The notes under the pieces: generated by a model
What the model was told of the DNA's origin: nothing
The model's input: the letters and a program-made list of their open reading frames with translations, nothing else
Database searches by the model: none
Source: Chloroflexota bacterium
Lineage (GTDB): Bacteria; Chloroflexota; Anaerolineae; J036; Brachytrichaceae
Length of the DNA stretch: 64,000 nucleotides
Assembly (NCBI GenBank): GCA_030550095.1
Contig: JAUQQA010000008.1
Coordinates: forward strand, 1-64,000
Direction of reading: 5' to 3'
Translations under genes and position numbers: made by a program
Shown here: in pieces, positions 1 through 64,000 of the stretch
Layout of the letters: each line of letters opens with the position of its first letter
Position numbering within the stretch: the stretch's first letter is position 1

Positions 1-554
1 GCTGTTCAATCCCTTGGCGCGTTTGCACTCGCGGTTGGCTTCTGGGTAGCATTCAGACGCTTCGGGAGGGCGCGGTGGTCGTCCGTGGCGTGGGGCGGCT
101 TGGCATTTCTGGTTGCACAGGCGCTGCGCTTGCCCGCGCTAACCTTGCTGACATTCGCCGCGCGCTCGACGGGGCTCGCCTTAGACGCGGAAGGTGAGTT
201 TGCGCTCAACTTGGCAGTGCTTTCACTCAGCGCAGGGCTGTTTGAAGAATTCAGCCGCTACGGCGTGATGCGCTGGGGAGCTAGCCACGTGCGTGAGCCG
301 CGCGAGGCGGCTATGTTCGGCGCAGGGCACGGTGGCGTAGAAGCCATCTTGCTCGTTGGGATTGGATCGCTGAGCAACTTGCTTGGGTTGGGTTAGCGGT
401 TGGGCTTCATGCGCTGGTGAACATCGTAGCGCTTCTCTCGCTCCGACAGGAAGGGGTGTTCGTGGCACAAGGTGTGATCGGGGTATTGGCGCTTGGGCTG
501 CTCCTCCTTGGCTGGGGGGCGATACACACACGTGCGCCAGCCCTTTCTGGCTGA
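1..554 (+). pseudogene. YhfC-type intramembrane protease, 5'-truncated by window edge and frameshifted
   Basis: Frame 1 is open from the window edge to a TAG at 394-396. It encodes membrane helices with EEFSRY and GAGHGGVEA, the signature of the YhfC family of glutamic-type intramembrane proteases (CPBP/PrsW-like). Just past the stop, frame 3 continues with another hydrophobic stretch containing GLHALVNIVALL, like the His-bearing last helices of the family, and ends at TGA 552-554. The join lies around 370-395. The spacing between the GHGG helix and the last helix also looks shorter than usual, so a small deletion plus frameshift is possible, as is a sequencing error. The 5' end is outside the window. 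Family call is fairly secure; inactivation is inferred. Confidence 0.6.
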
Positions 555-588
555 ACATCTCGGCGCTGCACATAGCGCGCAAGTTGCC

Positions 589-594
589 TACAAT
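589..594 (+). promoter_or_regulatory. -10 element TACAAT, leaderless-type promoter of the DUF92 gene
   Basis: TACAAT lies 9 nt before the ATG at 604. No Shine-Dalgarno or clear -35 is visible. The spacing would place the transcript start at or next to the start codon. Confidence 0.5.
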
Positions 595-603
595 CCTCAG
601 CGC

Positions 604-1473
604 ATGGTTGCTTCTTCTACCTCGCTTGCCGTGCAGATCGGCCTGGGCTTAGTGCTGAGCAGCGCGATCGGCGTGCTCGCTTATCGCCGTCGTGCGCTCT
701 CGCGCAGCGGCGTGTGGGGGGCGATTGCCGTTGGCACGGCGATCTTCGGCTTCGGCGGTTGGACCGCAGGGCTGCTACTCATTGCGTTCTTCGTCTCCTC
801 GTCGGTGCTGAGCCACTTCAAGGATCGCGACCCGCGCAAGCAGCGCGCCGCGGAGATGTTCGAGAAAGGCGGACAACGCGATTGGTGGCAGGCGATAGCG
901 AATGGGGGTGCAGCTGCCGCCCTGGCTGTGATCAGCGCGCTGATCGCAGAGCCAGCGCCACTTGTTGCGAAGCTGTTGTTTGCTGCGATGGTCGGCGCGC
1001 TGGCAACAGTGAACGCCGATACCTGGGCAACTGAGTTGGGTGTGCTTAGCCCAACCTCTCCACGGCGTATCACGCGCCTCAAAGAAGTGGTAGTGCCAGG
1101 CACTAGCGGTGGCGTGACGTTGACCGGCACGGCTGCTGCGCTTGGTGGGGCGCTGTTCATCGGCGCAGCCCACGCGCTGCTCAGCCAGCTTTTTGGCTCC
1201 CCGTTGCGCGAAAGCATCGGGGCGATGATGGTGTTCGCCGCCCTAGGTGGACTAGGGGGTGCATTGTTCGATAGCCTGCTCGGCGCCACTGTGCAAGCCA
1301 TGTACTACAGTGAGCGCCGCCAGAAGGAAACGGAGAAAGCCTTTGAGCGCGATGGCACACCCAATCGGCATGTGCGCGGCTGGCGCTGGATGAACAACGA
1401 TTGGGTGAATTTCCTTGCCTCGCTCTTCGGCGCTGCCCTCACCGCAGCCTTGTGGTTTTTCTTTTCGCGTTGA
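604..1473 (+). CDS. DUF92 family integral membrane protein
   Basis: A 289-residue polytopic membrane protein. The N-terminus (VLAYRRRALSRSGVWGA, then a glycine-rich helix with GFGGW) and the central NADTWATELG, PGTSGG and GGLGGALFDSLLGA segments are the conserved blocks of DUF92 (TIGR00297). That family includes plant VTE6-type phytyl-phosphate kinases, but the bacterial substrate is unknown. The ATG at 604 is preferred over an upstream in-frame start at 493 because it begins at the conserved first helix and has a TACAAT box 9 nt upstream. A GH13 amylase gene follows after 10 nt, so the two are probably co-transcribed. A prenol- or lipid-kinase-like activity is only an inference from the family. 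Confidence 0.85.
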   Translation: MVASSTSLAVQIGLGLVLSSAIGVLAYRRRALSRSGVWGAIAVGTAIFGFGGWTAGLLLIAFFVSSSVLSHFKDRDPRKQRAAEMFEKGGQRDWWQAIANGGAAAALAVISALIAEPAPLVAKLLFAAMVGALATVNADTWATELGVLSPTSPRRITRLKEVVVPGTSGGVTLTGTAAALGGALFIGAAHALLSQLFGSPLRESIGAMMVFAALGGLGGALFDSLLGATVQAMYYSERRQKETEKAFERDGTPNRHVRGWRWMNNDWVNFLASLFGAALTAALWFFFSR

Positions 1474-1483
1474 GGCTCACGCT

Positions 1484-2929
1484 ATGTCCATCGTTACGCC
1501 AGAGTGGGTTCGTCACGCTGTTTTCTACCAAATCTTTCCCGATCGCTTTGCGCAAAGTGCTCATGTGCCCAAGCCAAGCAATCTCGAGCCTTGGGATAGC
1601 CCGCCGAGCCTTTACGGCTTCAAGGGTGGTGATCTCGTCGGGATTGCTGAGCACCTCGACTACCTGCAAGACCTCGGGATCACTGCGCTTTACCTCAACC
1701 CGATCTTCCAATCCACTGCCAATCATCGCTACCACACGCACGACTACTACCGCGTGGACCCGATCTTGGGCGGCAACGAGGCGTTTCGCCTGTTGCTGGA
1801 GCAGGCACACCGGCGCGGTATGCGCGTCATCATTGACGGTGTGTTCAACCACACAGGGCGTGGTTTCTACCAATTCAGCCACGCGCTGGAAAATGGCGCT
1901 GCCTCGCCGTATCTCGACTGGTTCTACATCCGCGGCTTTCCGCTCAATGCCTACAACGGTCATCCGCAGTATGACTGTTGGTGGGGCATCCCTGCACTGC
2001 CTAAGCTCAACGTTCAAACGCCAGCGGTGCGCGAATTCATCTTCGGCGTTGCTGAACACTGGATCCGCTTCGGCGCAGACGGCTGGCGCTTGGACGTGCC
2101 TGGGGAAATTGACGACGACGCTTTCTGGCAAGAATTTCGCTCGCGCGTCAAGCGCGTGAACCCAGATGCCTACCTGGTCGGCGAGATTTGGGGCGAGGCG
2201 CAACGCTGGCTGCGCGGCGATCAATTCGACGCCGTGATGAATTATCTCTTCACGAAGGCGTGCATTGGCTTCTTCGTCGGCGAGCGCATGGACCCCGTGT
2301 TGACAAGCGGGATCGGCTACGCACCAGTGCCGACGTTGGACGGGCGCGGCTTTGCCCAAGCGTTGATGCACCTGCTCAGCCTCTATGACCGCGCTGTGAA
2401 CGAAGTGCAGCTCAACCTGCTCGACAGCCACGACACCGCGCGTTTCCTCTCTATCGCGCGCGGAGACGAGTCCGCGCTACGGCTCGCTGTGCTGTGTCAA
2501 ATGACCTACCCTGGGGCGCCCTGCGTGTATTATGGCGACGAGGTGGGAATGCTAGGCGGCAAAGACCCTGATTGTCGTCGTGCCTTCAACTGGGATCGCC
2601 AAAGCTGGAACGAGGGCCTGCGCGCGTTCTACAAGGCAGCAATCGCGTTGCGCGCGCGCTTTCGCGCGTTGCGCGATGGCGCATTTCACGTGCTGGACGC
2701 AGGTGAGCGCTGGGTGGCTTATTTGCGCCAGCATGCCGGCGAAAGCCTCGTGGTGCTGCTCAATGCCGGACATCAGCCCGTGCGTGCAGATATCCCCTTA
2801 GGCGCGCTGGTTAATGCGCAGCACGGCGAGGTGGTGTTTGGCGCGAAGGGCGATTACGCCGTGCAGCAGCAGCGCTTGCTCGGTGTGTTCGTGCCAGCAC
2901 GCGAGGGTGTGGTGATCCGCCTAGGGTGA
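1484..2929 (+). CDS. GH13 alpha-amylase family glycosidase (neopullulanase/maltogenic amylase-like)
   Basis: A 481-residue cytoplasmic glycoside hydrolase with no signal peptide. All four GH13 regions are present: DGVFNH (118-123), GWRLD with the nucleophile Asp204, GEIW with the acid/base Glu234, and LLDSHDT with Asp317. The motif set resembles cyclomaltodextrinase/neopullulanase enzymes that cleave maltodextrins, but the N-terminal CBM34-like domain usual for those enzymes is missing: the protein starts directly at the (beta/alpha)8 barrel (HAVFYQIFPDRF). The start at 1484 follows the DUF92 stop by 10 nt. An in-frame ATG at 1415 lies inside the upstream gene and is rejected. The 3' end overlaps convergent recQ by 9 nt. 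Exact specificity (pullulan, cyclodextrin or maltooligosaccharide) cannot be told from sequence. Confidence 0.9.
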   Translation: MSIVTPEWVRHAVFYQIFPDRFAQSAHVPKPSNLEPWDSPPSLYGFKGGDLVGIAEHLDYLQDLGITALYLNPIFQSTANHRYHTHDYYRVDPILGGNEAFRLLLEQAHRRGMRVIIDGVFNHTGRGFYQFSHALENGAASPYLDWFYIRGFPLNAYNGHPQYDCWWGIPALPKLNVQTPAVREFIFGVAEHWIRFGADGWRLDVPGEIDDDAFWQEFRSRVKRVNPDAYLVGEIWGEAQRWLRGDQFDAVMNYLFTKACIGFFVGERMDPVLTSGIGYAPVPTLDGRGFAQALMHLLSLYDRAVNEVQLNLLDSHDTARFLSIARGDESALRLAVLCQMTYPGAPCVYYGDEVGMLGGKDPDCRRAFNWDRQSWNEGLRAFYKAAIALRARFRALRDGAFHVLDAGERWVAYLRQHAGESLVVLLNAGHQPVRADIPLGALVNAQHGEVVFGAKGDYAVQQQRLLGVFVPAREGVVIRLG

Positions 2930-4747
2930 ACGTTCGCGCTGCATCTGCGCCAACACACAACGAATCACGCCGTAATCCACTTCCTCAGGGAGCTGCGCTT
3001 TGATTGCAGCAAGCGTTTCGGTGCTGCCCACCTGCGCAATGGCGTGCCGCACTTGCAGCTCAATGGTTTCGCTCACCACAGCGCGCAGCGCGAGCCGTCC
3101 CTCGGCAATCAAACGCGCGGCTTGGGCGTAAACCGTGTTGAGCATCAAGCCGCGTTGCTGCGCTACTTGGGACACGGATAGCCCCTGGCGCAGCAGCACA
3201 TACGTGGCTTCGAGCGAAGCTTCGGCGCTTTTCTCAGGCGCAGGCGGTGTTGGTTGCGGGCGAGCGCTTGGGCGCATCTCGTTGCGCGCGAGGCGAATGT
3301 GGTAGTCACAACAAGGATGCGCGCGCACAGGGTTCGTCTCGCCGAAGTGCTCAAGCAGCATTTGTTGGCGACAGCGATCCGTTGTTTCAGCATAGACGAT
3401 CATCTTGTGGAGCTGGGCGAGCTTGTGCGTGCGCCACTGCGCTACGTGTGCCTGAATCGCCTCTAGCTGCGCCTCGCCAAGAGAACGCACCCGCGCATGG
3501 ACCAGATGCGCCTCAGCAGGCAAGCGTTCGATAGCGCCAACACGCTCCAGTTGCGCCAATCCAAGGCGCAGCGAGGTTTTCTCAAGCGCAGCTTCTTGCA
3601 TCACAGTTTCGAGGGTCATCACCACTTCGTCGCCAAGCGCGAAGCGCGTTAGGACGCGATGCAGGTTTTGCAGGGCAGCGCGCGAAGGCACGTCGTGCTC
3701 GATGAACCACTCGTGGAGTTGCCGATCGCGCGGGTCGTAGAGCAGCACACACTGCGCCAGTTTGCCGTCGCGCCCGGCACGCCCGGCCTCTTGGTAGTAT
3801 GCCTCGAGGGAGCCGGGCATGGTGTAGTGCACAACAAAGCGCACATCGGGGCGATCCACGCCCATGCCGAAGGCGTTGGTTGCCACCATGATGCCCTGCG
3901 GATCGTTGAGGAAATCCTCTTGGGCGCGCGTGCGCGCGTAGCGATCCATGCCGCCGTGGTAGAGGTAGATCGAATCGCCGAACTGACTAGCGAGCATGGC
4001 AGCGAGCTGCTCTGCATCACGGCGTGTGCCCACGTAAATGATGCCCGCACCTTTCGCCGCGCGCAGGACCTTTTGCAGCTCTCGCCATTTTGCTTCCACA
4101 GAGGGCGTGTGGCGCACGCGGAACACGAGATTGGGGCGCTGAAAGCCCGTCACGATCCGCACTGGGTCGCGCATGCCGAGCTGGGCGATGATCTCGTCCT
4201 GAACCTCAACGGTTGCGGTCGCGGTGAGTGCAACGGTGGTGGGGCTACCGAGCAGGGCGCGCACCTCGCGCAGATGCAGATAGTCGGGGCGAAAGTCATG
4301 TCCCCATTGCGAAATGCAGTGCGCCTCGTCCACAGCGAAGAGGCTCACCTGCACTGCAGCGAGGGTCTCGAGGAAAGCACGGCTGCGCAGGCGCTCTGGC
4401 GCCACGTAAATCAAGCGGTAAGCACCGCGTCGCAATGCCTCGAGGCGCTCCTGCTGCTGGTCGGAGCTGAGGGCACTGTTGATAAACGTCGCGGCAATGC
4501 CATGCGCCTGAAGGCGATCCACCTGGTCCTTCATAAGCGCGATGAGCGGCGAGACCACTAGCGTCAGCCCAGGCAGGGCTAGCGCGGCAAACTGATACAC
4601 TAATGATTTGCCGCTGCCGGTGGGCATGACGATGAGCACATCGCGCTTGTTTAGCAGCGCCTCGATAGCCTCGCGCTGACCAGGGCGAAAATCGGCTAAG
4701 CCGAACCAAGCGCGCAACTGCGCGCGCAGCAGATCACCACCATCCAC
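2921..4747 (-). CDS. recQ: RecQ-family ATP-dependent DNA helicase
   Basis: A 3'-5' DNA helicase of about 608 residues acting in recombination and fork repair. Visible motifs are Walker A MPTGSGKS (about 41-48), DEAHCISQWGHDFRP (about 140), TATAT, and YYQEAGRAGRDG with the Arg finger. The RecQ zinc site follows (CRQQM and CCDYH, about residues 460-480). The C-terminus has no recognisable HRDC domain but carries a HTH_40-like helix-turn-helix (LSVSQVAQQRGLMLNTVY) and another small helical region. I favour a GTG start at 4747, which overlaps the corA stop by 14 nt. A TTG at 4774 is also possible. It is the last gene of the yajC-trmD-rfbD-corA-recQ operon. Confidence 0.93.
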   Translation of the reverse strand: MDGGDLLRAQLRAWFGLADFRPGQREAIEALLNKRDVLIVMPTGSGKSLVYQFAALALPGLTLVVSPLIALMKDQVDRLQAHGIAATFINSALSSDQQQERLEALRRGAYRLIYVAPERLRSRAFLETLAAVQVSLFAVDEAHCISQWGHDFRPDYLHLREVRALLGSPTTVALTATATVEVQDEIIAQLGMRDPVRIVTGFQRPNLVFRVRHTPSVEAKWRELQKVLRAAKGAGIIYVGTRRDAEQLAAMLASQFGDSIYLYHGGMDRYARTRAQEDFLNDPQGIMVATNAFGMGVDRPDVRFVVHYTMPGSLEAYYQEAGRAGRDGKLAQCVLLYDPRDRQLHEWFIEHDVPSRAALQNLHRVLTRFALGDEVVMTLETVMQEAALEKTSLRLGLAQLERVGAIERLPAEAHLVHARVRSLGEAQLEAIQAHVAQWRTHKLAQLHKMIVYAETTDRCRQQMLLEHFGETNPVRAHPCCDYHIRLARNEMRPSARPQPTPPAPEKSAEASLEATYVLLRQGLSVSQVAQQRGLMLNTVYAQAARLIAEGRLALRAVVSETIELQVRHAIAQVGSTETLAAIKAQLPEEVDYGVIRCVLAQMQRERSP

Positions 4748-5759
4748 GATGGCGAATGTATAGCAGCATCGCAACGGGAAACGCGAGCATCACTCCCATT
4801 GCGACTACGAAGAGCAGCCAATGGTCGGCGTCGAAGGCAAGCTCAATGTTTGCGCCGAAGAAATTCATCCCGAAGAAGCCTGTGATGAAGGTGAGCGGCA
4901 TGAACAGCAGCGAGACGATGGTGAGCGCCTTCACCACATTGTTGGTGTGATTTGCCACTACTGAGAGGTAAGTGTCCATCGCGCCGCTGACCAGGTCGCG
5001 CAGTGCCTCGTTTAGGTCAGTGAGGCGCACGAAGTGGTCATACACATCGCGGAAGTACACGCGTTCCTTGTGATCAATCACAGCGAAGTCGCCACGCGCT
5101 AGCTTGGCGAACACTTCGCGTTGAGGACCGAGCACGCGGCGCAGCGCAAGCACGGCTGATTTCAGGCGGGCGATGCGCTCAGCAAGCGCGGCGTCGAAGC
5201 GCGTGAACACTTCACCTTGAATGGCGTCGAGCGCAGCGTCGATCTCATCCATGCAAGGCATGTAGTCGCTGGCGATAGCGTCGCAGAGCTGGTAGAGCAA
5301 GTAGTCCGCGCCGCGCCGCGAGCGGCGATCGTCGCGTTGCACGGATTGCCAGAGCCGCTCGAGCGTTGGGAGTGGCTCGGTGTGATACGTGACGAGGTAG
5401 TTGCGCCCTACAAACACATCCAGCTCATGTGTGCGCACGTGGCTGAGGTTAGCATCAAACGAGACGGTGTGCAGCACAAGGTAAACATATTCACCCCAGT
5501 CGTCCACTTTGGGCAGATGACTCTCGTCGAGGGCGTCATCCACGGCGAGCGGATGAAAACGGAACTCCTCGCGCAGCAACCGCACCACGTGCGCATCTTC
5601 GCCCTCGCTGGGGTCGAAAATATCAATCCACAAAAGCGTGCTGCGCTCTGCAATTGCTGTGAGCAGCGATGCTCCGTCTTCGACACGCGGTTGCAGCGTG
5701 CCGTCGGAGGCGCGCTGCAACATGCGAATCTGGGCGAGGGATGAAGAAGGGTAGCTCAT
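4734..5759 (-). CDS. corA: CorA-family magnesium/cobalt transporter
   Basis: A 341-residue divalent-cation channel of the inner membrane. A long cytoplasmic alpha/beta N-domain and stalk helix are followed by two C-terminal transmembrane helices. The GMN selectivity signature is intact at the end of TM1 (FITGFFGMNF) and TM2 ends in a short basic tail (YIRHRGWW). The ATG at 5759 is chosen because homology begins at MSYPSSSL. The longer in-frame extension to 5972 lies inside rfbD. It begins 2 nt after the rfbD stop and overlaps the recQ start, so it is translationally coupled within the operon. Confidence 0.93.
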   Translation of the reverse strand: MSYPSSSLAQIRMLQRASDGTLQPRVEDGASLLTAIAERSTLLWIDIFDPSEGEDAHVVRLLREEFRFHPLAVDDALDESHLPKVDDWGEYVYLVLHTVSFDANLSHVRTHELDVFVGRNYLVTYHTEPLPTLERLWQSVQRDDRRSRRGADYLLYQLCDAIASDYMPCMDEIDAALDAIQGEVFTRFDAALAERIARLKSAVLALRRVLGPQREVFAKLARGDFAVIDHKERVYFRDVYDHFVRLTDLNEALRDLVSGAMDTYLSVVANHTNNVVKALTIVSLLFMPLTFITGFFGMNFFGANIELAFDADHWLLFVVAMGVMLAFPVAMLLYIRHRGWW

Positions 5760-5761
5760 GG

Positions 5762-6658
5762 CTAGCGTTGTTTCAACGCAAGGTACTCGGCAAGCGCTTC
5801 GCGCCAATGACGCATGCGGTCGATCCCAAGCGCTTGAAGCGCGGCGTTTTGAAGCACAGAGTAGGGCGGGCGGCGGGCAGGCGCGCCGTACTCCGCGCTG
5901 CTGATCGGCTGCACATCCGGTTTTAAGCCGGCGATCTCGAAGATCGCGCAGGCGAATTCGTACCAGGAGCAAGCGCCGTCGTTAGTGGCGTGATAAGTGC
6001 CATAGGCCTCCGTCTCGATCAGCACGGCGAGCTGATGCGCGAGGTCGCGCGTGTAGGTCGGTGTGCAGACCTGATCGTTAACCACGCGGATCGGCTTGCC
6101 CTCGGCAGCCAAGCGCAGCATCGTGTTGACGAAGTTCCCCCCTTTGCCGCTTGCACCCGCCAAGCCATATAGCCCGCAGGTGCGCACGATGTAATGCTTG
6201 TGCCAGGTGTTGCGGAGCAGCAGCTCGCCAGCGAGCTTGCTTGTGCCGTACGCGCTGAGCGGATTAGGGGGATCGCTTTCGACGTAGGGGCTGCGCTTGG
6301 CGCCATCGAACACGTAGTCGGTGCTGATGTGCACCAGCGCTGCATCGAATTGGCGACAAGCAAGCGCGAGGTGATGCACACCCAACGCGTTGACGGCAAA
6401 GGCTTGGGTCGCGTTGCTTTCGATGTCGTCCACGCGATGGAAGGCCGCGCAGTTAATGACGACGTGGGGTTGGAACCCTTGTAGCGTATCGTGGATCTCG
6501 CGCGGCTCGGTTACGTCGAGGGACACGAGGGGAAAAGGTACGTCGTCATCGCCGTAGAGCGAGCGCCGCTGGGTGGCGAGCACCTCGTGCTTGGTGCTGA
6601 GCACTGCGACGAGATCGCGCCCAAGCTGCCCCCTGGCGCCTGTGATCAGCACGCGCAT
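5762..6658 (-). CDS. rfbD: dTDP-4-dehydrorhamnose reductase
   Basis: Catalyses the last, NADPH-dependent step of dTDP-L-rhamnose synthesis for cell-surface glycans. 298 residues, the normal family length. An extended SDR with the Rossmann GARGQLG (7-13), STDYVFDG (112-119), catalytic Tyr137/Lys141 (YGTSK) and the family-typical VNDQVCTPTYT. The rfbA/B/C partners are not nearby. It sits between trmD (6 nt upstream) and corA (2 nt downstream) as a passenger in a housekeeping operon. Confidence 0.92.
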   Translation of the reverse strand: MRVLITGARGQLGRDLVAVLSTKHEVLATQRRSLYGDDDVPFPLVSLDVTEPREIHDTLQGFQPHVVINCAAFHRVDDIESNATQAFAVNALGVHHLALACRQFDAALVHISTDYVFDGAKRSPYVESDPPNPLSAYGTSKLAGELLLRNTWHKHYIVRTCGLYGLAGASGKGGNFVNTMLRLAAEGKPIRVVNDQVCTPTYTRDLAHQLAVLIETEAYGTYHATNDGACSWYEFACAIFEIAGLKPDVQPISSAEYGAPARRPPYSVLQNAALQALGIDRMRHWREALAEYLALKQR

Positions 6659-6664
6659 TGCTGC

Positions 6665-7366
6665 TTACTCCTTTGGTGCAGCCTCGGCGCAATGCCCAAG
6701 CGCTTGTCGGCGCGCGCGCGTGCGCGCCTCGGCTTGCTCGCGGCGCCAGCGCGCAATAGCCGCATGGTTGCCGCTGAGCAACACGTCGGGCACGCGCCAG
6801 CCGCGGAACTCCGCTGGGCGCGTGTAGTGCGGGTATTCCAGCAGGCCGCTGGCGTGCGATTCCTCTTCGGTGACCTCTGGGGGGAGCACGCCGGGCACCA
6901 GCCGCGAGACGGCATCCACGATCACCATTGCGGGGATCTCGCCGCCTGTGAGCACGTAATCGCCGATGCTGATCGCGTCGGTGCAGAGGTGCTCGCGCAC
7001 GCGCTCGTCCACGCCCTCATAATGCCCGCAGATGAGCGCGATGCGCGCGTACTGTGCAAGCTCCTTCGCCACTGCATGGGTGAACGTGCGCCCGCTGGGG
7101 CTCATCAGGATGATCGGCACATCCTTTGGCAACGGCACGCCGAGCACTGACTCCACGGCTGCAAAGATCGGCTCCGGTTTCATCACCATGCCGCTGCCGC
7201 CGCCAAACGGGTAATCGTCGGTGGTGCGGTGCTTGTCAGTGGCGTAGTCGCGGATGTTGTGCGTGTGGATCTCGATCAGCCCAGCGTTGATGGCGCGGCG
7301 GATGATGCTCTCCGCGAACGGGCTTTCAAACATGCGCGGGAAGAGCGTGAAGATGTCGAACCGCAT
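6665..7366 (-). CDS. trmD: tRNA (guanine-N1)-methyltransferase TrmD
   Basis: Methylates G37 of tRNAs reading CNN codons, using SAM, and so prevents +1 frameshifting. The 233-residue protein has the SPOUT trefoil-knot hallmarks [10 protein letters not shown] and [11 protein letters not shown], and the N-terminal [13 protein letters not shown] is typical. The usual partners rpsP, rimM and rplS are absent. Here it follows yajC after 17 nt and precedes rfbD by 6 nt. Confidence 0.97.
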
Positions 7367-7383
7367 CGTGCTGCTTGGATTGG

Positions 7384-7725
7384 CTACTTGCGGCGTCCGC
7401 TGGACTTGGGCGCGTTAGCAGCTTGTTCCTGGCGGCGCAAGCGGTCCATGATGTCGAGCGGGTGGCTGATGGCGGCGGGGATGATGCGCACCTCGACGCC
7501 AGGCGCAACTTCGATCTTGGCGAGGTCCTCCTCGAGGTTAAGGTAGGTGAGCTTGCCGATCAACCCGCCGACGGTGACGATTTGCTCTCCGACTTTAAGC
7601 TCTTTGATGATCTGCTCCTGTGTGCGGCGCGCGCGGTTGCGCGGCAACTCCACCACTGCCCAAACGAGGATGAACACAACGGAAATGCTGATCAGCAGCA
7701 CGACGGTCGCCAGGGTCAAATCCAT
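7384..7725 (-). CDS. yajC: Preprotein translocase subunit YajC
   Basis: A 113-residue single-span membrane protein, an accessory of the SecDF-YajC complex in protein export. A transmembrane helix (about residues 5-26) is followed by a basic stretch and the YajC core ([16 protein letters not shown]). The usual secD/secF neighbours are not here. It is the first gene of a five-gene operon. The ATG at 7725 has a TAGAAT box only 7 nt upstream and no clear Shine-Dalgarno. Confidence 0.9.
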
Positions 7726-7732
7726 GGCGCAA

Positions 7733-7738
7733 ATTCTA
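7733..7738 (-). promoter_or_regulatory. -10 element TAGAAT before yajC
   Basis: On the minus strand TAGAAT ends 7 nt before the yajC ATG, consistent with a leaderless or near-leaderless transcript for the yajC-trmD-rfbD-corA-recQ operon. No -35 is evident. Confidence 0.45.
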
Positions 7739-7756
7739 CGCCGTGCTCCTTACCCT

Positions 7757-9157
7757 TCAGCGCAAGATGTAATACGTCCCCTTCTTCTCGCCAATGCGCA
7801 GCAACACGCCCTTCTCCACCAAGTCGGCGAGATCGAGGCGCAGCGTTTCGGGGGTGACGTCTGGGCAGAGGGCTTGAAAATCTTTGTTGGTGATGCGCCC
7901 GTGCTCGCGCACGTATTGGATGGCGCGTGCTTGGCGCTCGTTAATCTTGACGCGCATTTTGGCGATCGCGCCCTCGGCTGTGGGCAAGGCGAGGTAGGGC
8001 GCAGCGCGGCGCTCGCGGAGGTTGGAAAGCGTCACCGTGAAGCTGTAAGCTGTGGCGTGGAAGCGCGGCGCGGGGTGTCCAGCAGCGACCATCTCCTCGA
8101 TCATGCGATCGATCCCCAGGCCGAGTTCCTCGATGTAGCCCCAATGGTAGAGCCCCTGCACAATGCGCGGATTGCGCGAGAAGTGCTCCTCGATGAGGTT
8201 GTCGAGCGTAATGTAACCAGGCAGCCCGCCCGGAGAGATGATCTCCAATCGGTCGGCGTATTTGCGCACCTCGATGCGCCTGCCGCGCAGGCGATAGTCG
8301 CGGTGTGCCACGGCGTTCACGAGCGCCTCGCGCACGGCGAACTCGGGGTACTCAAGCACCTCCTCGCGTTCTAGCCCTCGCACTACCGCACCGACGCGCA
8401 TCTCCTCGAGGATCACCTGCCATGTGCGCTCAACCACGCGCGCGAGCGGCCCGTTGATCTCTTCACGGCGCCCGTAGCCGATGCGACCGCTCTCGCCGCG
8501 CGGCTCAACGCCTGGAAACTTTACAAACACCACGCCACTTTGAGGCAGGAAGGCTTGTGGGTTCTTGCCAAAGAGCAAAATGCCCGCCACGGTGGGCGTG
8601 CCGCTGAGGTCCAGCGCGCCGATCTCGCGCAGCAATGGCGCAGCGCCGCGCGCATCGTGCGAGGGCAGGTTGAGCACGCGGCGCGTGCGCATTTGGCGCT
8701 TAGCGATGTACTCCGCCACGATGGCGTCGTCGAGATCATCCAGCGTTGCCCCAGGCACTGGCTCCGCCTCGAAGTCGCCGCTGGCTTTGGTTGCCGCCAG
8801 GTGGCGGATCTCATCACCACCGAGCGCGCGGTTTTCCGCGCCGCTGCGCACCAACACGCGCCCATCCGCCAAGGCGTGCAAGTCTACGCTGCGCGGCACG
8901 TGCACAGCGAGTCGCAGCCCCTCTTCGTCTGCGGGTTCCAATGTGGCGCGCACTGGCGGCATGGTGAGCTGCGCGGCGTTGCGCAACACCGCTTCGATCT
9001 CCTCCGCGGCAAATTGCGCGACGGCATTGCCTTGCTCATCCAGCCCAGGTGCGATCACACCGCCGTCGGTGTTGGCGAGGGCGACCAACGCCTCAGCAAG
9101 GGCTTGAGCTGTGAGTTGCGGCAAGGGCACAAACGTCTGTGAAGCGGCGCGCGCCAT
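7757..9157 (-). CDS. AlbA_2 / divergent ATPase-domain DNA-binding protein
   Basis: A 466-residue protein. The N-terminal half (about 1-170) looks like the Schlafen AlbA_2 domain (LANTDGGVIAPGLDEQGN, then VHVPRSVDLHALADGRVLVRSG). The middle carries the ATPase_c_4/AAA_4 block (EALVNAVAHRDYRLRGR, ISPGGLPGYIT, RNPRIVQGLYHWGYIEELGLGIDRM). The C-terminus has a winged helix (ITNKDFQALCPDVTPETLRLDLADLVEKG). Such proteins are often annotated as RecG-like putative transcriptional regulators; the activity is not established. The ATG at 9157 is preferred to an in-frame GTG at 9169 and is preceded by GAGGA. It is divergent from the DUF59 gene. Confidence 0.8.
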   Translation of the reverse strand: MARAASQTFVPLPQLTAQALAEALVALANTDGGVIAPGLDEQGNAVAQFAAEEIEAVLRNAAQLTMPPVRATLEPADEEGLRLAVHVPRSVDLHALADGRVLVRSGAENRALGGDEIRHLAATKASGDFEAEPVPGATLDDLDDAIVAEYIAKRQMRTRRVLNLPSHDARGAAPLLREIGALDLSGTPTVAGILLFGKNPQAFLPQSGVVFVKFPGVEPRGESGRIGYGRREEINGPLARVVERTWQVILEEMRVGAVVRGLEREEVLEYPEFAVREALVNAVAHRDYRLRGRRIEVRKYADRLEIISPGGLPGYITLDNLIEEHFSRNPRIVQGLYHWGYIEELGLGIDRMIEEMVAAGHPAPRFHATAYSFTVTLSNLRERRAAPYLALPTAEGAIAKMRVKINERQARAIQYVREHGRITNKDFQALCPDVTPETLRLDLADLVEKGVLLRIGEKKGTYYILR

Positions 9158-9240
9158 GCTTGTCCTCACGATGCGACTATTATCGGCAAATTTTGCAAAG
9201 CTTGGAGCTTAAGACACACAGCAACAAGCGAAGCCGTGAC

Positions 9241-9246
9241 TATAAT
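9241..9246 (+). promoter_or_regulatory. -10 element TATAAT upstream of the DUF59 gene
   Basis: A perfect TATAAT lies 27 nt before ATG 9274, with an AAAAGGAG Shine-Dalgarno between. The -35 is weak. The divergent gene on the other strand has a GATAAT at 9179-9184. Confidence 0.5.
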
Positions 9247-9273
9247 CACGCAGCGAAAAGGAGCTGGGTGAGC

Positions 9274-9633
9274 ATGAGCGACGAGCTGGAGCAGAAACCA
9301 ACTGAGCCACAAGCAGCACAACCTCAAGAAGATTACGCGGCTTTGGAGGAGAAGGTGCGCCAAGCGCTGCGCAAGGTGTATGACCCTGAGCTGGGGATGA
9401 GCGTGATCGAACTCGGCTTGATCCGCAAGATGGAGTGGGCGCCCGACAGCGTCAACATCACGATGATCCTGACGACCCCCTTCTGCCCCTACGGCCCTGC
9501 ATTGGTGGAGCAGGTGAAGCGCACCGTGCAAGAGACAGCGCAGCGCGTGGCGAAGATCACCATGGGCATGGAGATGTGGGATCCTTCGATGATGGAGGAC
9601 CAAGCCGCGGCGAACTGGGGGTTGTATTACTGA
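9274..9633 (+). CDS. MIP18/DUF59 family metal-sulfur cluster assembly factor (SufT-like)
   Basis: A 119-residue protein. After a Glu/Pro-rich N-terminus of about 25 residues comes the DUF59 fold: VYDPELGMSVIELGLI, then TTPFCPYGPALVEQV with the conserved Cys. Family members (PaaD, SufT, yeast Cia2) help insert Fe-S clusters into target proteins. A GTG at 9268 is a possible alternative start, since the SD at about 9256-9263 is close to both. It is a single gene with its own promoter, converging on the MFS gene with a 7-nt overlap. The target protein is unknown. Confidence 0.88.
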   Translation: MSDELEQKPTEPQAAQPQEDYAALEEKVRQALRKVYDPELGMSVIELGLIRKMEWAPDSVNITMILTTPFCPYGPALVEQVKRTVQETAQRVAKITMGMEMWDPSMMEDQAAANWGLYY

Positions 9634-10844
9634 ACGCTCAACCGCCAACGCACCAACAATCCAGAAACTGCGCGCAAAGCCCCGCTCGTTAGCAACGCCA
9701 GAGGCAAGCTCGTGCCCATCTGCACCAGTGCAGAGCTGAGCAGAGGGCCGACGACAGTAGCGGTGTTGACCGCAGCCGTGTGCACACTCACGAAGTCCTC
9801 GTAGTGTCCTTGTGGCGCGCTGCGCACCACTAAGTCGTAGCCAGCGACCTGAAGCATCACCGATGCGACGCCGCCTACGAATCCTGCAAGCCACATCCAC
9901 GGCAAGCTGGTTGCGATCGCCATGAGTACGCTTTGCGCGCCCAGCCCTAGGCAGGCAAGGGCGAGCAACTGGCGTCCACCAAGCGGCTGCAGCAGCCGAG
10001 GGACAAACGGCCCAGAGACAGCAAGCGACGCCCAAAACACGACAAGGTAACCGCCATAGTCCAGATCGCTTGCGCCGAGCTGGCGCACAAACAGCAACGG
10101 GATAAGCGGCACAGGCGCGTTCACTGCTGTGTGAATCAGCAGCGAAAGCCAGAGGTAGTCCCGTGCGGGGCGGTGGTGCCAAAGCACTTTCCACTCCATC
10201 GCCTTGGGCTGCGCGGCGTGTGTACGGGTCTCTGCGTGGGGGAGCGGCAGCGGCTCGATGCGAAGGATTGCCCATCCACCGAGCACGCCTGAGATGAGCA
10301 CGGCAATCAGGCTAACCGCGATGTAATTCCCCGGCAAAGGGAGCTTTTCAAGCAGCGGTGCGATGCCCAACGTCCCTAGCGCCATGCCTGCGCCAAGCAT
10401 GGTCCAACGCAGGCTAACAAGACGAGCAAGGCGCTCTGGCTGCGTCATGCGCGGCAAGAAGGCGGTAAGCGCCACCCCGAGCACGCCTGCCCACAACTGG
10501 GTGATGATCGCAAGCACGACGATGAACGCCGCTTTCGACACGATCGGAAGCAAGAGCACAACAGGGAGCAAGAGCACCGCGCCGCGTGTGATAGCAACGG
10601 GGATGCCCACTGCGCGGCGGAAGTCCGTCACTTGCCGCAACCAGGCGGCGCCGAGCAAAGAGCCTATCACCAGCGCAGCTGCGCTTCCCCAGATCAAGGT
10701 GCCGACAAGGAACGGCGAGGCACCTAGGCGCGTGATGAGCACGGGCACATACTGCGTGATGAGCACCAGGTAAGGCGCTGCGAGGAGCACCTCGATGGTG
10801 TTCCAGCGCTCATTGCGCTGCGCCTTTTGGATGGAAAGCGACAT
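9627..10844 (-). CDS. Major facilitator superfamily transporter
   Basis: A 405-residue inner-membrane permease with about 11-12 hydrophobic segments and a hydrophilic central loop around residues 190-215 (LPLPHAETRTHAAQPK). The N-half begins IEVLLAAPYLVLITQYVPVLITRLGA, like MFS proteins of Chloroflexota annotated only by superfamily. The substrate cannot be deduced. The ATG at 10844 is chosen because GGAAGGGG lies just upstream as a Shine-Dalgarno; an in-frame GTG at 10862 would swallow that site. It follows an SDR gene by 21 nt and is probably co-transcribed. Confidence 0.85.
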   Translation of the reverse strand: MSLSIQKAQRNERWNTIEVLLAAPYLVLITQYVPVLITRLGASPFLVGTLIWGSAAALVIGSLLGAAWLRQVTDFRRAVGIPVAITRGAVLLLPVVLLLPIVSKAAFIVVLAIITQLWAGVLGVALTAFLPRMTQPERLARLVSLRWTMLGAGMALGTLGIAPLLEKLPLPGNYIAVSLIAVLISGVLGGWAILRIEPLPLPHAETRTHAAQPKAMEWKVLWHHRPARDYLWLSLLIHTAVNAPVPLIPLLFVRQLGASDLDYGGYLVVFWASLAVSGPFVPRLLQPLGGRQLLALACLGLGAQSVLMAIATSLPWMWLAGFVGGVASVMLQVAGYDLVVRSAPQGHYEDFVSVHTAAVNTATVVGPLLSSALVQMGTSLPLALLTSGALRAVSGLLVRWRLSVQ

Positions 10845-10865
10845 GATGAAGGCCCCTTCCACCCA

Positions 10866-11636
10866 TCACAGCGGCGGCGTAAAGCGCCCATCTTGCGCAG
10901 TCCAGCCCGCATCAACATACACCACGCTCCCCGTCACGTAGCTGCTTGCGTCAGAGGCGAGGAAAATCACAGCGCCCACCATTTCGTGCGGCTGCGCCCA
11001 ACGCTTAAAGGCGTTCTTCTCAGCGTAGGCGCGATACCAGTCTGGGTGATTGCGAATTTGGGCTGTGAGCGGCGTCTCCACGATCCCGGGCGCAATGAGG
11101 TTGACGCGCACGTTGTGCGGCCCTAGCTCGGCGGCTAGCGCGCGGCACAATTGACGCACCCCCGCTTTTGTCGCTGCGTATGCGCCTTGCCCTGGCTCAA
11201 CCACATCCCCGCGGATGCTGCTGAAGACGATGATGCTGCCGCGCTTGCGCGCCGCCATGCCCTGCGCAACGTGGCGCAGCACCAGAAAAGTGCCGCGCAA
11301 ATTCAAACTAACCACACGGTCAAACTCCTCCTCAGAAAGCTGAAGAAGCGGCTTGCGCACATTGATGCTCGGTGTGCACACCAATACGTCAATGGGTGGT
11401 GCCTCGCGCAGCGCTTGGGCAATGCTTTCGGCGCTGCGAATATCCATGACGAGAGGCGTGGCGTGGTCGCCAATCGCTTCGGCCACGCGCTGTACGGCTT
11501 CGGCATTAATATCCGCGCAGAGCACACGCGCGCCAAACGCTGCTAAACCATGTGCAGAGGCTTCGCCGATCCCGCTCCCAGCACCAACGACAAGCGCAAC
11601 GCGATCGCTCAGGTCGAAAAGTTTGGCGTAGTCCAT
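10866..11636 (-). CDS. SDR-family oxidoreductase
   Basis: A 256-residue classical short-chain dehydrogenase with an NAD(P) motif VVGAGSGIG (about 15-23), catalytic Ser region SSIRGDV and Tyr/Lys in YAATK. The C-terminus ends GSVVYVDAGWTAQDG, as in FabG-like gluconate or 3-oxoacyl reductases. The substrate is unknown. The ATG at 11636 is favoured: the in-frame ATG at 11672 is only 4 nt from a TATAAC box (11677-11682), so it would lie upstream of the transcript start. First gene of an SDR-MFS operon. Confidence 0.85.
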   Translation of the reverse strand: MDYAKLFDLSDRVALVVGAGSGIGEASAHGLAAFGARVLCADINAEAVQRVAEAIGDHATPLVMDIRSAESIAQALREAPPIDVLVCTPSINVRKPLLQLSEEEFDRVVSLNLRGTFLVLRHVAQGMAARKRGSIIVFSSIRGDVVEPGQGAYAATKAGVRQLCRALAAELGPHNVRVNLIAPGIVETPLTAQIRNHPDWYRAYAEKNAFKRWAQPHEMVGAVIFLASDASSYVTGSVVYVDAGWTAQDGRFTPPL

Positions 11637-11676
11637 GGCGAGGTTGTTCAGTCGCTGATGTGTTGGAATCATGTGC

Positions 11677-11682
11677 GTTATA
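11677..11682 (-). promoter_or_regulatory. -10 element TATAAC for the SDR-MFS operon
   Basis: TATAAC on the minus strand, about 40 nt before the chosen SDR start at 11636, leaving a leader of roughly 30 nt. Confidence 0.35.
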
Positions 11683-11728
11683 CGTAAGCAACGCTGAATC
11701 AGCAAGTGAGAGGCGTGATCGCGCGCAG

Positions 11729-11734
11729 TATCAT
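11729..11734 (+). promoter_or_regulatory. -10 element TATCAT before the flavin reductase gene
   Basis: TATCAT ends 8 nt before ATG 11743. No Shine-Dalgarno is visible, another leaderless-type arrangement. Confidence 0.4.
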
Positions 11735-11742
11735 GCGCGGCG

Positions 11743-12234
11743 ATGATCTCCAGCGAACTCTTCAAGCAAGTGATGCGCCATTGGGCGAGCACGGTGACCA
11801 TCGTCACCACACGCGCGGACGACACCATCTACGGGCTAACGGCGACCGCCTTCGCACCGCTCAACGCCGAGCCGCCTGAAGTGCTCGTTTGCATCAACAA
11901 ACGCACGCGCACCCACCCGCTGATCGAACAGGGCAGCGTGTTTTGCGTGAACTTCCTCGTCCCTGAGCTGAAGCCGCTCTCCGAGCGCTTCGCAGGCCGA
12001 CGCCCAGATGAGGAGCGCTTTGCCAACGTGCGCTTTCGCAGCGAAGCGACTGGGGCACCCGTGCTGAGCGACGCGCTGGCCTATCTCGATTGCCGCGTGG
12101 TGCGCGCGCTGGACGCCGGCGAGCACACCATCTTTATCGGGCGCGTCGAGGCAGCGGAGGTGCTGCGCCCAGAGCACGCGCCGCTGCTCTACTTCCACGG
12201 ACATTACCACGTGCTTGGTGGGCGCCTCGAGTGA
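11743..12234 (+). CDS. Flavin reductase domain protein
   Basis: A 163-residue FMN-binding split-barrel protein of the flavin reductase-like family, which reduces FMN/FAD with NAD(P)H or supplies two-component monooxygenases. The flavin-binding signature is visible as GLTATAFAPLNAEPPEVLVC, with the later ERFAGR and HTIFIGRVE. No monooxygenase partner is adjacent. It is followed 2 nt after its stop by trpA, so the genes are coupled. Confidence 0.88.
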   Translation: MISSELFKQVMRHWASTVTIVTTRADDTIYGLTATAFAPLNAEPPEVLVCINKRTRTHPLIEQGSVFCVNFLVPELKPLSERFAGRRPDEERFANVRFRSEATGAPVLSDALAYLDCRVVRALDAGEHTIFIGRVEAAEVLRPEHAPLLYFHGHYHVLGGRLE

Positions 12235-12236
12235 GG

Positions 12237-13031
12237 ATGGGTCTAGAGGCTATCGCTGCAGCATTTGCACGCGCGCGCGCTGAGGGACGCCCCGCGTTGA
12301 TGCCCTATTGGTCACTGGGCTACCCCGACGCGCCGACCTCGCTGCGCGTGATCCAGGCGCTTGCTGAAGCTGGGGCAGACCTCATCGAGTTGGGTGTGCC
12401 GTTCAGCGACCCGCTTGCCGATGGTCCGATCATTCAGCATGCAAATCATGTCGCGCTGACGCGTGGCATTACCGTGCGCGCCTGCATGGCGCTCGCAGCG
12501 CAAGCTCGGCAGAGCGGTGTGCGCGTGCCCATGCTGGCGATGGGCTATGCCAACCCCATGCTCGCCTACGGCGAGGCGCGCTACGCTGCCGACTGGGCAG
12601 CCGCTGGCGTGGACGGTTTAATCGTGCCCGACCTACCGCCTGAAGAGGCAACGACATTGGAGGCGGCTTGCGCCGCGCACGATCTCGCCCTCGTACAGTT
12701 CACCGCACCCACCAGCACCGAGGCCCGCATTCAACTGGCTGCGTCGCACGCGACCGGCTTCATCTACATCGTCTCCGTTGCTGGTGTGACAGGCCCGCGC
12801 GAGCAACTGGCAGAGGGCTTGCGCGACTACGTGCTGCGCGTCAAGGCCTACGCAAACGGCAAACCCGTGGTGGTCGGGTTCGGCATCAGCAAACCGGAGC
12901 ACGTGCGCGAGGTGGGGCAGTTCGCCGACGGCGTCATCGTGGCGAGTGCGCTGCTGCGCCATGCAGGCGAGGCTGCTGACCCAGCGGCTGCGGCGTTTGA
13001 GTTTGTGCGCACGCTGCAATACTGGCGTTGA
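12237..13031 (+). CDS. trpA: Tryptophan synthase alpha subunit
   Basis: Converts indole-3-glycerol phosphate to indole and glyceraldehyde-3-phosphate. 264 residues, the usual length. The catalytic pair is present as Glu51 and Asp62 (IELGVPFSDPLADGP); the phosphate-binding GFIYIVSVAGVTG and GFGISKPE segments are intact. The start at 12237 is set by the family N-terminus and lies 2 nt after the flavin reductase stop. The beta-subunit gene trpB and other trp genes are not in the window, so indole must be passed to a TrpB encoded elsewhere. Confidence 0.95.
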   Translation: MGLEAIAAAFARARAEGRPALMPYWSLGYPDAPTSLRVIQALAEAGADLIELGVPFSDPLADGPIIQHANHVALTRGITVRACMALAAQARQSGVRVPMLAMGYANPMLAYGEARYAADWAAAGVDGLIVPDLPPEEATTLEAACAAHDLALVQFTAPTSTEARIQLAASHATGFIYIVSVAGVTGPREQLAEGLRDYVLRVKAYANGKPVVVGFGISKPEHVREVGQFADGVIVASALLRHAGEAADPAAAAFEFVRTLQYWR

Positions 13032-13119
13032 GCTTCCGACCGCTGCACATCTGTGCCCTTGTCTGAAGCTGCGCTTAAGCTTTGCCTTCTACGATCGCGT
13101 GCCCAGAGGTGAGATCGTC

Positions 13120-13491
13120 ATGAGCCGCAAAGTGCTGCTTGGTAACGCAAGCGAGGTGCCCCAAGGCGGGCTGAAAGCCTTCGACGCGGAGGGCACTTCA
13201 GTGCTCGTCGCGCGCATCGGCGATCGCTACTGCGCTGTGCAAAACAGGTGCCCCCACCTCGGTTTGCCGATGACCACAGGCAAGCTAGAGGGCAACGCGG
13301 TGGTTTGCCCCTGGCACGGCAGCCGCTTTGACATGTGCACAGGTCAAAACTTGGATTGGGTGCGTGGCGTGCTGGGGCTGACTTTGCCCGGCTGGTCGCG
13401 CCGCATCATCGCCCTCGGCAAACAGCCCGAGGGCGTTCGCGCCTACGCCGTTACGGAAGAGGAAGGCAAGCTCTACATCGAGCTGCCTTAG
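13120..13491 (+). CDS. Rieske [2Fe-2S] domain protein
   Basis: A 123-residue soluble ferredoxin of the Rieske/NirD type. The cluster ligands are Cys44, His46, Cys63 and His66 (CPHLG, then CPWHG). There is no transmembrane anchor, so it is not a bc1 Rieske subunit. It could be an electron carrier for an oxygenase or a nitrite-reductase small-subunit homologue. AGGTGAG precedes ATG 13120. It follows trpA by 88 nt and is co-directional with the upstream flavin reductase; a redox link between the two is inference. Confidence 0.9.
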   Translation: MSRKVLLGNASEVPQGGLKAFDAEGTSVLVARIGDRYCAVQNRCPHLGLPMTTGKLEGNAVVCPWHGSRFDMCTGQNLDWVRGVLGLTLPGWSRRIIALGKQPEGVRAYAVTEEEGKLYIELP

Positions 13492-13508
13492 GCTTTTCTC
13501 ATTCCTCG

Positions 13509-14438
13509 GTGCCAACCCTCGGTGCGCACGTCGTCCCCGCGCGATTCGGCGAGCTGCGTCGTGTCCTGGCGCAGCTCACCGCCGAGGATGTCGGCGTGCT
13601 CGATGCCTCGCTCGGTGAGTGGCTGCAACGCCCCTTGGGGCGCGAAGCACTCACCACTTATTTGCTCACCACCGCCGGCTCCGCGTTCGTGTGCCTCATG
13701 AGCTTAGAGCCGGCGGGCGCCATGTTGCTTGAGCGCGGCGAACGAGCCGCGCGCGTGCGAATGCTTGTCGTTGCGCCTGACATGCGTCGGCGCGGTTTAG
13801 CGCGCACGATGCTGGAACATGCTGATCAGGCTGTGCGCAACGCGGGATTGCGCTGGCTTTGGATGCTCGTGCCTTCTGCGAATGTGCCCGCGACGCGCTG
13901 CGCACTGCATTGCGGTTACCGCCGCTATCGCCCCCAGTTCATGCGCCGTGAGCGCGCTGTTGCCTTGCCCAGCGCGTTGGCGCCCGTACGCCTTGAGCCG
14001 CTCACAGAAGCACAAGCTGCGCAAGCAGTGGAGCAGTGGATCGAGCGCGCAACGCGCCAAGGCGACGCTTGGTGTGCAGAGGTCGCCGCGCGTGATGTGC
14101 GCCCCTGGAGCTTCACAGCGCCTGCCGCAAGCCCTGCTTATCGCCTGCACCTCGCACAGCAAGCGATTGGCTTAGCCCTCACGCAGCAAGTGTCCGAGAC
14201 GCATAGCGTGGTTTGGCTCTGGCTCGAGCGCTCTCACTGGGGCACTGAGACGGAAGCAAGCGCGCTGAAAGCGCTCCTCGCCGCGCTGGAGGCCGAGCCG
14301 CAAACGCTAGACATTGAATTTGGAAGCACAGAGCACCTACGCAACGCAGCCCCGCTCTACAAAGCAGCGGGCTTCGTGCCAGTGCTGCGCGAGCGCGTGG
14401 TGATGATCAAGCGTTTGCCGCGCCTTGTCGCCGCTTAG
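13509..14438 (+). CDS. GNAT N-acetyltransferase with tandem (second degenerate) GNAT domains
   Basis: About 309 residues if translation begins at the GTG at 13509, the most plausible start; no good ATG exists before it outside the Rieske gene. The N-terminal half contains the acetyl-CoA motif VRMLVVAPDMRRRGLARTML. The C-terminal half repeats the fold with a weakened motif and ends in NAAPLYKAAGFVPVLRERVVM. Substrate unknown. It lies 17 nt after the Rieske stop and converges on the epimerase gene with a 4-nt overlap. Confidence 0.7.
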   Translation: MPTLGAHVVPARFGELRRVLAQLTAEDVGVLDASLGEWLQRPLGREALTTYLLTTAGSAFVCLMSLEPAGAMLLERGERAARVRMLVVAPDMRRRGLARTMLEHADQAVRNAGLRWLWMLVPSANVPATRCALHCGYRRYRPQFMRRERAVALPSALAPVRLEPLTEAQAAQAVEQWIERATRQGDAWCAEVAARDVRPWSFTAPAASPAYRLHLAQQAIGLALTQQVSETHSVVWLWLERSHWGTETEASALKALLAALEAEPQTLDIEFGSTEHLRNAAPLYKAAGFVPVLRERVVMIKRLPRLVAA

Positions 14439-15394
14439 GCAATCCCGAACCAGCGCAGCGCATCTCGCACCGTGGCCTCGAACGGGCGCGGTGTGTAGCC
14501 CAAGAGACGTTGTGCGCGCGAGGCATCAACCGCGCGCCACACTTTCGCCAGCCGCACCGTATCGGGGAGAATGAGCGCTGCCTCGAGCACGGCACACGCG
14601 AGCCACCGCGGCACGCGAACACGACGGCGTCTCACGCCTTGCACGCGATCCACAGTCTCCAGCAGCGCTTGAAGTGAGAGGTTGTGCCCGCCAATGGCAA
14701 GGCGTGCACCTGTGGACGCGCGCGAGACCGCAGCGAGATGCGCATGGGCCACCTCACGCACGTCCACAACGTTGAGCATTGCCTCGAAATAAAAGGGCAC
14801 CCATCCGCGCGCAGCGGCAAGCAACAAGCGCCCGCTCGTGGGCTTCACATCACCAGGACCAAATACCGCGGTCGGCAACAGCACCACGGGATTCAAGTCC
14901 TGCGCTGCAAGCACCCGCTGCTCCATCGCCCACTTTGCCTCAAAGTAGGCGCTGCGCACCGTGCTCGGGCGATAGAAGTCAGCGTCGCTGAGCGGTTTTG
15001 CGCTTGAGGCGTCAGCCGTTGCGGTCATGGTGCTGAGCGAGCTGGTGTAGATGAGGCGCTGCACCCTAGCAGCGCGCGCAGCGTCAATCACGCGCTGGAT
15101 CTCCGCCACCGCATCGCGCACGGCGCGCGCGATGTTCCAAGCGCCACTTGGATAGCGCGCGGCTGCGTGGAACACCACCGCACAGCCACGCATGGCGCGC
15201 GTCAACTGCGCGGTGTCGCTCAAGTCAGCTTCGACCCACTGCACAGCTACGTCGCCGATCGCCCCCACAGCTTGAGGGTTGCGGCGAACGGCGCGCACCT
15301 GCCAACCCTGTGCGGCTGCGGCGCGCGCGATGTGTCCACCAATGAAACCTGTAGCGCCCAATACACAGACCCATTGCAGCACGCCACCAAGCAT
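14435..15394 (-). CDS. NAD-dependent epimerase/dehydratase family protein
   Basis: A 319-residue extended SDR: the Rossmann motif is VLGATGFIGGHIA near the N-terminus, the active-site Ser lies in YTSSLSTM and Tyr/Lys in YFEAK. The sequence resembles dihydroflavonol-4-reductase/3-beta-HSD-like reductases acting on sugars, sterols or polyketide-like substrates; which one is unknown. ATG 15394 is taken; an in-frame GTG at 15400 is equally close. Monocistronic on the minus strand. Confidence 0.82.
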   Translation of the reverse strand: MLGGVLQWVCVLGATGFIGGHIARAAAAQGWQVRAVRRNPQAVGAIGDVAVQWVEADLSDTAQLTRAMRGCAVVFHAAARYPSGAWNIARAVRDAVAEIQRVIDAARAARVQRLIYTSSLSTMTATADASSAKPLSDADFYRPSTVRSAYFEAKWAMEQRVLAAQDLNPVVLLPTAVFGPGDVKPTSGRLLLAAARGWVPFYFEAMLNVVDVREVAHAHLAAVSRASTGARLAIGGHNLSLQALLETVDRVQGVRRRRVRVPRWLACAVLEAALILPDTVRLAKVWRAVDASRAQRLLGYTPRPFEATVRDALRWFGIA

Positions 15395-15457
15395 AGCCAC
15401 GCGCTAAGCTGAAAGCCCTTTTATCTGGCATTGCTCGCCTTGCTCAACCTTAAAATC

Positions 15458-15485
15458 ATGACAAGGCTCACCCGAGCGCTATAAC
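15458..15485 (+). promoter_or_regulatory. Sigma70-type promoter for the cytochrome c lipoprotein gene
   Basis: ATGACA (15458-15463), a 16-nt spacer, then TATAAC (15480-15485). Each hexamer matches consensus at 5 of 6 positions. The gene start is at 15509, with an AGGAGGAG Shine-Dalgarno between. Confidence 0.6.
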
Positions 15486-15508
15486 CTTTATCACACCAGG
15501 AGGAGAAG

Positions 15509-16039
15509 ATGCGACCACAGTTTGTTCAGTTGTGTCGGTGGAGTAGTGGCGCTTTTCTAGCAGCGGTGCTCCTTGTTGCCTGCGCCCAGCCACAACGCGC
15601 GACGCCCGCCCCCATTGATGTGCGTCTTCAAGCGCCGTCGGCAGAACAGGCAGGACGTTACTTCATCTTACTTGGCGGCTGCAACGACTGCCATACCCCC
15701 GGTTGGGAACAATCAGGCGGGCAGTTGCCCGAGAGCGAGTGGCTCACCGGAAGCCCTGTCGGGTTCCGCGGCCCATGGGGCACCACTTACGCCTCGAACT
15801 TGCGAATCTTCGTCCAGAACGTCACAGAGGATCAATGGGTTGAGATGTTCCGCACACGTGCAGAGCGCCCACCCATGCCGTGGATGAACTATCGCACTAT
15901 CAACGAGTCGGATCTCCGGGCAGCTTATCGCTTCATCCGCAGCCTTGGCCCTAAAGGTGAGCCTGCTCCCGAGTACGTTGCGCCCGACCAAGAACCACGC
16001 ACGCCATACATCGTGTTCGTGCCACGCATGCCAGAATGA
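15509..16039 (+). CDS. Cytochrome c domain lipoprotein
   Basis: A 176-residue exported haem protein. Signal peptide with lipobox LLVAC places the mature N-terminal Cys at about residue 25. The single haem site is CNDCH (about 58-62). A Met in PPMPWMNYR is a candidate distal ligand. It probably carries electrons on the outer face of the membrane. A strong SD (AGGAGGAG) precedes ATG 15509. It has its own promoter, and a separate one follows before the PfpI gene, so it is likely monocistronic. The redox partner is unknown. Confidence 0.88.
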   Translation: MRPQFVQLCRWSSGAFLAAVLLVACAQPQRATPAPIDVRLQAPSAEQAGRYFILLGGCNDCHTPGWEQSGGQLPESEWLTGSPVGFRGPWGTTYASNLRIFVQNVTEDQWVEMFRTRAERPPMPWMNYRTINESDLRAAYRFIRSLGPKGEPAPEYVAPDQEPRTPYIVFVPRMPE

Positions 16040-16067
16040 GTAGCAAATGAGAAGAGCGCCCGCAAGT

Positions 16068-16096
16068 TTGCGCATTGTCGCGGCATGCGCTACTTT
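16068..16096 (+). promoter_or_regulatory. Candidate promoter for the PfpI gene
   Basis: TTGCGC (16068-16073), exactly 17 nt, then TACTTT (16091-16096), followed by GGAGGTGAA and ATG 16135. A moderate consensus match. Confidence 0.45.
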
Positions 16097-16134
16097 ACCC
16101 AGTACCCGAGTTGCTCATACGGAGGTGAAGTGCA

Positions 16135-16740
16135 ATGGCAAAGAAAATCCTCTTCCTGGTCGGTGACTACGTGGAGGACTACGAGCTGATGGTGCCGTTC
16201 CAAGCGCTAGCAGCAATGGGTTACCAAGTGCACGCAGCTTGTCCTGGAAAGAAGGCAGGTGAGTTTGTGCGCACGGCTGTGCATGACTTCGAGGGCGACC
16301 AGACCTATAGCGAGAAGCGCGGTCATAACTTCAAGCTCAACAAGACCTTCGATGAAATCAACGAGGCAGAATACGACGGCTTGGTCATCCCTGGCGGGCG
16401 CGCGCCTGAGTACATTCGCCTGAACAAGCGCGTGTTGGAGATCACGCGCCACTTCTTCGAGACCAACAAGCCCGTTGCTGCGATCTGCCACGGTCCGCTC
16501 GTGCTTGCTGCTGCGGGCGTCTTGAAGGGGCGGCACTGCACTGCATACCCCGCAGTGGGTCCTGACGTGGCTGAAGCAGGCGCGCACTATGAGGAGATCC
16601 CTGTTGACCGCGCGGTGACCGAGGGTAACCTCGTGACGGCACCGGCATGGCCTGCGCATCCGGATTGGATCGCGCAGTTTGTCAAGTTGCTCGGCGCGCG
16701 CATTGAGATCGAGCCACAGCCAGAGGCAGCCATGGCGTAG
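16135..16740 (+). CDS. DJ-1/PfpI family protein
   Basis: 201 residues. The nucleophile elbow Cys118-His119 (AAICHGP) and Glu14 (DYVEDYE) match the PfpI/DJ-1 site, and [21 protein letters not shown] is the loop common to the PfpI-like subgroup annotated as intracellular proteases or glyoxalases/deglycases. The real activity is uncertain. GGAGGTGA precedes the start. It is monocistronic, with its own promoter and a rho-independent terminator downstream. Confidence 0.9.
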
Positions 16741-16768
16741 CCGAGCGCGCCGTTTCGTCGAGTTAGAC

Positions 16769-16806
16769 GCGCACCTGTCGGCAAACGGCAGGTGCGCTTT
16801 CGTTTG
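16769..16806 (+). terminator. Rho-independent terminator after the PfpI gene
   Basis: A 12-bp stem (16769-16780 with 16786-16797, one T·G pair), loop GCAAA, then TTTCGTTTG. Confidence 0.75.
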
Positions 16807-16842
16807 TGCTCTGGCCGTTTCCTGCTTACCATCTTCCAGCGT

Positions 16843-17904
16843 ATGGTTCGGTTTGAGATAAACACCGCGCTGCTGGTCGAGCTTTTGCTCGTGCTGGTGC
16901 TCTGGGGCGGCTTTGCGGCGCTCCTCATTGCGTTGCGCGCCTGGTTTGCTGAGCAAGCGCCGCGCCTGTTCTCACGCGCCTCGCCTGATCTGCGCCAGGC
17001 AATCGAGCTCGTCGCGCGCCGCTTGCGCGCGTACGTGCTTGTTGCGCTTGCGCTTTATCTCGCCACCCAGTTCGTGCCGCTACCGTTTGGGTTGCAGGTC
17101 TGGGTGAATCGCGTTGCGTTGATCGCCGTGCTGCTCCAGGTTGCGGAATGGACAAGCGCGGGCATCGGCATCTACCTTGAGCGATACCGCCGCCAGCGTC
17201 TCGACGAGGACGCCACGTCGGTGACGGCGCTTCAGGCGTTTGGCGTGATCGCGCGCGTGGCGCTGTGGACGCTGGTGCTGCTCGTGGCGCTGGAGAATCT
17301 CGGCATCAACGTCAACACGCTGATCGCCAGCGTCGGCTTGGCGAGCATCGCCATTGGCCTGGCAGTGCAGAACATCTTAAGCGACCTCTTCGCAGCGCTC
17401 TCGATTGTGGTGGACAAGCCTTTCGTGGTCGGCGACTTCATCATGGTTGATAACTTCATGGGCACGGTGGAGCGCATCGGCTTGAAGTCCACGCGCGTAC
17501 GCAGCCTTTCGGGCGAGCTGCTGGTGTTCTCTAATAGCGACTTGTTGCGCAGCCGCCTGCGCAACTTCAAGGACTTGCAGGAGCGGCGCGCGGTGCTCAC
17601 AGTGGGGGTGGTGTATCAAACGCCGCCAGAGCAAGTGCTGCGCGTCCCAGTGCTGCTCCGCGAAGCGATCGAATCTGTGCCTGATGTACGCTTTGAGCGC
17701 GCGCACTTCAAAGAGTTCGGCGCCTCAGCCCTGATCTTCGAGGCGGTGTATTGGGTGCAAAGCGCTGAGTTTGTGAAGTTCATGGATGCGCAGCAAGCGG
17801 TTAACGTGCGCGTGCTCGAGCGCTTCAATGCCGAAGGTATCGCCTTTGCATATCCAACTCAGACGCTCTACGTCGTCGAGGCCGTTGCGCCTTCAGTAAA
17901 ATGA
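16843..17904 (+). CDS. MscS-family mechanosensitive ion channel
   Basis: A 353-residue channel that opens under membrane tension to release solutes on osmotic downshock. Three to four N-terminal helices are followed by the pore helix TM3 (SVGLASIAIGLAVQNILSD) and the beta domain (FVVGDFIMVDNFMGTVERIGLKSTRVRS), all typical. ATG 16843 is chosen because it follows the terminator of the previous gene and starts the first helix; an in-frame ATG at 16792 lies inside the terminator stem. A small coiled-coil gene follows 7 nt after the stop. Confidence 0.9.
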   Translation: MVRFEINTALLVELLLVLVLWGGFAALLIALRAWFAEQAPRLFSRASPDLRQAIELVARRLRAYVLVALALYLATQFVPLPFGLQVWVNRVALIAVLLQVAEWTSAGIGIYLERYRRQRLDEDATSVTALQAFGVIARVALWTLVLLVALENLGINVNTLIASVGLASIAIGLAVQNILSDLFAALSIVVDKPFVVGDFIMVDNFMGTVERIGLKSTRVRSLSGELLVFSNSDLLRSRLRNFKDLQERRAVLTVGVVYQTPPEQVLRVPVLLREAIESVPDVRFERAHFKEFGASALIFEAVYWVQSAEFVKFMDAQQAVNVRVLERFNAEGIAFAYPTQTLYVVEAVAPSVK

Positions 17905-17911
17905 AATCGTT

Positions 17912-18292
17912 ATGACCGAGCAGACACGGACGATTGAAGGTGAGCTGCGCGCTTTGGGCGCAAATTTGATGGCGCTGCTGCGCGCCACGCTGGAGAGCGA
18001 CGAGTGCAAGAGCATCGAGCGCGCCCTCATCTCGAGGCTGGAGCAGGTGAACCAGCAGCTCACGAGCGTCGTGGATGACGTCCGCACGCGCTACAACGAC
18101 GTGCAGTCGAGCTTGCGTGAGGCGTGGGAGACCGTGCACGGGCCGCAAATTTTGCGCGAGGTGGAACTTGGTATTGCCGACTCGCTACACAAGATCAACG
18201 AAGCTATCGAACGCCGCGCGCGTCCTGCGCCCGCGCATGAAGCCACACCGCCGAGCGCCACACCTGAGCCGCCGTTCGAGAAGCCAGATTAG
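17912..18292 (+). CDS. Hypothetical coiled-coil protein downstream of the MscS channel
   Basis: 126 residues, not recognised. Two long charged helices dominate (LRALGANLMALLRATLESDE, then LISRLEQVNQQLTSVVDDV) with heptad-like spacing. The tail from about residue 103 is disordered and Pro/Ala-rich. No signal or transmembrane segment. It starts 7 nt after the MscS stop, so it is almost surely co-transcribed and could bind the channel's cytoplasmic face; that is inference. Confidence 0.7.
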   Translation: MTEQTRTIEGELRALGANLMALLRATLESDECKSIERALISRLEQVNQQLTSVVDDVRTRYNDVQSSLREAWETVHGPQILREVELGIADSLHKINEAIERRARPAPAHEATPPSATPEPPFEKPD

Positions 18293-18298
18293 CGCAAC

Positions 18299-19405
18299 TC
18301 ACACGCTGAACAAGAAGTGCATGATGTCGCCATCGCGCACCACGTAGTCTTTGCCTTCGCTGCGCAGCTTGCCCGCAGCGCGGATGGCGGCTTCGGTCTT
18401 GTAGGTGCGCAGATCGTCCAGCGTGTAGACCTCGGCGCGGATGAAGCCGCGCTCAAAGTCCGAGTGGATCACCCCCGCCGCTTGAGGCGCACGCGTGCCG
18501 ATGGGGATCGTCCAGGCGCGCACCTCTTTCGGCCCCGCTGTGAAGAACGAGTGCAAGCCGAGCAGCCGATAGGTGGCACGCGCTAATCGCGCCAGCCCCG
18601 ATTCTTCCAACCCAAGGCTCGCTAAGAAAGCACGCCGCTCCTCGGGATCGTCAAGAGTAGCAATTTCAGCTTCGATCGCCCCAGAGATGACGATCATTTG
18701 TCCGCCGTGTTGCTCCACCCACGCGCGTAGGGCAGCGACGTGGGGGTTGGTTGCGCCGGTGGGGTCGGCGTCGTCCACGTTTGCGACGTAGAGCACAGGT
18801 TTCACCGTGATGAAACCGAGCGACCGCGCCAGCTTGCGCGCCGATTCGTCCATGCCTTCGAGCGCCTTGCGCGCCGGCTTGCCCTCGCGCAGCAGTGCCA
18901 CGATTGGCTCGAGCACTGCTACGCGCTGAATTGCTTCGGGGTCGCGTTGGGTGGCGGCGCGCTTGTTTTTCTCGAGCTGTCGCTCAGCGCTCTCGAGGTC
19001 GGCTAACGCCAGCTCCAGCTCGATGGTCTCCACATCACGCACGGGGTCAACGCTGCCCTCCACGTGCACCACGTCGGGGTTGTTGAAGCAGCGCACAATG
19101 TGCAAAATGGCGTCCACGTTGCGAATGTGCCCAAGGAACTGGTTGCCCAACCCCTGTCCTTGCGATGCCCCCTTGACCAACCCCGCGATGTCCACGACCT
19201 CGATAGTGGCAGGGACGATGCGCTCGGTCTTGATGTACTGGGCGATCTCTTCCAAGCGCGGGTCGGGCACGGGCACGATGCCTTTGTTTGGCTCGATGGT
19301 GGCGAACGGGTAGTTCGCGGCAAGCGCGTTCGCCGAGGTCAGCGCGTTGAAGATGGTGGATTTGCCGACGTTGGGCAGCCCAACGATGCCCGTCGAAAGC
19401 CCCAT
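18299..19405 (-). CDS. ychF: Redox-regulated ATPase YchF
   Basis: A 368-residue Obg-family P-loop NTPase that associates with ribosomes. G1 is GLPNVGKS near the N-terminus and G3 is DIAGLVKGA. The G4 position reads NVDD rather than NKxD, as expected for YchF/OLA1, which prefers ATP. The C-terminal TGS domain is present (AWTIPIGTRAPQAAGVIHSDFERGFIRAEV). ATG 19405 begins the conserved domain and has TATCCT 11 nt upstream. Confidence 0.95.
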   Translation of the reverse strand: MGLSTGIVGLPNVGKSTIFNALTSANALAANYPFATIEPNKGIVPVPDPRLEEIAQYIKTERIVPATIEVVDIAGLVKGASQGQGLGNQFLGHIRNVDAILHIVRCFNNPDVVHVEGSVDPVRDVETIELELALADLESAERQLEKNKRAATQRDPEAIQRVAVLEPIVALLREGKPARKALEGMDESARKLARSLGFITVKPVLYVANVDDADPTGATNPHVAALRAWVEQHGGQMIVISGAIEAEIATLDDPEERRAFLASLGLEESGLARLARATYRLLGLHSFFTAGPKEVRAWTIPIGTRAPQAAGVIHSDFERGFIRAEVYTLDDLRTYKTEAAIRAAGKLRSEGKDYVVRDGDIMHFLFSV

Positions 19406-19416
19406 GGCAAGCGGCA

Positions 19417-19422
19417 AGGATA
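19417..19422 (-). promoter_or_regulatory. -10 element TATCCT before ychF
   Basis: TATCCT on the minus strand ends 11 nt before ATG 19405, with no Shine-Dalgarno. Confidence 0.35.
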
Positions 19423-19445
19423 GCACAGGACGTGCGCGCGCTTGC

Positions 19446-19451
19446 TATATC
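19446..19451 (+). promoter_or_regulatory. -10 element TATATC before the SPFH gene
   Basis: TATATC ends 9 nt before ATG 19461 in the 55-bp ychF/SPFH divergent gap. Leaderless type. Confidence 0.4.
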
Positions 19452-19460
19452 ATCCGCGTT

Positions 19461-20540
19461 ATGCCGCAAGGGTTTCAGTTTTTGGGCGTGCTGGGGTGGG
19501 CATTGCTCGGTTTGCTCGCAGCTTACATCTTCTATGTTGCCCAGCAGCGTTCGCGTGGGCGCCCAGCTAAGTTCTCGCTCTCGCTCATCACTGTGCTGTT
19601 GCTGGGCGGGCTGATGTTCAACACACTGAGCGCTGGCTTGGTGTTCATCCCGCCTCAGGAGCGCGGTTTGGTGATCAACCTGTTCACAGGGCTGCGCGAG
19701 GGCGTGCTGGGCCCAGGTGTGCACTTCGTGATCCCGCTCATTGAGAGCGTGAAACGCTATTCCATTGTGCAACGCACTTACACCATGTCGCGTTCCGCTG
19801 TGGAGGGCGATACAGGCGCAGCGGGCCCCGTCACAGCGCGCACGGCAGATGGACAAGAGGTGTTCATTGACGCCAGCGTGACCTACCGCGTGGACCCCGA
19901 GAAGGTTGCGACGTTGTTCATCAAGTGGCAAGACAACTACGAAGAAGGCCTTGTGCGCCCGCGCGCGCGCAGCATCATCTACAACGCCGTGGCTTCATAC
20001 AGCGTCGAAGAGGTTTACAGCACCAAGCGCGAGGCGCTCCAGCAGCGCATTGAACAGCAACTCGCGGAAGCGCTGGCCAACGACGGCTTGGAGTTGAGTG
20101 CGTTCTTGCTGCGCAACATCACCTTCAACCCCGAATACGCTGCCTCTGTGGAGCAGAAGCAGATCGCCGAGCAAAACGCGCAGCGCGCGCGCTTTCTCGT
20201 CGAGCAGGAGCGCCAGGAAGCCGAGCGCGTGCGCGTTCAAGCTCAAGGGCAGGCTGATGCGGCGCTCACGCGCGCCAAAGCTGAGGCCGAGGCCCAAATC
20301 ATCCGCGCGCGCGCCGAGGCAGAAGCGCTCGCGCTCATCGCGGCGCAGCTCAAGGGCAACCCTGATCTGCTGGTGTATCGCTACATCGAGAAGTTGGCGC
20401 CTGGGGTGCAGACGATCTTCTTGCCTGCCAACCAGCCTTTCCTGCTCGACCCGGCGCAGTTCATCGGTCCAGCGCGTGCACCCGCGACGCCAACGCCTGT
20501 TGCTCCTGCGCCCACGCCAACACCCACACCGCTCCCCTAA
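19461..20540 (+). CDS. SPFH/prohibitin-family membrane protein
   Basis: 359 residues. Two N-terminal membrane segments (about 5-25 and 38-58) are followed by the SPFH/band-7 domain (RGLVINLFTGLREGVLGPGVHF, then QEVFIDASVTYRVDPEKV). A long Ala/Glu/Arg-rich coiled coil (about 225-300) follows, and the tail is rich in Pro, Thr and Ala. SPFH proteins form oligomeric cages that organise membrane microdomains or control FtsH-type proteases. It is 5 nt upstream of a patatin-like phospholipase gene, so the pair may act together in membrane-lipid quality control (inference). Confidence 0.88.
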   Translation: MPQGFQFLGVLGWALLGLLAAYIFYVAQQRSRGRPAKFSLSLITVLLLGGLMFNTLSAGLVFIPPQERGLVINLFTGLREGVLGPGVHFVIPLIESVKRYSIVQRTYTMSRSAVEGDTGAAGPVTARTADGQEVFIDASVTYRVDPEKVATLFIKWQDNYEEGLVRPRARSIIYNAVASYSVEEVYSTKREALQQRIEQQLAEALANDGLELSAFLLRNITFNPEYAASVEQKQIAEQNAQRARFLVEQERQEAERVRVQAQGQADAALTRAKAEAEAQIIRARAEAEALALIAAQLKGNPDLLVYRYIEKLAPGVQTIFLPANQPFLLDPAQFIGPARAPATPTPVAPAPTPTPTPLP

Positions 20541-20545
20541 GCGCC

Positions 20546-21475
20546 ATGCGTGCTTTCGTGCTCTCAGGCGGCGGCAACCGCGGCGCGTTGCAGATCGGCG
20601 CGTTGCGCGCGCTTCTGCAGCACGGCATTCAGCCCGACCTCATCGTTGGCTCATCCGTCGGTGCCATCAACGGCTTGTTTCTCGCTGTCGAGCCGTCGCT
20701 AGTGCAGGTAGAGCGCATGGCGGCGCTCTGGCGCGAGGCAGCACGTCGGAAGGTGTTCACCGCCTCGTTGTGGCAGATCGTCCGTCATCTGCTCAGCGGG
20801 AAAGACTACTTGGTGGAAGGCGCACCGCTGCGCCAGTTCATTGAACGCCATCTGCCCGCCCAGGTGCGCTGCTTTGGCGATTTGCGCGTGCCGCTGTTCG
20901 TCACGCTGGCGCATGTGCAGACCCAAACCCTCTATGTGTGCGGCAGCGATCGCAGCGCGCCGGTGGTGGAAGCGGTTGTGGCAAGCGCTGCAGTGCCCGG
21001 ATTCTTCCCGCCAGTGCGCTATGGCGGACAGCTCTTCGTGGATGGGGGCGTGGTCTCCAACTTACCGCTGCGCGTCGCTGTAGCGAAGGGCGCGCGAGAA
21101 ATTTGGGCGCTGGACCTCGCTTTCGGCACAGAGCCTGTTGCGCCGCGTGGTGCGCTGGGGATGATCGGCGCAGCCGTGAGGCGGCTGCTCTACGAGGATG
21201 TGCTGCACGAGTTGGAATGGTGCGCGCGCCAACCGCACATCACGCTGCACCACCTTGCGCTAAGCGGTTTCCAAGAAGCGCTGTTGGGCGATTGGGCGCA
21301 CACCGAGGCAATGTTGGAGGCAGGCGAACGTGCAGCCCGTGCGTATCTCGCTGCGCCGCGGCCGGGTGTTGTTCATTACCCACCTGCGCCAGACATCAGC
21401 GCGCTCCCAAAGGGACCGTTCGGCGCTGAGCCGTTCATCGAGAAAATTCGCGCAGACGAGCCGCAAGCGCGATAG
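20546..21475 (+). CDS. Patatin-like phospholipase
   Basis: 309 residues. The Ser-Asp dyad of patatins is intact: oxyanion GGGNRG (8-13), nucleophile Ser37 in GSSVG, and the catalytic Asp in the DGG of FVDGGVVSNLPL (about 170). No signal peptide is seen, so it is probably cytoplasmic or peripheral on the inner membrane and hydrolyses acyl esters of phospholipids. Second gene of the SPFH-patatin operon. Its last 41 nt overlap the convergent zinc-ribbon membrane protein gene. Confidence 0.9.
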   Translation: MRAFVLSGGGNRGALQIGALRALLQHGIQPDLIVGSSVGAINGLFLAVEPSLVQVERMAALWREAARRKVFTASLWQIVRHLLSGKDYLVEGAPLRQFIERHLPAQVRCFGDLRVPLFVTLAHVQTQTLYVCGSDRSAPVVEAVVASAAVPGFFPPVRYGGQLFVDGGVVSNLPLRVAVAKGAREIWALDLAFGTEPVAPRGALGMIGAAVRRLLYEDVLHELEWCARQPHITLHHLALSGFQEALLGDWAHTEAMLEAGERAARAYLAAPRPGVVHYPPAPDISALPKGPFGAEPFIEKIRADEPQAR

Positions 21476-22001
21476 CTGCCAGCAAGACGCCGCCAAGAGC
21501 GATAAGCAGGCTGAACGACGGCGGTCGCGCAAGGAGCAGCACCAGGCTCAGCTCCGGAACCATCACGAGTAGCCCACCGATGCTCAGCAGCACCGCGCTG
21601 ACCAGCCAGGTGTGCTGTCCGCGCACGTCGCCCATGGCGCGCATCACACGGCGGATAAGCTCTGCGACACCACCGCCGAGGAGCGGGGCAAGAATCAACG
21701 TGATCCAGAGCGAGAAGAAAGGAATCGGAACAACAACGAGCCGCATCAGCACACCGATGAGCAACCCCAGCACGAAGCAAAGCGCGCCGACTACCAAGTA
21801 ATGGACAAAGCCTGCGTTGTAAAACGTCGCCACGCGCGCTTTGACGTAATAGGGGCATACATAGCCCGTCGGTGTGTAGCGCGCGTCTTTAACGTCGAGC
21901 GGTCTGCCGCACTTCGCGCATCGCAGCGAAGAGGGTTGCGATGCAACGTAATTGCCCGGACATGCAAACTCGGGGGGTGAAGACTCTGGTATGGCGCTCA
22001 T
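21435..22001 (-). CDS. Zinc-ribbon-like four-helix membrane protein, unknown function
   Basis: 188 residues if started at ATG 22001; a longer in-frame reading upstream is proline-rich and unlikely. The N-terminus has cysteines in a ribbon-like pattern (FACPGNY, LRCAKCGRPL, GYVCPYY), followed by about four transmembrane helices (from VVGALCFVLGLLIGVLM to the end). It resembles uncharacterised membrane proteins with an N-terminal zinc ribbon. It overlaps the patatin gene by 41 nt. Upstream lies a structured intergenic region with a small hairpin and a large inverted repeat. Confidence 0.7.
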   Translation of the reverse strand: MSAIPESSPPEFACPGNYVASQPSSLRCAKCGRPLDVKDARYTPTGYVCPYYVKARVATFYNAGFVHYLVVGALCFVLGLLIGVLMRLVVVPIPFFSLWITLILAPLLGGGVAELIRRVMRAMGDVRGQHTWLVSAVLLSIGGLLVMVPELSLVLLLARPPSFSLLIALGGVLLAAIALAARLREFSR

Positions 22002-22006
22002 GTGTC

Positions 22007-22025
22007 TTTGGCTGTTCGAGCCAAA
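22007..22025. repeat. Small hairpin just upstream of the zinc-ribbon gene
   Basis: Perfect 7-bp stem TTTGGCT/AGCCAAA with a 5-nt loop, starting 6 nt before the minus-strand ATG at 22001, where it would sit in the leader and could hinder ribosome access. Confidence 0.4.
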
Positions 22026-22039
22026 ACGTACACAAACGA

Positions 22040-22145
22040 GGGAGGTTGCCATTGTGAGAAGCTCGGCTGGCAGTGAGATCTGCGAGGGGGGAGGGGGGGA
22101 GGATGACCTCACCGTCGCCGAACTTCTCACAATCGGCAACCTCCC
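22040..22145. repeat. Large imperfect inverted repeat with a G-run loop
   Basis: Arms 22040-22077 and 22108-22145 pair over about 32 bp: 11 bp, a one-base bulge (C22134), 11 bp, one mismatch, 5 bp, an internal loop, 5 bp. The 30-nt loop contains runs of 6 and 7 G on the plus strand. It lies between the phospholipase D stop (22167) and the zinc-ribbon start (22001). No T-run follows on either strand, so it is not a classic terminator. It could be a transcript-end stabiliser or a miniature element remnant. Confidence 0.7.
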
Positions 22146-22166
22146 TGCCGTATTGCTTTGTTCACC

Positions 22167-25109
22167 TCAGGGAACTCGCCCTGGCGTTGGCTGCTGCGCA
22201 AGCCTAAAGTCTACATTGCAGTTGTCCGTGTCGGCCCCAGGCGGCCAACGCTGGAGTGATGTCCCTGCCTCCAAAGGCTGGGAATATGATACCACATTTT
22301 GTAAAGATCCGCTGAGCCATGCGACGCCGTCCACAACGCGATCATTGACGTCGAGCAGAACCACTTCATCGCCTGTGTTCGCCAGGCTGATGGTGCCCGT
22401 CGCCCAGCTTGCATAAGGAAGCAGCTCCGGCACGTCGGGATCGTAGTCGCTCAGCTCGAAGTGGGGACGAAAGCCCCATTCCTCGCGGAAGCGCGCCGCG
22501 TTCTGCGCAATCACAAGCGCGCGCCCCGCAGGCAACACGGTCCCTGCTGGGAAGACAAACATCCCCTCGAACGGAGAGGTTGAGGGCGAAGCGGCATCGC
22601 CGATCTTGTAGCCGCTCAGGTCTATCGGCTGCCCAGTGGGGTTATAGATCTCAATCCACTCGCGCCCGCTTTCGTCGCCGCCGCGCGGGTTGATCATGAT
22701 CTCGCTGATGAGCGCGTAGTGGATTGGGCGGTAACGCGCCATGGCGAGCGGCAAGAAGATGGGTTGCGCGAATTGGTAATCGCCGCGGAAGACCTCGCGC
22801 AGGAAAGCGAACACCTCTTCCGATTCGACCAGCACGCTCATCTCGCGGTTGCGCTTGGCGCTGGTCTCGGTGCCGTTCCATGAGCCGATGTGTGCCCAAG
22901 CGCGTCCGCCGATGCGCAACAGAAACATCTTGTTGTGGATGCCTAAGCCAGTCGGGTTGCCGCGCAAGGCGCGCAAGTCCCAGGCATGGCTCGCTGCGAG
23001 CGCGTTGAGATATTGTGCGGTGGCGAAGTTGCTGCGCGGTGCCAAGGGATCGTCGTAGTGCTGGTCGAGCAGAAGGCGCACGCGCGCACCGCGTGCCGCT
23101 GCCTGACTGAGCGCAAAGAGGCGCAGGTTCGGCGCAGACACTGGATCGCTACTGAGCGCGCCCCAGAAGGGGTGTTCGCTGAGCTGGTGAGCCAAGATTT
23201 CGTCGCCTTCGCCTGCAAGCGCGAGCAGCGCGAACAAGCCATCGCGCGCGCGCAGATGGCTTTCTGGCGAGGTGTAGAGCGTCAACGTCGCTGGCTGGGT
23301 TGTGCTGAACACAGCGCCGAAACGCACGGTGTAGCTTGTGCCTCCCGAGACTGTGATCGGCTCAAAAGTGGGTGGCGGTGCGCCAAAGGGCGCGCAGGTC
23401 TCACACCAGCGCGTGATGTCGCGGTGGTTGAAGTCGGCCTCGAAGATCGCATTTGCACGCGCCACGAGCGGTGCTGCGTCGGTGAGCAACACCACGCCAC
23501 GCTGGCCTGCGGTGCCGTCGAGCTTGTCGTCATGCGGCATGCCGCGCAGGCTGAAGTTCTCGGTGCTGATCAACAACCGCTGCTGATCCAAGATGGCGAA
23601 CTTCGCGTGCAAGAAGGCATAGCGCGCGCGGATGTTCTGGTTGGCGTCGCTGCGCATGAACCAGCAACCGCTGCGCCCTGTGATGTCGGCGCGCGTGATC
23701 TGCTGGCAGATCCAGCGCGTTTGATCGGGCAAGCCGCCCACTGGCGCGCCGTCGAGCAACACGCGCACGACAACGCCTTGTGCCGCTTTCTGAGCGAGCA
23801 GCTCACCGAGCGCAGGTTGATCGAAGGTGAACGACTCAAGGTCAATGCTGTGCGTTGTTTCGCTAAGGGCGCGGTGGACGAACTCGAAGCTGGCATCAGG
23901 CGCGATAGCGATCTGCACGTGTCCCGTGCCACTAACGGGTTGGAAGAATGACTCCATGCGCCAGCCCGGGTAGATCGGTCTGCGCGTTACCAGTGGGTCG
24001 CCGAAGTGGTTGAACCAATCCTCGGCGCGGTTGGTATCAGGGACGGGTAAGCCTGTCGCCTCGTCGAGGCGACGCATGAGCACCTGCCCTTCAGCGGGGA
24101 TGGTGTGCGTCACAGTGTAGGGCTGCAACGGCGGCCCCTCCCATCCGGCTTGCGGTGTGCCGTTGCCATACACCAACGTATCCACCACCTCACGCTGCGG
24201 GTTTATCAGGCGCAGGCGCGCGCCTGTGTTGGGCAAGGAAAACGAAGCCGTTTGGTTAGCTTGCGCGCCGCTGCTAAAGGTGTTGGCGCTGCGCTGCAAC
24301 AAGAAATAGCCACGTGCAGGGATTGTGCCGCTCAGGGTGATGGTTGTCGGGCTAGTGGCGATGATCTCTAGTTGCCACTCGTTCAGGTTGACTGGTGTCT
24401 CAAGGTTGTTGAATAGCTCGATCCACTCGTGGTTGGCGTTGTAGCGCGTGCCGCCCCAGGCGACTTCGTTGATCACCACAGAGAGCGTGACGTGCACCGA
24501 GGGCGTGATAGCAACGGAGTTGCGCGCGCCTGGCGTGCCCATGATTGGGTTGCCGCCGCCATCAAAGGCGATAGGCGCGGGCGGGTCTGCGCTGCTCCAA
24601 TTTGCGTCGGTATCGGGTGCGCTGCTGTCGCGCCGCTCCATTGAACGGTAGGTAGGGCTGCCGCTCCCAGCAGGCCAACCGCCACCGTCGTCATTGGCGG
24701 TGTCCACAAGGATTGGAGCGTGGCGGACGAGGCGCACCGACCCGCCTGTGTTGGCGAAAAGCAACGCGCCCTCGTAGCTCAGCGTGGGTGAGAAGCCGAA
24801 CTGTCGCTCAAACGCAGCTGCGTTGTTAGCGATCCAGAGCCTCTCGCCCGGGCTGAGCGTATAGAGGGGAAAACGCCAGCTTCGGTTGTTAGCGTCGAGC
24901 AATTGCCAATCAGGCCCCAGCGCGATGGGCGCATCGGAGACGTTGACGATCTGCACGCCCTCGTCGGCATTGCCTTCGTAGCCGTAGTAAGCGAGGGCGC
25001 TGATCAGCACCGGCGCCTGAGCATACGTGGTTTGCAGCGGCGCAACGACGTTGAGGATCAGCAGCAGTGCGCTCATCGGAACGCGCTGCCATACACAGCG
25101 ACGACCCAT
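22167..25109 (-). CDS. Secreted phospholipase D-like protein with three lamin-tail domains
   Basis: 980 residues from ATG 25109 (alternative ATG 25076). A basic N-terminus and hydrophobic stretch ending TTYAQA form a signal peptide. Order: lamin-tail-like domain (LISALAYYGYEG, about 35-160), a second (VVINEVAWGGT, about 210-360), two phospholipase D-like halves, and a third lamin-tail domain (LISEIMINPRGGDESGREWIEIYN, about 790-960). The first PLD half has a full HxKxxxxD (His501, Lys503, Asp508). In the second half His725 and Lys727 are present but Arg732 replaces the Asp. Probably an extracellular phosphodiesterase; the substrate (lipid or nucleic acid) is open. Confidence 0.85.
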   Translation of the reverse strand: MGRRCVWQRVPMSALLLILNVVAPLQTTYAQAPVLISALAYYGYEGNADEGVQIVNVSDAPIALGPDWQLLDANNRSWRFPLYTLSPGERLWIANNAAAFERQFGFSPTLSYEGALLFANTGGSVRLVRHAPILVDTANDDGGGWPAGSGSPTYRSMERRDSSAPDTDANWSSADPPAPIAFDGGGNPIMGTPGARNSVAITPSVHVTLSVVINEVAWGGTRYNANHEWIELFNNLETPVNLNEWQLEIIATSPTTITLSGTIPARGYFLLQRSANTFSSGAQANQTASFSLPNTGARLRLINPQREVVDTLVYGNGTPQAGWEGPPLQPYTVTHTIPAEGQVLMRRLDEATGLPVPDTNRAEDWFNHFGDPLVTRRPIYPGWRMESFFQPVSGTGHVQIAIAPDASFEFVHRALSETTHSIDLESFTFDQPALGELLAQKAAQGVVVRVLLDGAPVGGLPDQTRWICQQITRADITGRSGCWFMRSDANQNIRARYAFLHAKFAILDQQRLLISTENFSLRGMPHDDKLDGTAGQRGVVLLTDAAPLVARANAIFEADFNHRDITRWCETCAPFGAPPPTFEPITVSGGTSYTVRFGAVFSTTQPATLTLYTSPESHLRARDGLFALLALAGEGDEILAHQLSEHPFWGALSSDPVSAPNLRLFALSQAAARGARVRLLLDQHYDDPLAPRSNFATAQYLNALAASHAWDLRALRGNPTGLGIHNKMFLLRIGGRAWAHIGSWNGTETSAKRNREMSVLVESEEVFAFLREVFRGDYQFAQPIFLPLAMARYRPIHYALISEIMINPRGGDESGREWIEIYNPTGQPIDLSGYKIGDAASPSTSPFEGMFVFPAGTVLPAGRALVIAQNAARFREEWGFRPHFELSDYDPDVPELLPYASWATGTISLANTGDEVVLLDVNDRVVDGVAWLSGSLQNVVSYSQPLEAGTSLQRWPPGADTDNCNVDFRLAQQPTPGRVP

Positions 25110-25140
25110 ACACGCGTGGTTTAGCGAAAACTTTCGGGGA

Positions 25141-25169
25141 ATTATGGGGCGTCGTAGCGGGAAGCACAA
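25141..25169 (-). promoter_or_regulatory. Candidate promoter for the secreted phospholipase D gene
   Basis: On the minus strand TTGTGC, 17 nt, then CATAAT (25146-25141), just after the mutS stop. The -10 is good and the -35 half-matched. Confidence 0.4.
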
Positions 25170-25175
25170 GTGCGC

Positions 25176-27776
25176 CTATGGCTTCTCCTCTTGCTCAGCG
25201 AGGCGCTTCAGCTCAAAGAGCAACGTGAGCGCCTCGAGCGGGCTAAGCGTGTTGGGGTCAATTTGCTTGAGGCGTTCGACCACGGGTGATGGCGCGCTTG
25301 GGAAAAGCGAGAGTTGCACTGCGGATGATGGAGGGGCAGGCGCAAGAGGTGGCAGTGTGGTCGGCGAGCGCCCCTGCTCAAGCTGCGCAAGCACGTCCTG
25401 CGCGCGGTGGATCACCGCTGGCGGCAAGCCCGCAAGCTGCGCCACGTGGATGCCATAGGAACGATCAGCACCGCCGGGCACCACTTTGTGCAAAAACACC
25501 ACGCTGCCCCCCTCTTCGCTAACGGCAACGTTGTAGTTGCGCACGCGCGGGAGGTGACGTTCCAGCTCGATCAGCTCGTGGTAGTGCGTGGCAAACAAGG
25601 TGAAGGCGCGGTGTTCGGGGTGGTTGTGTAGGAATTCGATCACTGCCCATGCGATTGCTAGACCATCGTAGGTGCTTGTGCCGCGCCCTATCTCATCGAG
25701 GATCACCAAGCTGCGCGATGTGCAGTGATTAAGGATGTTTGCCGTCTCGAGCATCTCCACCATGAAGGTGCTCTGCCCGCTCGCCAGCTCGTCCTGCGCG
25801 CCGATTCGCGTGAAGATCGCATCCACAAGGCACACGTCGGCGTCGCGCGCAGGCACGTAGCTGCCAATGTGCGCCATGAGCACGATCAGCGCCGTTTGGC
25901 GCAGGTAGCTGCTTTTGCCGCTCATGTTGGGCCCAGTGATGATCAAAATGCGCGCTGCGTCATCGAGGACGACGTCGTTGGGCACGTAGGGCACCTCACG
26001 CAGCAATTGCTCGATCACCGGATGCCGCCCCTCGCGGATGACGATGCGCCCTTCGTCGTTGAAGCGCGGGCGCGTGTAGTTGTGGCGCGCAGCCGCTTCT
26101 GCAAGCGCAGCGGCAACATCCACCTGCGCTGCGACATGCGCTGCGGTGTAGAGCGCGTGTGCTCTGGCAGCAATCTGCTGCATCAGCTCCGCGAGCAGCC
26201 GTTGCTCGATCTCGGCAATGCGCTCATCCGCGTTGAGGATGATCGCCTCGTATTCCTTGAGCTGCGGCGTGATGTAGCGCTCGGCGTTCGCCAGCGTTTG
26301 CTTGCGGATGTAGTCGCTGGGCACCAGGTCGCGATTGGCGTGCGTGACCTCGATGTAGTAACCAAAGACCTTGTTGTAACCCACTTTTAGCGATTTGATC
26401 CCGGTGCGCTCGCGCTCGATGCGCTCGAGGTTCGCCACCCACGTCCTCGCGTCTTGGGCGGCAGCGCGCACGCTGTCCAGCTCGGCGCTGTAGCCGGGCT
26501 TAATGAAACCCTCGCTGTCGGGCGCATCTTTGATCGCCGCCTCAATGTGTGCAGCGATCTCGCCTAGATCGGGGGTGGGCAACGCAGGGTCAACGTTGGG
26601 CATCAACGCGGCAAGGCGCGACCATTGCTCAGCAGCGCGCCTCACGCTGAGCAGCTCGCGCGGTGTCGCCAAGCCACTGATCACGCGCGAGGCAAGGCGT
26701 TCAAGATCGGGCATATGCTGGAGCGCCTCGCGCACGCGGGCGCGCAGCAGCGCATCGCCGAAGAGCGCATCCACGCGCCTCAAGCGCGCTTCGAGGGCGG
26801 CGCGATCGCGCAAGGGCTGTGTGATCCACGTGCGCAGCAACCGCGCGCCCATCGGCGTCAACGTGTAGTCGAGCACGCCGAGCAGCGTGGGTGGCTTGCC
26901 GCGTTGCGCGCTCGGGCGCAGCGGCTCGACGAGCTCCAAGTTGCGGCGCGTGGCGGCGTCGAGGGCGACGAACTGCGCCAGCGAATAGCTGCGCAGCGTG
27001 AGCAGTTGAGCGAGCGCCGCGGGCTGCGTCTCGCGCAGGTAGGCGATGACCGCGCCTGCTGCGCGCACGGCATGCGGCTTGTCTTCCACGCCGAAGCCGT
27101 GCAACGCTGCAACGTTAAAGTGTTCTAGCAGCACTTGGCGCGCTTGGCTCAACTCAAAGCGCCAATCAGGAAGCGGGGTGAGCGCATAGGGGCGATCCTC
27201 GGTAGGCAGCGCGGAGGTCGGCTGTACCGACTGCGCCACGAGCACCTCGCGCGGCTGGACGCGCGCCAACTCGCGCTCAAGCGCTGCGCGGTTAGGCAAT
27301 TGCGCAGCCCAAAACTCGCCAGTAGTGATATCGCAGTAGGCAAAGCCAAACTCGCCGTCCTCGCTCGGAGGGCGCGCGATGGCAGCGAGGTAGTTCGGGC
27401 GCGCTGCGTCGAGCATGCCCTCCTCGAGCACAGTGCCTGGTGTGATCACGCGGCGCACCTCGCGCGGCACTAAGCCGTTGATCGCCTCATTGCCGATTTG
27501 TTCGGCAATTGCGACACGGTAGCCGCGCTCGATCAAGCGCGCGATGTAACTCTCCGCGGCGTGATGGGGCACGCCCGCCATGGGCACGCGCACGTCCTTT
27601 GCTACAGGGCGCGAGGTGAGCACCACGTCCAGCTCGCGCGCCACCAGCTCGGCATCGGCGTCGAAAGTCTCGTAAAAGTCGCCGAGCCGAAAAAACAGAA
27701 TGCAATCCGCGTACTTGCGCTTCAGCTCGAGGTACTGACGCCGAATCGGCGAGACATCCGCAGCGGCGTGCGCCAT
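25176..27776 (-). CDS. mutS: DNA mismatch repair protein MutS
   Basis: An 866-residue mismatch-recognition ATPase. The N-terminal mismatch-binding motif is FFRLGDFYETF (F-x-E type of MutS1). The ATPase has Walker A GPNMSGKSSYLRQ, Walker B DEIGRGTSTYDGLA and the dimer-contact His (FATHYHEL). Full length, so a canonical MutS1. No mutL is in the window. The ATG at 27776 has TACAAT 9 nt upstream. Divergent from the ATP synthase operon. Confidence 0.98.
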   Translation of the reverse strand: MAHAAADVSPIRRQYLELKRKYADCILFFRLGDFYETFDADAELVARELDVVLTSRPVAKDVRVPMAGVPHHAAESYIARLIERGYRVAIAEQIGNEAINGLVPREVRRVITPGTVLEEGMLDAARPNYLAAIARPPSEDGEFGFAYCDITTGEFWAAQLPNRAALERELARVQPREVLVAQSVQPTSALPTEDRPYALTPLPDWRFELSQARQVLLEHFNVAALHGFGVEDKPHAVRAAGAVIAYLRETQPAALAQLLTLRSYSLAQFVALDAATRRNLELVEPLRPSAQRGKPPTLLGVLDYTLTPMGARLLRTWITQPLRDRAALEARLRRVDALFGDALLRARVREALQHMPDLERLASRVISGLATPRELLSVRRAAEQWSRLAALMPNVDPALPTPDLGEIAAHIEAAIKDAPDSEGFIKPGYSAELDSVRAAAQDARTWVANLERIERERTGIKSLKVGYNKVFGYYIEVTHANRDLVPSDYIRKQTLANAERYITPQLKEYEAIILNADERIAEIEQRLLAELMQQIAARAHALYTAAHVAAQVDVAAALAEAAARHNYTRPRFNDEGRIVIREGRHPVIEQLLREVPYVPNDVVLDDAARILIITGPNMSGKSSYLRQTALIVLMAHIGSYVPARDADVCLVDAIFTRIGAQDELASGQSTFMVEMLETANILNHCTSRSLVILDEIGRGTSTYDGLAIAWAVIEFLHNHPEHRAFTLFATHYHELIELERHLPRVRNYNVAVSEEGGSVVFLHKVVPGGADRSYGIHVAQLAGLPPAVIHRAQDVLAQLEQGRSPTTLPPLAPAPPSSAVQLSLFPSAPSPVVERLKQIDPNTLSPLEALTLLFELKRLAEQEEKP

Positions 27777-27785
27777 ACGCGCGCG

Positions 27786-27791
27786 ATTGTA
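27786..27791 (-). promoter_or_regulatory. -10 element TACAAT before mutS
   Basis: TACAAT on the minus strand ends 9 nt before the mutS ATG; there is no Shine-Dalgarno, so a leaderless transcript is likely. Confidence 0.45.
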
Positions 27792-27862
27792 GCGAGCGCC
27801 CTGAGCGCGCCGAGGCGCCCGCGCGGAATGTGAAAGCTGCGTTTAGCACGCTAAGCCCGTGA

Positions 27863-27868
27863 TAGAAT
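27863..27868 (+). promoter_or_regulatory. -10 element TAGAAT before the ATP synthase Fo operon
   Basis: TAGAAT ends 10 nt before ATG 27879. The upstream -35 region is poor. Confidence 0.45.
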
Positions 27869-27878
27869 CGCGGCGCTC

Positions 27879-28223
27879 ATGCAAGGCTCAAACCGCGAGT
27901 CGCCGTTGGTGATCTTCATCAAGGCGTTTCCGCCGCGCATCATCGCAGGCATGATGCTTCAGCTCGCGCTCATCAACGGCGCGCTCATGGTGGGCGCTGT
28001 GTTCCTCGGCATGAGCTTGGACGCTCGGTTGGGATCGCGACCGTGGTTGACGATCGCGTTGCCGCTCGTGGGTGCGTTGCTTTCGATGGGGGTTGCCTAC
28101 CGATTGGCGATGATCACCACCCGCAAGTCGCGCAAAGCCTACCTTGATTGGCTCGCCGCGAAGCAGCAAACCGCCGCGTCCCAATCGGCGACGGTCGCGC
28201 CTTTGCCGAACGACGCACACTGA
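27879..28223 (+). CDS. AtpZ/AtpI-like ATP synthase accessory protein
   Basis: 114 residues with two transmembrane helices joined by a short loop (LDARLGSRPWLTIALPLVGALLSMG), matching the AtpZ/F0F1-ATPase gene-1 family thought to help c-ring assembly or ion supply. It is the first gene of the Fo operon, as usual, and precedes atpB by 21 nt. The basic and Gln/Ala-rich tail is unremarkable. The split between AtpZ and AtpI is subtle, so no symbol is given. Confidence 0.8.
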   Translation: MQGSNRESPLVIFIKAFPPRIIAGMMLQLALINGALMVGAVFLGMSLDARLGSRPWLTIALPLVGALLSMGVAYRLAMITTRKSRKAYLDWLAAKQQTAASQSATVAPLPNDAH

Positions 28224-28244
28224 CCAACGCATGGATGGAGCAGT

Positions 28245-29345
28245 ATGAAGGGCTTGCGCTTTCTGGTTTTGCTGATTGGCTCGCTGGTGGTCGGCGTTCT
28301 GCTGAGCAGCTTCACGCTGACCATCAACGGCATCGCCGTGCCGTTCAAGACGTTCATCCCGAACGTGGTCGTGCCCTCCGAGCCGCTCGGCCCCGATTGG
28401 CTGCATAACACGCTGTTCACCACGCTGATCGTGGACGCGGTGATCATCGTGTTGGCGATTTTGGGCGCGCGCGGTCTGCGCAACACGTTGACGGGCACCA
28501 ACTGGTTTGCCCGCGCGTGGGAAGCCTACGTGGAGTACCTCTACAACAACTACCTGGTGCCCACGCTTGGCTCGCGCGCGAAGGCGGTCGCGCCGATCGC
28601 GATCAGCGCGTTCACGTTCATCATGATCGCCGGCTTCTTCGAGCTGCTGCCGGGGCATGAGTCCATCGGCAAGATCGAAGCAGCCCCGCCAGGCTTTCGC
28701 GGCTTCTGCGCTGTGAATGTGGGCGGCGTCTGGCTGATCACAGGGCACGAAGTGGACCCGGCAAAAGGGTTTGAAGCGTCGTGCGGTTACTCACTCGAGC
28801 AAGCAGAAGGCAAGCGCGCAGCAGCAGGCGAGCTTGTCGCCTCGCTGAGCAGCGATGTGCAAGCTGCACAGATGACCGCAGGAGGCGACCCCAACAAGGG
28901 CGCAGCGCTGATCCCCTTCTTGCGCCGCCCGACCTCCTCGCTCAGCACCACGCTGGCGCTCGCGCTGATCGCTTTCCTCTTCATCGAAGCGCAGGGCATC
29001 CGCGCGAACGGCATTCACTACTTTGAGCGCTTCATCCAAGTGAGCGCCTGGCGGCGCGCGCGCCAGGGCATGATGCAAGGCTTGATTGGTTACATCCAAT
29101 CGGGCTTGGTCGGGCCGCTGGAGTTGATCTCGGAGTTCATCCGCATCCTCACCTTCTCCTTCCGACTCTTCGGCGCGATGTTCGCGGGCACGGTGCTGGT
29201 GTTTGTGATGACCTCCATCCTGCCCACGCTGCTGCCCACGGTGATGCTTGCGCTGGAGTTTGCCATTGCGGTCATTCAAGCGTTCGTCTTCATGATGCTG
29301 GTGACAGTGTTCACCTCGCTCGCTGTGGCGCACGGCGAACACTGA
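28245..29345 (+). CDS. atpB: ATP synthase Fo subunit a, with an enlarged loop
   Basis: The proton half-channel subunit. The essential Arg is Arg307 (LTFSFRLFGAMFAG), followed by the terminal helices with the expected polar residues. At 366 residues it is longer than the common 230-300. The surplus is mostly a soluble Gly/Ala-rich, Cys-containing segment at about 136-230, between FFELLPG and PTSSLSTTLALAL where most homologues have a short turn. The insert contains two cysteines (about 155 and 180). It lies between atpZ and atpE in the Fo operon. Confidence 0.93.
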   Translation: MKGLRFLVLLIGSLVVGVLLSSFTLTINGIAVPFKTFIPNVVVPSEPLGPDWLHNTLFTTLIVDAVIIVLAILGARGLRNTLTGTNWFARAWEAYVEYLYNNYLVPTLGSRAKAVAPIAISAFTFIMIAGFFELLPGHESIGKIEAAPPGFRGFCAVNVGGVWLITGHEVDPAKGFEASCGYSLEQAEGKRAAAGELVASLSSDVQAAQMTAGGDPNKGAALIPFLRRPTSSLSTTLALALIAFLFIEAQGIRANGIHYFERFIQVSAWRRARQGMMQGLIGYIQSGLVGPLELISEFIRILTFSFRLFGAMFAGTVLVFVMTSILPTLLPTVMLALEFAIAVIQAFVFMMLVTVFTSLAVAHGEH

Positions 29346-29399
29346 TGCCGAAACTCATTGCACGAAGAGATTCAACCAACGTCAAGGAGTGAACCAACC

Positions 29400-29648
29400 A
29401 TGGATTTGGAAGCAGCACTCGTTCTCGGCAAAGCGATCGGCGCCGGAATCGCAGGCGGCGCGGGCATGATTGGTCCTGGCATCGGCATTGGTCTGGCAGG
29501 GTTGGGCGCGCTGATCTCCATCGGGCGCAACCCAGAGGTGACCTCAACCTTGCAGACCTACATGATCCTCGTGATCGCCTTCGCGGAAGCGCTTGCTATC
29601 TTCGCGCTGGTGATCTCGTTCCTGTTGCTGTTTGCGTTCCAGGGCTAA
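29400..29648 (+). CDS. atpE: ATP synthase Fo subunit c
   Basis: An 82-residue hairpin of two helices forming the rotor ring. The glycine-rich first helix (GAGIAGGAGMIGPGIGIGLAG), the polar loop RNPE and the ion-binding Glu63 (VIAFAEALAIF) are clear. The Na+-type signature (Gln in helix 1, Glu followed by Ser/Thr in helix 2) is absent, so proton coupling is expected. GTCAAGGAGTG precedes ATG 29400. The in-frame ATG at 29358 is rejected because it adds a hydrophilic tail. Confidence 0.96.
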   Translation: MDLEAALVLGKAIGAGIAGGAGMIGPGIGIGLAGLGALISIGRNPEVTSTLQTYMILVIAFAEALAIFALVISFLLLFAFQG

Positions 29649-29667
29649 CATACAGGAGGCGGAGACC

Positions 29668-30456
29668 GTGCACGTCTTTCTCGCATTGACTCGTGTCTTA
29701 GCGGAAGGGGGTGGGAGCGATCCCTTCACGGGTTTGGGCATCAATTTCGTGCAGGTGATCGCGCAGATCATCAACTTCCTGCTCATCATGTATTTCCTGA
29801 ACGGCATGGTGATCCGTCCAGTGCTGCGCAACCTCGAGGCACGGCGCAAGCGCATCGAGGAGAGCCTAGAGAACGCGCGCAAAGCGGACGAGCGCCTTGC
29901 TAACGTCGAGAAGGATTATCAGGCTCGCATGGCGGAAGCAGCAGCCGAGGCGCAAAAGTTGCGCGCCGAAGCGCTCGCAGCCGCTCAGCAAGAGGCACAG
30001 CGCATCCGCGCCGAAGCGCAGGCCGAAGCAGAACGCATTCGCCAGCAAGCGCGCATTGACGCGCTCGCTGAGCGCAATCAGCTCCTCGCCGACGCGCGCA
30101 ACCAGATCGTCGCCCTGGTCATTGCCGCGACAAATAAGCTGGTCGGCGACGCCCTCGATGCCAATCGCCAACGCGCGCTGATCAACGATTTCTTCAGCAA
30201 GGTTCCTGCGGTGAGCTTCGCAGGGGTGCAGGTCGCGGGCGCGCCCGTCACCGTCACCAGCGCGCTACCACTGACGCCCGAAGAGCAGGCGCGCGTCAAG
30301 GCTGACCTTGAGGCGCACTTGGGCAGCATCAGCGAGATTCACTTCAACGTGGATCCGTCCATCCTTGGTGGGTTGACCATTCGCGTGGGTGATAAGGTGA
30401 TTGACGGCAGCGTGGCAAGCAAGATCAACGCGCTGCGCGCGCAGCTTGCTGCCTGA
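29668..30456 (+). CDS. Fused ATP synthase subunit b and C-terminal delta domain
   Basis: 262 residues from GTG 29668, preceded by AGGAGGCGGAG. Residues 1-178 are a normal b subunit: one membrane helix (about 26-48, FVQVIAQIINFLLIMYFLNG), then an Ala/Glu/Arg-rich coiled stalk. Residues 193-262 match only the C-terminal part of delta/OSCP (VTVTSALPLTPEEQ, then VDPSILGGLTIRVGDKVIDGS). The six-helix N-terminal delta domain that caps the alpha subunits is missing. It is the last gene of the operon; no alpha, gamma, beta or epsilon genes follow. A separate delta elsewhere cannot be excluded. Confidence 0.85.
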   Translation: MHVFLALTRVLAEGGGSDPFTGLGINFVQVIAQIINFLLIMYFLNGMVIRPVLRNLEARRKRIEESLENARKADERLANVEKDYQARMAEAAAEAQKLRAEALAAAQQEAQRIRAEAQAEAERIRQQARIDALAERNQLLADARNQIVALVIAATNKLVGDALDANRQRALINDFFSKVPAVSFAGVQVAGAPVTVTSALPLTPEEQARVKADLEAHLGSISEIHFNVDPSILGGLTIRVGDKVIDGSVASKINALRAQLAA

Positions 30457-30480
30457 TCGCACTCAACCCGTTGACGCAGC

Positions 30481-30519
30481 AGAGCGGGGTAGCGAGGCTG
30501 TTGCCCCGCTCTTGCTTTT
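30481..30519 (+). terminator. Rho-independent terminator of the Fo operon
   Basis: Stem AGAGCGGGG (30481-30489) with CCCCGCTCT (30504-30512), then TGCTTTT. It ends the atp operon and overlaps the last bases of the convergent ATP-grasp gene. Confidence 0.75.
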
Positions 30520-31561
30520 ACGCAGCCAGCGCAAGCACACGCTGGCGCAGGGTGCGCTGGCGATTGTGGCGCGCCACTGCCATGCGAATGATGCGGCTGA
30601 TCGCCTCGCCGTAGGTGTAACCAGCGGTGTTGCACGCGCCGATGAAGCCGCCGCTCGGCGTGATGTCGGGGTTGGGGTTCACGTCCACCACCCACACGTT
30701 TTCCTCTGCGTCCACGCGCAAGTCCACGCGCGCGTAATCGCGGCAGCGGAAAACGCGATATGTGCGCAGGCTGACTTCGTGAATGCGTTGACGGAGTGAT
30801 TCCGAGATCACGGGTTGCGTGATGACAGGCATTGCTTGCCAGTCGAAGCTGTTGGGCACCCATTTGCTCTCCCACGTCACGATGTGGTGATAAGGGTTGC
30901 TCAGGCGCGAGAAGTCGATCTCGCGCAGCGGCAACACCTGTGGGCGCCCGTTTCCCCAAATGCCAACGTTGATCTCTCGACCCACGATGAAACGCTCGGC
31001 AAGCGCAGGCTCTTTCACCGTCTCGATCACGTACGCCACGCGCGCGCGCAACGCTTCGAGGTCATGCACCACAGCCTCGCGTGTGACTGCGACCGAGCAA
31101 TGTTGGCTAACGGGCTTGACGATCGCGGGGAACCAAGCTGGGTTCCACGTGCGTTCGTTCACCTCATCGGGGCTGCGAAAGCCGCGCCCAGGAGGTGTTG
31201 GGATGCCGTAGCGTTGCAGAAAGCGTTTCACGCGGTGCTTCTGCACGGAAAGACGGAGCGCGTAGGGCGGGTTGCCTGTGTAGGTGTATCCCATGGCGTC
31301 CATCTCGGCGCACACGCGCGCGTCGCCGTCTATCTCACCTTCTACCCCTTCGCACCAGTTGAACACGATCCACTCCTCGGGGTCGAAGGGCGCGAGCGCA
31401 GGGCGCACGTCCTTCCAAAAACGCGCAATGGCGACGCGATGCCCAAGCGCGGCAAGTTCGTTTGCCAAGTGCTCAGCAAGTGCGTCGGCTTCGCGGCGTT
31501 CCTGCTCAGTCCATGTAGTGTAATCGTTGTAGAGGATGACAACAGGTGCTGGTGATCGCAT
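30518..31561 (-). CDS. D-Ala-D-Ala ligase-like ATP-grasp enzyme (third gene of ATP-grasp/GNAT operon)
   Basis: 347 residues. ATP-grasp features: the ATP Lys in PAIVKPVSQHCS, FIVGREINVGIWG, and the metal-binding end DYARVDLRVDAEENVWVVDVNPNPD, where Asp replaces the usual Glu of E-x-N. The N-domain contains VFNWCEGVEGE, matching FNTCEG in the paralogous first gene, and both share the YGIPTPP/YGLPTPP block, so the two arose by duplication. It is not a standard Ddl (no GSSGVG loop) and likely joins a carboxylate to an amino group on an unknown substrate. It starts 21 nt after the GNAT stop. Confidence 0.85.
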   Translation of the reverse strand: MRSPAPVVILYNDYTTWTEQERREADALAEHLANELAALGHRVAIARFWKDVRPALAPFDPEEWIVFNWCEGVEGEIDGDARVCAEMDAMGYTYTGNPPYALRLSVQKHRVKRFLQRYGIPTPPGRGFRSPDEVNERTWNPAWFPAIVKPVSQHCSVAVTREAVVHDLEALRARVAYVIETVKEPALAERFIVGREINVGIWGNGRPQVLPLREIDFSRLSNPYHHIVTWESKWVPNSFDWQAMPVITQPVISESLRQRIHEVSLRTYRVFRCRDYARVDLRVDAEENVWVVDVNPNPDITPSGGFIGACNTAGYTYGEAISRIIRMAVARHNRQRTLRQRVLALAA

Positions 31562-31582
31562 GCGCCCTCCTTGGTCTCGGAT

Positions 31583-32092
31583 TTATCGCAAACGCTTCCA
31601 GTAGATGTTGAGGTCGTCCCCATCGCGGTAGTAGTCGGGGACGGTGGCGACGTGCTTGAAGCCAAACGCGGCGTAGAGCTGACGCGCTGGCGCGTATGGA
31701 GGTGTTGAAGAGGTGTAGATCACCATGAGGCGCGCGTGATGCATGAGGGCATCGTGGAGCGCGGCTTGCAACAAGGCCCGCCCCGCGCCCTGGCGGCGTG
31801 CCGAGGAGGCTACGCAAATCCAAAAGAGATCCCACGTGTCCTGCGTGAGCGACTCAGGGCCGTAACACGCAAAGCCGATCACGGCACCTGCACGCTCGGC
31901 GACGAGCCAGCGGTAGCCGTCAGGTTGGGGGCGCTCCCACGTCTCGACGAACATGGCGTCCACGCACTCCACATCGCTGATCCCGAACAGGTCGGAGTTG
32001 AGCAACACGTTGCGGATCGCTGCGCCGTCGTCTGGAGTGGCGGCGCGCACGAGCGCGGTGCTGGTCTGCGCGGGGGATTCAAGCCATGCCAT
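31583..32092 (-). CDS. GNAT N-acetyltransferase (middle gene of ATP-grasp/GNAT operon)
   Basis: 169 residues, single GNAT domain. Acetyl-CoA motif A reads FWICVASSARRQGAGRALLQAAL, and the C-terminal helix-strand ends in QLYAAFGFKHVATVPDYY. It resembles amino-acid or peptide N-acetyltransferases but the substrate is unknown. ATG 32092 overlaps the end of the first ATP-grasp gene by 14 nt, so translation is coupled. Its fixed place between two amide-forming ligases suggests it acetylates a substrate or product of theirs (inference). Confidence 0.85.
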   Translation of the reverse strand: MAWLESPAQTSTALVRAATPDDGAAIRNVLLNSDLFGISDVECVDAMFVETWERPQPDGYRWLVAERAGAVIGFACYGPESLTQDTWDLFWICVASSARRQGAGRALLQAALHDALMHHARLMVIYTSSTPPYAPARQLYAAFGFKHVATVPDYYRDGDDLNIYWKRLR

Positions 32093-33194
32093 AGCGTAGC
32101 AATGCCGCACCCAACACAGCGCGCACGAGGTCGCCGTGTGTCCATCCCTCAGCTTGTGCCATGAGGGTCAAGTCGCTGCGCGGTGCGATGCCCGGCAAGC
32201 CGTTGATCTCCAGGATGTATAGCCGCTCTTGGGCATCGAGACGAAAGTCCACGCGCGCGAAATCGCGGCAGCCGGTGACGAGGAAAGTCTGGTGCGTCAG
32301 CTTGCGCACAGCTTGCGCGAGTTTCTCGCCGAGCGGTGCAGGGCACTTGTTTCGGTAAAGGTGGTCGTAGTCAACCTTTTGCAGCGAGCCGTAGATGGGC
32401 AACAGCTCTGGCGGGTAGCCGCTGAAGTCCACCTCGGTGATGGGGAAGATGTGCACAGCGTTGCCGTTGCCGACCAAACCGCAGGTGATGTCGCGCCCTT
32501 CGATGTACTGCTCCACAAGCGCGGGTTGTTGGTAAGCTGCAATGCACCAGGCGACGCGATCGCGCAGTTGGCGCTCGTTGTGCACCACGCTCTCGTTGTG
32601 CACGCCCATGCCTGTGCCTTCATGTGCGGGCTTAACAAAAAGGGGAAAGCTGAGTTGCGGATCGAGATCTTCATCGGGTGTCTCGAACACCTGAAACGGC
32701 GGCGTGGGTAAGCCGTAAAAGTGCAGAATGCGCTTTGTGGTGGGCTTGTCTTGCGTCACCGCTGCAGCAAGCGGCGCAGGACCGCTGTAGCGCATGCCGA
32801 GCATCTCAAGCAACGCAGGCACTTGCGCTTCGCGGCTATCCCCGCCAAATCCCTCGCATGTGTTGAAGCACAAGTCCGGACGATGCGCCTCGAGCCAGGT
32901 GGCAAGGTGTGCGTTGCCTTCTTGGATCAGCACCTCGTGCCCGGCTTCTTCGAGAGCGCGCGCATAAGCCGCGACGTTCTTCTCACTGTCCAGCTCGACC
33001 CACAGGTCGGGCGGCGTGATGGGGCGATACACAGGCGGGGCGTTGCGCGCCAGATTTACCAACAGCGCGATGCGATATGGACCAGCAAACGCTGCGCGTT
33101 TCAGTCGCTCTCCGATATCGCCCTCGGGTGTAGTGCCATCGCGCGACGCTTTGAATGTTAAAGGTTCTGCTTTAAGGTTGAAGAGGGCGCTCAT
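32079..33194 (-). CDS. D-Ala-D-Ala ligase-like ATP-grasp enzyme (first gene of ATP-grasp/GNAT operon)
   Basis: 371 residues. The ATP-grasp core is clear: FPLFVKPAHEGTGMGV, EQYIEGRDITCGL, ARVDFRLDAQERLYILEINGLPG with the Mg-binding E-x-N. The N-domain has CFNTCEGFGGDSREAQVPALLEMLG, typical of a Ddl-like substrate domain. It leads a three-gene operon with a GNAT enzyme and a second, paralogous ATP-grasp. A consensus promoter lies about 50 nt upstream, and two near-identical 18-bp palindromes flank it, one of them inside codons 7-13 of this gene. The product of the pathway is unknown. Confidence 0.88.
   Translation of the reverse strand: MSALFNLKAEPLTFKASRDGTTPEGDIGERLKRAAFAGPYRIALLVNLARNAPPVYRPITPPDLWVELDSEKNVAAYARALEEAGHEVLIQEGNAHLATWLEAHRPDLCFNTCEGFGGDSREAQVPALLEMLGMRYSGPAPLAAAVTQDKPTTKRILHFYGLPTPPFQVFETPDEDLDPQLSFPLFVKPAHEGTGMGVHNESVVHNERQLRDRVAWCIAAYQQPALVEQYIEGRDITCGLVGNGNAVHIFPITEVDFSGYPPELLPIYGSLQKVDYDHLYRNKCPAPLGEKLAQAVRKLTHQTFLVTGCRDFARVDFRLDAQERLYILEINGLPGIAPRSDLTLMAQAEGWTHGDLVRAVLGAALLRYGMA
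33158..33175. promoter_or_regulatory. Palindromic element 1 (putative operator) within the ATP-grasp 5' coding region
   Basis: TTAAAG-N6-CTTTAA, 18 bp, 15/18 identical to element 2 at 33296-33313. Including the 7-nt TTGAAT(G/C) flank the match is 21/25. The elements are 138 bp apart, close to 13 helical turns, so they face the same side of DNA. Confidence 0.5.
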
Positions 33195-33246
33195 GCATCA
33201 TCATCCCACTGCTGGGTGTGGGCAACATCGCAGTTCTTCGTTTGCG

Positions 33247-33274
33247 ATTCTATGAGAGGCAAAGTGTGTGTCAA
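33247..33274 (-). promoter_or_regulatory. Consensus promoter of the ATP-grasp/GNAT operon
   Basis: On the minus strand TTGACA (33274-33269), 16 nt, TAGAAT (33252-33247). A perfect -35 and a 5/6 -10, one of the best promoters in the window. Transcription should start near 33240, giving a leader of about 45 nt. Confidence 0.75.
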
Positions 33275-33295
33275 TGGATTTAGCACGCTTGAATC

Positions 33296-33313
33296 TTAAA
33301 AAGTCTGCTTTAA
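33296..33313. promoter_or_regulatory. Palindromic element 2 (putative operator) upstream of the ATP-grasp promoter
   Basis: TTAAA-N8-TTTAA core, 18 bp, located 21 bp upstream of the -35. Together with element 1 it brackets the promoter, as in looping repressors. Confidence 0.5.
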
Positions 33314-33365
33314 CATTCGCGGCGAAGCCACAGATCAGCCGAGCAAGCTGGAGCAGCACCCCGCA

Positions 33366-34403
33366 TCACATGCTGCCGCGCAAGAAGCGCTCAACGAGGG
33401 TGATGTCTTTGCGCCAGCCTTCGCGCACCTTTGCCCAAAGTTCGAGGTACACGTGTGCGCCGAGTTCGCGCTCGATCTCACGGCGCGCTTGCGTGCCGAT
33501 GCGGCGCAGCATGGTGCCCTCCTTGCCGATCAGGATCGCTTTTTGCGATTCGCGCTCGACGTAGATGGTTGCGGCGATGTAGATCGTGCCGTTCTTGCGC
33601 ACTTGCCAATCCTCGATGGCAACGGCGATCACATGGGGAATCTCTTGGCGCAGAAAGCGCAACGCTTGCTCGCGGATCAGCTCAGCGACGAGGAACTGCT
33701 GGGATTGGTCGGTGTGTTGCCCGGGCGGGAAGAAGCGCGGACCGAAGGGCAGGCGCTCGATCAGCAGCGCGACGAGCTTCTCAAGGTTGTCGCCGCGAAG
33801 CGCGGAGATGGGCAGCGCGGGCGGTGTGTCGCCGAGCGGAGGGGCATCTGGCGTGAGCGGCGGGATCGCAGCCTGGATCAAAGCGAGGTGCTTTTCGAGG
33901 TGTCGCTCTGCCTCTTGGGGCTTTAGCGCGTCCGCTTTGTTCATGGCGAGCACCTTCGGCTGCTTGGCTGCTTGCACTAACTCTGCGACGCGGTAGTCCT
34001 CGCGGTTGGGCATGCGGCTTAAATCTGTAACGAATAAGATCACATCGCAATCGGCAAGCGCAGCCTCCGCTTCGTGCACCATGAACTGGTTGAGCGCTTG
34101 CCATGGCTGATGCATGCCAGGCGTATCGGTGAATAGAATTTGCGCGTCGGGTCGCGTGAGGATGCCGAGCACGCGCCGGCGCGTCGTTTGTGGCTTCGGC
34201 GAGGTGATCGCCACCTTGCGCCCCACCAGTGCGTTGACCAGCGTGGACTTGCCGACGTTTGAGCGCCCGATCACCGCGACGAACCCTGAGCGGTGATCGG
34301 GGGGAAGCGCTTCCTCGCTTTGACCGCTCAGGAAGGATTCGATGATGGCGCGGTTGTCCTCGTCGTGGGGCGCAGGGGGCGTGGGCGTCTCAGGCTGGCT
34401 CAT
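33366..34403 (-). CDS. era: GTPase Era
   Basis: A 345-residue GTPase for 30S maturation that binds the 3' end of 16S rRNA. G1 reads GRSNVGKS, G3 DTPGMH and G4 MNKAD. The C-terminal KH domain contains KAILIGKEGTMLRRIGTQAR. It is longer than the usual 300 owing to an N-terminal Pro/Glu-rich extension of about 40 residues and an insert with PLTPDAPPLGDTPP. The start at 34403 overlaps the upstream fused FAD/2Fe-2S gene by 14 nt. An unusual operon partner for era. Confidence 0.94.
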   Translation of the reverse strand: MSQPETPTPPAPHDEDNRAIIESFLSGQSEEALPPDHRSGFVAVIGRSNVGKSTLVNALVGRKVAITSPKPQTTRRRVLGILTRPDAQILFTDTPGMHQPWQALNQFMVHEAEAALADCDVILFVTDLSRMPNREDYRVAELVQAAKQPKVLAMNKADALKPQEAERHLEKHLALIQAAIPPLTPDAPPLGDTPPALPISALRGDNLEKLVALLIERLPFGPRFFPPGQHTDQSQQFLVAELIREQALRFLRQEIPHVIAVAIEDWQVRKNGTIYIAATIYVERESQKAILIGKEGTMLRRIGTQARREIERELGAHVYLELWAKVREGWRKDITLVERFLRGSM

Positions 34404-35802
34404 GGTTTGTCGGTGCTTGCGCAACCCGGCGGAAGGCTTCGAGGATGGCGTAGTATCCTGTGCAGCGGCACAGGTTGCCGCTGATGCTCTCGCGGATTTG
34501 CGCCTCGGTGGGATGCGGATGTTCCTCAAACAGCGCGGCGCCGCTCATGATAAAGCCCGGCGTGCAATAGCCGCATTGCACGGCGCCTGTCTCGATGAAG
34601 GCATGCTGCAAGGGGTGGAGCGCGTCGTCGTGGGCTAGTCCCTCGATGGTGGTGATCGTCGCGCCGTGCGCATGAGGGGCAGGCACAAGGCACGCCATCA
34701 CCGCGCGTCCATCGAGGATCACAGTACAGGCGCCGCATTCGCCCTCGCTGCATCCTTCTTTCACACCCGTCAAGCCGCAGTCCTCGCGCAGCAAGCGCAG
34801 CAAGGTTTTGTATTGCGCCTCGGGGTTTGTGATCACGTATGGCTGGCCGTTGGCGACGAGGTGAATGGCGCCATTGGCGGGTTGCGGCGCGTGCACGCGC
34901 GCCTGTGGTGTGCGTAGCAGCGCGGGCGCGTGCCAGTGCTCGTGTTCGCGACCTTCGGCAATGCGCTGGAGGGCGCGGCGAACGCACACCGCCACCATCT
35001 CGCGGCGATAGGCTGCGCTAGCGCGGATGTCGTCAATGGGGGCGCTGGCTTCTGCGGCGGCTTGCGCAGCGCGCTCGATGTTCGAGTCGGAGAGGGGTTG
35101 CCCTTCGAGCAGGCGTTCTGCTTCTTCGGCGCGGATGATCGTGGGGGCGACGGCGCCCAGCGCGATGCGCACGTCGTGGCACACGCCTTCGCGCAACGTC
35201 AGCACCACCGCGCAGTTCACCACGGAGATCGCCTGCGCGCGCCGTAGCCCGAGCTTGATGAAGCAGCCACGTTGATCGGCGCGCATTGCTGGAAAGGTGA
35301 TGTCCACCATGATCTCATCGGGTTGCATCACCGTCTTGCGCACGCCAAGGTAGAAATCGCGTAGCCGCACGCGGCGTTCGCCGTGCAGCGAGCGCAACGT
35401 AACGACTGCGTCGAGCGCCATGAGCGGCACAATCGTGTCGTTGGCGGGCGAGGCGGTGATCAGATTGCCGGCGATGGTGCCGCGGTTGCGGATTTGCGGC
35501 GCACCCACTTCGCGACATGCTTGTGCAAGGGGCAGCGCGTTGTTCACGCACAACGCCGAAGCCACCACATCGTTGTGCGTGACCAGCGGGCCGAGGTGAA
35601 TCCAGCCTTCCGCGTCTTGCGCGATGGTGTCGAGGCCGGGCACGCCTGTGATGTCAACCAACGTGCACGGCGGGCGGACACGCCGATCGAGTTCGACGAC
35701 CAAATCGGTGCCTCCAGCAATCACGCGCGCCTCGGGTGCATACTGGGCGAGCAACGCCAGCGCCTCGGCAAGCGTTTGAGGGCGAAAGTATTCGCGCCAC
35801 AT
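34390..35802 (-). CDS. Fused FAD-binding and [2Fe-2S] subunit of a xanthine dehydrogenase/CO-dehydrogenase-type hydroxylase
   Basis: 470 residues. The N-terminal 290 residues are a CoxM/XdhB FAD domain ([33 protein letters not shown]). The C-terminal part (about 320-465) is a CoxS/XdhC ferredoxin with ligands in [18 protein letters not shown] and CRCTGY. These are usually two proteins; the order FAD then Fe-S is the reverse of eukaryotic xanthine oxidase. The molybdenum subunit is not next to it. The ATG at 35802 has TATCAT 11 nt upstream. Era overlaps its end. Confidence 0.9.
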
Positions 35803-35813
35803 GGTGCGCGTGA

Positions 35814-35819
35814 ATGATA
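35814..35819 (-). promoter_or_regulatory. -10 element TATCAT before the fused FAD/Fe-S gene
   Basis: Minus-strand TATCAT ends 11 nt before ATG 35802; no Shine-Dalgarno. Confidence 0.35.
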
Positions 35820-35859
35820 CGCGAAAGCGCGCTTTTGTGCCTGGCGCTTTGTGGCGTGG

Positions 35860-35865
35860 TATCTT
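35860..35865 (+). promoter_or_regulatory. -10 element TATCTT before the S8 peptidase gene
   Basis: TATCTT ends 10 nt before ATG 35876; no Shine-Dalgarno. Confidence 0.35.
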
Positions 35866-35875
35866 TGTTTGCCCC

Positions 35876-37054
35876 ATGCACTTGCCGTTCATCAACGATC
35901 TCGAGGACGTGGCTTTGGTGTTGCCAGTGGCATTGCGGGTGAACGCAGAGGGGCGCTTTAGCGGTCGGGGGGTGACGATCGCAGTGCTGGACTCCGGCTT
36001 TTACCCTCACCCTGACCTCACGGAACCCGTGAACCGCATTCTTTACCACGTGGATGCTCGCTTTGATCCACCGCGTGCTGGAGTGCGTCTGGGCCCGCCT
36101 CGAGCGCTGAGCTGGCACGGCACGATGGTCGCAGGCGTGTGCGCAGGGAGCGGCTTGCGCTCGATGTACCGCTATGCAGGCTTGGCATCGAAAGCGCATC
36201 TGGTGCTGGTAACGACTGGCAAGCCGCGCAGCCATCACATCACCGAGGACGACATTGCGCGCGCATTGCGCTGGGTCGTGCAACACGCGCAGCGTTTTAA
36301 CATCCGCGTGGTGAACATCTCCGTCGGCGGTGACATCCCCTCAGATGGTCGGCTCACGCCGTTAGACGCGCTTGTGGAGGAAGCGGTCGCGGCTGGGCTG
36401 GTGGTGGTCTGCGCCATTGGCAACGAGGGCGCGCCGAAGGTGATTCCACCGGCAAGTGCGCCTTCCGCGATCACCGTCGGCGGCGTGGACGATCAAAACA
36501 GCCTTGATCGCGCGCGCTGGCGAATGTACCGCTCGAATTACGGGACGGGCGCGCTCGGCGTCGCCAAACCAGAGGTCATTGCGCCAGCGGCATGGGTTGC
36601 TGCGCCGATGATCCCCGACACCCCTACGCATCGCGCGGCGCAACTATGGTGGCATCTCGAACATGCGAGCGAGCGCGTGTTGCCAGATGTGCTGCGCACG
36701 CGCCTGGCGCGTCAGCTCCTCACGCAAGAGCAGCGCCGCTTGCCAGCACATCAGCTGCGTCGGCTGGCACGCCAGCGCATCAACGAGCAAAAATTCATCC
36801 ATCCGCACTACCAACATGTGGACGGCACCTCATTTGCCGCAGCGATCGTCTCTTCAGTCGTCGCGCAGATGTTAGAGGCGAACCCATCGCTCACACCGAG
36901 CGAGGTCAAGCGCCTGCTCATGCAAACAGCGCGCCCCCTGCCCGATGTGCCGCGGGAGCGGCAAGGTGCGGGCGTGATTGATGCTGGCGCAGCCGTCGCT
37001 GCGGCTTTGGCTGCGCGTCTTCCCGCTCAGCCTTCTCCGGTCAAGCAACCATGA
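35876..37054 (+). CDS. S8 (subtilisin) family serine peptidase
   Basis: 392 residues, with the catalytic triad Asp39 (AVLDSG), His81 (WHGTMVAG) and Ser319 (DGTSFAAA), plus oxyanion Asn183. No signal peptide or propeptide is visible, so it may work inside the cell. An Arg/Gln/His-rich insert (about 250-310) precedes the Ser. The upstream in-frame start at 35801 runs across the promoter and is rejected. An esterase overlaps its stop by 4 nt (ATGA). Confidence 0.9.
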   Translation: MHLPFINDLEDVALVLPVALRVNAEGRFSGRGVTIAVLDSGFYPHPDLTEPVNRILYHVDARFDPPRAGVRLGPPRALSWHGTMVAGVCAGSGLRSMYRYAGLASKAHLVLVTTGKPRSHHITEDDIARALRWVVQHAQRFNIRVVNISVGGDIPSDGRLTPLDALVEEAVAAGLVVVCAIGNEGAPKVIPPASAPSAITVGGVDDQNSLDRARWRMYRSNYGTGALGVAKPEVIAPAAWVAAPMIPDTPTHRAAQLWWHLEHASERVLPDVLRTRLARQLLTQEQRRLPAHQLRRLARQRINEQKFIHPHYQHVDGTSFAAAIVSSVVAQMLEANPSLTPSEVKRLLMQTARPLPDVPRERQGAGVIDAGAAVAAALAARLPAQPSPVKQP

Positions 37055-37776
37055 ACCGCGAGTATCACGTTTGGTGGAGCCCAAACCTTGGGCGCAAGAT
37101 GGAGCTGCTGGTGTTCGGGCATCACGGTGCGCGCGTGATCATCTTCCCGACGTCGCGCGGGCGCTTTTACGAGTGGGAGGATCGCGGCATGTTCGGCCCG
37201 AGCGGCCTGGGCTACCACATTGCACAGGGATGGTTGCAAATCTTCTGCGTGGATAGCGTGGACGAGGAGAGCTGGTACAACTACAGCGCTCACCCTGGGC
37301 ATCGCGGCTGGAGGCAAACGCAGTACATGAATTACATCCGTGACGAGGTGCTACCCTTGACGCAGGCGAAGAACAGCAACCCCTTTCTCATCGTCATCGG
37401 CGCCAGCTTTGGCGCGTATCATGCAGCTTGTTTTGCGTTCAAGTTCCCGCATCTGGTGGGGCGTGTGATTGGGTTGAGCGGCGTGTACGACATCAAGCGC
37501 TTCACGGGTGGCTACAGCGACGACAACGTTTACTTCAACAACCCCATGGACTTTCTCCAGCACGAGCACGATCCAGCGCGCATCGGCGCCATGCAACGCA
37601 TGGACATCATCCTCGCCGTCGGGCGTGACGACCCGCTGCGACCCGAGTCGGAGCGGCTATCGGGCATCCTGTGGGGCAAAGGCATCGGCAACGCGCTGCG
37701 CATTTGGGACGGTTGGGCGCACGATTGGCCCTACTGGCAGCAGATGCTGCATCACTACATCGCTGGGCAGCGCTAG
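37051..37776 (+). CDS. Putative esterase (alpha/beta hydrolase, esterase D-like)
   Basis: A 241-residue alpha/beta hydrolase. The nucleophile elbow is GASFGAY (Ser about 113), the acid is likely the Asp of AVGRDDPL, and the His that of GWAHDWPYW. The N-terminus (YHVWWSPNLGRKMELLVFG) matches the putative esterase/FrmB type acting on short acyl or thioesters. No signal peptide. The start overlaps the S8 peptidase stop (ATGA), so synthesis of the two hydrolases is coupled; why is unknown. Confidence 0.88.
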   Translation: MNREYHVWWSPNLGRKMELLVFGHHGARVIIFPTSRGRFYEWEDRGMFGPSGLGYHIAQGWLQIFCVDSVDEESWYNYSAHPGHRGWRQTQYMNYIRDEVLPLTQAKNSNPFLIVIGASFGAYHAACFAFKFPHLVGRVIGLSGVYDIKRFTGGYSDDNVYFNNPMDFLQHEHDPARIGAMQRMDIILAVGRDDPLRPESERLSGILWGKGIGNALRIWDGWAHDWPYWQQMLHHYIAGQR

Positions 37777-37863
37777 CGAACTTGAACAGTGACCAAGAGC
37801 AGCAGTGATCACCTTCACTATCCAAAGGCGAGGCGCTGTGCTAGGCTAACCAAGTTGGCACAG

Positions 37864-38226
37864 ATGCTTCGCCTGCTCGCGGTGGTGATCGTGGCTGGCG
37901 CAGTGTTCGCTGCGCCCATGCTGTGCTTGCGTTTCTGCGAGCTACAGGATGTAGTACGGGCGCGCACACCCCAGGCATTGGCTTGTATGCACGCCCCTCG
38001 TGCCGCTCAGGAGGAGTGCGGAGAGCACACGCCGCCCTTTCAGCACATTCAGCGCGTGCTGTCGAGCATCACTGAGTTTTTGCTTCTGTGCCTCGTCTTT
38101 CTGGTGCGCGTGCGTGCTGCGCGCCTGCGCAACGTGCCAGAGCCGCGGCGCGCGCTCGTGATGCTTGCCTTGCCTGACCCACCTCCGCGCGCGCTTCGCT
38201 CGCTCCCCACGTTGACGCTGGCTTGA
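37864..38226 (+). CDS. Hypothetical membrane protein with conserved-looking cysteines
   Basis: 120 residues from ATG 37864; a GTG at 37789 would add 25 polar residues. A hydrophobic N-terminus acts as signal anchor, then a short external loop with Cys (CLRFCELQD, CMHAP, EECGEH), then a second helix (SSITEFLLLCLVFLV) and a basic/proline tail. I recognise no family. It lies between the esterase and a cytochrome c lipoprotein. Cysteine and histidine in the external loop could bind metal or haem, but this is speculation. Confidence 0.5.
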   Translation: MLRLLAVVIVAGAVFAAPMLCLRFCELQDVVRARTPQALACMHAPRAAQEECGEHTPPFQHIQRVLSSITEFLLLCLVFLVRVRAARLRNVPEPRRALVMLALPDPPPRALRSLPTLTLA

Positions 38227-38299
38227 TTCTGTGTTTTCCAACGTTGCTAACGCAATGCATCCGCAAGAACCCACACACTGCACAAGAGGAGTGAACACC

Positions 38300-38794
38300 A
38301 TGAAACGACACCCATTCTGGTTCCCTTTTGCTGCGCTGTTCATCGGCGCATCTGTGTTGCTCGCCGCGTGCGGCGGTTCCGCACCCGAACCGACACCAGC
38401 CCCACAAGCTCAAGCACAGGCACCTGCTGCTGAGCCAACGAAGGTCGGTCCCGATGTCATAGCGAAAGGCAAAGAGGTGTTCAACAAGTACGGCTGCCAA
38501 GCGTGCCATGCCATCCAGGGCTTCGCCGAAGGTCAGGTTGGGCCTGCGTTGGACAACATCTATGTGGTGGCGCAGCAGCGCATAGCCAGCCCCGAATACA
38601 AGCAGAGCAAGGGCAAAGCAAAGACCGCTGAGGAGTACATCCGCGAGTCGATCCTGCACCCCAACGACTTCATCGTGCCGCAGTGTCCAACGGGTCCTTG
38701 CCCTGCTGGGGTAATGATCCAGAACTTCGAGCAGCAGATCAAGCCTGAGGAGCTAGAAGCGCTCATCGGCTACCTCATGTCGCTCGGGCGCTGA
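38300..38794 (+). CDS. Cytochrome c domain lipoprotein
   Basis: A 164-residue lipoprotein. Lipobox LLAAC at about residue 22 and a Pro/Ala/Gln linker are followed by a class I cytochrome c domain with CQACH (about 66-70) and a later Met (AGVMIQNF) as likely sixth ligand. It contains a CPTGPCPAG loop that could form a disulfide. AAGAGGAGTG precedes ATG 38300. It probably donates or accepts electrons on the cell surface. Unlike the 15.5 kb cytochrome it ends at a strong terminator. Confidence 0.88.
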   Translation: MKRHPFWFPFAALFIGASVLLAACGGSAPEPTPAPQAQAQAPAAEPTKVGPDVIAKGKEVFNKYGCQACHAIQGFAEGQVGPALDNIYVVAQQRIASPEYKQSKGKAKTAEEYIRESILHPNDFIVPQCPTGPCPAGVMIQNFEQQIKPEELEALIGYLMSLGR

Positions 38795-38814
38795 AGACGC
38801 CGCTTGAAGGCAGG

Positions 38815-38852
38815 AGGGGCACAGGCGCGAACACCTGTGCCCCTTTGCTTTT
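38815..38852 (+). terminator. Rho-independent terminator after the second cytochrome c gene
   Basis: Perfect 11-bp stem AGGGGCACAGG/CCTGTGCCCCT, 8-nt loop, then TTGCTTTT. Confidence 0.85.
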
Positions 38853-38859
38853 GCGCGGG

Positions 38860-40842
38860 CTAGGTGTACAGCTCTAGCCCGAAGCCGCGGATGTGCCCCA
38901 CGTCGCGCCGCGCGGCGTCCTCGACGCGCAACGTCCAGCGCCCTGCGGGGAGCAAACCCTTCAGCGCGGAGAGCGCTGGCGCGTTGAGCGCGTCGAACGT
39001 TTGCTTGAGGTGATCAAGTCCGCCACCTTGACGATTGTGCAGCACAATGCTTTGACCGTTGGGCGCGATGAGCGTCACCACAAGATCACCACGGAAGGGA
39101 TGCTCGATATCCACATGCACACGCAGCGCTTTGAGCGGTCGTCGTTCGGTCACCTCCAACGAAAGTTCTGCTGTGCCCAGGTCGGGGATGGGGACGCTCT
39201 CGCGGCGCTCCACGCGGATCACAGGATACGGGGCTGAGGGGCGGGCGCGCTCCACGGCGCGCCGCGCGTTGACGCGGCCGTAGCCGTAGTAGGGGCTATG
39301 ACCGTTCGCGTCATATTGCCCGCCTTCAGGGTCAATGCGGTCGCATGTGTCTTTGATGATCGCACGCACTTCGTCCCAGCGCAGCTCTGGGTTACGCGCG
39401 AGGATGAGCGCCGCAACGCCAGCAACGCCTGGCGCTGCGCTTGATGTGCCGCCGAAGTCATTTGTGTAGTGTCCCGCTTCGTCGCCGCGCATTGGGTGAC
39501 CGGGGTTGCGCCCTAGTTTGCCGCTGCGGTCTGTGGTCCAAATGCCGGGTGTGAGCGAGGGCATGCCGTGGCTGCTGGGGAAGGCGCACCAAATCGCCTG
39601 ACCGTAGTCGCTGTACGCAGCGCGCGTGCCGCGATCGTTGCAAGCAGCGACGGCGATCACCTTTTCGTAGCTGGCGTAGCCGTCGTTGTCCACACTCTCG
39701 TTGCCGTTGCCCGCCGCAAAGCAGATCACGCAGCCCTTGCCGTTGCGCCCTTGGCGCACCGCGTAGTCAATCGCAAGGCGTGTGGAATCTGGCAGCGGCA
39801 CGACGGCGTTGTGAAGTGGGTCGCTGGGGTCCCACCAGCGCCCATCGGCAGGCCCCCAACTACAGGAGATCACGTCGGCGCCCTGTTGCGCAGCCCACAC
39901 GAAGGCATCAGCCTCGTGCTGCGAGCCAAGCCCAGAGACAAGCCGGATCGGCATCAGCCGCGCTTTGGGGGCCACGCCCGAGGCACCGAATTGCCCATTG
40001 GCGACGGCAACGCCAGCGCACGGCGTGCCGTGATCGTCATTGTTGCCAGGGCGCGGGTCGTTCACTTTGCGTGAGACGTCGCGCGGCGCGACGATCTTGC
40101 CAGCGCCGCGAAACTCCTCGTGGTCAATGTCCACGCCGTCGTCAATGATGGCGACGATCACGCCCTCGCCCTGCGAGAGCACCCAAGCTTCCTCAACATG
40201 GGCGTGGGCTTCGATGCGTTGACCATTGATGACAGTGGGCTTAAGGTGCCATTGTGGGTCGAACGCCACGCGGTTGCGCGCGCGGCGGATCAATTCAGGA
40301 TGGCAAAGCTCAACCACGTCTAGTTCAAGCAAGCGCTCTGCAAGCTCGAACACCTCCCGCCCAACTCCTTCGGGTGGCGTGACGAAAAAAGCATTGCGCG
40401 CATAGGCGGCTTCGACGCGCGGTGTGAGCCGGAACTGCTTGAAGACTTGCTCGATGGCACTGCGTTGGGCGTCGTCGGCAAACTTAATGAACAGGTTTTC
40501 GGTGTAGAGCACGGGCGCTTGCGACACAGGGTCTACAAGCGCGCGCCCAGCGAACCACACCATCGGCTCGCGCTTCAGCAAGGCACGCGCTTCATCGCGC
40601 AACGCCTTGGTGCCTATGCGGGGGCGAGCGTGCAGCACAGCGACGCCTGCCAACGGATATGTCTCCACGACCTCGAAGTTGCTGAGGAGCCTCAGCGCCT
40701 GCTCAGAAAGCCAGTTTGCTAACTCTGGTGCGGCGGGGTCAAGCGTGCTGCGGTTGCGCAGACGCACCACGAGCAGGTCTTCGCCTTCGACGAGTTGAAG
40801 CGCTTGCCCTTGACGACCTCCAAAATGGGCAGTGTAGGCCAT
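38860..40842 (-). CDS. S8 subtilisin/kexin-like peptidase with C-terminal P domain
   Basis: 660 residues. A long N-terminal region (about 1-210) precedes the S8 domain with Asp234 (AIIDDGVD), His271 (DDHGTPCAG), Asn379 and Ser467 (GGTSSAAPG). The C-terminal 120 residues (VPIPDLGTAELSLEV to RRDVGHIRGFGLEL) form a proprotein-convertase P domain. There is no signal peptide at the chosen ATG 40842 or upstream, so export is doubtful. Last gene of a six-gene operon, 60 nt after a ClpP-like peptidase gene. Its substrate is unknown. Confidence 0.9.
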   Translation of the reverse strand: MAYTAHFGGRQGQALQLVEGEDLLVVRLRNRSTLDPAAPELANWLSEQALRLLSNFEVVETYPLAGVAVLHARPRIGTKALRDEARALLKREPMVWFAGRALVDPVSQAPVLYTENLFIKFADDAQRSAIEQVFKQFRLTPRVEAAYARNAFFVTPPEGVGREVFELAERLLELDVVELCHPELIRRARNRVAFDPQWHLKPTVINGQRIEAHAHVEEAWVLSQGEGVIVAIIDDGVDIDHEEFRGAGKIVAPRDVSRKVNDPRPGNNDDHGTPCAGVAVANGQFGASGVAPKARLMPIRLVSGLGSQHEADAFVWAAQQGADVISCSWGPADGRWWDPSDPLHNAVVPLPDSTRLAIDYAVRQGRNGKGCVICFAAGNGNESVDNDGYASYEKVIAVAACNDRGTRAAYSDYGQAIWCAFPSSHGMPSLTPGIWTTDRSGKLGRNPGHPMRGDEAGHYTNDFGGTSSAAPGVAGVAALILARNPELRWDEVRAIIKDTCDRIDPEGGQYDANGHSPYYGYGRVNARRAVERARPSAPYPVIRVERRESVPIPDLGTAELSLEVTERRPLKALRVHVDIEHPFRGDLVVTLIAPNGQSIVLHNRQGGGLDHLKQTFDALNAPALSALKGLLPAGRWTLRVEDAARRDVGHIRGFGLELYT

Positions 40843-40902
40843 GGTTCTCCCTGAACGCTTGGTGGTTTCTGAGATGGGTTGTAGCCAAGGCAAACGCGCT
40901 TG

Positions 40903-41499
40903 TCAAGCCTGGGGAGCCGGTGGTGCAAAGGGCGCCGGCAGGTTAAGCGGCTCGTTGATGGCGAAGAGCGTTGCACCCGGCGGAATGAGCACGGAGCGGA
41001 TTTCGTGCACGAGCCCATACTCGCGTGCTTGCTCGGGGTTGAGCGCAAGGCGTTGGTGCATCTCGCGCACCACTTCGGCGAGCGGCTTGCCCACCGTGTC
41101 GGCGACCACGCGCGCGATGTTCTCCTGATCAGCGCGCAGCCCTTTAAGGTGTTCCTCGAGTTGGCTTTCGCTGAATTGCGCGTTGCCTTGAACGTTGAAC
41201 TGCACAGGGTGGAGCAAAAAACGCGCGTGCGGCACGGAGAAACGCCGCGCGCCGGCGCAGAACAGCACCACACCGATCGAGTCCACGCTGCCGAAGTTGT
41301 AGGTGTAGGTCTCGAAGGGCGCGCCGCGCAACAGGTTGTACACCGAAAGCCCATGAAACACTGAGCCGCCCGGCGAGGAGAGTAGCAAATGCACACGCGT
41401 GGCGCGCATGTGGAGCGCTTGGTCGAGCACTTGCAGCAGCGCGTTGACCGTCTGCGGGGTGACGGGCGCAAAGAAGCGGATGTAGATCTCCTCGTTCAT
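40903..41499 (-). CDS. ClpP-like peptidase, non-canonical catalytic site
   Basis: 198 residues of ClpP/crotonase fold. Ser74 (FGSVDSIGVVLFCAG) and His97 (RFLLHPVQF) are present. At the position of ClpP's catalytic Asp (RDRF-xx-PEA-xx-YGL) the protein has Gln149 (EMHQRLALNPEQAREYGLV). The handle helix (LRADQENIARVVADTVGK) is retained. It may be a stand-alone peptidase, a ClpP paralogue that pairs with another, or inactive. No Clp ATPase is nearby. The start overlaps folD by 4 nt. Confidence 0.8.
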   Translation of the reverse strand: MNEEIYIRFFAPVTPQTVNALLQVLDQALHMRATRVHLLLSSPGGSVFHGLSVYNLLRGAPFETYTYNFGSVDSIGVVLFCAGARRFSVPHARFLLHPVQFNVQGNAQFSESQLEEHLKGLRADQENIARVVADTVGKPLAEVVREMHQRLALNPEQAREYGLVHEIRSVLIPPGATLFAINEPLNLPAPFAPPAPQA

Positions 41500-42380
41500 G
41501 CAGCTTGGCTTTGGCGCTGCGCGGCGATCAGCGTGTTGCGCAGCAACATAGCGACCGTCATCGGTCCGACGCCGCCCGGCACAGGCGTGATCGCCGAGGC
41601 GATCTCGCTCACCTCGTCGAAGTCCACATCGCCGACGAGGCGATAGCCTTTCGGGTGCTTTGGGTCTTCGACGCGGTTGATGCCCACGTCAATCACTACG
41701 GCGCCTGGGCGCACCATGTCCGCGGTGACGAAGCGCGGCTTGCCGATCGCAGCGACCAGAATGTCGGCTTCGCGCGTGACGCTCGCCAGGTTAGCGGTGC
41801 GGCTGTGGCAGATCGTCACGGTGGCGTCGCGCGCCAGCAGCATCAGCGCGAGCGGCAACCCGACCACCGCGCTACGCCCGAGTACGACGGCGCGCCGCCC
41901 GCAGATGGAAATGTTGTTGCGCGTCAACAGCTCGATGCAGCCCTGGGGTGTACACGGCGCAAAAGGCGCTTGCTTGCCCTTCACGCCGAGCAAGCCAAGG
42001 TTGACAGGGTTAAAGCCGTCCACGTCCTTGTGCAGCGGGATCGCGCTCAGGATGCGATCGGCGTCGAGATGGGGCGGCAGCGGCAACTGCACCAGGATGC
42101 CATGCACCTCTGGGTGCGCAGCGAGCGATTCCACCAACGCAAGCACATCGCTTTGGCTCACGCTTGCCGGCAGCTCGTGGCTAAACGTGCGGATGCCCAC
42201 CTCCTCGCACGCTTTGCGCTTGTTGCGCACGTAGATCGCCGAGGCGGGGTTGTCGCCAATCAGCACGGTCGCCAACCCAGGAGTGACGCCGCGCGTCTGC
42301 TGAAGCTCTGCGACGGCTTGCTTGATCTCAGCGCGGATCGTCGCGGCGAGGCTTGCGCCATCGAGGAGACGCGCCTTCAT
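41496..42380 (-). CDS. folD: Bifunctional methylenetetrahydrofolate dehydrogenase/cyclohydrolase
   Basis: Interconverts 5,10-methylene- and 10-formyl-THF in one-carbon metabolism. 294 residues. The catalytic Lys54 and Tyr50 (YVRNKRKACEE), VQLPLPPHL and the NADP site VLGRSAVVGLPLALML are standard. It overlaps both neighbours by 4 nt (ATGA), placing a housekeeping enzyme between an M20 amidohydrolase and a ClpP-like peptidase. Confidence 0.97.
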   Translation of the reverse strand: MKARLLDGASLAATIRAEIKQAVAELQQTRGVTPGLATVLIGDNPASAIYVRNKRKACEEVGIRTFSHELPASVSQSDVLALVESLAAHPEVHGILVQLPLPPHLDADRILSAIPLHKDVDGFNPVNLGLLGVKGKQAPFAPCTPQGCIELLTRNNISICGRRAVVLGRSAVVGLPLALMLLARDATVTICHSRTANLASVTREADILVAAIGKPRFVTADMVRPGAVVIDVGINRVEDPKHPKGYRLVGDVDFDEVSEIASAITPVPGGVGPMTVAMLLRNTLIAAQRQSQAA

Positions 42381-43588
42381 GCTGGTTCTCCATTGAGCAA
42401 GCGAATGGCTGCAGCGGTCATTAGGGCGACGCCGATCGGCAGCGCGTCTTCGTCAATTTGGAAGCGCGGGCTGTGGTGTGGCTCGGTGATGCCCTTCGCT
42501 TTGTTGCCAGCACCAACGAAGAAGTAAGCGCCTGGCGCTGCCTGCAGGAAAAAGGCGCAATCCTCAGCGCCCATTGTGCGATAGTCGGAGCGAACGCGCC
42601 CGGCGCCGAACATTGCTGCAGCGGTCTCGCGCACGAGCGCGCCGATGCGCGCGTCGTTCACCGTGGCGGGTGTGCCTGTGCTGTTGAAGGCTAGCTCGGC
42701 ACTCACCTCGAACGCAGCCGCCACCTGCTGCGCAATCGTCTGCACGCGCGCTTGCAGGTGTTGCATGACTTCATCGCTGAAGGCACGCAGCGTGCCGCGC
42801 AGCTCAACCGCATCAGGGATGATGTTTGGCGCTGTGCCGCCGTGAATGCTGCCGATGGTCACTACACCGCTCTCCAACGGCGAGAGGTTGCGCGACACGA
42901 TGGTTTGGAGCGCGGTGATGAGGTGCGCAGCAGCGACGATCGGGTCGCGCCCGAGGTGCGGCGAGGCGCCATGTGAGCCGCGACCGCGCACAGTGAGGGT
43001 GAACGCTCTGCTTGCCGCCAACGCTGCGCCTTCGGTGACGCCGATCGTGCCCACTTCCTCGTCTGCCCACATGTGTAGCGCGAGCGTGTGGTCGGGGCGC
43101 GGGTTTTCGAGCACGCCGTCTTGGATCATCGCCAGCGCGCCGCCGACGATCTCCTCAGCCGGTTGAAACACGAACTTCACGGTGCCGCCCCACACGTCGC
43201 GGTGCCGCGCAAGCAACGTGGCAACGCCGATGCCGATGGCGGTGTGGGCATCGTGTCCGCAGGCGTGCATTTTGCCAGGGTGCAGGCTCTTGAACGGCAC
43301 GTCTGCTTCTTCGTGGATCGGCAGCGCATCCATGTCGAAGCGCAGCAGCAGTGTGATCGGGCGCTCGACGGCGCGCGCGCCCTCCATCAGCCCCACCACG
43401 CCCGTCTTGCCCACCCCAGTTTGCACTTCGTAGCCAAGCGCACTCAGCGCTTGCGCGACGATGCCCGCGGTGCGCACTTCCTCAAACGCAAGCTCAGGGT
43501 GTTGGTGTAGGTCGCGGCGGATGGCGACGACCTGCTCGCGGAGCGCTTCGCTTTCGCGTCGGATCGACTCGAAGTCAAGCGTGTTCAT
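42377..43588 (-). CDS. M20-family amidohydrolase (IAA-amino-acid hydrolase-like)
   Basis: A 403-residue metalloenzyme. Metal ligands appear in MHACGHDAHTA and the following PAEE (FQPAEEIVGG); the dimerisation lid domain is in the middle. Family members remove N-acyl groups from amino acids or cleave small peptides. ATG 43588 is taken; GTG 43600 is an alternative. Third gene of a six-gene minus-strand operon with folD overlapping its end. Confidence 0.9.
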   Translation of the reverse strand: MNTLDFESIRRESEALREQVVAIRRDLHQHPELAFEEVRTAGIVAQALSALGYEVQTGVGKTGVVGLMEGARAVERPITLLLRFDMDALPIHEEADVPFKSLHPGKMHACGHDAHTAIGIGVATLLARHRDVWGGTVKFVFQPAEEIVGGALAMIQDGVLENPRPDHTLALHMWADEEVGTIGVTEGAALAASRAFTLTVRGRGSHGASPHLGRDPIVAAAHLITALQTIVSRNLSPLESGVVTIGSIHGGTAPNIIPDAVELRGTLRAFSDEVMQHLQARVQTIAQQVAAAFEVSAELAFNSTGTPATVNDARIGALVRETAAAMFGAGRVRSDYRTMGAEDCAFFLQAAPGAYFFVGAGNKAKGITEPHHSPRFQIDEDALPIGVALMTAAAIRLLNGEPA

Positions 43589-43612
43589 GGCTTTCGGCAC
43601 TTTGCGAAGAGC

Positions 43613-44899
43613 TTACTGCACAAGGTCGGCGTCAAGATCAGCCGGATTGGCAGCATCAGCCTGAGTTTGGGCTGTCTGGGCGCGCTGCTTGCGGCGTTGT
43701 CGGCGCGAGAGCACCACGCGATCGGGGCGACTGGCACGGGTGCGCTCGAACAGCGCGCCTGCTTGCGCCAGCCACTCGCGCCCGGTGTTGGCGTAGGCTT
43801 GGGAAAGCGCCTCGAGGATCTCGAAGAGCGCGTCGATCTGCGGCTGGAAGATGGGGAGTTCCTCTTCGACTTCGGCGAGACGTCCCTCGAACTGGCTGAT
43901 GCGCTGGTCGCGCTCATGCCAACGTTCATCCTGCTCGACGGCAAATGCTTTCCATTCTTTCTCGATTTGGGCTTGGAAGGTCTCAATGGCGCGCTGGGCA
44001 CGGCGCTCGGCTTCGCGCTGGAGCTCGGCGAACTCGTTGAGCCGCACCTCGATCCGCTCTTGGAAGTCCGCCAGGCGCGTGATCTCGCGCTTCACCTCCT
44101 CGCGCATTTGCAAGTAACCCGTCACCTGCTGCGCGATCTCCTCGGCGCGCTGCTTGAGCTTCTCGATGGTCTCGGCATATTCTGCGAATTGCCGCTCGCG
44201 CCGCACGTCGGCGATGCGCTGATTCTCGATGAGCTGGTTCTGAGCTTCCAGCAGCCGCGCGGCTTCCTCAAGCTCGACCTGGCGGCGGCGCACCGCCTCG
44301 TCGAGCAAAAGCAACTGCGGCGTGAGCGCTTCGATGGCACGCCGCAGGTCGGGCAGCTCTTGTTCCACCGCCGTGATGCGCTTCGCAGATTGACGGTTTT
44401 GCTCCTCGAGGTAAGCAAGCTGCGCAAGGGTGGGTTCGTAGCGCCTATCAACGTCAATGATTTGCGTTTGCAGGCGGTTGAGTTGGTCGTTGAGGCGTGC
44501 TTCCTCGCTCTTGCGCGCTTCGATCTCCTCGCTGTGGCGCGCTAAGGTTTTGATTTCGCGCTTGATCTCGCTGAGTTGCCGCGTGAGCGCCTCGTGCTCG
44601 ATTTGGCGCGTGCGCGCGCTTTCGCGCTCGGCTTTGGCGCGTTGCTCTTCGATGCGCTCGATCAGTTGGTTGAACTCGTTGCGCAACTGCTCGATCGAAG
44701 CCGGCCAGCCAAGCGCACGCACTAGCTGCGTGCGGAGCTCGTTCATTGCCGACTCCACCGCTTGCGCTTGGCGCGCGCGGGCTTCTAGCTCGCGCGCTAA
44801 GCCCTCGATGCGCTCTTGCAACAGCGCGATCTGCGCCTTATCGCGGCGACGTTCCTCCTCAAGGTATTGAACCAATTGGACGAGTTGGTGGAACTCCAT
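43613..44899 (-). CDS. Large coiled-coil protein of unknown function
   Basis: 428 residues, almost entirely predicted coiled coil from residue 5 to about 365, very rich in Glu, Arg, Gln and Ala, with a basic tail (RRQRRKQRAQ) and an acidic end. No signal, membrane or enzymatic domain. The look is that of a cytoskeletal, SMC-arm-like or scaffold protein. It lies 24 nt after an SDR gene and 24 nt before the M20 gene. Codon use and composition fit the neighbours. Function unknown. Confidence 0.8.
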   Translation of the reverse strand: MEFHQLVQLVQYLEEERRRDKAQIALLQERIEGLARELEARARQAQAVESAMNELRTQLVRALGWPASIEQLRNEFNQLIERIEEQRAKAERESARTRQIEHEALTRQLSEIKREIKTLARHSEEIEARKSEEARLNDQLNRLQTQIIDVDRRYEPTLAQLAYLEEQNRQSAKRITAVEQELPDLRRAIEALTPQLLLLDEAVRRRQVELEEAARLLEAQNQLIENQRIADVRRERQFAEYAETIEKLKQRAEEIAQQVTGYLQMREEVKREITRLADFQERIEVRLNEFAELQREAERRAQRAIETFQAQIEKEWKAFAVEQDERWHERDQRISQFEGRLAEVEEELPIFQPQIDALFEILEALSQAYANTGREWLAQAGALFERTRASRPDRVVLSRRQRRKQRAQTAQTQADAANPADLDADLVQ

Positions 44900-44923
44900 G
44901 CTTTCCGATCTTTTGCAAAGGAC

Positions 44924-45664
44924 TTACTGATGCTGCCACATGCGACCGCCATCCAGCATGATGCAATCGCCATTGACAAACGGCGGCCCAGCGACAAGAA
45001 ACAACACAGCTTCTGCCACTTGCTCAGCGCTGCCCAAAGCGCGCAATGGGTTGGTCTTGCGCAGCGCCTCCCAAGCCTCATCGGTGTAGGTGGGCGGCTT
45101 GAGCACTGGACCAGGGCATACGGCGTTCACGCGCACTTTCGGTCCGAGCACGAGCGTCTGCGCGCGGGTGAGCGCGAGCAGCGCTGCCTTAGAGACGCCA
45201 TGCGCCACGTACTCGCGCCAAGGGTAAAACGCGCTTTCGTCCACGATGTTCACAATGGTGCCGCCCTCACCAGCGATCATCGCCCTGGCGATCACCTGGC
45301 TGAGCGCGAACGGCGCCTTTACGTTCACGTCGAGCGCGAGGTCGAACTCTGCCTCGGTGGTGTCGAGGTAGTCCTTCGCCACGAAACTCGAGGCGCTGTT
45401 CACAAGGATATCCACGCGCCCAAACACGTTGAGCGCAGCTTCGCCCAGCGCGACGGCGGCTTCCCAGGTGCGGAGATCGGCTTGAAGGAGCGCAACGCGG
45501 CGCCCAAGCGCTTCGATCTCGCGCGCGGTTTCCTGCGCGGCGGCTGCGCTGCTGCTGTAGTGCACCAGGATATCTGCGCCCTCGCGCGCGAGGGCCAGCG
45601 CAATCGCCTTGCCCACGCGGTGCGCTGCGCCGGTGACGAGCGCCACCTTGCCCAAGAGCTTCAT
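44924..45664 (-). CDS. SDR oxidoreductase, pteridine-reductase-like, with His at the catalytic Tyr position
   Basis: 246 residues. The NADPH motif TGAAHRVGKA resembles pteridine reductase/FolM proteins (TGAxxRxG), and VNAVCPGPV and the terminal GGRMW fit the fold. The catalytic YxxxK reads HGVSK, so His occupies the Tyr position; a Tyr lies three residues earlier. Enzyme activity is therefore uncertain. ATG 45664 begins the fold and has TATAAC 9 nt upstream. First gene of the operon that includes folD, which fits a pterin/folate role (inference). Confidence 0.85.
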   Translation of the reverse strand: MKLLGKVALVTGAAHRVGKAIALALAREGADILVHYSSSAAAAQETAREIEALGRRVALLQADLRTWEAAVALGEAALNVFGRVDILVNSASSFVAKDYLDTTEAEFDLALDVNVKAPFALSQVIARAMIAGEGGTIVNIVDESAFYPWREYVAHGVSKAALLALTRAQTLVLGPKVRVNAVCPGPVLKPPTYTDEAWEALRKTNPLRALGSAEQVAEAVLFLVAGPPFVNGDCIMLDGGRMWQHQ

Positions 45665-45673
45665 AGGGGGAAT

Positions 45674-45681
45674 GTTATACT
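45674..45681. promoter_or_regulatory. Overlapping bidirectional -10 (TATAAC minus / TATACT plus)
   Basis: The 8-mer GTTATACT reads TATACT on the plus strand (45676-45681, 10 nt before ATG 45692) and TATAAC on the minus strand (45679-45674, 9 nt before ATG 45664). The whole divergent gap is 27 bp, and neither side has a Shine-Dalgarno. Confidence 0.6.
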
Positions 45682-45691
45682 CCGCGCGGGC

Positions 45692-46195
45692 ATGATGCTC
45701 GACCTTGTGCGCCGTGTGCGGCAAAACCACGCGCTGGAGCACGCCACGCTCAATGTGCTCGAAGAGCGCCACCCGCGCCTACGCGCAGGCGGACGCGCCA
45801 CGGCGGAAGGGTTTTACCTCATCGGCGAACTCCCCGAGCCAGAGATCGTGCGCCAAGCGGCTGAACAAGCACTTCAGCGCCTCCAGCGCGGTGAAGCGAC
45901 GCTCGCGGTCCACCCACGCTGCGGCACTAACCTCGTCGCCACAAGCTTTGCCAGCGGCTTGCTCGCGCTGACGTGGGCGCGTTCTGCGGGCAAGAACGTG
46001 CCCTTTTGGGCGCAGATCCCGAGCGCGTTGCTCGGCGCGATGGTGGGTGCGCTGCTCGCGCAGCCAATCGGTCCGTGGTTGCAGGCAAACGTGACCACAA
46101 ATGCCGACGTGCGCGATGTGCGCATTGAGGCCATACACACACGCGAGCAGGGGCGTTGGCGACTGTACTTCGTGCGCACGGCGCGCTCAGCGTGA
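45692..46195 (+). CDS. DUF6391 family protein
   Basis: 167 residues from ATG 45692 (or 45695). The N-terminus RRVRQNHALEHATLNVLEE, the GFYLIGELPEPEIVRQAAEQAL block and LAVHPRCGTNL match the uncharacterised DUF6391 family found in Chloroflexota and cyanobacteria. Two hydrophobic stretches (about 90-130) suggest membrane association. The His-rich HALEH and the CGTN motif look catalytic or metal-binding, but no activity is known. Read divergently from the SDR-led operon. A long in-frame reading upstream (from 44816) is antisense to the SDR gene and is rejected. Confidence 0.82.
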   Translation: MMLDLVRRVRQNHALEHATLNVLEERHPRLRAGGRATAEGFYLIGELPEPEIVRQAAEQALQRLQRGEATLAVHPRCGTNLVATSFASGLLALTWARSAGKNVPFWAQIPSALLGAMVGALLAQPIGPWLQANVTTNADVRDVRIEAIHTREQGRWRLYFVRTARSA

Positions 46196-46945
46196 GCCGA
46201 TCGGGCGATTGCGCGGCGCGCCGCCAAGACGGGGATAGGCTTCTGGCGTGGCGCGCTGCTTGCGGATGATCACCAACGCCCGCCGATCATCGCGCTCGGG
46301 CAGTGCGACGGGTTGGAGTTGCTCAAGCACACCGCCCAACACCTCAATGGCGCGCTGCGCGGCTTCTACCTCTTCCTGCGCTTGCCGCCCCTTCATTGCG
46401 ATGCACACCCCGCCGAGGCGTGTGAGCGGCAGCAGATACTCCACGAGCGTCGGCAACGGCGCCACGGCGCGCGCAACGACCACGTGATACTGCTCACGAT
46501 GCTCGGGGCGGCGCGCCAGCTCTTCCGCGCGCGCGTGCAACGCATGGGTATCGTGTAGTCCCAGCGCCTCGATCGCGGTTTTGCAGAACTGCACCTTCTT
46601 CGCCGTGCTGTCCACCAGCCACACATGCCACTCCGGTAGCGCGATCTTGAGCGGGATGCCGGGCAGCCCTGCGCCCGTGCCAATGTCCATGAGCGTTGGA
46701 GGTTCGCTGAAGCGCATCCGCTCCTGCACAAGCAGCGGCGCTACCGTGAGTGAGTCCGCGAAGTGCAGGGAGAAGATCGCCTCTTCCTCGACGATCGCCG
46801 TGAGGTTGAACTTCTTATTCCACGCTTGTATCAATGCGGCATAGCGCGCAAATTGCTCGAGCTGATGGGGCGCGAGTGAGAGGCCCAAGTGTGCAGCGAA
46901 AGTGCTCAGCTTTTGTATAGAATCCAGTGAAGGTTGGTACTCCAT
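46187..46945 (-). CDS. rsmG: 16S rRNA (guanine(527)-N7)-methyltransferase RsmG
   Basis: A 252-residue SAM-dependent methyltransferase acting on 16S rRNA G527. The SAM site is DIGTGAGLPGIPL (about 78-90), and WNKKFNLTAI and MKGR are family hallmarks. ATG 46945 is set by the family N-terminus. The start codon overlaps the divergent Cys-rich gene's ATG by 2 nt. The usual mnmG/parAB neighbours are absent. Confidence 0.95.
   Translation of the reverse strand: MEYQPSLDSIQKLSTFAAHLGLSLAPHQLEQFARYAALIQAWNKKFNLTAIVEEEAIFSLHFADSLTVAPLLVQERMRFSEPPTLMDIGTGAGLPGIPLKIALPEWHVWLVDSTAKKVQFCKTAIEALGLHDTHALHARAEELARRPEHREQYHVVVARAVAPLPTLVEYLLPLTRLGGVCIAMKGRQAQEEVEAAQRAIEVLGGVLEQLQPVALPERDDRRALVIIRKQRATPEAYPRLGGAPRNRPIGSR
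46918..46923 (+). promoter_or_regulatory. -10 element TAGAAT before the secreted Cys-rich protein gene
   Basis: TAGAAT (part of TATAGAAT at 46916-46923) lies 20 nt before ATG 46944, inside the 5' end of rsmG. The -35 is unclear. Confidence 0.4.
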
Positions 46946-47249
46946 GATGCCTCTAAGGGTGGATCGAGCGCGCCGAATTGCTTGGCGACGCCTCGCAAGG
47001 GGGGTTGCAGCGATAGGGGTGGTCCTTCTCGCTGCTGGGCCTGCATGGCGAGCAGAGGCAGAACAGGCGACGCCTGCATGTGTCCTCGCTTGTAATCCAC
47101 GTCTGCGCCAGTGCTTGGTGCATGAGCTGAACAAACTGCCAAAAGGGTATCTCCCAGTGCGTCGCGCGCCATACGGCTACTTGCGCGTTTACGTCCCGAG
47201 CGTGTGCCAGCGCGTATGCCTCGGCACAGCTGAGGGTTGTTTCCCTTAA
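46944..47249 (+). CDS. Small secreted protein with paired C-x3-C-x6-C motifs
   Basis: 101 residues from ATG 46944. An Arg-rich n-region and hydrophobic core (GVAAIGVVLLAAG) with cleavage after AEA give a mature form of about 57 residues. All six mature cysteines fall into two identical patterns, CVLACNPRLRQC and CQRVCLGTAEGC, each C-x3-C-x6-C, joined by a Tyr/Pro/Arg-rich loop. This resembles disulfide-stapled helical hairpins. No family is recognised. The start codon overlaps that of rsmG on the other strand. Confidence 0.6.
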   Translation: MMPLRVDRARRIAWRRLARGVAAIGVVLLAAGPAWRAEAEQATPACVLACNPRLRQCLVHELNKLPKGYLPVRRAPYGYLRVYVPSVCQRVCLGTAEGCFP

Positions 47250-47253
47250 CGCC

Positions 47254-47637
47254 TCAGAAAGGTGCCCCGAAGCGTGCCGTCTCCACAGCGCGCGCGCCGA
47301 AGACCGCATTGACGAGCAGCACAGCGCTGTAGAGCAGAAGCGCCCCGCGATCATCGCGCCCGCGCGTGTAAGCGAAGGTAGCAGGCACTGCCAGCACTAC
47401 TAATGCTCCGTAAAGGTAATGCACGGCGCGCACAATGCCGCCCAGCCCTTGCGCGACCAGCGCTAAACCCACAACAGCCTGCGCCAGACCAAGCAACGGG
47501 CTAAGCGCCACCGCGCCGAAATAGCTCCCATCCATGCCCTCGCCGCGCAGATACTTGATCAGCCCCCACGCCCCCACAAGGGCGTTGAACAGCATCACTG
47601 CCGTGGCGAGGTTCGCGTGCACCTGCGTTAAGCCCAT
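47254..47637 (-). CDS. Hypothetical four-helix membrane protein
   Basis: 127 residues with four transmembrane helices and short loops (KYLRGEGMDGSYFG; AYTRGRDDRG). A conserved-looking His-Tyr pair (RAVHYLYGALVV) in the third helix recalls small quinone/haem membrane proteins, but no family is recognised. ATG 47637 is preferred to 47661 because TACAAT lies 11 nt upstream of it. Monocistronic. Confidence 0.65.
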   Translation of the reverse strand: MGLTQVHANLATAVMLFNALVGAWGLIKYLRGEGMDGSYFGAVALSPLLGLAQAVVGLALVAQGLGGIVRAVHYLYGALVVLAVPATFAYTRGRDDRGALLLYSAVLLVNAVFGARAVETARFGAPF

Positions 47638-47648
47638 AAACGCGCAAG

Positions 47649-47654
47649 ATTGTA
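47649..47654 (-). promoter_or_regulatory. -10 element TACAAT before the four-helix protein gene
   Basis: Minus-strand TACAAT ends 11 nt before ATG 47637. Confidence 0.4.
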
Positions 47655-47721
47655 AGATCATGAAGCGCGCGCTAAGCGCCGCCTTTGAGGTCGCTCAAGC
47701 GCGCAAGGAGGGAAGAGCACC

Positions 47722-48564
47722 ATGAAGCCTTACGCACATCCCGAGGTGTTAGTCAGCACAGCTTGGCTGGCTGAACACCTGAACGACCCCAACGTGCGCA
47801 TCGTGGAATCCAACGAGGACCCGCTGCTTTACGACACGGGGCACATCCCCGGCGCGGTGAAGATCGACTGGACGACGGACCTCAATGACCCGATCCGTCG
47901 TGATTATCTCGACTCGGAGCGCTTCGCGCGCTTGATGAGCGAGAAGGGCATCGCCAACGATACCTTCGTGGTGTTTTACGGCGATCGCAACAACTGGTGG
48001 GCAGCGTATGCTTTCTGGGTGTTCCAGCTTTTCGGGCACACGAAAGCCGCGCTGCTCGACGGCGGGCGTAAGAAGTGGGTGGATGAAGGGCGACCGCTCA
48101 CGCGAGAGGTGCCGAGCTATCCGCCCACCAACTACGTCGCGCCGCCGCGCAACGACAGCGAGATCCGCGCCTTCCGCGATGAGGTGCTGCGCCATGTGCA
48201 GGCAAAAGGCGTGTTGGTGGACGTGCGCACCCCTGCGGAATTCTCCGGTGAGCGCGTGCACATGCCCGAGTATCCGAACGAAGGCGCGTTGCGCGGCGGG
48301 CACATCCCTGGCGCGCAAAACATCCCCTGGGCGCAAGCAGTGCGCGAGGACGGCACGTTTAAGTCGCGCGAGGAGCTAGAGGCGCTCTACACCAGCAAGG
48401 GGATCACGCCCGATAAGGAGATCATCACCTATTGCCGCATCGGCGAGCGCAGCAGCCACACGTGGTTTGTGCTGAAATACCTGCTTGGCTACCCCAAGGT
48501 GAAAAACTACGACGGGAGCTGGACAGAGTGGGGCAACAGCGTCGGCGTGCCCATTGAGAAATAA
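47722..48564 (+). CDS. Thiosulfate sulfurtransferase (two-domain rhodanese)
   Basis: 280 residues. The first rhodanese domain is inactive ([15 protein letters not shown]: no Cys). The second carries the persulfide-forming Cys238 in CRIGERSS, the loop of thiosulfate:cyanide sulfurtransferases rather than the mercaptopyruvate type. It moves sulfane sulfur from thiosulfate to an acceptor such as cyanide or a thiol. No signal peptide. AAGGAGGGAAGAG precedes ATG 47722. A lamin-tail gene follows after 18 nt. Confidence 0.92.
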
Positions 48565-48582
48565 CCTGCCGCACAGCGCGCC

Positions 48583-49137
48583 ATGCAACGCCCCTCGCCC
48601 CTTCGCTGGCAAACGTGGCTTGCCTTCTTGGCGGTCAACATTATCGTCTCGGCGATCACAGCGTTTGTTGTGGTGCGCGTGCTGACGCTGAGCTACAGCC
48701 GCCCCAGCGGGAGCACTGTCCCTGCTGAGGCTGCTGCTGTGCCCACGGAAACCGCCACAGTTTCACCCACGACCGGCACCACGAGCGCCACGTCCACCGC
48801 GCTCGACCCAAGGCAGAATGCTACGGAGGTCCCCCCAAGGGTGCGCATCGTCAACGTGAGCTACCCTGGGCAGCGCGCACGCGAGCGCGTGGTGTTACTC
48901 AACGAGGGCACGCCGATCGACCTAAGCGGCTGGCAGCTCATCAGCCCACGCGGGCAGGTCTACACCTTCGGCAATGTGGTGTTACTTGACCAGGCTTACT
49001 TGAACGTCAACACCGCGCGCGGCACCGACACCCCCACAGACCTTTTCTGGAACCTCGATGAACCCGTGTGGCGCTCGGGTGACCTCGTCACACTGAAGCG
49101 CGGCGACCAAGTGATCGCGACCTTCGTTGTGCCCTGA
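48583..49137 (+). CDS. Membrane-anchored lamin-tail-domain protein
   Basis: 184 residues. An N-terminal transmembrane helix (about 10-36) is followed by a Thr/Ser/Ala-rich linker and a lamin-tail domain (VRIVNVSYPGQRARERVVLLN, IDLSGWQLISPRG, GDLVTLKRGDQVIATF). The domain faces outward, like those of the 22-25 kb phospholipase D. Such domains are proposed protein- or envelope-binding modules. Co-directional with the rhodanese, 18 nt downstream. Confidence 0.8.
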   Translation: MQRPSPLRWQTWLAFLAVNIIVSAITAFVVVRVLTLSYSRPSGSTVPAEAAAVPTETATVSPTTGTTSATSTALDPRQNATEVPPRVRIVNVSYPGQRARERVVLLNEGTPIDLSGWQLISPRGQVYTFGNVVLLDQAYLNVNTARGTDTPTDLFWNLDEPVWRSGDLVTLKRGDQVIATFVVP

Positions 49138-49145
49138 GCTGCGTC

Positions 49146-49345
49146 AACAAGGCGCAGGAAGAACGTTGTGCTCATTGGGCAGGAACTCTCGAGAAGGCAA
49201 GAGAGCAATCACTTGAGGCAGAGCGTGCCCGCGCCGAAGCAGCCGAACAAGCGCTTGGGGCAGAGCGCGCCTGTGTTGAGCGATGAGCTGTGCAGTTGCT
49301 GCGCGCGCTGGGCATTGACTCCCCACTCTGGGAGCGCCGTCCCTC
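49146..49345 (+). pseudogene. Fragment of a Uma2-family endonuclease C-terminus
   Basis: No start codon or fold. One frame reads a charged coil (LEKAREQSLEAERARAEAAE), stops at TGA 49284-49286 and continues in frame with AVQLLRALGIDSPLWERRP. Tails of this sort end many Uma2/DUF820 proteins in Chloroflexota. Only the tail survives, so it is a decayed copy between the lamin-tail gene and aconitase. The rest of the 296-nt gap up to 49433 holds nothing else I recognise except a TATCCT box at 49414-49419. Confidence 0.35.
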
Positions 49346-49433
49346 CGCAGAGGTGCTTGTCATTCTCGACGACAACACCTGTTCGCTCGCTTGCTCTACA
49401 AGCCATACCGCGCTATCCTCATTCTGATGAGAC

Positions 49434-52122
<2,689 letters not shown>

Positions 52123-52124
<2 letters not shown>

Positions 52125-52164
52125 AAAACAGGGGCGGCGTTGAGCGCGCGCTCAGCGCCGCCCC
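52123..52164 (-). terminator. Rho-independent terminator of the TRAP binding-protein gene
   Basis: A 15-bp stem with one T·G mismatch (52131-52145 with 52150-52164), loop GCGC. In the minus direction it is followed by six T (A-run at 52123-52128). It also lies after the acnA stop and could act both ways. Confidence 0.85.
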
Positions 52165-52187
52165 GCACGAAGCAGACACTGCCCAGG

Positions 52188-53273
52188 CTATAGCTTGCCG
52201 AAGAGATACGACTCCATCGCATACTCGTTCAAGCCAAACCAAGCGCTGGTCTCCGCCTTGAATCGCTGCCAGTTGTCGTAGATGCGCTTGTAATCGGGGT
52301 CGCGCTCCGCGGCGCTGCTGAAGATTTCGTCGCTGATCTTCTTCGCGGCGTCCATGATCGCTTTGGGGAATTGGCGCAACTGCACACCTGCGGCTTGCAA
52401 GCGCTTCAATGCAGCTGCGTTGCGCGCGTCGTACCGCGCGGGGATCAGCATGTTGATCTCCATTGCGGCGCTGCGGATGGCTTCCTGATACTCCTTGGGC
52501 AAGGTGTTCCAGGCTTTCAGGTTCACCTGGATTTCGAGCGCAGCAGCGGGCTCCCACCAACCGGGGTAGTAGTAATAGCGCGCGATCTTCTGAAAGCCGA
52601 GCTTCTCATCGTCGTACGGACCGACCCATTCCACTGCGTCCACCGTGCCGGTCTGCAACGCTTGAAAAATTTCATTCGGTGGGATGGTCTGCACGGTGAC
52701 GCCAAGCCGCTTCATCACCTCGCCGCCAGGACCGGCGATGCGCATCTTCAAGCCCTTGAGGTCGTCGAGTCCTTTGATTTCCTTGCGAAACCAACCACCC
52801 ATCTGGGTCCCTGAGTTGCCTGCGATGAAAGCGATCGTGCCGAAGCGCTTGGCGTAGTACTCCTGCAGAAGCTTGAGTCCCTCGCTCTCATAGAACCAAG
52901 CGTTCATTTGGCGCAACGTCATGCCGAAGGGCAATCCTGTTGCCAAGCCTGTGAGGGGCGCCTTGCCGATTGCGTAGTACGCTGCCGTGTGCCCGATGGG
53001 CACGGCGCCCTGTGCGACGAGATCGGGGACAGCCGTGGCAGGACCGAACTTGCCCGCAGGGCTGGGCACGATGCGGAAGCGCCCACCCGTTAGCGCCGCG
53101 ACGCGCTCGGCGAAGTACTCAGCGCCGCCATAGAGCGTGTCGAGCGATTGAGGCCAGCTGGTTGCCATGTCCCATTGCACGTTGCGCTGCGCGACGACGA
53201 TGTTGGGGATTGCAAACGTGGTGGAAACAAGAGCGCCTGTGGTCGTGGCTTTCAGAAATGTTCTGCGGTTCAT
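52188..53273 (-). CDS. TRAP transporter substrate-binding protein (DctP/TakP family)
   Basis: 361 residues. MNRRTFLKATTTGALVSTT is a twin-arginine signal, so the protein is exported folded. The DctP fold is clear (MATSWPQSLDTLYGGAEYFAERV; IAGPGGEVMKRLGVTVQTIP; QTGTVDAVEWVGPYDDEKLGF, a TakP-like substrate Trp/Tyr region). Ligands of this family are often alpha-keto acids; the true one is unknown. GGAGACGCATCGC precedes ATG 53273. No membrane subunits (DctQ/DctM) are in the window. It follows rhaB by 84 nt. Confidence 0.92.
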   Translation of the reverse strand: MNRRTFLKATTTGALVSTTFAIPNIVVAQRNVQWDMATSWPQSLDTLYGGAEYFAERVAALTGGRFRIVPSPAGKFGPATAVPDLVAQGAVPIGHTAAYYAIGKAPLTGLATGLPFGMTLRQMNAWFYESEGLKLLQEYYAKRFGTIAFIAGNSGTQMGGWFRKEIKGLDDLKGLKMRIAGPGGEVMKRLGVTVQTIPPNEIFQALQTGTVDAVEWVGPYDDEKLGFQKIARYYYYPGWWEPAAALEIQVNLKAWNTLPKEYQEAIRSAAMEINMLIPARYDARNAAALKRLQAAGVQLRQFPKAIMDAAKKISDEIFSSAAERDPDYKRIYDNWQRFKAETSAWFGLNEYAMESYLFGKL

Positions 53274-53357
53274 GCGATGCGTCTCCTGCAAGAAGCTGTG
53301 GGTTGCGCAGCAGTGTATCACCAAGGCACTCTGTTTGGGGCAACGATGTTGCTTGGG

Positions 53358-54833
53358 CTATGCACCTTCGCTCAGGTAGTCCACAAACCGCGCGTAGGCT
53401 TCGCGCCACGGCTCCGGGTTGCGCGGCTCATACGTAGTGAGCGCAAACGAGCGCCGCACCACAGCGCGCGCATCGGCGTCGCTCGTGAGCGCGCCCAACG
53501 CGCGCAGTTGCACCAACACGTTGCCCGTTGCCGTCGCCTCGACCGGACCCGCGATCACGGGGCGCTCGCAGGCGTCTGCTGTGAATTGGCACAGCAGCGC
53601 GTTCTGCGAGCCACCGCCGACAACGTGAATGACTTCGATGCGGCGACCAAGCAACGCCTCGAGTTGTGCAAGCGTGTGGCGATACTTCAGCGCCAAGCTC
53701 TCCAGAATCGCGCGCACCATCGCGCCGCGGTCTTGAGGCACTGTTTGCCCCGTGCGCTGGCAGAATGCCGCGATTGCGGCTGGCATGTCCTCAGGGTGCA
53801 GAAAAGTTGGGTCATCGGGGTCAACCAGCGCAGTAAAAGCAGGTGCGCGCTCGGCAAGCGCGAATAGCTCAGCGTAGGGCATCAGCGCGCCATCCAGCGC
53901 GCCCCATCGACGGCGGCACTCTTGCACCAGCCACAGCCCCATGATGTTCTTTAGCAAGCGGAACGTTCCACCCACGCCGCCCTCGTTGGTGAAGTTGAAC
54001 GCCAGCGCCTGCGCGTTGATGATCGGCTGCACAACCACCGCGCCCATCAGCGACCACGTGCCCGAGCTGATGTAAGCAAAATCAGGCTGATCCGCTGGCA
54101 CAGCGAACACCGCCGAAGCGGTGTCATGCGATGCAGGCGCAATGACCTCAACCTCGGAAGCGGAGACCGCGCGCGCAACGCTGGGCATCAGCCTGCCAAG
54201 GCGCGTGCCGGGCGGTGTGACGGGCTGCAGGAAGTGATGCGGAATGCCGAGCGCCTCGAGCATGTCACGCGCCCAATCCCCTGTGCGTGGATTGAAGCAC
54301 TGCGTGGTGGTTGCGTCGGTGAACTCACACGCCAGCGTGCCGCTCAGCCAGTAGTGGAAGAGGTCTGGCATCATCACCAACGCGCGCGCGACCTCGAGCT
54401 GAGGCGAGCGCGCCTCTGCCATGGCGAGAAGCTGATAGAGCGTGTTGAGCTGCATGAATTGGATGCCCGTGCGCTCGAAGATTTGCGCGCGCGGCATGCG
54501 CTGGAATGCAAGCGGCATCATGCCATCGGTGCGCGCATCGCGGTAGTGGTAGGGAATGCCGAGAAGGTCGCCGTTGGCGTCCAGCAAGGCGAAGTCAACG
54601 CCCCACGTGTCCACACCCACGCTAGCGAGCGCGCCTTCAGCCGCTGCTTTGCCGAGGCCCACCAGCACCTCCTCCCAGAGGGCAAGCACGTTCCAGTGCA
54701 AATGATCACGCACACGCACCGCACGATTAGGGAAACGATGCACCTCCTGCAAGGTGATGCGATCACCGTCGAAGTGACCGACGATCACGCGCCCGCTTTC
54801 GGCGCCGAGGTCAATTGCAACATGTCGAGACAT
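53358..54833 (-). CDS. rhaB: FGGY carbohydrate kinase, rhamnulokinase
   Basis: 491 residues. ATP-dependent phosphorylation of L-rhamnulose, second step of rhamnose breakdown. FGGY features: AIDLGAESGR near the start, the sugar site GVDTWGVDFALLD, HYRDARTDG and a late GGGSQNALLCQFTADACER. The pattern fits RhaB better than xylulokinase. Other rha genes are not present. ATG 54833 begins the conserved domain; the stop is 84 nt from the TRAP binding-protein start. Confidence 0.88.
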   Translation of the reverse strand: MSRHVAIDLGAESGRVIVGHFDGDRITLQEVHRFPNRAVRVRDHLHWNVLALWEEVLVGLGKAAAEGALASVGVDTWGVDFALLDANGDLLGIPYHYRDARTDGMMPLAFQRMPRAQIFERTGIQFMQLNTLYQLLAMAEARSPQLEVARALVMMPDLFHYWLSGTLACEFTDATTTQCFNPRTGDWARDMLEALGIPHHFLQPVTPPGTRLGRLMPSVARAVSASEVEVIAPASHDTASAVFAVPADQPDFAYISSGTWSLMGAVVVQPIINAQALAFNFTNEGGVGGTFRLLKNIMGLWLVQECRRRWGALDGALMPYAELFALAERAPAFTALVDPDDPTFLHPEDMPAAIAAFCQRTGQTVPQDRGAMVRAILESLALKYRHTLAQLEALLGRRIEVIHVVGGGSQNALLCQFTADACERPVIAGPVEATATGNVLVQLRALGALTSDADARAVVRRSFALTTYEPRNPEPWREAYARFVDYLSEGA

Positions 54834-54954
54834 GGCTGAGGCAAACGCAAATGAGATTCGCGTACTACACAGCGCGAACACGCGCGCGTTGAGCATTCTA
54901 TCCAAGCTGCGCAAGGCACGCGAATGCATCGCACGTGCCTGCTTTGCCTAAGGC

Positions 54955-54960
54955 TACAAT
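54955..54960 (+). promoter_or_regulatory. -10 element TACAAT for the trxB operon
   Basis: TACAAT lies 25 nt before ATG 54986, with a GAGGTGA Shine-Dalgarno between. The -35 is weak. Confidence 0.45.
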
Positions 54961-54985
54961 CGCCACACGCATGAGGTGAACGACC

Positions 54986-55900
54986 ATGCCGGAGAAACTG
55001 ATCATCATCGGCGCAGGACCAGCGGGGCTGACCGCAGCGCTTTACGCTGGGCGCGCCTTCCTCGAGCCGCTGGTCTTTGTGGGGCCTTCTTTCGGCGGTC
55101 AGATTGCCACCACGACGGATGTGGAGAATTTCCCAGGGTTTCCCAACGGCTTGCAAGGACCTGAGCTCGCAGCGCTGATGCGTGAGCAAGCGGAGAAGTT
55201 CGGCGCGCGCCTGGTCGAGGAGAGCATTGTGCGGGTGGACTTCTCACAGCGTCCGTTTCGCCTGTGGTCGGAGAGCGGCGAGCACGAGGCGCTGGCGGTG
55301 ATCATCGCCACGGGCGCGACGCCGCGCAAACTGGGTGTGCCTGGCGAGGACGCGTTCGTTGGGCGCGGCGTCTCCTACTGCGCCACGTGTGATGGCTTTT
55401 TCTTCCGAGATAAGGAGATCATCGTGGTCGGCGGCGGCGACAGCGCCTTCCAAGAAGGATTGTTCCTCACCAAGTTCGGACGTCGCGTGCGCATCGTGCA
55501 TCGCCGCGACGAGTTCCGCGCCAACCCCACACTCCAACGCCGCGCCATGGAAAACCCCAAGATCGAGTTCATCAAAAGCGCCGTCGTGGAGCGCATCCTT
55601 GGCGATGGCAAAGTAACCGAGGTGCAGTTGCGCAGCACGAAGACTGGTGAGCAGTGGACGACGCCTGTGGACGGCGTGTTCATCTTCATCGGGCATGAGC
55701 CGAACACGCAACTCTTTAGAGGGCAGCTTGCCATGACGGACGAGGGTTACCTCATCGTGGACCAACGTCTGCACACCAGCGTGCCGGGCGTGTTCGCGGC
55801 AGGCGAAGTGCATGATAACTGGTTCAAACAAGCGATCACCAGCGCGGGGTTCGGCTGCATGGCTGCCATGGAAGCCGAGAAGTACCTCAGCAGCCTATGA
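54986..55900 (+). CDS. trxB: Thioredoxin reductase
   Basis: 304 residues. A two-domain FAD/NADPH flavoenzyme: FAD site IIIGAGPAG (7-15), redox pair Cys132/Cys135 (CATCDG), NADPH motif VVGGGDSAFQE and the 2'-phosphate site VHRRDEFRAN, all as in E. coli TrxB. Keeps thioredoxin reduced. Leads a five-gene operon with a holin-like protein, a flavoprotein, a c-di-AMP receptor and a phosphatase. Confidence 0.96.
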   Translation: MPEKLIIIGAGPAGLTAALYAGRAFLEPLVFVGPSFGGQIATTTDVENFPGFPNGLQGPELAALMREQAEKFGARLVEESIVRVDFSQRPFRLWSESGEHEALAVIIATGATPRKLGVPGEDAFVGRGVSYCATCDGFFFRDKEIIVVGGGDSAFQEGLFLTKFGRRVRIVHRRDEFRANPTLQRRAMENPKIEFIKSAVVERILGDGKVTEVQLRSTKTGEQWTTPVDGVFIFIGHEPNTQLFRGQLAMTDEGYLIVDQRLHTSVPGVFAAGEVHDNWFKQAITSAGFGCMAAMEAEKYLSSL

Positions 55901-56265
55901 TGCGCACCTTCTTCTTGCGGCTCGGCGTGAACGCCGTGGCGATCTTCGTCACCGCAGCGCTGCTACCAGGCATTCGCGTGCGCGACGAGAACCCGCTCAC
56001 CTATCTCCTGCTGGGCATCCTTTTCGGCGTGCTCAACGCAGTGGTCAAGCCTGTGCTCAAGGTGCTGACTTGTCCGCTCATCTTGCTTACACTCGGCTTG
56101 TTCATCTTGGTGATCAACGGCTTGATCCTGTTGCTCACGAGCGTGCTCAGCGGTGGGGCGCTGGTGGTGGATGGGCTGGGCACGGCAATCCTGGGCGGCA
56201 TTGTGATGAGCCTCACGAACGTTGTCCTGGAAGCGCTGCTTGGACTGCGCGGCAAGGATGATTGA
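55897..56265 (+). CDS. Phage holin family IV-like membrane protein
   Basis: 122 residues with four closely spaced transmembrane helices, matching the mycobacterial 4-TM holin superfamily IV (GVLNAVVKPVLKVLTCPLILLTLGLFILVINGLILLL). These are widespread chromosomal proteins of unknown role and do not imply a prophage. It overlaps trxB by 4 nt and precedes the flavoprotein gene by 3 nt. Confidence 0.85.
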   Translation: MMRTFFLRLGVNAVAIFVTAALLPGIRVRDENPLTYLLLGILFGVLNAVVKPVLKVLTCPLILLTLGLFILVINGLILLLTSVLSGGALVVDGLGTAILGGIVMSLTNVVLEALLGLRGKDD

Positions 56266-56268
56266 AAG

Positions 56269-56790
56269 ATGCAACTAGATGTGATCTACCTCATGGTGAG
56301 CGGCGCGATCACGGCGCACCGAGCAGAGGCGCTGGTCGAAGCGCTAGCGCAGCGCGCCGCCTCTGTGATCGTGGTGCCCACGCCCAACGCGGCGCGCGTG
56401 ATCAGCACTTATGCGCTGCAACGCATTCCTGGTGCGCAGGTGGTGGAAAGCTACTTCGACGCGCGCATTCTGCCGCGCCCACAGCCTGCGCCCGTGGTGT
56501 TCGCGCCATGCACGTTCAACTCGTTGAACAAGCTCGCCGCTGGCATTGCCGATAATCTCGCACTTGCGATCACCGCCGAGATGATCGGCTTCGGGCAGCC
56601 GGTGATCGTCGCTGTGTCGGCAAATCAGCCGCTCTGGGCGCATCCAGCGGCGCGCGCCTCTGCGGAGAGGCTGCGCCAATGGGGCGTGTATGTCCTCGAC
56701 CCCGTGCAGTCTGATTCCGACCTCACACTCGCACCAACGGACGCGATCCTGCAATATCTCGAGCACGCACTTCTGGAGAAGAGACGATGA
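56269..56790 (+). CDS. Flavoprotein, phosphopantothenoylcysteine decarboxylase-like
   Basis: 173 residues of the HFCD/flavoprotein fold. The FMN site shows VSGAITAHRAEALVEALA at the start and APCTFNSLNKLAAGIADNLA in the middle, close to the PASANT-type motif but with CTFN. It is a single-domain protein without the CoaB half. Members act as decarboxylases or flavin prenyltransferases; the substrate is unknown. Coupled to its neighbours (3-nt gap and 4-nt overlap). Confidence 0.82.
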   Translation: MQLDVIYLMVSGAITAHRAEALVEALAQRAASVIVVPTPNAARVISTYALQRIPGAQVVESYFDARILPRPQPAPVVFAPCTFNSLNKLAAGIADNLALAITAEMIGFGQPVIVAVSANQPLWAHPAARASAERLRQWGVYVLDPVQSDSDLTLAPTDAILQYLEHALLEKRR

Positions 56791-57119
56791 AGCTGGTCCT
56801 CGCTGTGATTCAAGCTGACGATCTGCAAGCCGTCACACAAGCGCTCAACGCGGCAGGGTATCGCGTCACGCGCATCGCCACGCAGGGCGGTTGGTTGCGG
56901 CGCGAGAACGCCACGCTGCTGATCGGCGTGGAAGATGCGCAAGTGGATGACGTGCTCAACATCCTGCGCCGCACGGCGCAGCGCCGCACTGCATGGGTGA
57001 ACATCGCCAGCGAAGCCGCTGGCATGTTCGCCGCACAACCGATCGAAGTCGAGATCGGCGGCGCGACGGTGTTCGTGCTCAACGTGGAGCGCTTCGTGCA
57101 ACTCTCTTCGGATGACTAA
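56787..57119 (+). CDS. Cyclic-di-AMP receptor, PII-like (DarA/PstA family)
   Basis: 110 residues of the ferredoxin-like PII fold. MKLVLAVIQADDLQAVTQALNAAGYRVTRIATQGGWLRRENATLLIGVED matches the family, including the GGWLR nucleotide-binding segment. It senses c-di-AMP, but its target is unknown and no cyclase or phosphodiesterase lies in the window. It overlaps the flavoprotein by 4 nt. Confidence 0.9.
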   Translation: MKLVLAVIQADDLQAVTQALNAAGYRVTRIATQGGWLRRENATLLIGVEDAQVDDVLNILRRTAQRRTAWVNIASEAAGMFAAQPIEVEIGGATVFVLNVERFVQLSSDD

Positions 57120-57128
57120 GGCGCTGCT

Positions 57129-57809
57129 GTGCCGCTTCAACTCACCTTCGTGCGCCATGCCCAATCGGTGAATAACGCGCTGTGGAGCAGCGGCGCTGCG
57201 CCTGTGGTGCGCGTGGACGATCCTGAGCTAACGCCGCTGGGCCAGCAACAAGCCCGCTTGCTCGCTGAGCATCTTGCGCGCAGCGAAGCGCGCTTCACGC
57301 GCCTCTTCACCAGCTTGATGCTGCGCGCTGCGCAAACTGGTCACATCATCGCCGAGCAGCTCGATATGCCCCTCACAGGCTGGGTGGACCTGCATGAGGT
57401 CGGCGGGATGTATGTGCAGGACGCAGAGAGCGGTGCCTTTTTGCCGCGCAGCGGGCAAAGTCGCGCCGAACTCGCCAAGCGTTTCCCGCGCTTGGTGCTG
57501 CCCGAGCAAGTGACCGAGGCGGGCTGGTGGAACAAGCCCTTCGAGGAAAATGCTGAGCGCTGGGCGCGCGCGCAGCGTGTGTGGCAGGCGTTGCGCGCCC
57601 ATTGTGACGCTGAAGAACATTGGCTTCTGGTGAGCCACAGCGGTTTTCTCAACTTGCTGCTGCGCGCGATGCTCGAGGTGCCACCGAGCAGCACTACGTG
57701 GTTTCGGCTGGAGAACGCCAGCCTCACGCACGTGGTGGTGGCGTGCGACTACGCCGAAATCCGCTGCGTGAACGACGTGAGTTTCCTGCCCTCCGCGCTG
57801 CGCACCTAG
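57129..57809 (+). CDS. Histidine phosphatase superfamily protein
   Basis: 226 residues from GTG 57129. The phosphohistidine is His10 (FVRHAQSVNN) and the second His lies in LVSHSGFLN. The insert EVGGMYVQDAESGAF is unlike glycolytic mutases, so a phosphatase of small molecules is likely. Last gene of the trxB operon, 9 nt after the c-di-AMP receptor stop. Confidence 0.9.
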   Translation: MPLQLTFVRHAQSVNNALWSSGAAPVVRVDDPELTPLGQQQARLLAEHLARSEARFTRLFTSLMLRAAQTGHIIAEQLDMPLTGWVDLHEVGGMYVQDAESGAFLPRSGQSRAELAKRFPRLVLPEQVTEAGWWNKPFEENAERWARAQRVWQALRAHCDAEEHWLLVSHSGFLNLLLRAMLEVPPSSTTWFRLENASLTHVVVACDYAEIRCVNDVSFLPSALRT

Positions 57810-57820
57810 TTGCGCGCTCC

Positions 57821-57997
57821 TCACGACCGTTGACGTTGAAGCAGCGCGCCCACGATCGCCAAAGCCAGCACGCCCCCGATCACCAGCACCAGGGCGAAGC
57901 CCGCGTCAAACAGCCCTGGCAAGGTGGACACGGGAATGGCGAGGAACAGCAGCACAACGAGCAAGATCGGCCACGGACCGTTCCAATCGAGTTTCAT
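57821..57997 (-). CDS. Small two-helix membrane protein
   Basis: 58 residues from ATG 57997: MKLDWNGPWP then two hydrophobic helices with a short loop (PGLFDAGF) and a basic end (LLQRQRS). Too short for a family match. It lies alone between the phosphatase and glutaredoxin genes, minus strand. Upstream readings to 58357 run antisense to glutaredoxin and are rejected. Confidence 0.55.
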   Translation of the reverse strand: MKLDWNGPWPILLVVLLFLAIPVSTLPGLFDAGFALVLVIGGVLALAIVGALLQRQRS

Positions 57998-58109
57998 CGC
58001 AGCAGCGCGAATTCTACGCGAGGCGCCCTTGCCACTTGTCACCTCGGCAAGGGTATGCGCATCTAAGCCGTGTGGAACAACGCTTGTGCGCATGAGGTGA
58101 TGAGGAAGC

Positions 58110-58364
58110 ATGGCTGAGACTAAACCACAACCGCGCGTCATCATCTTCACTACGCCGACATGTGCGTTTTGCAACGCAGCGAAGGCATACTTCCGCCAAA
58201 AGGGCATTCGCTTCACCGAAGTAGATGTGAGCCGCGACCCGGCAGCCGCGCGCGACATGGTGCGCCGCTCCGGGCAAACAGGGGTGCCGGTGATTGACAT
58301 CGGTGGCAGGATCGTGATCGGCTTTGACAAGGCGCGCATCAACGCCCTGTTGGGCATCCGCTAA
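58110..58364 (+). CDS. Glutaredoxin-like protein
   Basis: 84 residues. A NrdH/YruB-type glutaredoxin with dithiol Cys18/Cys21 (TTPTCAFCNAAK), cis-Pro in TGVPVIDIGG and the NrdH-like absence of a strong glutathione site. It likely shuttles electrons from a thioredoxin reductase. ATGAGGTGATGAGG upstream serves as an SD. It precedes groES by 79 nt. Confidence 0.93.
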   Translation: MAETKPQPRVIIFTTPTCAFCNAAKAYFRQKGIRFTEVDVSRDPAAARDMVRRSGQTGVPVIDIGGRIVIGFDKARINALLGIR

Positions 58365-58443
58365 TGCGCCGATAACGCGCGAAGCGTACACTTAGCCCCC
58401 GCGCAAACCCTAACAGCATAGAAAGAAAGGAGGACGCAAAGCA

Positions 58444-58761
58444 ATGGCTGCTAAGACATCCAGCGCAACAACGAACGCTGCCAAGGAGCAGACCCCGAAC
58501 ATTCAGCCTCTGGGCACGCGCGTGCTGATCCGCCCCATCGAGCAGGAGATGCGCACGCCTTCTGGTTTGGTGATCCCAGAGACTGCGAAGGAAAAGCCGC
58601 AAATCGGCGTCGTGCTTGCCGTCGGCGACTCTGAGGACATTAAGGTGAAGGTCAACGACAAAGTGCTCTACGCAAAGTACTCGGGCACCGAGTTTAAGCA
58701 CGACGGCGTGACCTACCTCATCATGGATAACAACGACATCCTCGCTATCGTCCGCGACTGA
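58444..58761 (+). CDS. groES: Co-chaperonin GroES
   Basis: 105 residues, with about 20 extra residues at the N-terminus (Thr/Ala/Lys-rich) before the fold (IQPLGTRVLIRPIEQE). The mobile loop (EQEMRTPSGLVIPETAKEK) and terminal DILAIVRD are typical. Strong SD AAAGGAGG. GroEL is not adjacent, and I see no CIRCE operator upstream. The TrxR-like gene begins 2 nt after its stop. Confidence 0.96.
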   Translation: MAAKTSSATTNAAKEQTPNIQPLGTRVLIRPIEQEMRTPSGLVIPETAKEKPQIGVVLAVGDSEDIKVKVNDKVLYAKYSGTEFKHDGVTYLIMDNNDILAIVRD

Positions 58762-58763
58762 AC

Positions 58764-59738
58764 ATGGAAGACGTATCGCCAACTCCGGAGACCGAGACGC
58801 TCTGGGATGTGGTGATCATCGGCGGCGGGCCAGCAGGCGCAACAGCGGCGCTGTATCTGGCCCGCGCCGACTTGAAGACGCTGGTGATCGACAAGGGGTT
58901 GACCGCCGGCGCCTTGGGCATCACCAGCCGCATTGCCAATTACCCCGGCATCCTTGAAGAGATCAGCGGCGCCGAGCTGCTCCAGCGCATGCGCCAACAG
59001 GCGCAGAACTTCGGCGCGGTGTTTGTGCAGGACAAGGTGCAGGCGGTGGACCTGGAGAGCGACCCCAAGCTGATCTTCGCCAACGGCGGCACCTACTCAG
59101 CACGCGTCGTGATCATCGCCACGGGTGCCATGGGGCGCAAGCACCGCATCAAGGGCGAAGAAGAGTTGTTGGGGCATGGGGTCTCCTACTGCGCTACCTG
59201 CGACGGGGCTTTCTTCCGCGATCAGGAAGTAGCTGTGGCAGGGAACACAGACGAAGCCGTCGAGGAGGCGCTTTTCCTCACGCGCTTTGCGCGGCGCGTG
59301 CACTTCTTCTGCCCAACCCCCACGCTCAAGGCGCCTGAGCATCTGGTCGAGGAGCTGCTAGCGCAACCTAACGTGAAGCTTTACCTCGGCGCCTCGGTGA
59401 CGGAGATCATCGGCAAGGAGCAAGTTGAGGCTGTGCGCGTCTCGCTGCGCAGCGAGGGCGCGATCACAGTGCCCGTGAGCGGCGCGTTCATCTACCTGCA
59501 AGGCAACGTGCCCGTGACCGACTTTCTGAACGGGCAGTTGCCCCTCACGGAGACAGGCTGCCTCAGCGTGGATTCGGAATTCCGCACCGCGTTGCCGGGC
59601 GTGTACGCCATCGGCGATGTGTTGTGCAATCACGTGAAGCAGGCAGTGGTTGCCGCTGCAGAAGGCGCGGTTGCCGCGATGGCGGTCGAAAAGGCGCTGC
59701 GCGGGCGCAAGCAGCTCGCGGTGGATTGGTCGAAGTGA
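58764..59738 (+). CDS. Thioredoxin-reductase-like flavoprotein with degenerate NADPH site
   Basis: 324 residues. The FAD domain is good (VIIGGGPAGATAAL, GVYAIGDV), and the redox pair Cys143/Cys146 (CATCDG) is intact. The NADPH domain is altered: the G-x-G-x-x-A loop reads VAGNTDEAVEEAL and the phosphate-binding HRRxxxR is replaced by HFFCPTPTLKAPEHL. NADPH use is therefore doubtful; ferredoxin-type or NADPH-independent TrxR relatives (FFTR/DTR) show such changes. Coupled to groES by a 2-nt gap. Confidence 0.88.
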   Translation: MEDVSPTPETETLWDVVIIGGGPAGATAALYLARADLKTLVIDKGLTAGALGITSRIANYPGILEEISGAELLQRMRQQAQNFGAVFVQDKVQAVDLESDPKLIFANGGTYSARVVIIATGAMGRKHRIKGEEELLGHGVSYCATCDGAFFRDQEVAVAGNTDEAVEEALFLTRFARRVHFFCPTPTLKAPEHLVEELLAQPNVKLYLGASVTEIIGKEQVEAVRVSLRSEGAITVPVSGAFIYLQGNVPVTDFLNGQLPLTETGCLSVDSEFRTALPGVYAIGDVLCNHVKQAVVAAAEGAVAAMAVEKALRGRKQLAVDWSK

Positions 59739-59748
59739 TCCTCGTTCT

Positions 59749-60567
59749 TCAGGGCGCTTCCCGATTGGCGGCGCCCTTTTGATTTTCGTACGCGCGCAGC
59801 ACGTCGAGCCAAAGCTGGGCGTGTTGCGCCAACCCTTCCGCTGAGAAGTGGCAGCCATCGTAGCGATACTCTAGCCCGAGCTGATCCGTATCTGGGCCAG
59901 CGTAAATGCCAAGCGCTGGGTTCACCAGCGCAGCCTGCGCGGTGCGGATTGCCTCATTGGGCGGGTACTCTCCACAGCGTGAGGCGAGCGCCACGAACAC
60001 GGGCGCATCCACGCCGAGCTTGCGGATCGCAGCGAGCATCGCCAAGAACGAACGCCGGTAGCTCTCTGCATCTGTGCCGAGCACGGCGTCACTTTCGCCT
60101 TGGTGCCAGAGCAAGTGGGTGAAGCGCAAGCCGGCGCGCTGCGCCGTGCGGATGTTGCGCAGGAGATCCTCATGAAGCAGCCCGCCTGGTGCCCACTTGG
60201 CGATCTCGGTGCCGCCGATGGACGCAGGCACAAAAATCACGCGGTCGTACAGCCTCGCCGCGATGATGGCGTCCCCGAGGCGCGTCCACACGCTGCCGCC
60301 CGTGCCGTCTGCGCCTGGCAAGGGATCAGCAGCGGGCGACCACCGCCCGCGAAAGAAGGCGCGCACAGCAGGGTGAGCACGGTGGCGCGTCTCGCCCCAG
60401 TTGCCTGCGTTAGATTGCCCGAACACTAGCGCCACCATCACGCGCGGCTTGGGCGTCGGCGTTGCTCGACGCGCCGGCGTCGAAGTCGGTGTCGGCGATT
60501 GCGCGTGTGCGCTTGCAGCGATCGCGATCAGAATCACAAGGCTGGAGAGGTAATGACGCATGCGCAT
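59749..60567 (-). CDS. Secreted SGNH/sialate O-acetylesterase-like protein
   Basis: 272 residues. Signal peptide (SSLVILIAIAASAHA) and a Thr/Pro-rich linker. SASA-family motifs: FGQSNAGNWG with the nucleophile Ser, GGTEIAKW, LLWHQGESD with the oxyanion Asn/Gln residues and DGCHFSAEG with the Asp-x-x-His pair. Likely deacetylates surface polysaccharides or peptidoglycan. It follows mreC by 3 nt and so is made with the cell-shape genes. Confidence 0.88.
   Translation of the reverse strand: MRMRHYLSSLVILIAIAASAHAQSPTPTSTPARRATPTPKPRVMVALVFGQSNAGNWGETRHRAHPAVRAFFRGRWSPAADPLPGADGTGGSVWTRLGDAIIAARLYDRVIFVPASIGGTEIAKWAPGGLLHEDLLRNIRTAQRAGLRFTHLLWHQGESDAVLGTDAESYRRSFLAMLAAIRKLGVDAPVFVALASRCGEYPPNEAIRTAQAALVNPALGIYAGPDTDQLGLEYRYDGCHFSAEGLAQHAQLWLDVLRAYENQKGAANREAP
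59751..59780 (+). terminator. Rho-independent terminator after the TrxR-like gene
   Basis: Stem AGGGCGC/GCGCCCT with a 13-nt loop, then TTTT and TGATTTT. It overlaps the last codons of the convergent SGNH-esterase gene. Confidence 0.6.
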
Positions 60568-60570
60568 CGC

Positions 60571-61506
60571 TTATCGCGTTGGGAGCGTAGGCGCTTGCAC
60601 AGTGGGAAGGGTGGGGGGGAGCCACAAGAGCACGAGCACTTGTTCCAGACGCCCAAGGTCCACACTGGGGCGCACCACAGCCACACGTTGCAGCTCTACC
60701 TCAGAACTGGTGATCTCGACGACGGTGCCCACTGGCAAACCAGCAGGCAATAGCCCGCCCAAGCCGCTTGTGACCAGTGTGTCGCCCACGTTGATCGGCT
60801 CGGCGGGCAGCACATCGCGCAGCAGCAGACGTCCGCTCTCGTCGCCGACCACGGTGCCAGCGGCGCGCGTCTCCACTGTGCGCACGTTGACAAACGAAGC
60901 AGGGTCGTTAATGAGCTGCACTTGCGCCGTTGTCTCGTTGACCACCGCCACACGTCCGACCAACGCACCACCGAGGCTCACAACCGGCATGCCCACCACA
61001 AGCCCGTGCCGTGCGCCTGCGTTGATGGTCGCGTAGCGCACAAACGGGCTGGATTCGCCTGCGATCACGGTGGCGCAGGCGGGCGTGCGCCCACTTTCGT
61101 TAGTGGTGGGGTCAGGGCAGGTGGTCTGATCGCGCATGCCGATCACGTCTGCGCCGCGAAGTGTGTAGGCGGGGTTCTCCTCTGCAAAGCGCAGCAGCGC
61201 GCGGTAGCGCTCGACCTCGACTTGAAGCGCGCGCAGGCGGAGCACCTCAGCGGTGAGCGCATCCACTTGCCGCTGTAATACGGCGTTGCGCGTGCGTAGC
61301 TCAGCGATCTCACCAGAGAAGCCGACCAAACTGCTCAAGAAGCGCCCTGCTTGCGTCAGCGCTTGCTGGAATGGCGCAACGAACAGCGAGAGCGCGCCTG
61401 GTCCAAGCTGGGCGCGAGTCAACAAGGCAGCTAAGACGGCAATGGCGCCAAGCGCGACAAGCAACGCAAGTAAGGCAGGCGACGTGCGCCGGTCGCGCGG
61501 CGACAT
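60571..61506 (-). CDS. mreC: Rod shape-determining protein MreC
   Basis: 311 residues. One N-terminal transmembrane helix (about 10-30), a coiled coil (about 65-105) and a periplasmic beta-barrel core (AGARHGLVVGMPVVSLGGALVGRVAVVN and TSGLGGLLPAGLPVGTV). A loop with two Cys (TTCPDPTTNESGRTPACA, about 128-145) is not usual and may form a disulfide. Organises wall synthesis with MreB. 3 nt from mreB; no mreD is seen. Confidence 0.93.
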   Translation of the reverse strand: MSPRDRRTSPALLALLVALGAIAVLAALLTRAQLGPGALSLFVAPFQQALTQAGRFLSSLVGFSGEIAELRTRNAVLQRQVDALTAEVLRLRALQVEVERYRALLRFAEENPAYTLRGADVIGMRDQTTCPDPTTNESGRTPACATVIAGESSPFVRYATINAGARHGLVVGMPVVSLGGALVGRVAVVNETTAQVQLINDPASFVNVRTVETRAAGTVVGDESGRLLLRDVLPAEPINVGDTLVTSGLGGLLPAGLPVGTVVEITSSEVELQRVAVVRPSVDLGRLEQVLVLLWLPPTLPTVQAPTLPTR

Positions 61507-61509
61507 GGT

Positions 61510-62613
61510 TTAAGAGATGCGTGTGAGCGTGGTGGGCGAGGCGAGCGCTGCTTGCGAGGAAGCACTCTTGCGTTCCATCCCCGCCAAGACATCCCGCAAG
61601 TTGTCAAGGTCGGAGAGCACGATCTCTGTGCCGCGCGCCACGCACGAGAGCGGGTCTTCAGCGACCCAGGTGCGGATGTTGGTTTCGTCGGCGATGCGCT
61701 CAGCAAGCCCTTGCAGCAGTGCGCCGCCGCCAGCGAGGCAAATGCCGTTGTCCATCAAGTCAGCAACCAGCTCTGGCGGCGTCTCGTCCAGGGTGTTGCG
61801 CACCATCTCGACGATGGTGTTCACCGAGTTGGAAAGCGCCTCGCGGATCTCAACCGAGGAGACCTCGACGGATTCAGGCAAGCCGGTGACCAAGTTACGC
61901 CCCCGCATGGTGAAGGTTTTCTCCTCGGGCAGCGCAAACGCAGAGCCGATGGCGATTTTGATGCGCTCCGCCATGCGCTCACCGATGAGCAGGTTGTACT
62001 TCTGGCGCGCGTAGTTGATGATGTCCTCATCCATCTCGTCACCAGCGACGCGCAGCGACCGGCTGATCACGATGCCACCGAGCGAGAACACCGCCACTTC
62101 CGTCGTGCCACCGCCGATGTCCACGATCATTGAACCTTGCGCTTCGGTGACGGGCAGCCCCGCGCCGAACGCCGCAGCGATCGGCTCCTCGATGAGGTAC
62201 ACCTCGCGCGCGCCAGCCGCACGAGCGGCGTCAATCACGGCGCGCTTCTCGACCTCAGTCACGCCAGAGGGAATGCCGATCAGCACGCGCGGGCGCGGGA
62301 TGTTGATTAAGAGGCGGCTGTGCGCTTTGTGGATGAAGTACTCCAGCATCGCCTCGGTGATCTCGAAATCGGAGATCACACCGTCGCGCAGTGGGCGGAT
62401 GGCGACGATGCGCGAAGGGGTGCGCCCGACCATCTCCTTCGCCTCCGCGCCCACCGCTTTGATCTCGCGCGTCTTGCGGTCCACCGCCACCCAAGAAGGC
62501 TCGTTGATGATGATCCCCTTGCCGCGCGCCGCGACGAGAGTGTTTGCCGTCCCTAGGTCAATCCCCAAATCGAGCGAGAACAGACCCAGAAAACGGTCCA
62601 AAATACTCGCCAT
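61510..62613 (-). CDS. mreB: Rod shape-determining protein MreB
   Basis: A 367-residue bacterial actin. The phosphate-1 motif DLGIDLGTANTLV, phosphate-2 IVDIGGGTTEVAV and adenosine motif CLAGGGALLQGLAE are intact. ATG 62613 is set by the family start (MASILDRFLG) and has TATAAT 9 nt upstream. Leads mreB-mreC-esterase. Confidence 0.97.
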   Translation of the reverse strand: MASILDRFLGLFSLDLGIDLGTANTLVAARGKGIIINEPSWVAVDRKTREIKAVGAEAKEMVGRTPSRIVAIRPLRDGVISDFEITEAMLEYFIHKAHSRLLINIPRPRVLIGIPSGVTEVEKRAVIDAARAAGAREVYLIEEPIAAAFGAGLPVTEAQGSMIVDIGGGTTEVAVFSLGGIVISRSLRVAGDEMDEDIINYARQKYNLLIGERMAERIKIAIGSAFALPEEKTFTMRGRNLVTGLPESVEVSSVEIREALSNSVNTIVEMVRNTLDETPPELVADLMDNGICLAGGGALLQGLAERIADETNIRTWVAEDPLSCVARGTEIVLSDLDNLRDVLAGMERKSASSQAALASPTTLTRIS

Positions 62614-62622
62614 GTAACCAAA

Positions 62623-62628
62623 ATTATA
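62623..62628 (-). promoter_or_regulatory. -10 element TATAAT before mreB
   Basis: Perfect minus-strand TATAAT ends 9 nt before the mreB ATG, with no SD: a leaderless transcript. Confidence 0.55.
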
Positions 62629-62713
62629 TCCACAGGGGCGATGAGGGCTTGCTCGGCTTTCGCCACGCCACAAGCCGCTGCGAGCGCAGAGGAAGTTGCT
62701 TGTGCGGCGGTGC

Positions 62714-62719
62714 TAGAAT
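62714..62719 (+). promoter_or_regulatory. -10 element TAGAAT for the ferredoxin-NADP reductase gene
   Basis: TAGAAT 59 nt before ATG 62779; leaves a leader of about 50 nt that contains a hairpin and an SD. Confidence 0.4.
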
Positions 62720-62744
62720 CGTGACGACCTGAAACGGTTTACGA

Positions 62745-62764
62745 CTCAGCCGCATCAGGCTGAG
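62745..62764 (+). promoter_or_regulatory. 5'-leader hairpin next to the Shine-Dalgarno
   Basis: Perfect 7-bp stem CTCAGCC/GGCTGAG with loop GCATCA, directly followed by the SD AGGAAGGA and ATG 62779. It may affect mRNA stability or ribosome access. Confidence 0.45.
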
Positions 62765-62778
62765 AGGAAGGATGAACT

Positions 62779-63798
62779 ATGACCACAACTAATGGCGCAA
62801 ATCCCAACGATCTCTACGACATCACCATCATCGGCGCCGGGCCGGCGGGGCTGTTCGGTGCGTTCTACGCCGGCTTGCGCGAGATGAAAGTGAAAGTGAT
62901 TGACGCACTCGACGAGCTGGGCGGTCAGCTCGCTACGTTGTACCCAGAGAAGTTCATCTACGACGTGCCAGGATACCCCAAGGTGCTTGCCCAGGACCTC
63001 GTGAAGCACCTCGTGGAGCAAGCTTCAATGTTCAAGCCGACGTTCGTGCTCGGCGAGCGCGTTGAGACCTTGGAGAAGCAGCCCGATGGCACATTTGTGC
63101 TCGGCACCAACAAGGGCACCACACACCGCTCGCGCGTCGTGCTCATCTGCGCGGGGGTCGGGGCGTTCCAGCCGAAGAAACTGCCTCAGCCTGAGCTGGC
63201 GCAGTACGAAGGCAAGGGGCTTTACTACATCGTCAAAGAGAAGGCAGCCTTCCGCGGAAAGCGCATCCTCATTGTTGGCGGTGGCGATTCAGCAGTGGAC
63301 TGGGCGCTTAACTTGAAGGACTACGCCGCCCATGTAACGCTCATTCACCGCCGCGACCAATTCCGCGCCCACGCAGCCTCAGTCACTGAGCTGCTCAACT
63401 CACCCGTCGAGGTGAAGCTCTTCTACGAGCTGAAGACGGTGCGCGGCAACGGCAAGGTTGAAGAAGCGGTGATCTTCGACAACCGCACCAAAGAGGAGAT
63501 GGTCCTCCCCGTGGACGCCGTGATCCTGACGCTGGGCTACAGCGTTGATCTCGGCCCGATCAAGAACTGGGGGCTGGAGATGGAAGGCTCGCGCTACATC
63601 CGTGTGAACAGCCGCATGGAAACGAGCATCCCTGGCGTGTATGCAGCGGGTGACATTTGCGCTGAGCCAGGCGTGGAGCCGATGAACCTCATCGTGGAAG
63701 GGTTCGCGCAAGCAGCGCGCGCGGTGAACTTTGCTTATCAATACCTACACCCCGGCGCTCGCGCGTTCCCCGGGCACAGCTCGGAGAAGAAACTCTGA
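62779..63798 (+). CDS. Ferredoxin-NADP(+) reductase, thioredoxin-reductase-like type
   Basis: 339 residues. FAD site IIGAGPAGLFGAF, NADP site LIVGGGDSAVDWALNL and HRRDQFRAH, and GVYAAGDI are present, but the redox CxxC of thioredoxin reductases is missing, as in YumC-type FNRs of Firmicutes and Chlorobi. It moves electrons between ferredoxin and NADP(H). Leader with hairpin and good SD. Monocistronic. Confidence 0.92.
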   Translation: MTTTNGANPNDLYDITIIGAGPAGLFGAFYAGLREMKVKVIDALDELGGQLATLYPEKFIYDVPGYPKVLAQDLVKHLVEQASMFKPTFVLGERVETLEKQPDGTFVLGTNKGTTHRSRVVLICAGVGAFQPKKLPQPELAQYEGKGLYYIVKEKAAFRGKRILIVGGGDSAVDWALNLKDYAAHVTLIHRRDQFRAHAASVTELLNSPVEVKLFYELKTVRGNGKVEEAVIFDNRTKEEMVLPVDAVILTLGYSVDLGPIKNWGLEMEGSRYIRVNSRMETSIPGVYAAGDICAEPGVEPMNLIVEGFAQAARAVNFAYQYLHPGARAFPGHSSEKKL

Positions 63799-63821
63799 GG
63801 CTCAGCGCAGTCGCTCACACC

Positions 63822-63856
63822 TTGTTAAAAACGCCTTAACGTTCACGCCCTACACT
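63822..63856 (+). promoter_or_regulatory. Possible PHO-type direct repeats and -10 upstream of pstB
   Basis: TTAA cores at 63825-63828 and 63836-63839 are 11 bp apart (TTGTTAA, CCTTAAC), followed by GTTCACG and TACACT (63851-63856). PhoP sites often repeat every 11 bp. Weak evidence without other pst promoters. Confidence 0.25.
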
Positions 63857-63879
63857 ATGCTCCGCTGGAGTGCTTGGGC

Positions 63880-64000
63880 ATGCCGACGCTAGTTCGGGTC
63901 ACTACAAAGCGAGAAGCTGAGAGCGCACAACCTGTTGAACGCGAGGTTGTGCTTGAGACGCGCAACCTCAGCGTGTATTACGGCAACTTCAAGGCGATCC
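63880..64000 (+). CDS. pstB: Phosphate ABC transporter ATP-binding protein PstB, 3'-truncated by window edge
   Basis: The first 40 codons from ATG 63880 to the window end. After a charged N-terminal extension of about 25 residues comes VLETRNLSVYYGNFKAI, the standard start of PstB (the Tyr-Tyr-Gly before the A-loop). The Walker motifs are beyond the edge. Would energise phosphate uptake with PstSCA. Confidence 0.75.
   Translation, partial: MPTLVRVTTKREAESAQPVEREVVLETRNLSVYYGNFKAI

Follow-up and report, generated by a model that had tools for sequence, protein, structure and literature searches.

What would a bacterium make with two ligases resembling D-alanine-D-alanine ligase (Ddl) and an acyltransferase encoded between them? 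The question is raised by three consecutive genes in a 64,000-nucleotide stretch of a Chloroflexota genome (hereafter the window), in which a first-pass annotation, made from the letters alone, had seen a candidate for an unknown pathway of amide-bond synthesis. The cassette and its signals are laid out as follows:

32079-33194, minus strand: ligase 1, a Ddl-like ATP-grasp amide ligase with an E-x-N motif (371 aa), first gene of the cassette
31583-32092, minus strand: GNAT N-acyltransferase (169 aa from the ATG at 32092)
30518-31561, minus strand: ligase 2 (copy 2C), a Ddl-like ATP-grasp protein with a D-V-N motif (347 aa), last gene of the cassette
33247-33274, minus strand: promoter-like site TTGACA-16-TAGAAT upstream of ligase 1, 11/12 in a consensus scan
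30481-30512, no strand assigned: hairpin of 14 pairs found by scan, terminator-like on the plus strand, between the cassette end and the convergent ATP synthase b/delta gene

Both ligases carry the Pfam domain PF07478 (118.7 bits in ligase 1 and 93.1 bits in ligase 2) and share 32% identity over 303 residues, which agrees with their earlier description as paralogues flanking a GNAT; the latter carries PF00583. The longest open reading frame of the GNAT covers 31583-32110 on the minus strand, with a GTG at 32110 as another possible start; the ATG at 32092 was chosen from the family alignment, in which the first Met of the congener's homologue (L021) aligns there. It is this start that gives the exact 14-nt overlap with ligase 1 reported in the first-pass annotation, and the 21-nt gap between the GNAT and ligase 2 is likewise present. 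The one consensus promoter claimed corresponds to a single sigma-70-like site (33274-33247, minus strand) with 11/12 matches, where shuffled sequences gave a mean of 0.6 sites with at least 9/12; its role as a promoter is a prediction. Rfam gave no match anywhere in the 64-kb window.

The neighbours of the cassette are ATP synthase genes, Era and MutS. There are no peptidoglycan genes among them, and the true Ddl of this genome is encoded on a separate contig (C9), so the cassette does stand apart from the wall genes as described. Some of the surrounding genes have unusual architectures. ATP synthase subunits b and delta are fused in a protein of 274 aa (29632-30456, plus strand; ATP-synt_B and OSCP), and the a-c-b/delta run stops at 30456 with the next gene convergent; the catalytic subunits are therefore not adjacent. 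A single reading frame at 34390-35895 (minus strand) encodes two molybdenum hydroxylase subunits in one, the FAD-binding and the [2Fe-2S] subunit (domains FAD_binding_5, CO_deh_flav_C, Fer2_2). Adjoining mutS, a protein of 1000 aa (22167-25169, minus strand) contains three Lamin Tail Domain stretches together with phospholipase-D-like domains.

Whether the two ligases could simply be Ddl enzymes was judged from scores, residues and trees. With the NCBIfam Ddl models, whose cut-off is 243 bits, they score 103.7 and 159 bits at best. Aligned to E. coli DdlB, both retain K97, K144, E180, K215, R255, D257, E/D270 and N272, and in both the residues that recognise D-Ala are altered: Glu15 (for which the alignment is uncertain), Tyr216 and the D-Ala2 pair Ser281-Leu282, replaced by SD (ligase 1) or GG (ligase 2). 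The true Ddl of the window's genome keeps these recognition residues, L282M excepted. In the DdlB Glu270 column, ligase 1 has E-I-N and ligase 2 D-V-N, confirming the Asp-for-Glu exchange noticed earlier; a D-x-N metal motif is common to many ligase 2 homologues. The AlphaFold model of ligase 1 (pLDDT 87.8) finds its best PDB fold matches in Ddl structures, and that of ligase 2 has a pLDDT of 94.5. Trees reveal two old ligase lineages, L1 (ligase 1) and L2 (ligase 2). Where the Dehalococcoidia-like ligase 1 branches with respect to the L1 clade of Anaerolineae is less certain than the separation of the two lineages within the Anaerolineae. Given the scores below cut-off, the changed D-Ala residues and the separate clades, an identity as plain Ddl was rejected; neither is a full match to a Ddl.

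The sequence kinship with Ddl could still suggest a role in the cell wall, where the ligases and the GNAT would make or cap an unusual stem peptide or cross-bridge. No wall genes adjoin the cassette, however, a true Ddl is encoded separately, and the operon is also found in small genomes that, judged by their size, we take to be Dehalogenimonas and Dehalococcoides. These two genera are known for having no peptidoglycan. We hold a function in the wall to be very improbable.

The cassette itself is conserved far beyond chance, since ligase 1 shares 92% identity with its counterpart in a congener and the same gene order is found again across the window's family, whose named records include Thermoflexales and Candidatus Roseilinea. 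The genes are thus not scattered singletons in this family. Nearly all family genomes have the order ligase 1 - ligase 2B - GNAT - ligase 2C, with two L2 copies; the window's cassette is without ligase 2B and so keeps a single representative of each old lineage. The proposal of a dedicated amide-bond pathway is therefore strongly supported by joint conservation, but the exact trio on which it was founded derives from a larger set. The congener (G002) possesses two cassettes, L022 on contig C13 and L021 on contig C14, of which one is complete and one is without 2B; both adjoin ATP synthase genes, and the pair is a natural duplication followed by loss. In two other genomes (L043, L045), a single fusion protein of 500-517 aa combines ligase 2B with the GNAT.

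The most informative member of the set lies outside the window, where the first-pass annotation could not see it: kamA, encoding a lysine 2,3-aminomutase, which points to beta-lysine as a substrate. Among 80 named Anaerolineae loci it directly precedes ligase 1 on the 5' side in about 24 (the 80 loci with a phylum or genus name come from one contig scan and are all from Chloroflexota). Among the phylum-survey loci the same arrangement is found in 15/20, and in nine of these kamA-L1-L2-GNAT forms a clear, compact operon. Thermoflexus has the order kamA-L1-L2-GNAT-L2. The compact form recurs in small Dehalococcoidia-like genomes of 1.4-2 Mb, in three of which kamA-L1 alone is left. Where ligase 1 occurs without kamA, it often follows a gene for an MFS-type transporter, as in 11 Anaerolineaceae loci (among L109-L136).

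Co-occurrence across 301 Chloroflexota genomes gives the same picture: ligase 1 is present in 49, all of which have KamA, against 56 of the 252 others. The GNAT was found in 31 genomes, 30 of them with ligase 1, and a strong L2 in 25, every one with the GNAT (Fisher values of 3e-27 and similar, which ignore shared ancestry). Five genomes of another family contain kamA, ligase 1 and the GNAT, all unlinked, so that the association with KamA extends beyond gene neighbourhood. Many ligase 1 genomes are without the GNAT and mostly without ligase 2, and a strong KamA is present in 26 of the 31 such GNAT-less genomes tested (counting one fragmented gene). Ornatilinea apprima, for example, has ligase 1 but neither ligase 2 nor the GNAT. 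The core product is thus probably a compound made by KamA and ligase 1, to which ligase 2 and the GNAT add an extension.

Linkage is looser in the window's own family, in which kamA is unlinked to the cassette and its neighbour genes are uninformative; in the window's genome (G000) it lies on contig C19 at 36300-37568. No strong KamA was found in the same-family ligase 1 genomes G006, G015, G019 and G023, some of which are incomplete. Nor is KamA exclusive to the pathway, as 56 genomes carry it without ligase 1; all this speaks against the beta-lysine reading. One group of Chloroflexota genomes with a strong KamA and no ligase 1 is represented by L257-L262. The unlinked KamA of the window's family and its presence elsewhere without the ligases would suit a cassette that makes an N-acylated peptide from ordinary alpha-amino acids, in the manner of N-acetylglutaminylglutamine amide (NAGGN) synthesis or of an L-amino-acid ligase, with KamA coincident (for example in a parallel solute pathway), and ligase 2 has a weak sequence kinship with the L-amino-acid ligase BL00235 (3vot). 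Set against this are the presence of KamA in all 49 ligase 1 genomes of the survey and, in two classes, operons in which kamA directly precedes ligase 1, and we consider the alpha-amino-acid explanation unlikely.

The KamA proteins themselves look like lysine enzymes. Those of the window's genome and of G032 (P0004) pass the lysine 2,3-aminomutase model TIGR03820 with 534 and 556 bits (cut-off 525) but not the glutamate, arginine or EpmB models. Two Dehalococcoidia-like KamA that were tested score 462-477 bits, below the same cut-off, so that for them lysine is a likely but less certain substrate judging from sequence. All 74 complete KamA keep the Asp293/Asp330 pair (numbering of the C. subterminale enzyme), which in that enzyme binds the side-chain amine of lysine. 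As for lysine fermentation, none of 40 relatives has Lys-AminoMut_A (PF09043), a model that the control did not match either, so that true absence does not follow.

A lysine-type aminomutase next to a ligase could also act on a protein, as in the beta-lysylation of EF-P, and in one locus (L038) the EF-P gene does adjoin the operon. This adjacency was seen once, the KamA reaches 262 bits where the EpmB cut-off is 369, and EpmA exceeds its cut-off in one of 40 relatives, which is not the window's genome. The EpmA/EpmB system was rejected on these scores, and we give protein modification almost no credence.

We return to a small molecule built on beta-lysine. On balance it is probable that the trio forms the ligation and acetylation part of a Chloroflexota pathway for amides of beta-lysine (a diamino acid), the cassette most likely joining beta-lysine to another amino acid with acetylation of the product. 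KamA would convert L-lysine to beta-lysine. Ligase 1 would activate a carboxylate with ATP as the acyl phosphate and join it to an amine, beta-lysine being one of its two presumed partners; ligase 2 might then form a further amide bond, and the GNAT would acetylate a remaining free amine from acetyl-CoA. Both this order of steps and acetyl as the acyl group are our suggestion. One would expect a small peptide of beta-lysine bearing an N-acetyl group. It could plausibly serve as a compatible solute or thermolyte, an idea derived from the wide occurrence of the genes and from acetylation, by analogy with N-acetyl-beta-lysine and NAGGN. More speculatively, N-acetylated beta-lysine di- or tripeptides of a class not described before, made by an ancestral kamA-ligase1-ligase2-GNAT operon, might be a main small-molecule protectant (or a polyamine-like cation) of Anaerolineae and Dehalococcoidia, with related KamA/ATP-grasp pairs recurring in Proteobacteria.

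The gene set is conserved, the pathway apparently undescribed. No description of it was found in the open literature covered, and no relevant open paper links "aminomutase" with "ATP-grasp"; such neighbourhoods may be mentioned in a subscription paper, the survey of amidoligases by Iyer et al. (2009). Chloroflexota genes that are routinely annotated as "D-alanine--D-alanine ligase", apparently even in organisms without peptidoglycan, thereby become candidate members of a single pathway whose precursor can be named.

Outside the phylum, a survey of plasmids revealed no intact set of kamA, ligases and GNAT, but Ddl-like ATP-grasps near KamA were found in Bradyrhizobium and Thioflavicoccus. On the Thioflavicoccus plasmid, an ATP-grasp of the L2 lineage lies between a lysine-type KamA and genes for diaminopropionate and diaminobutyrate. 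Rhizobial symbiotic plasmids (L267-L274, including pNGR234a) encode related Ddl-like ATP-grasps without annotated function. In one case, in Bradyrhizobium, an annotated lysine 2,3-aminomutase and a gamma-glutamyltransferase are nearby; in Sinorhizobium the nearby genes are of ectoine type. These rhizobial proteins form a separate clade in the trees and the Bradyrhizobium KamA is without the lysine-type motif, so we count them as weak support. Together, the Thioflavicoccus and rhizobial neighbourhoods give a hint that diamino acids are the substrates of this branch of Ddl-like ligases.

The same plasmids, where related ATP-grasps occur near diaminopropionate, diaminobutyrate and MFS genes, might instead suggest a specialised metabolite, such as an antibiotic or a siderophore-like peptide containing a diamino acid. 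Such a product is distinctly improbable, as ligase 1 occurs in almost all genomes of the window's family and also in the small ones of 1.4-2 Mb, and most loci have no recurrent linked exporter or resistance gene. Our preferred reading remains the beta-lysine amide pathway, and it can be placed among known systems.

With Ddl, both cassette ligases share the fold, the ATP-grasp domain and the catalytic residues; they differ in falling far under every Ddl cut-off, in their separate clades and in the lack of wall genes nearby. MysD is the Ddl-like ligase type of mycosporine synthesis. NAGGN synthesis is a case in which an acetyltransferase and an ATP-grasp ligase cooperate on a small peptide solute. 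There, acetyltransferase and ATP-grasp are fused in one protein whose partner is asparagine-synthase-like, whereas the cassette has KamA and separate Ddl-like ligases. The NAGGN family TIGR03103 is absent among all nine NCBIfam families matched by the GNAT and among the best 25 NCBIfam matches of each ligase, and no asparagine-synthase-like partner adjoins the cassette. For the GNAT, the clear homologue is the PDB entry 2r7h, titled "putative D-alanine N-acetyltransferase" (173 bits with the family profile, the next match reaching 44, and 93 bits with the window's GNAT alone), a solved structure for which the cassette provides a context. An identity of the GNAT with AblB was rejected: none of 40 relatives exceeds the TIGR03827 cut-off, and the control genomes did match. 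The N-epsilon-acetyl-beta-lysine pathway (AblA and AblB) nevertheless offers the same combination of a lysine 2,3-aminomutase with a GNAT-type acetyltransferase, and the KamA of the window's genome passes the AblA model; the cassette differs from it by the addition of two ATP-grasp amide ligases.
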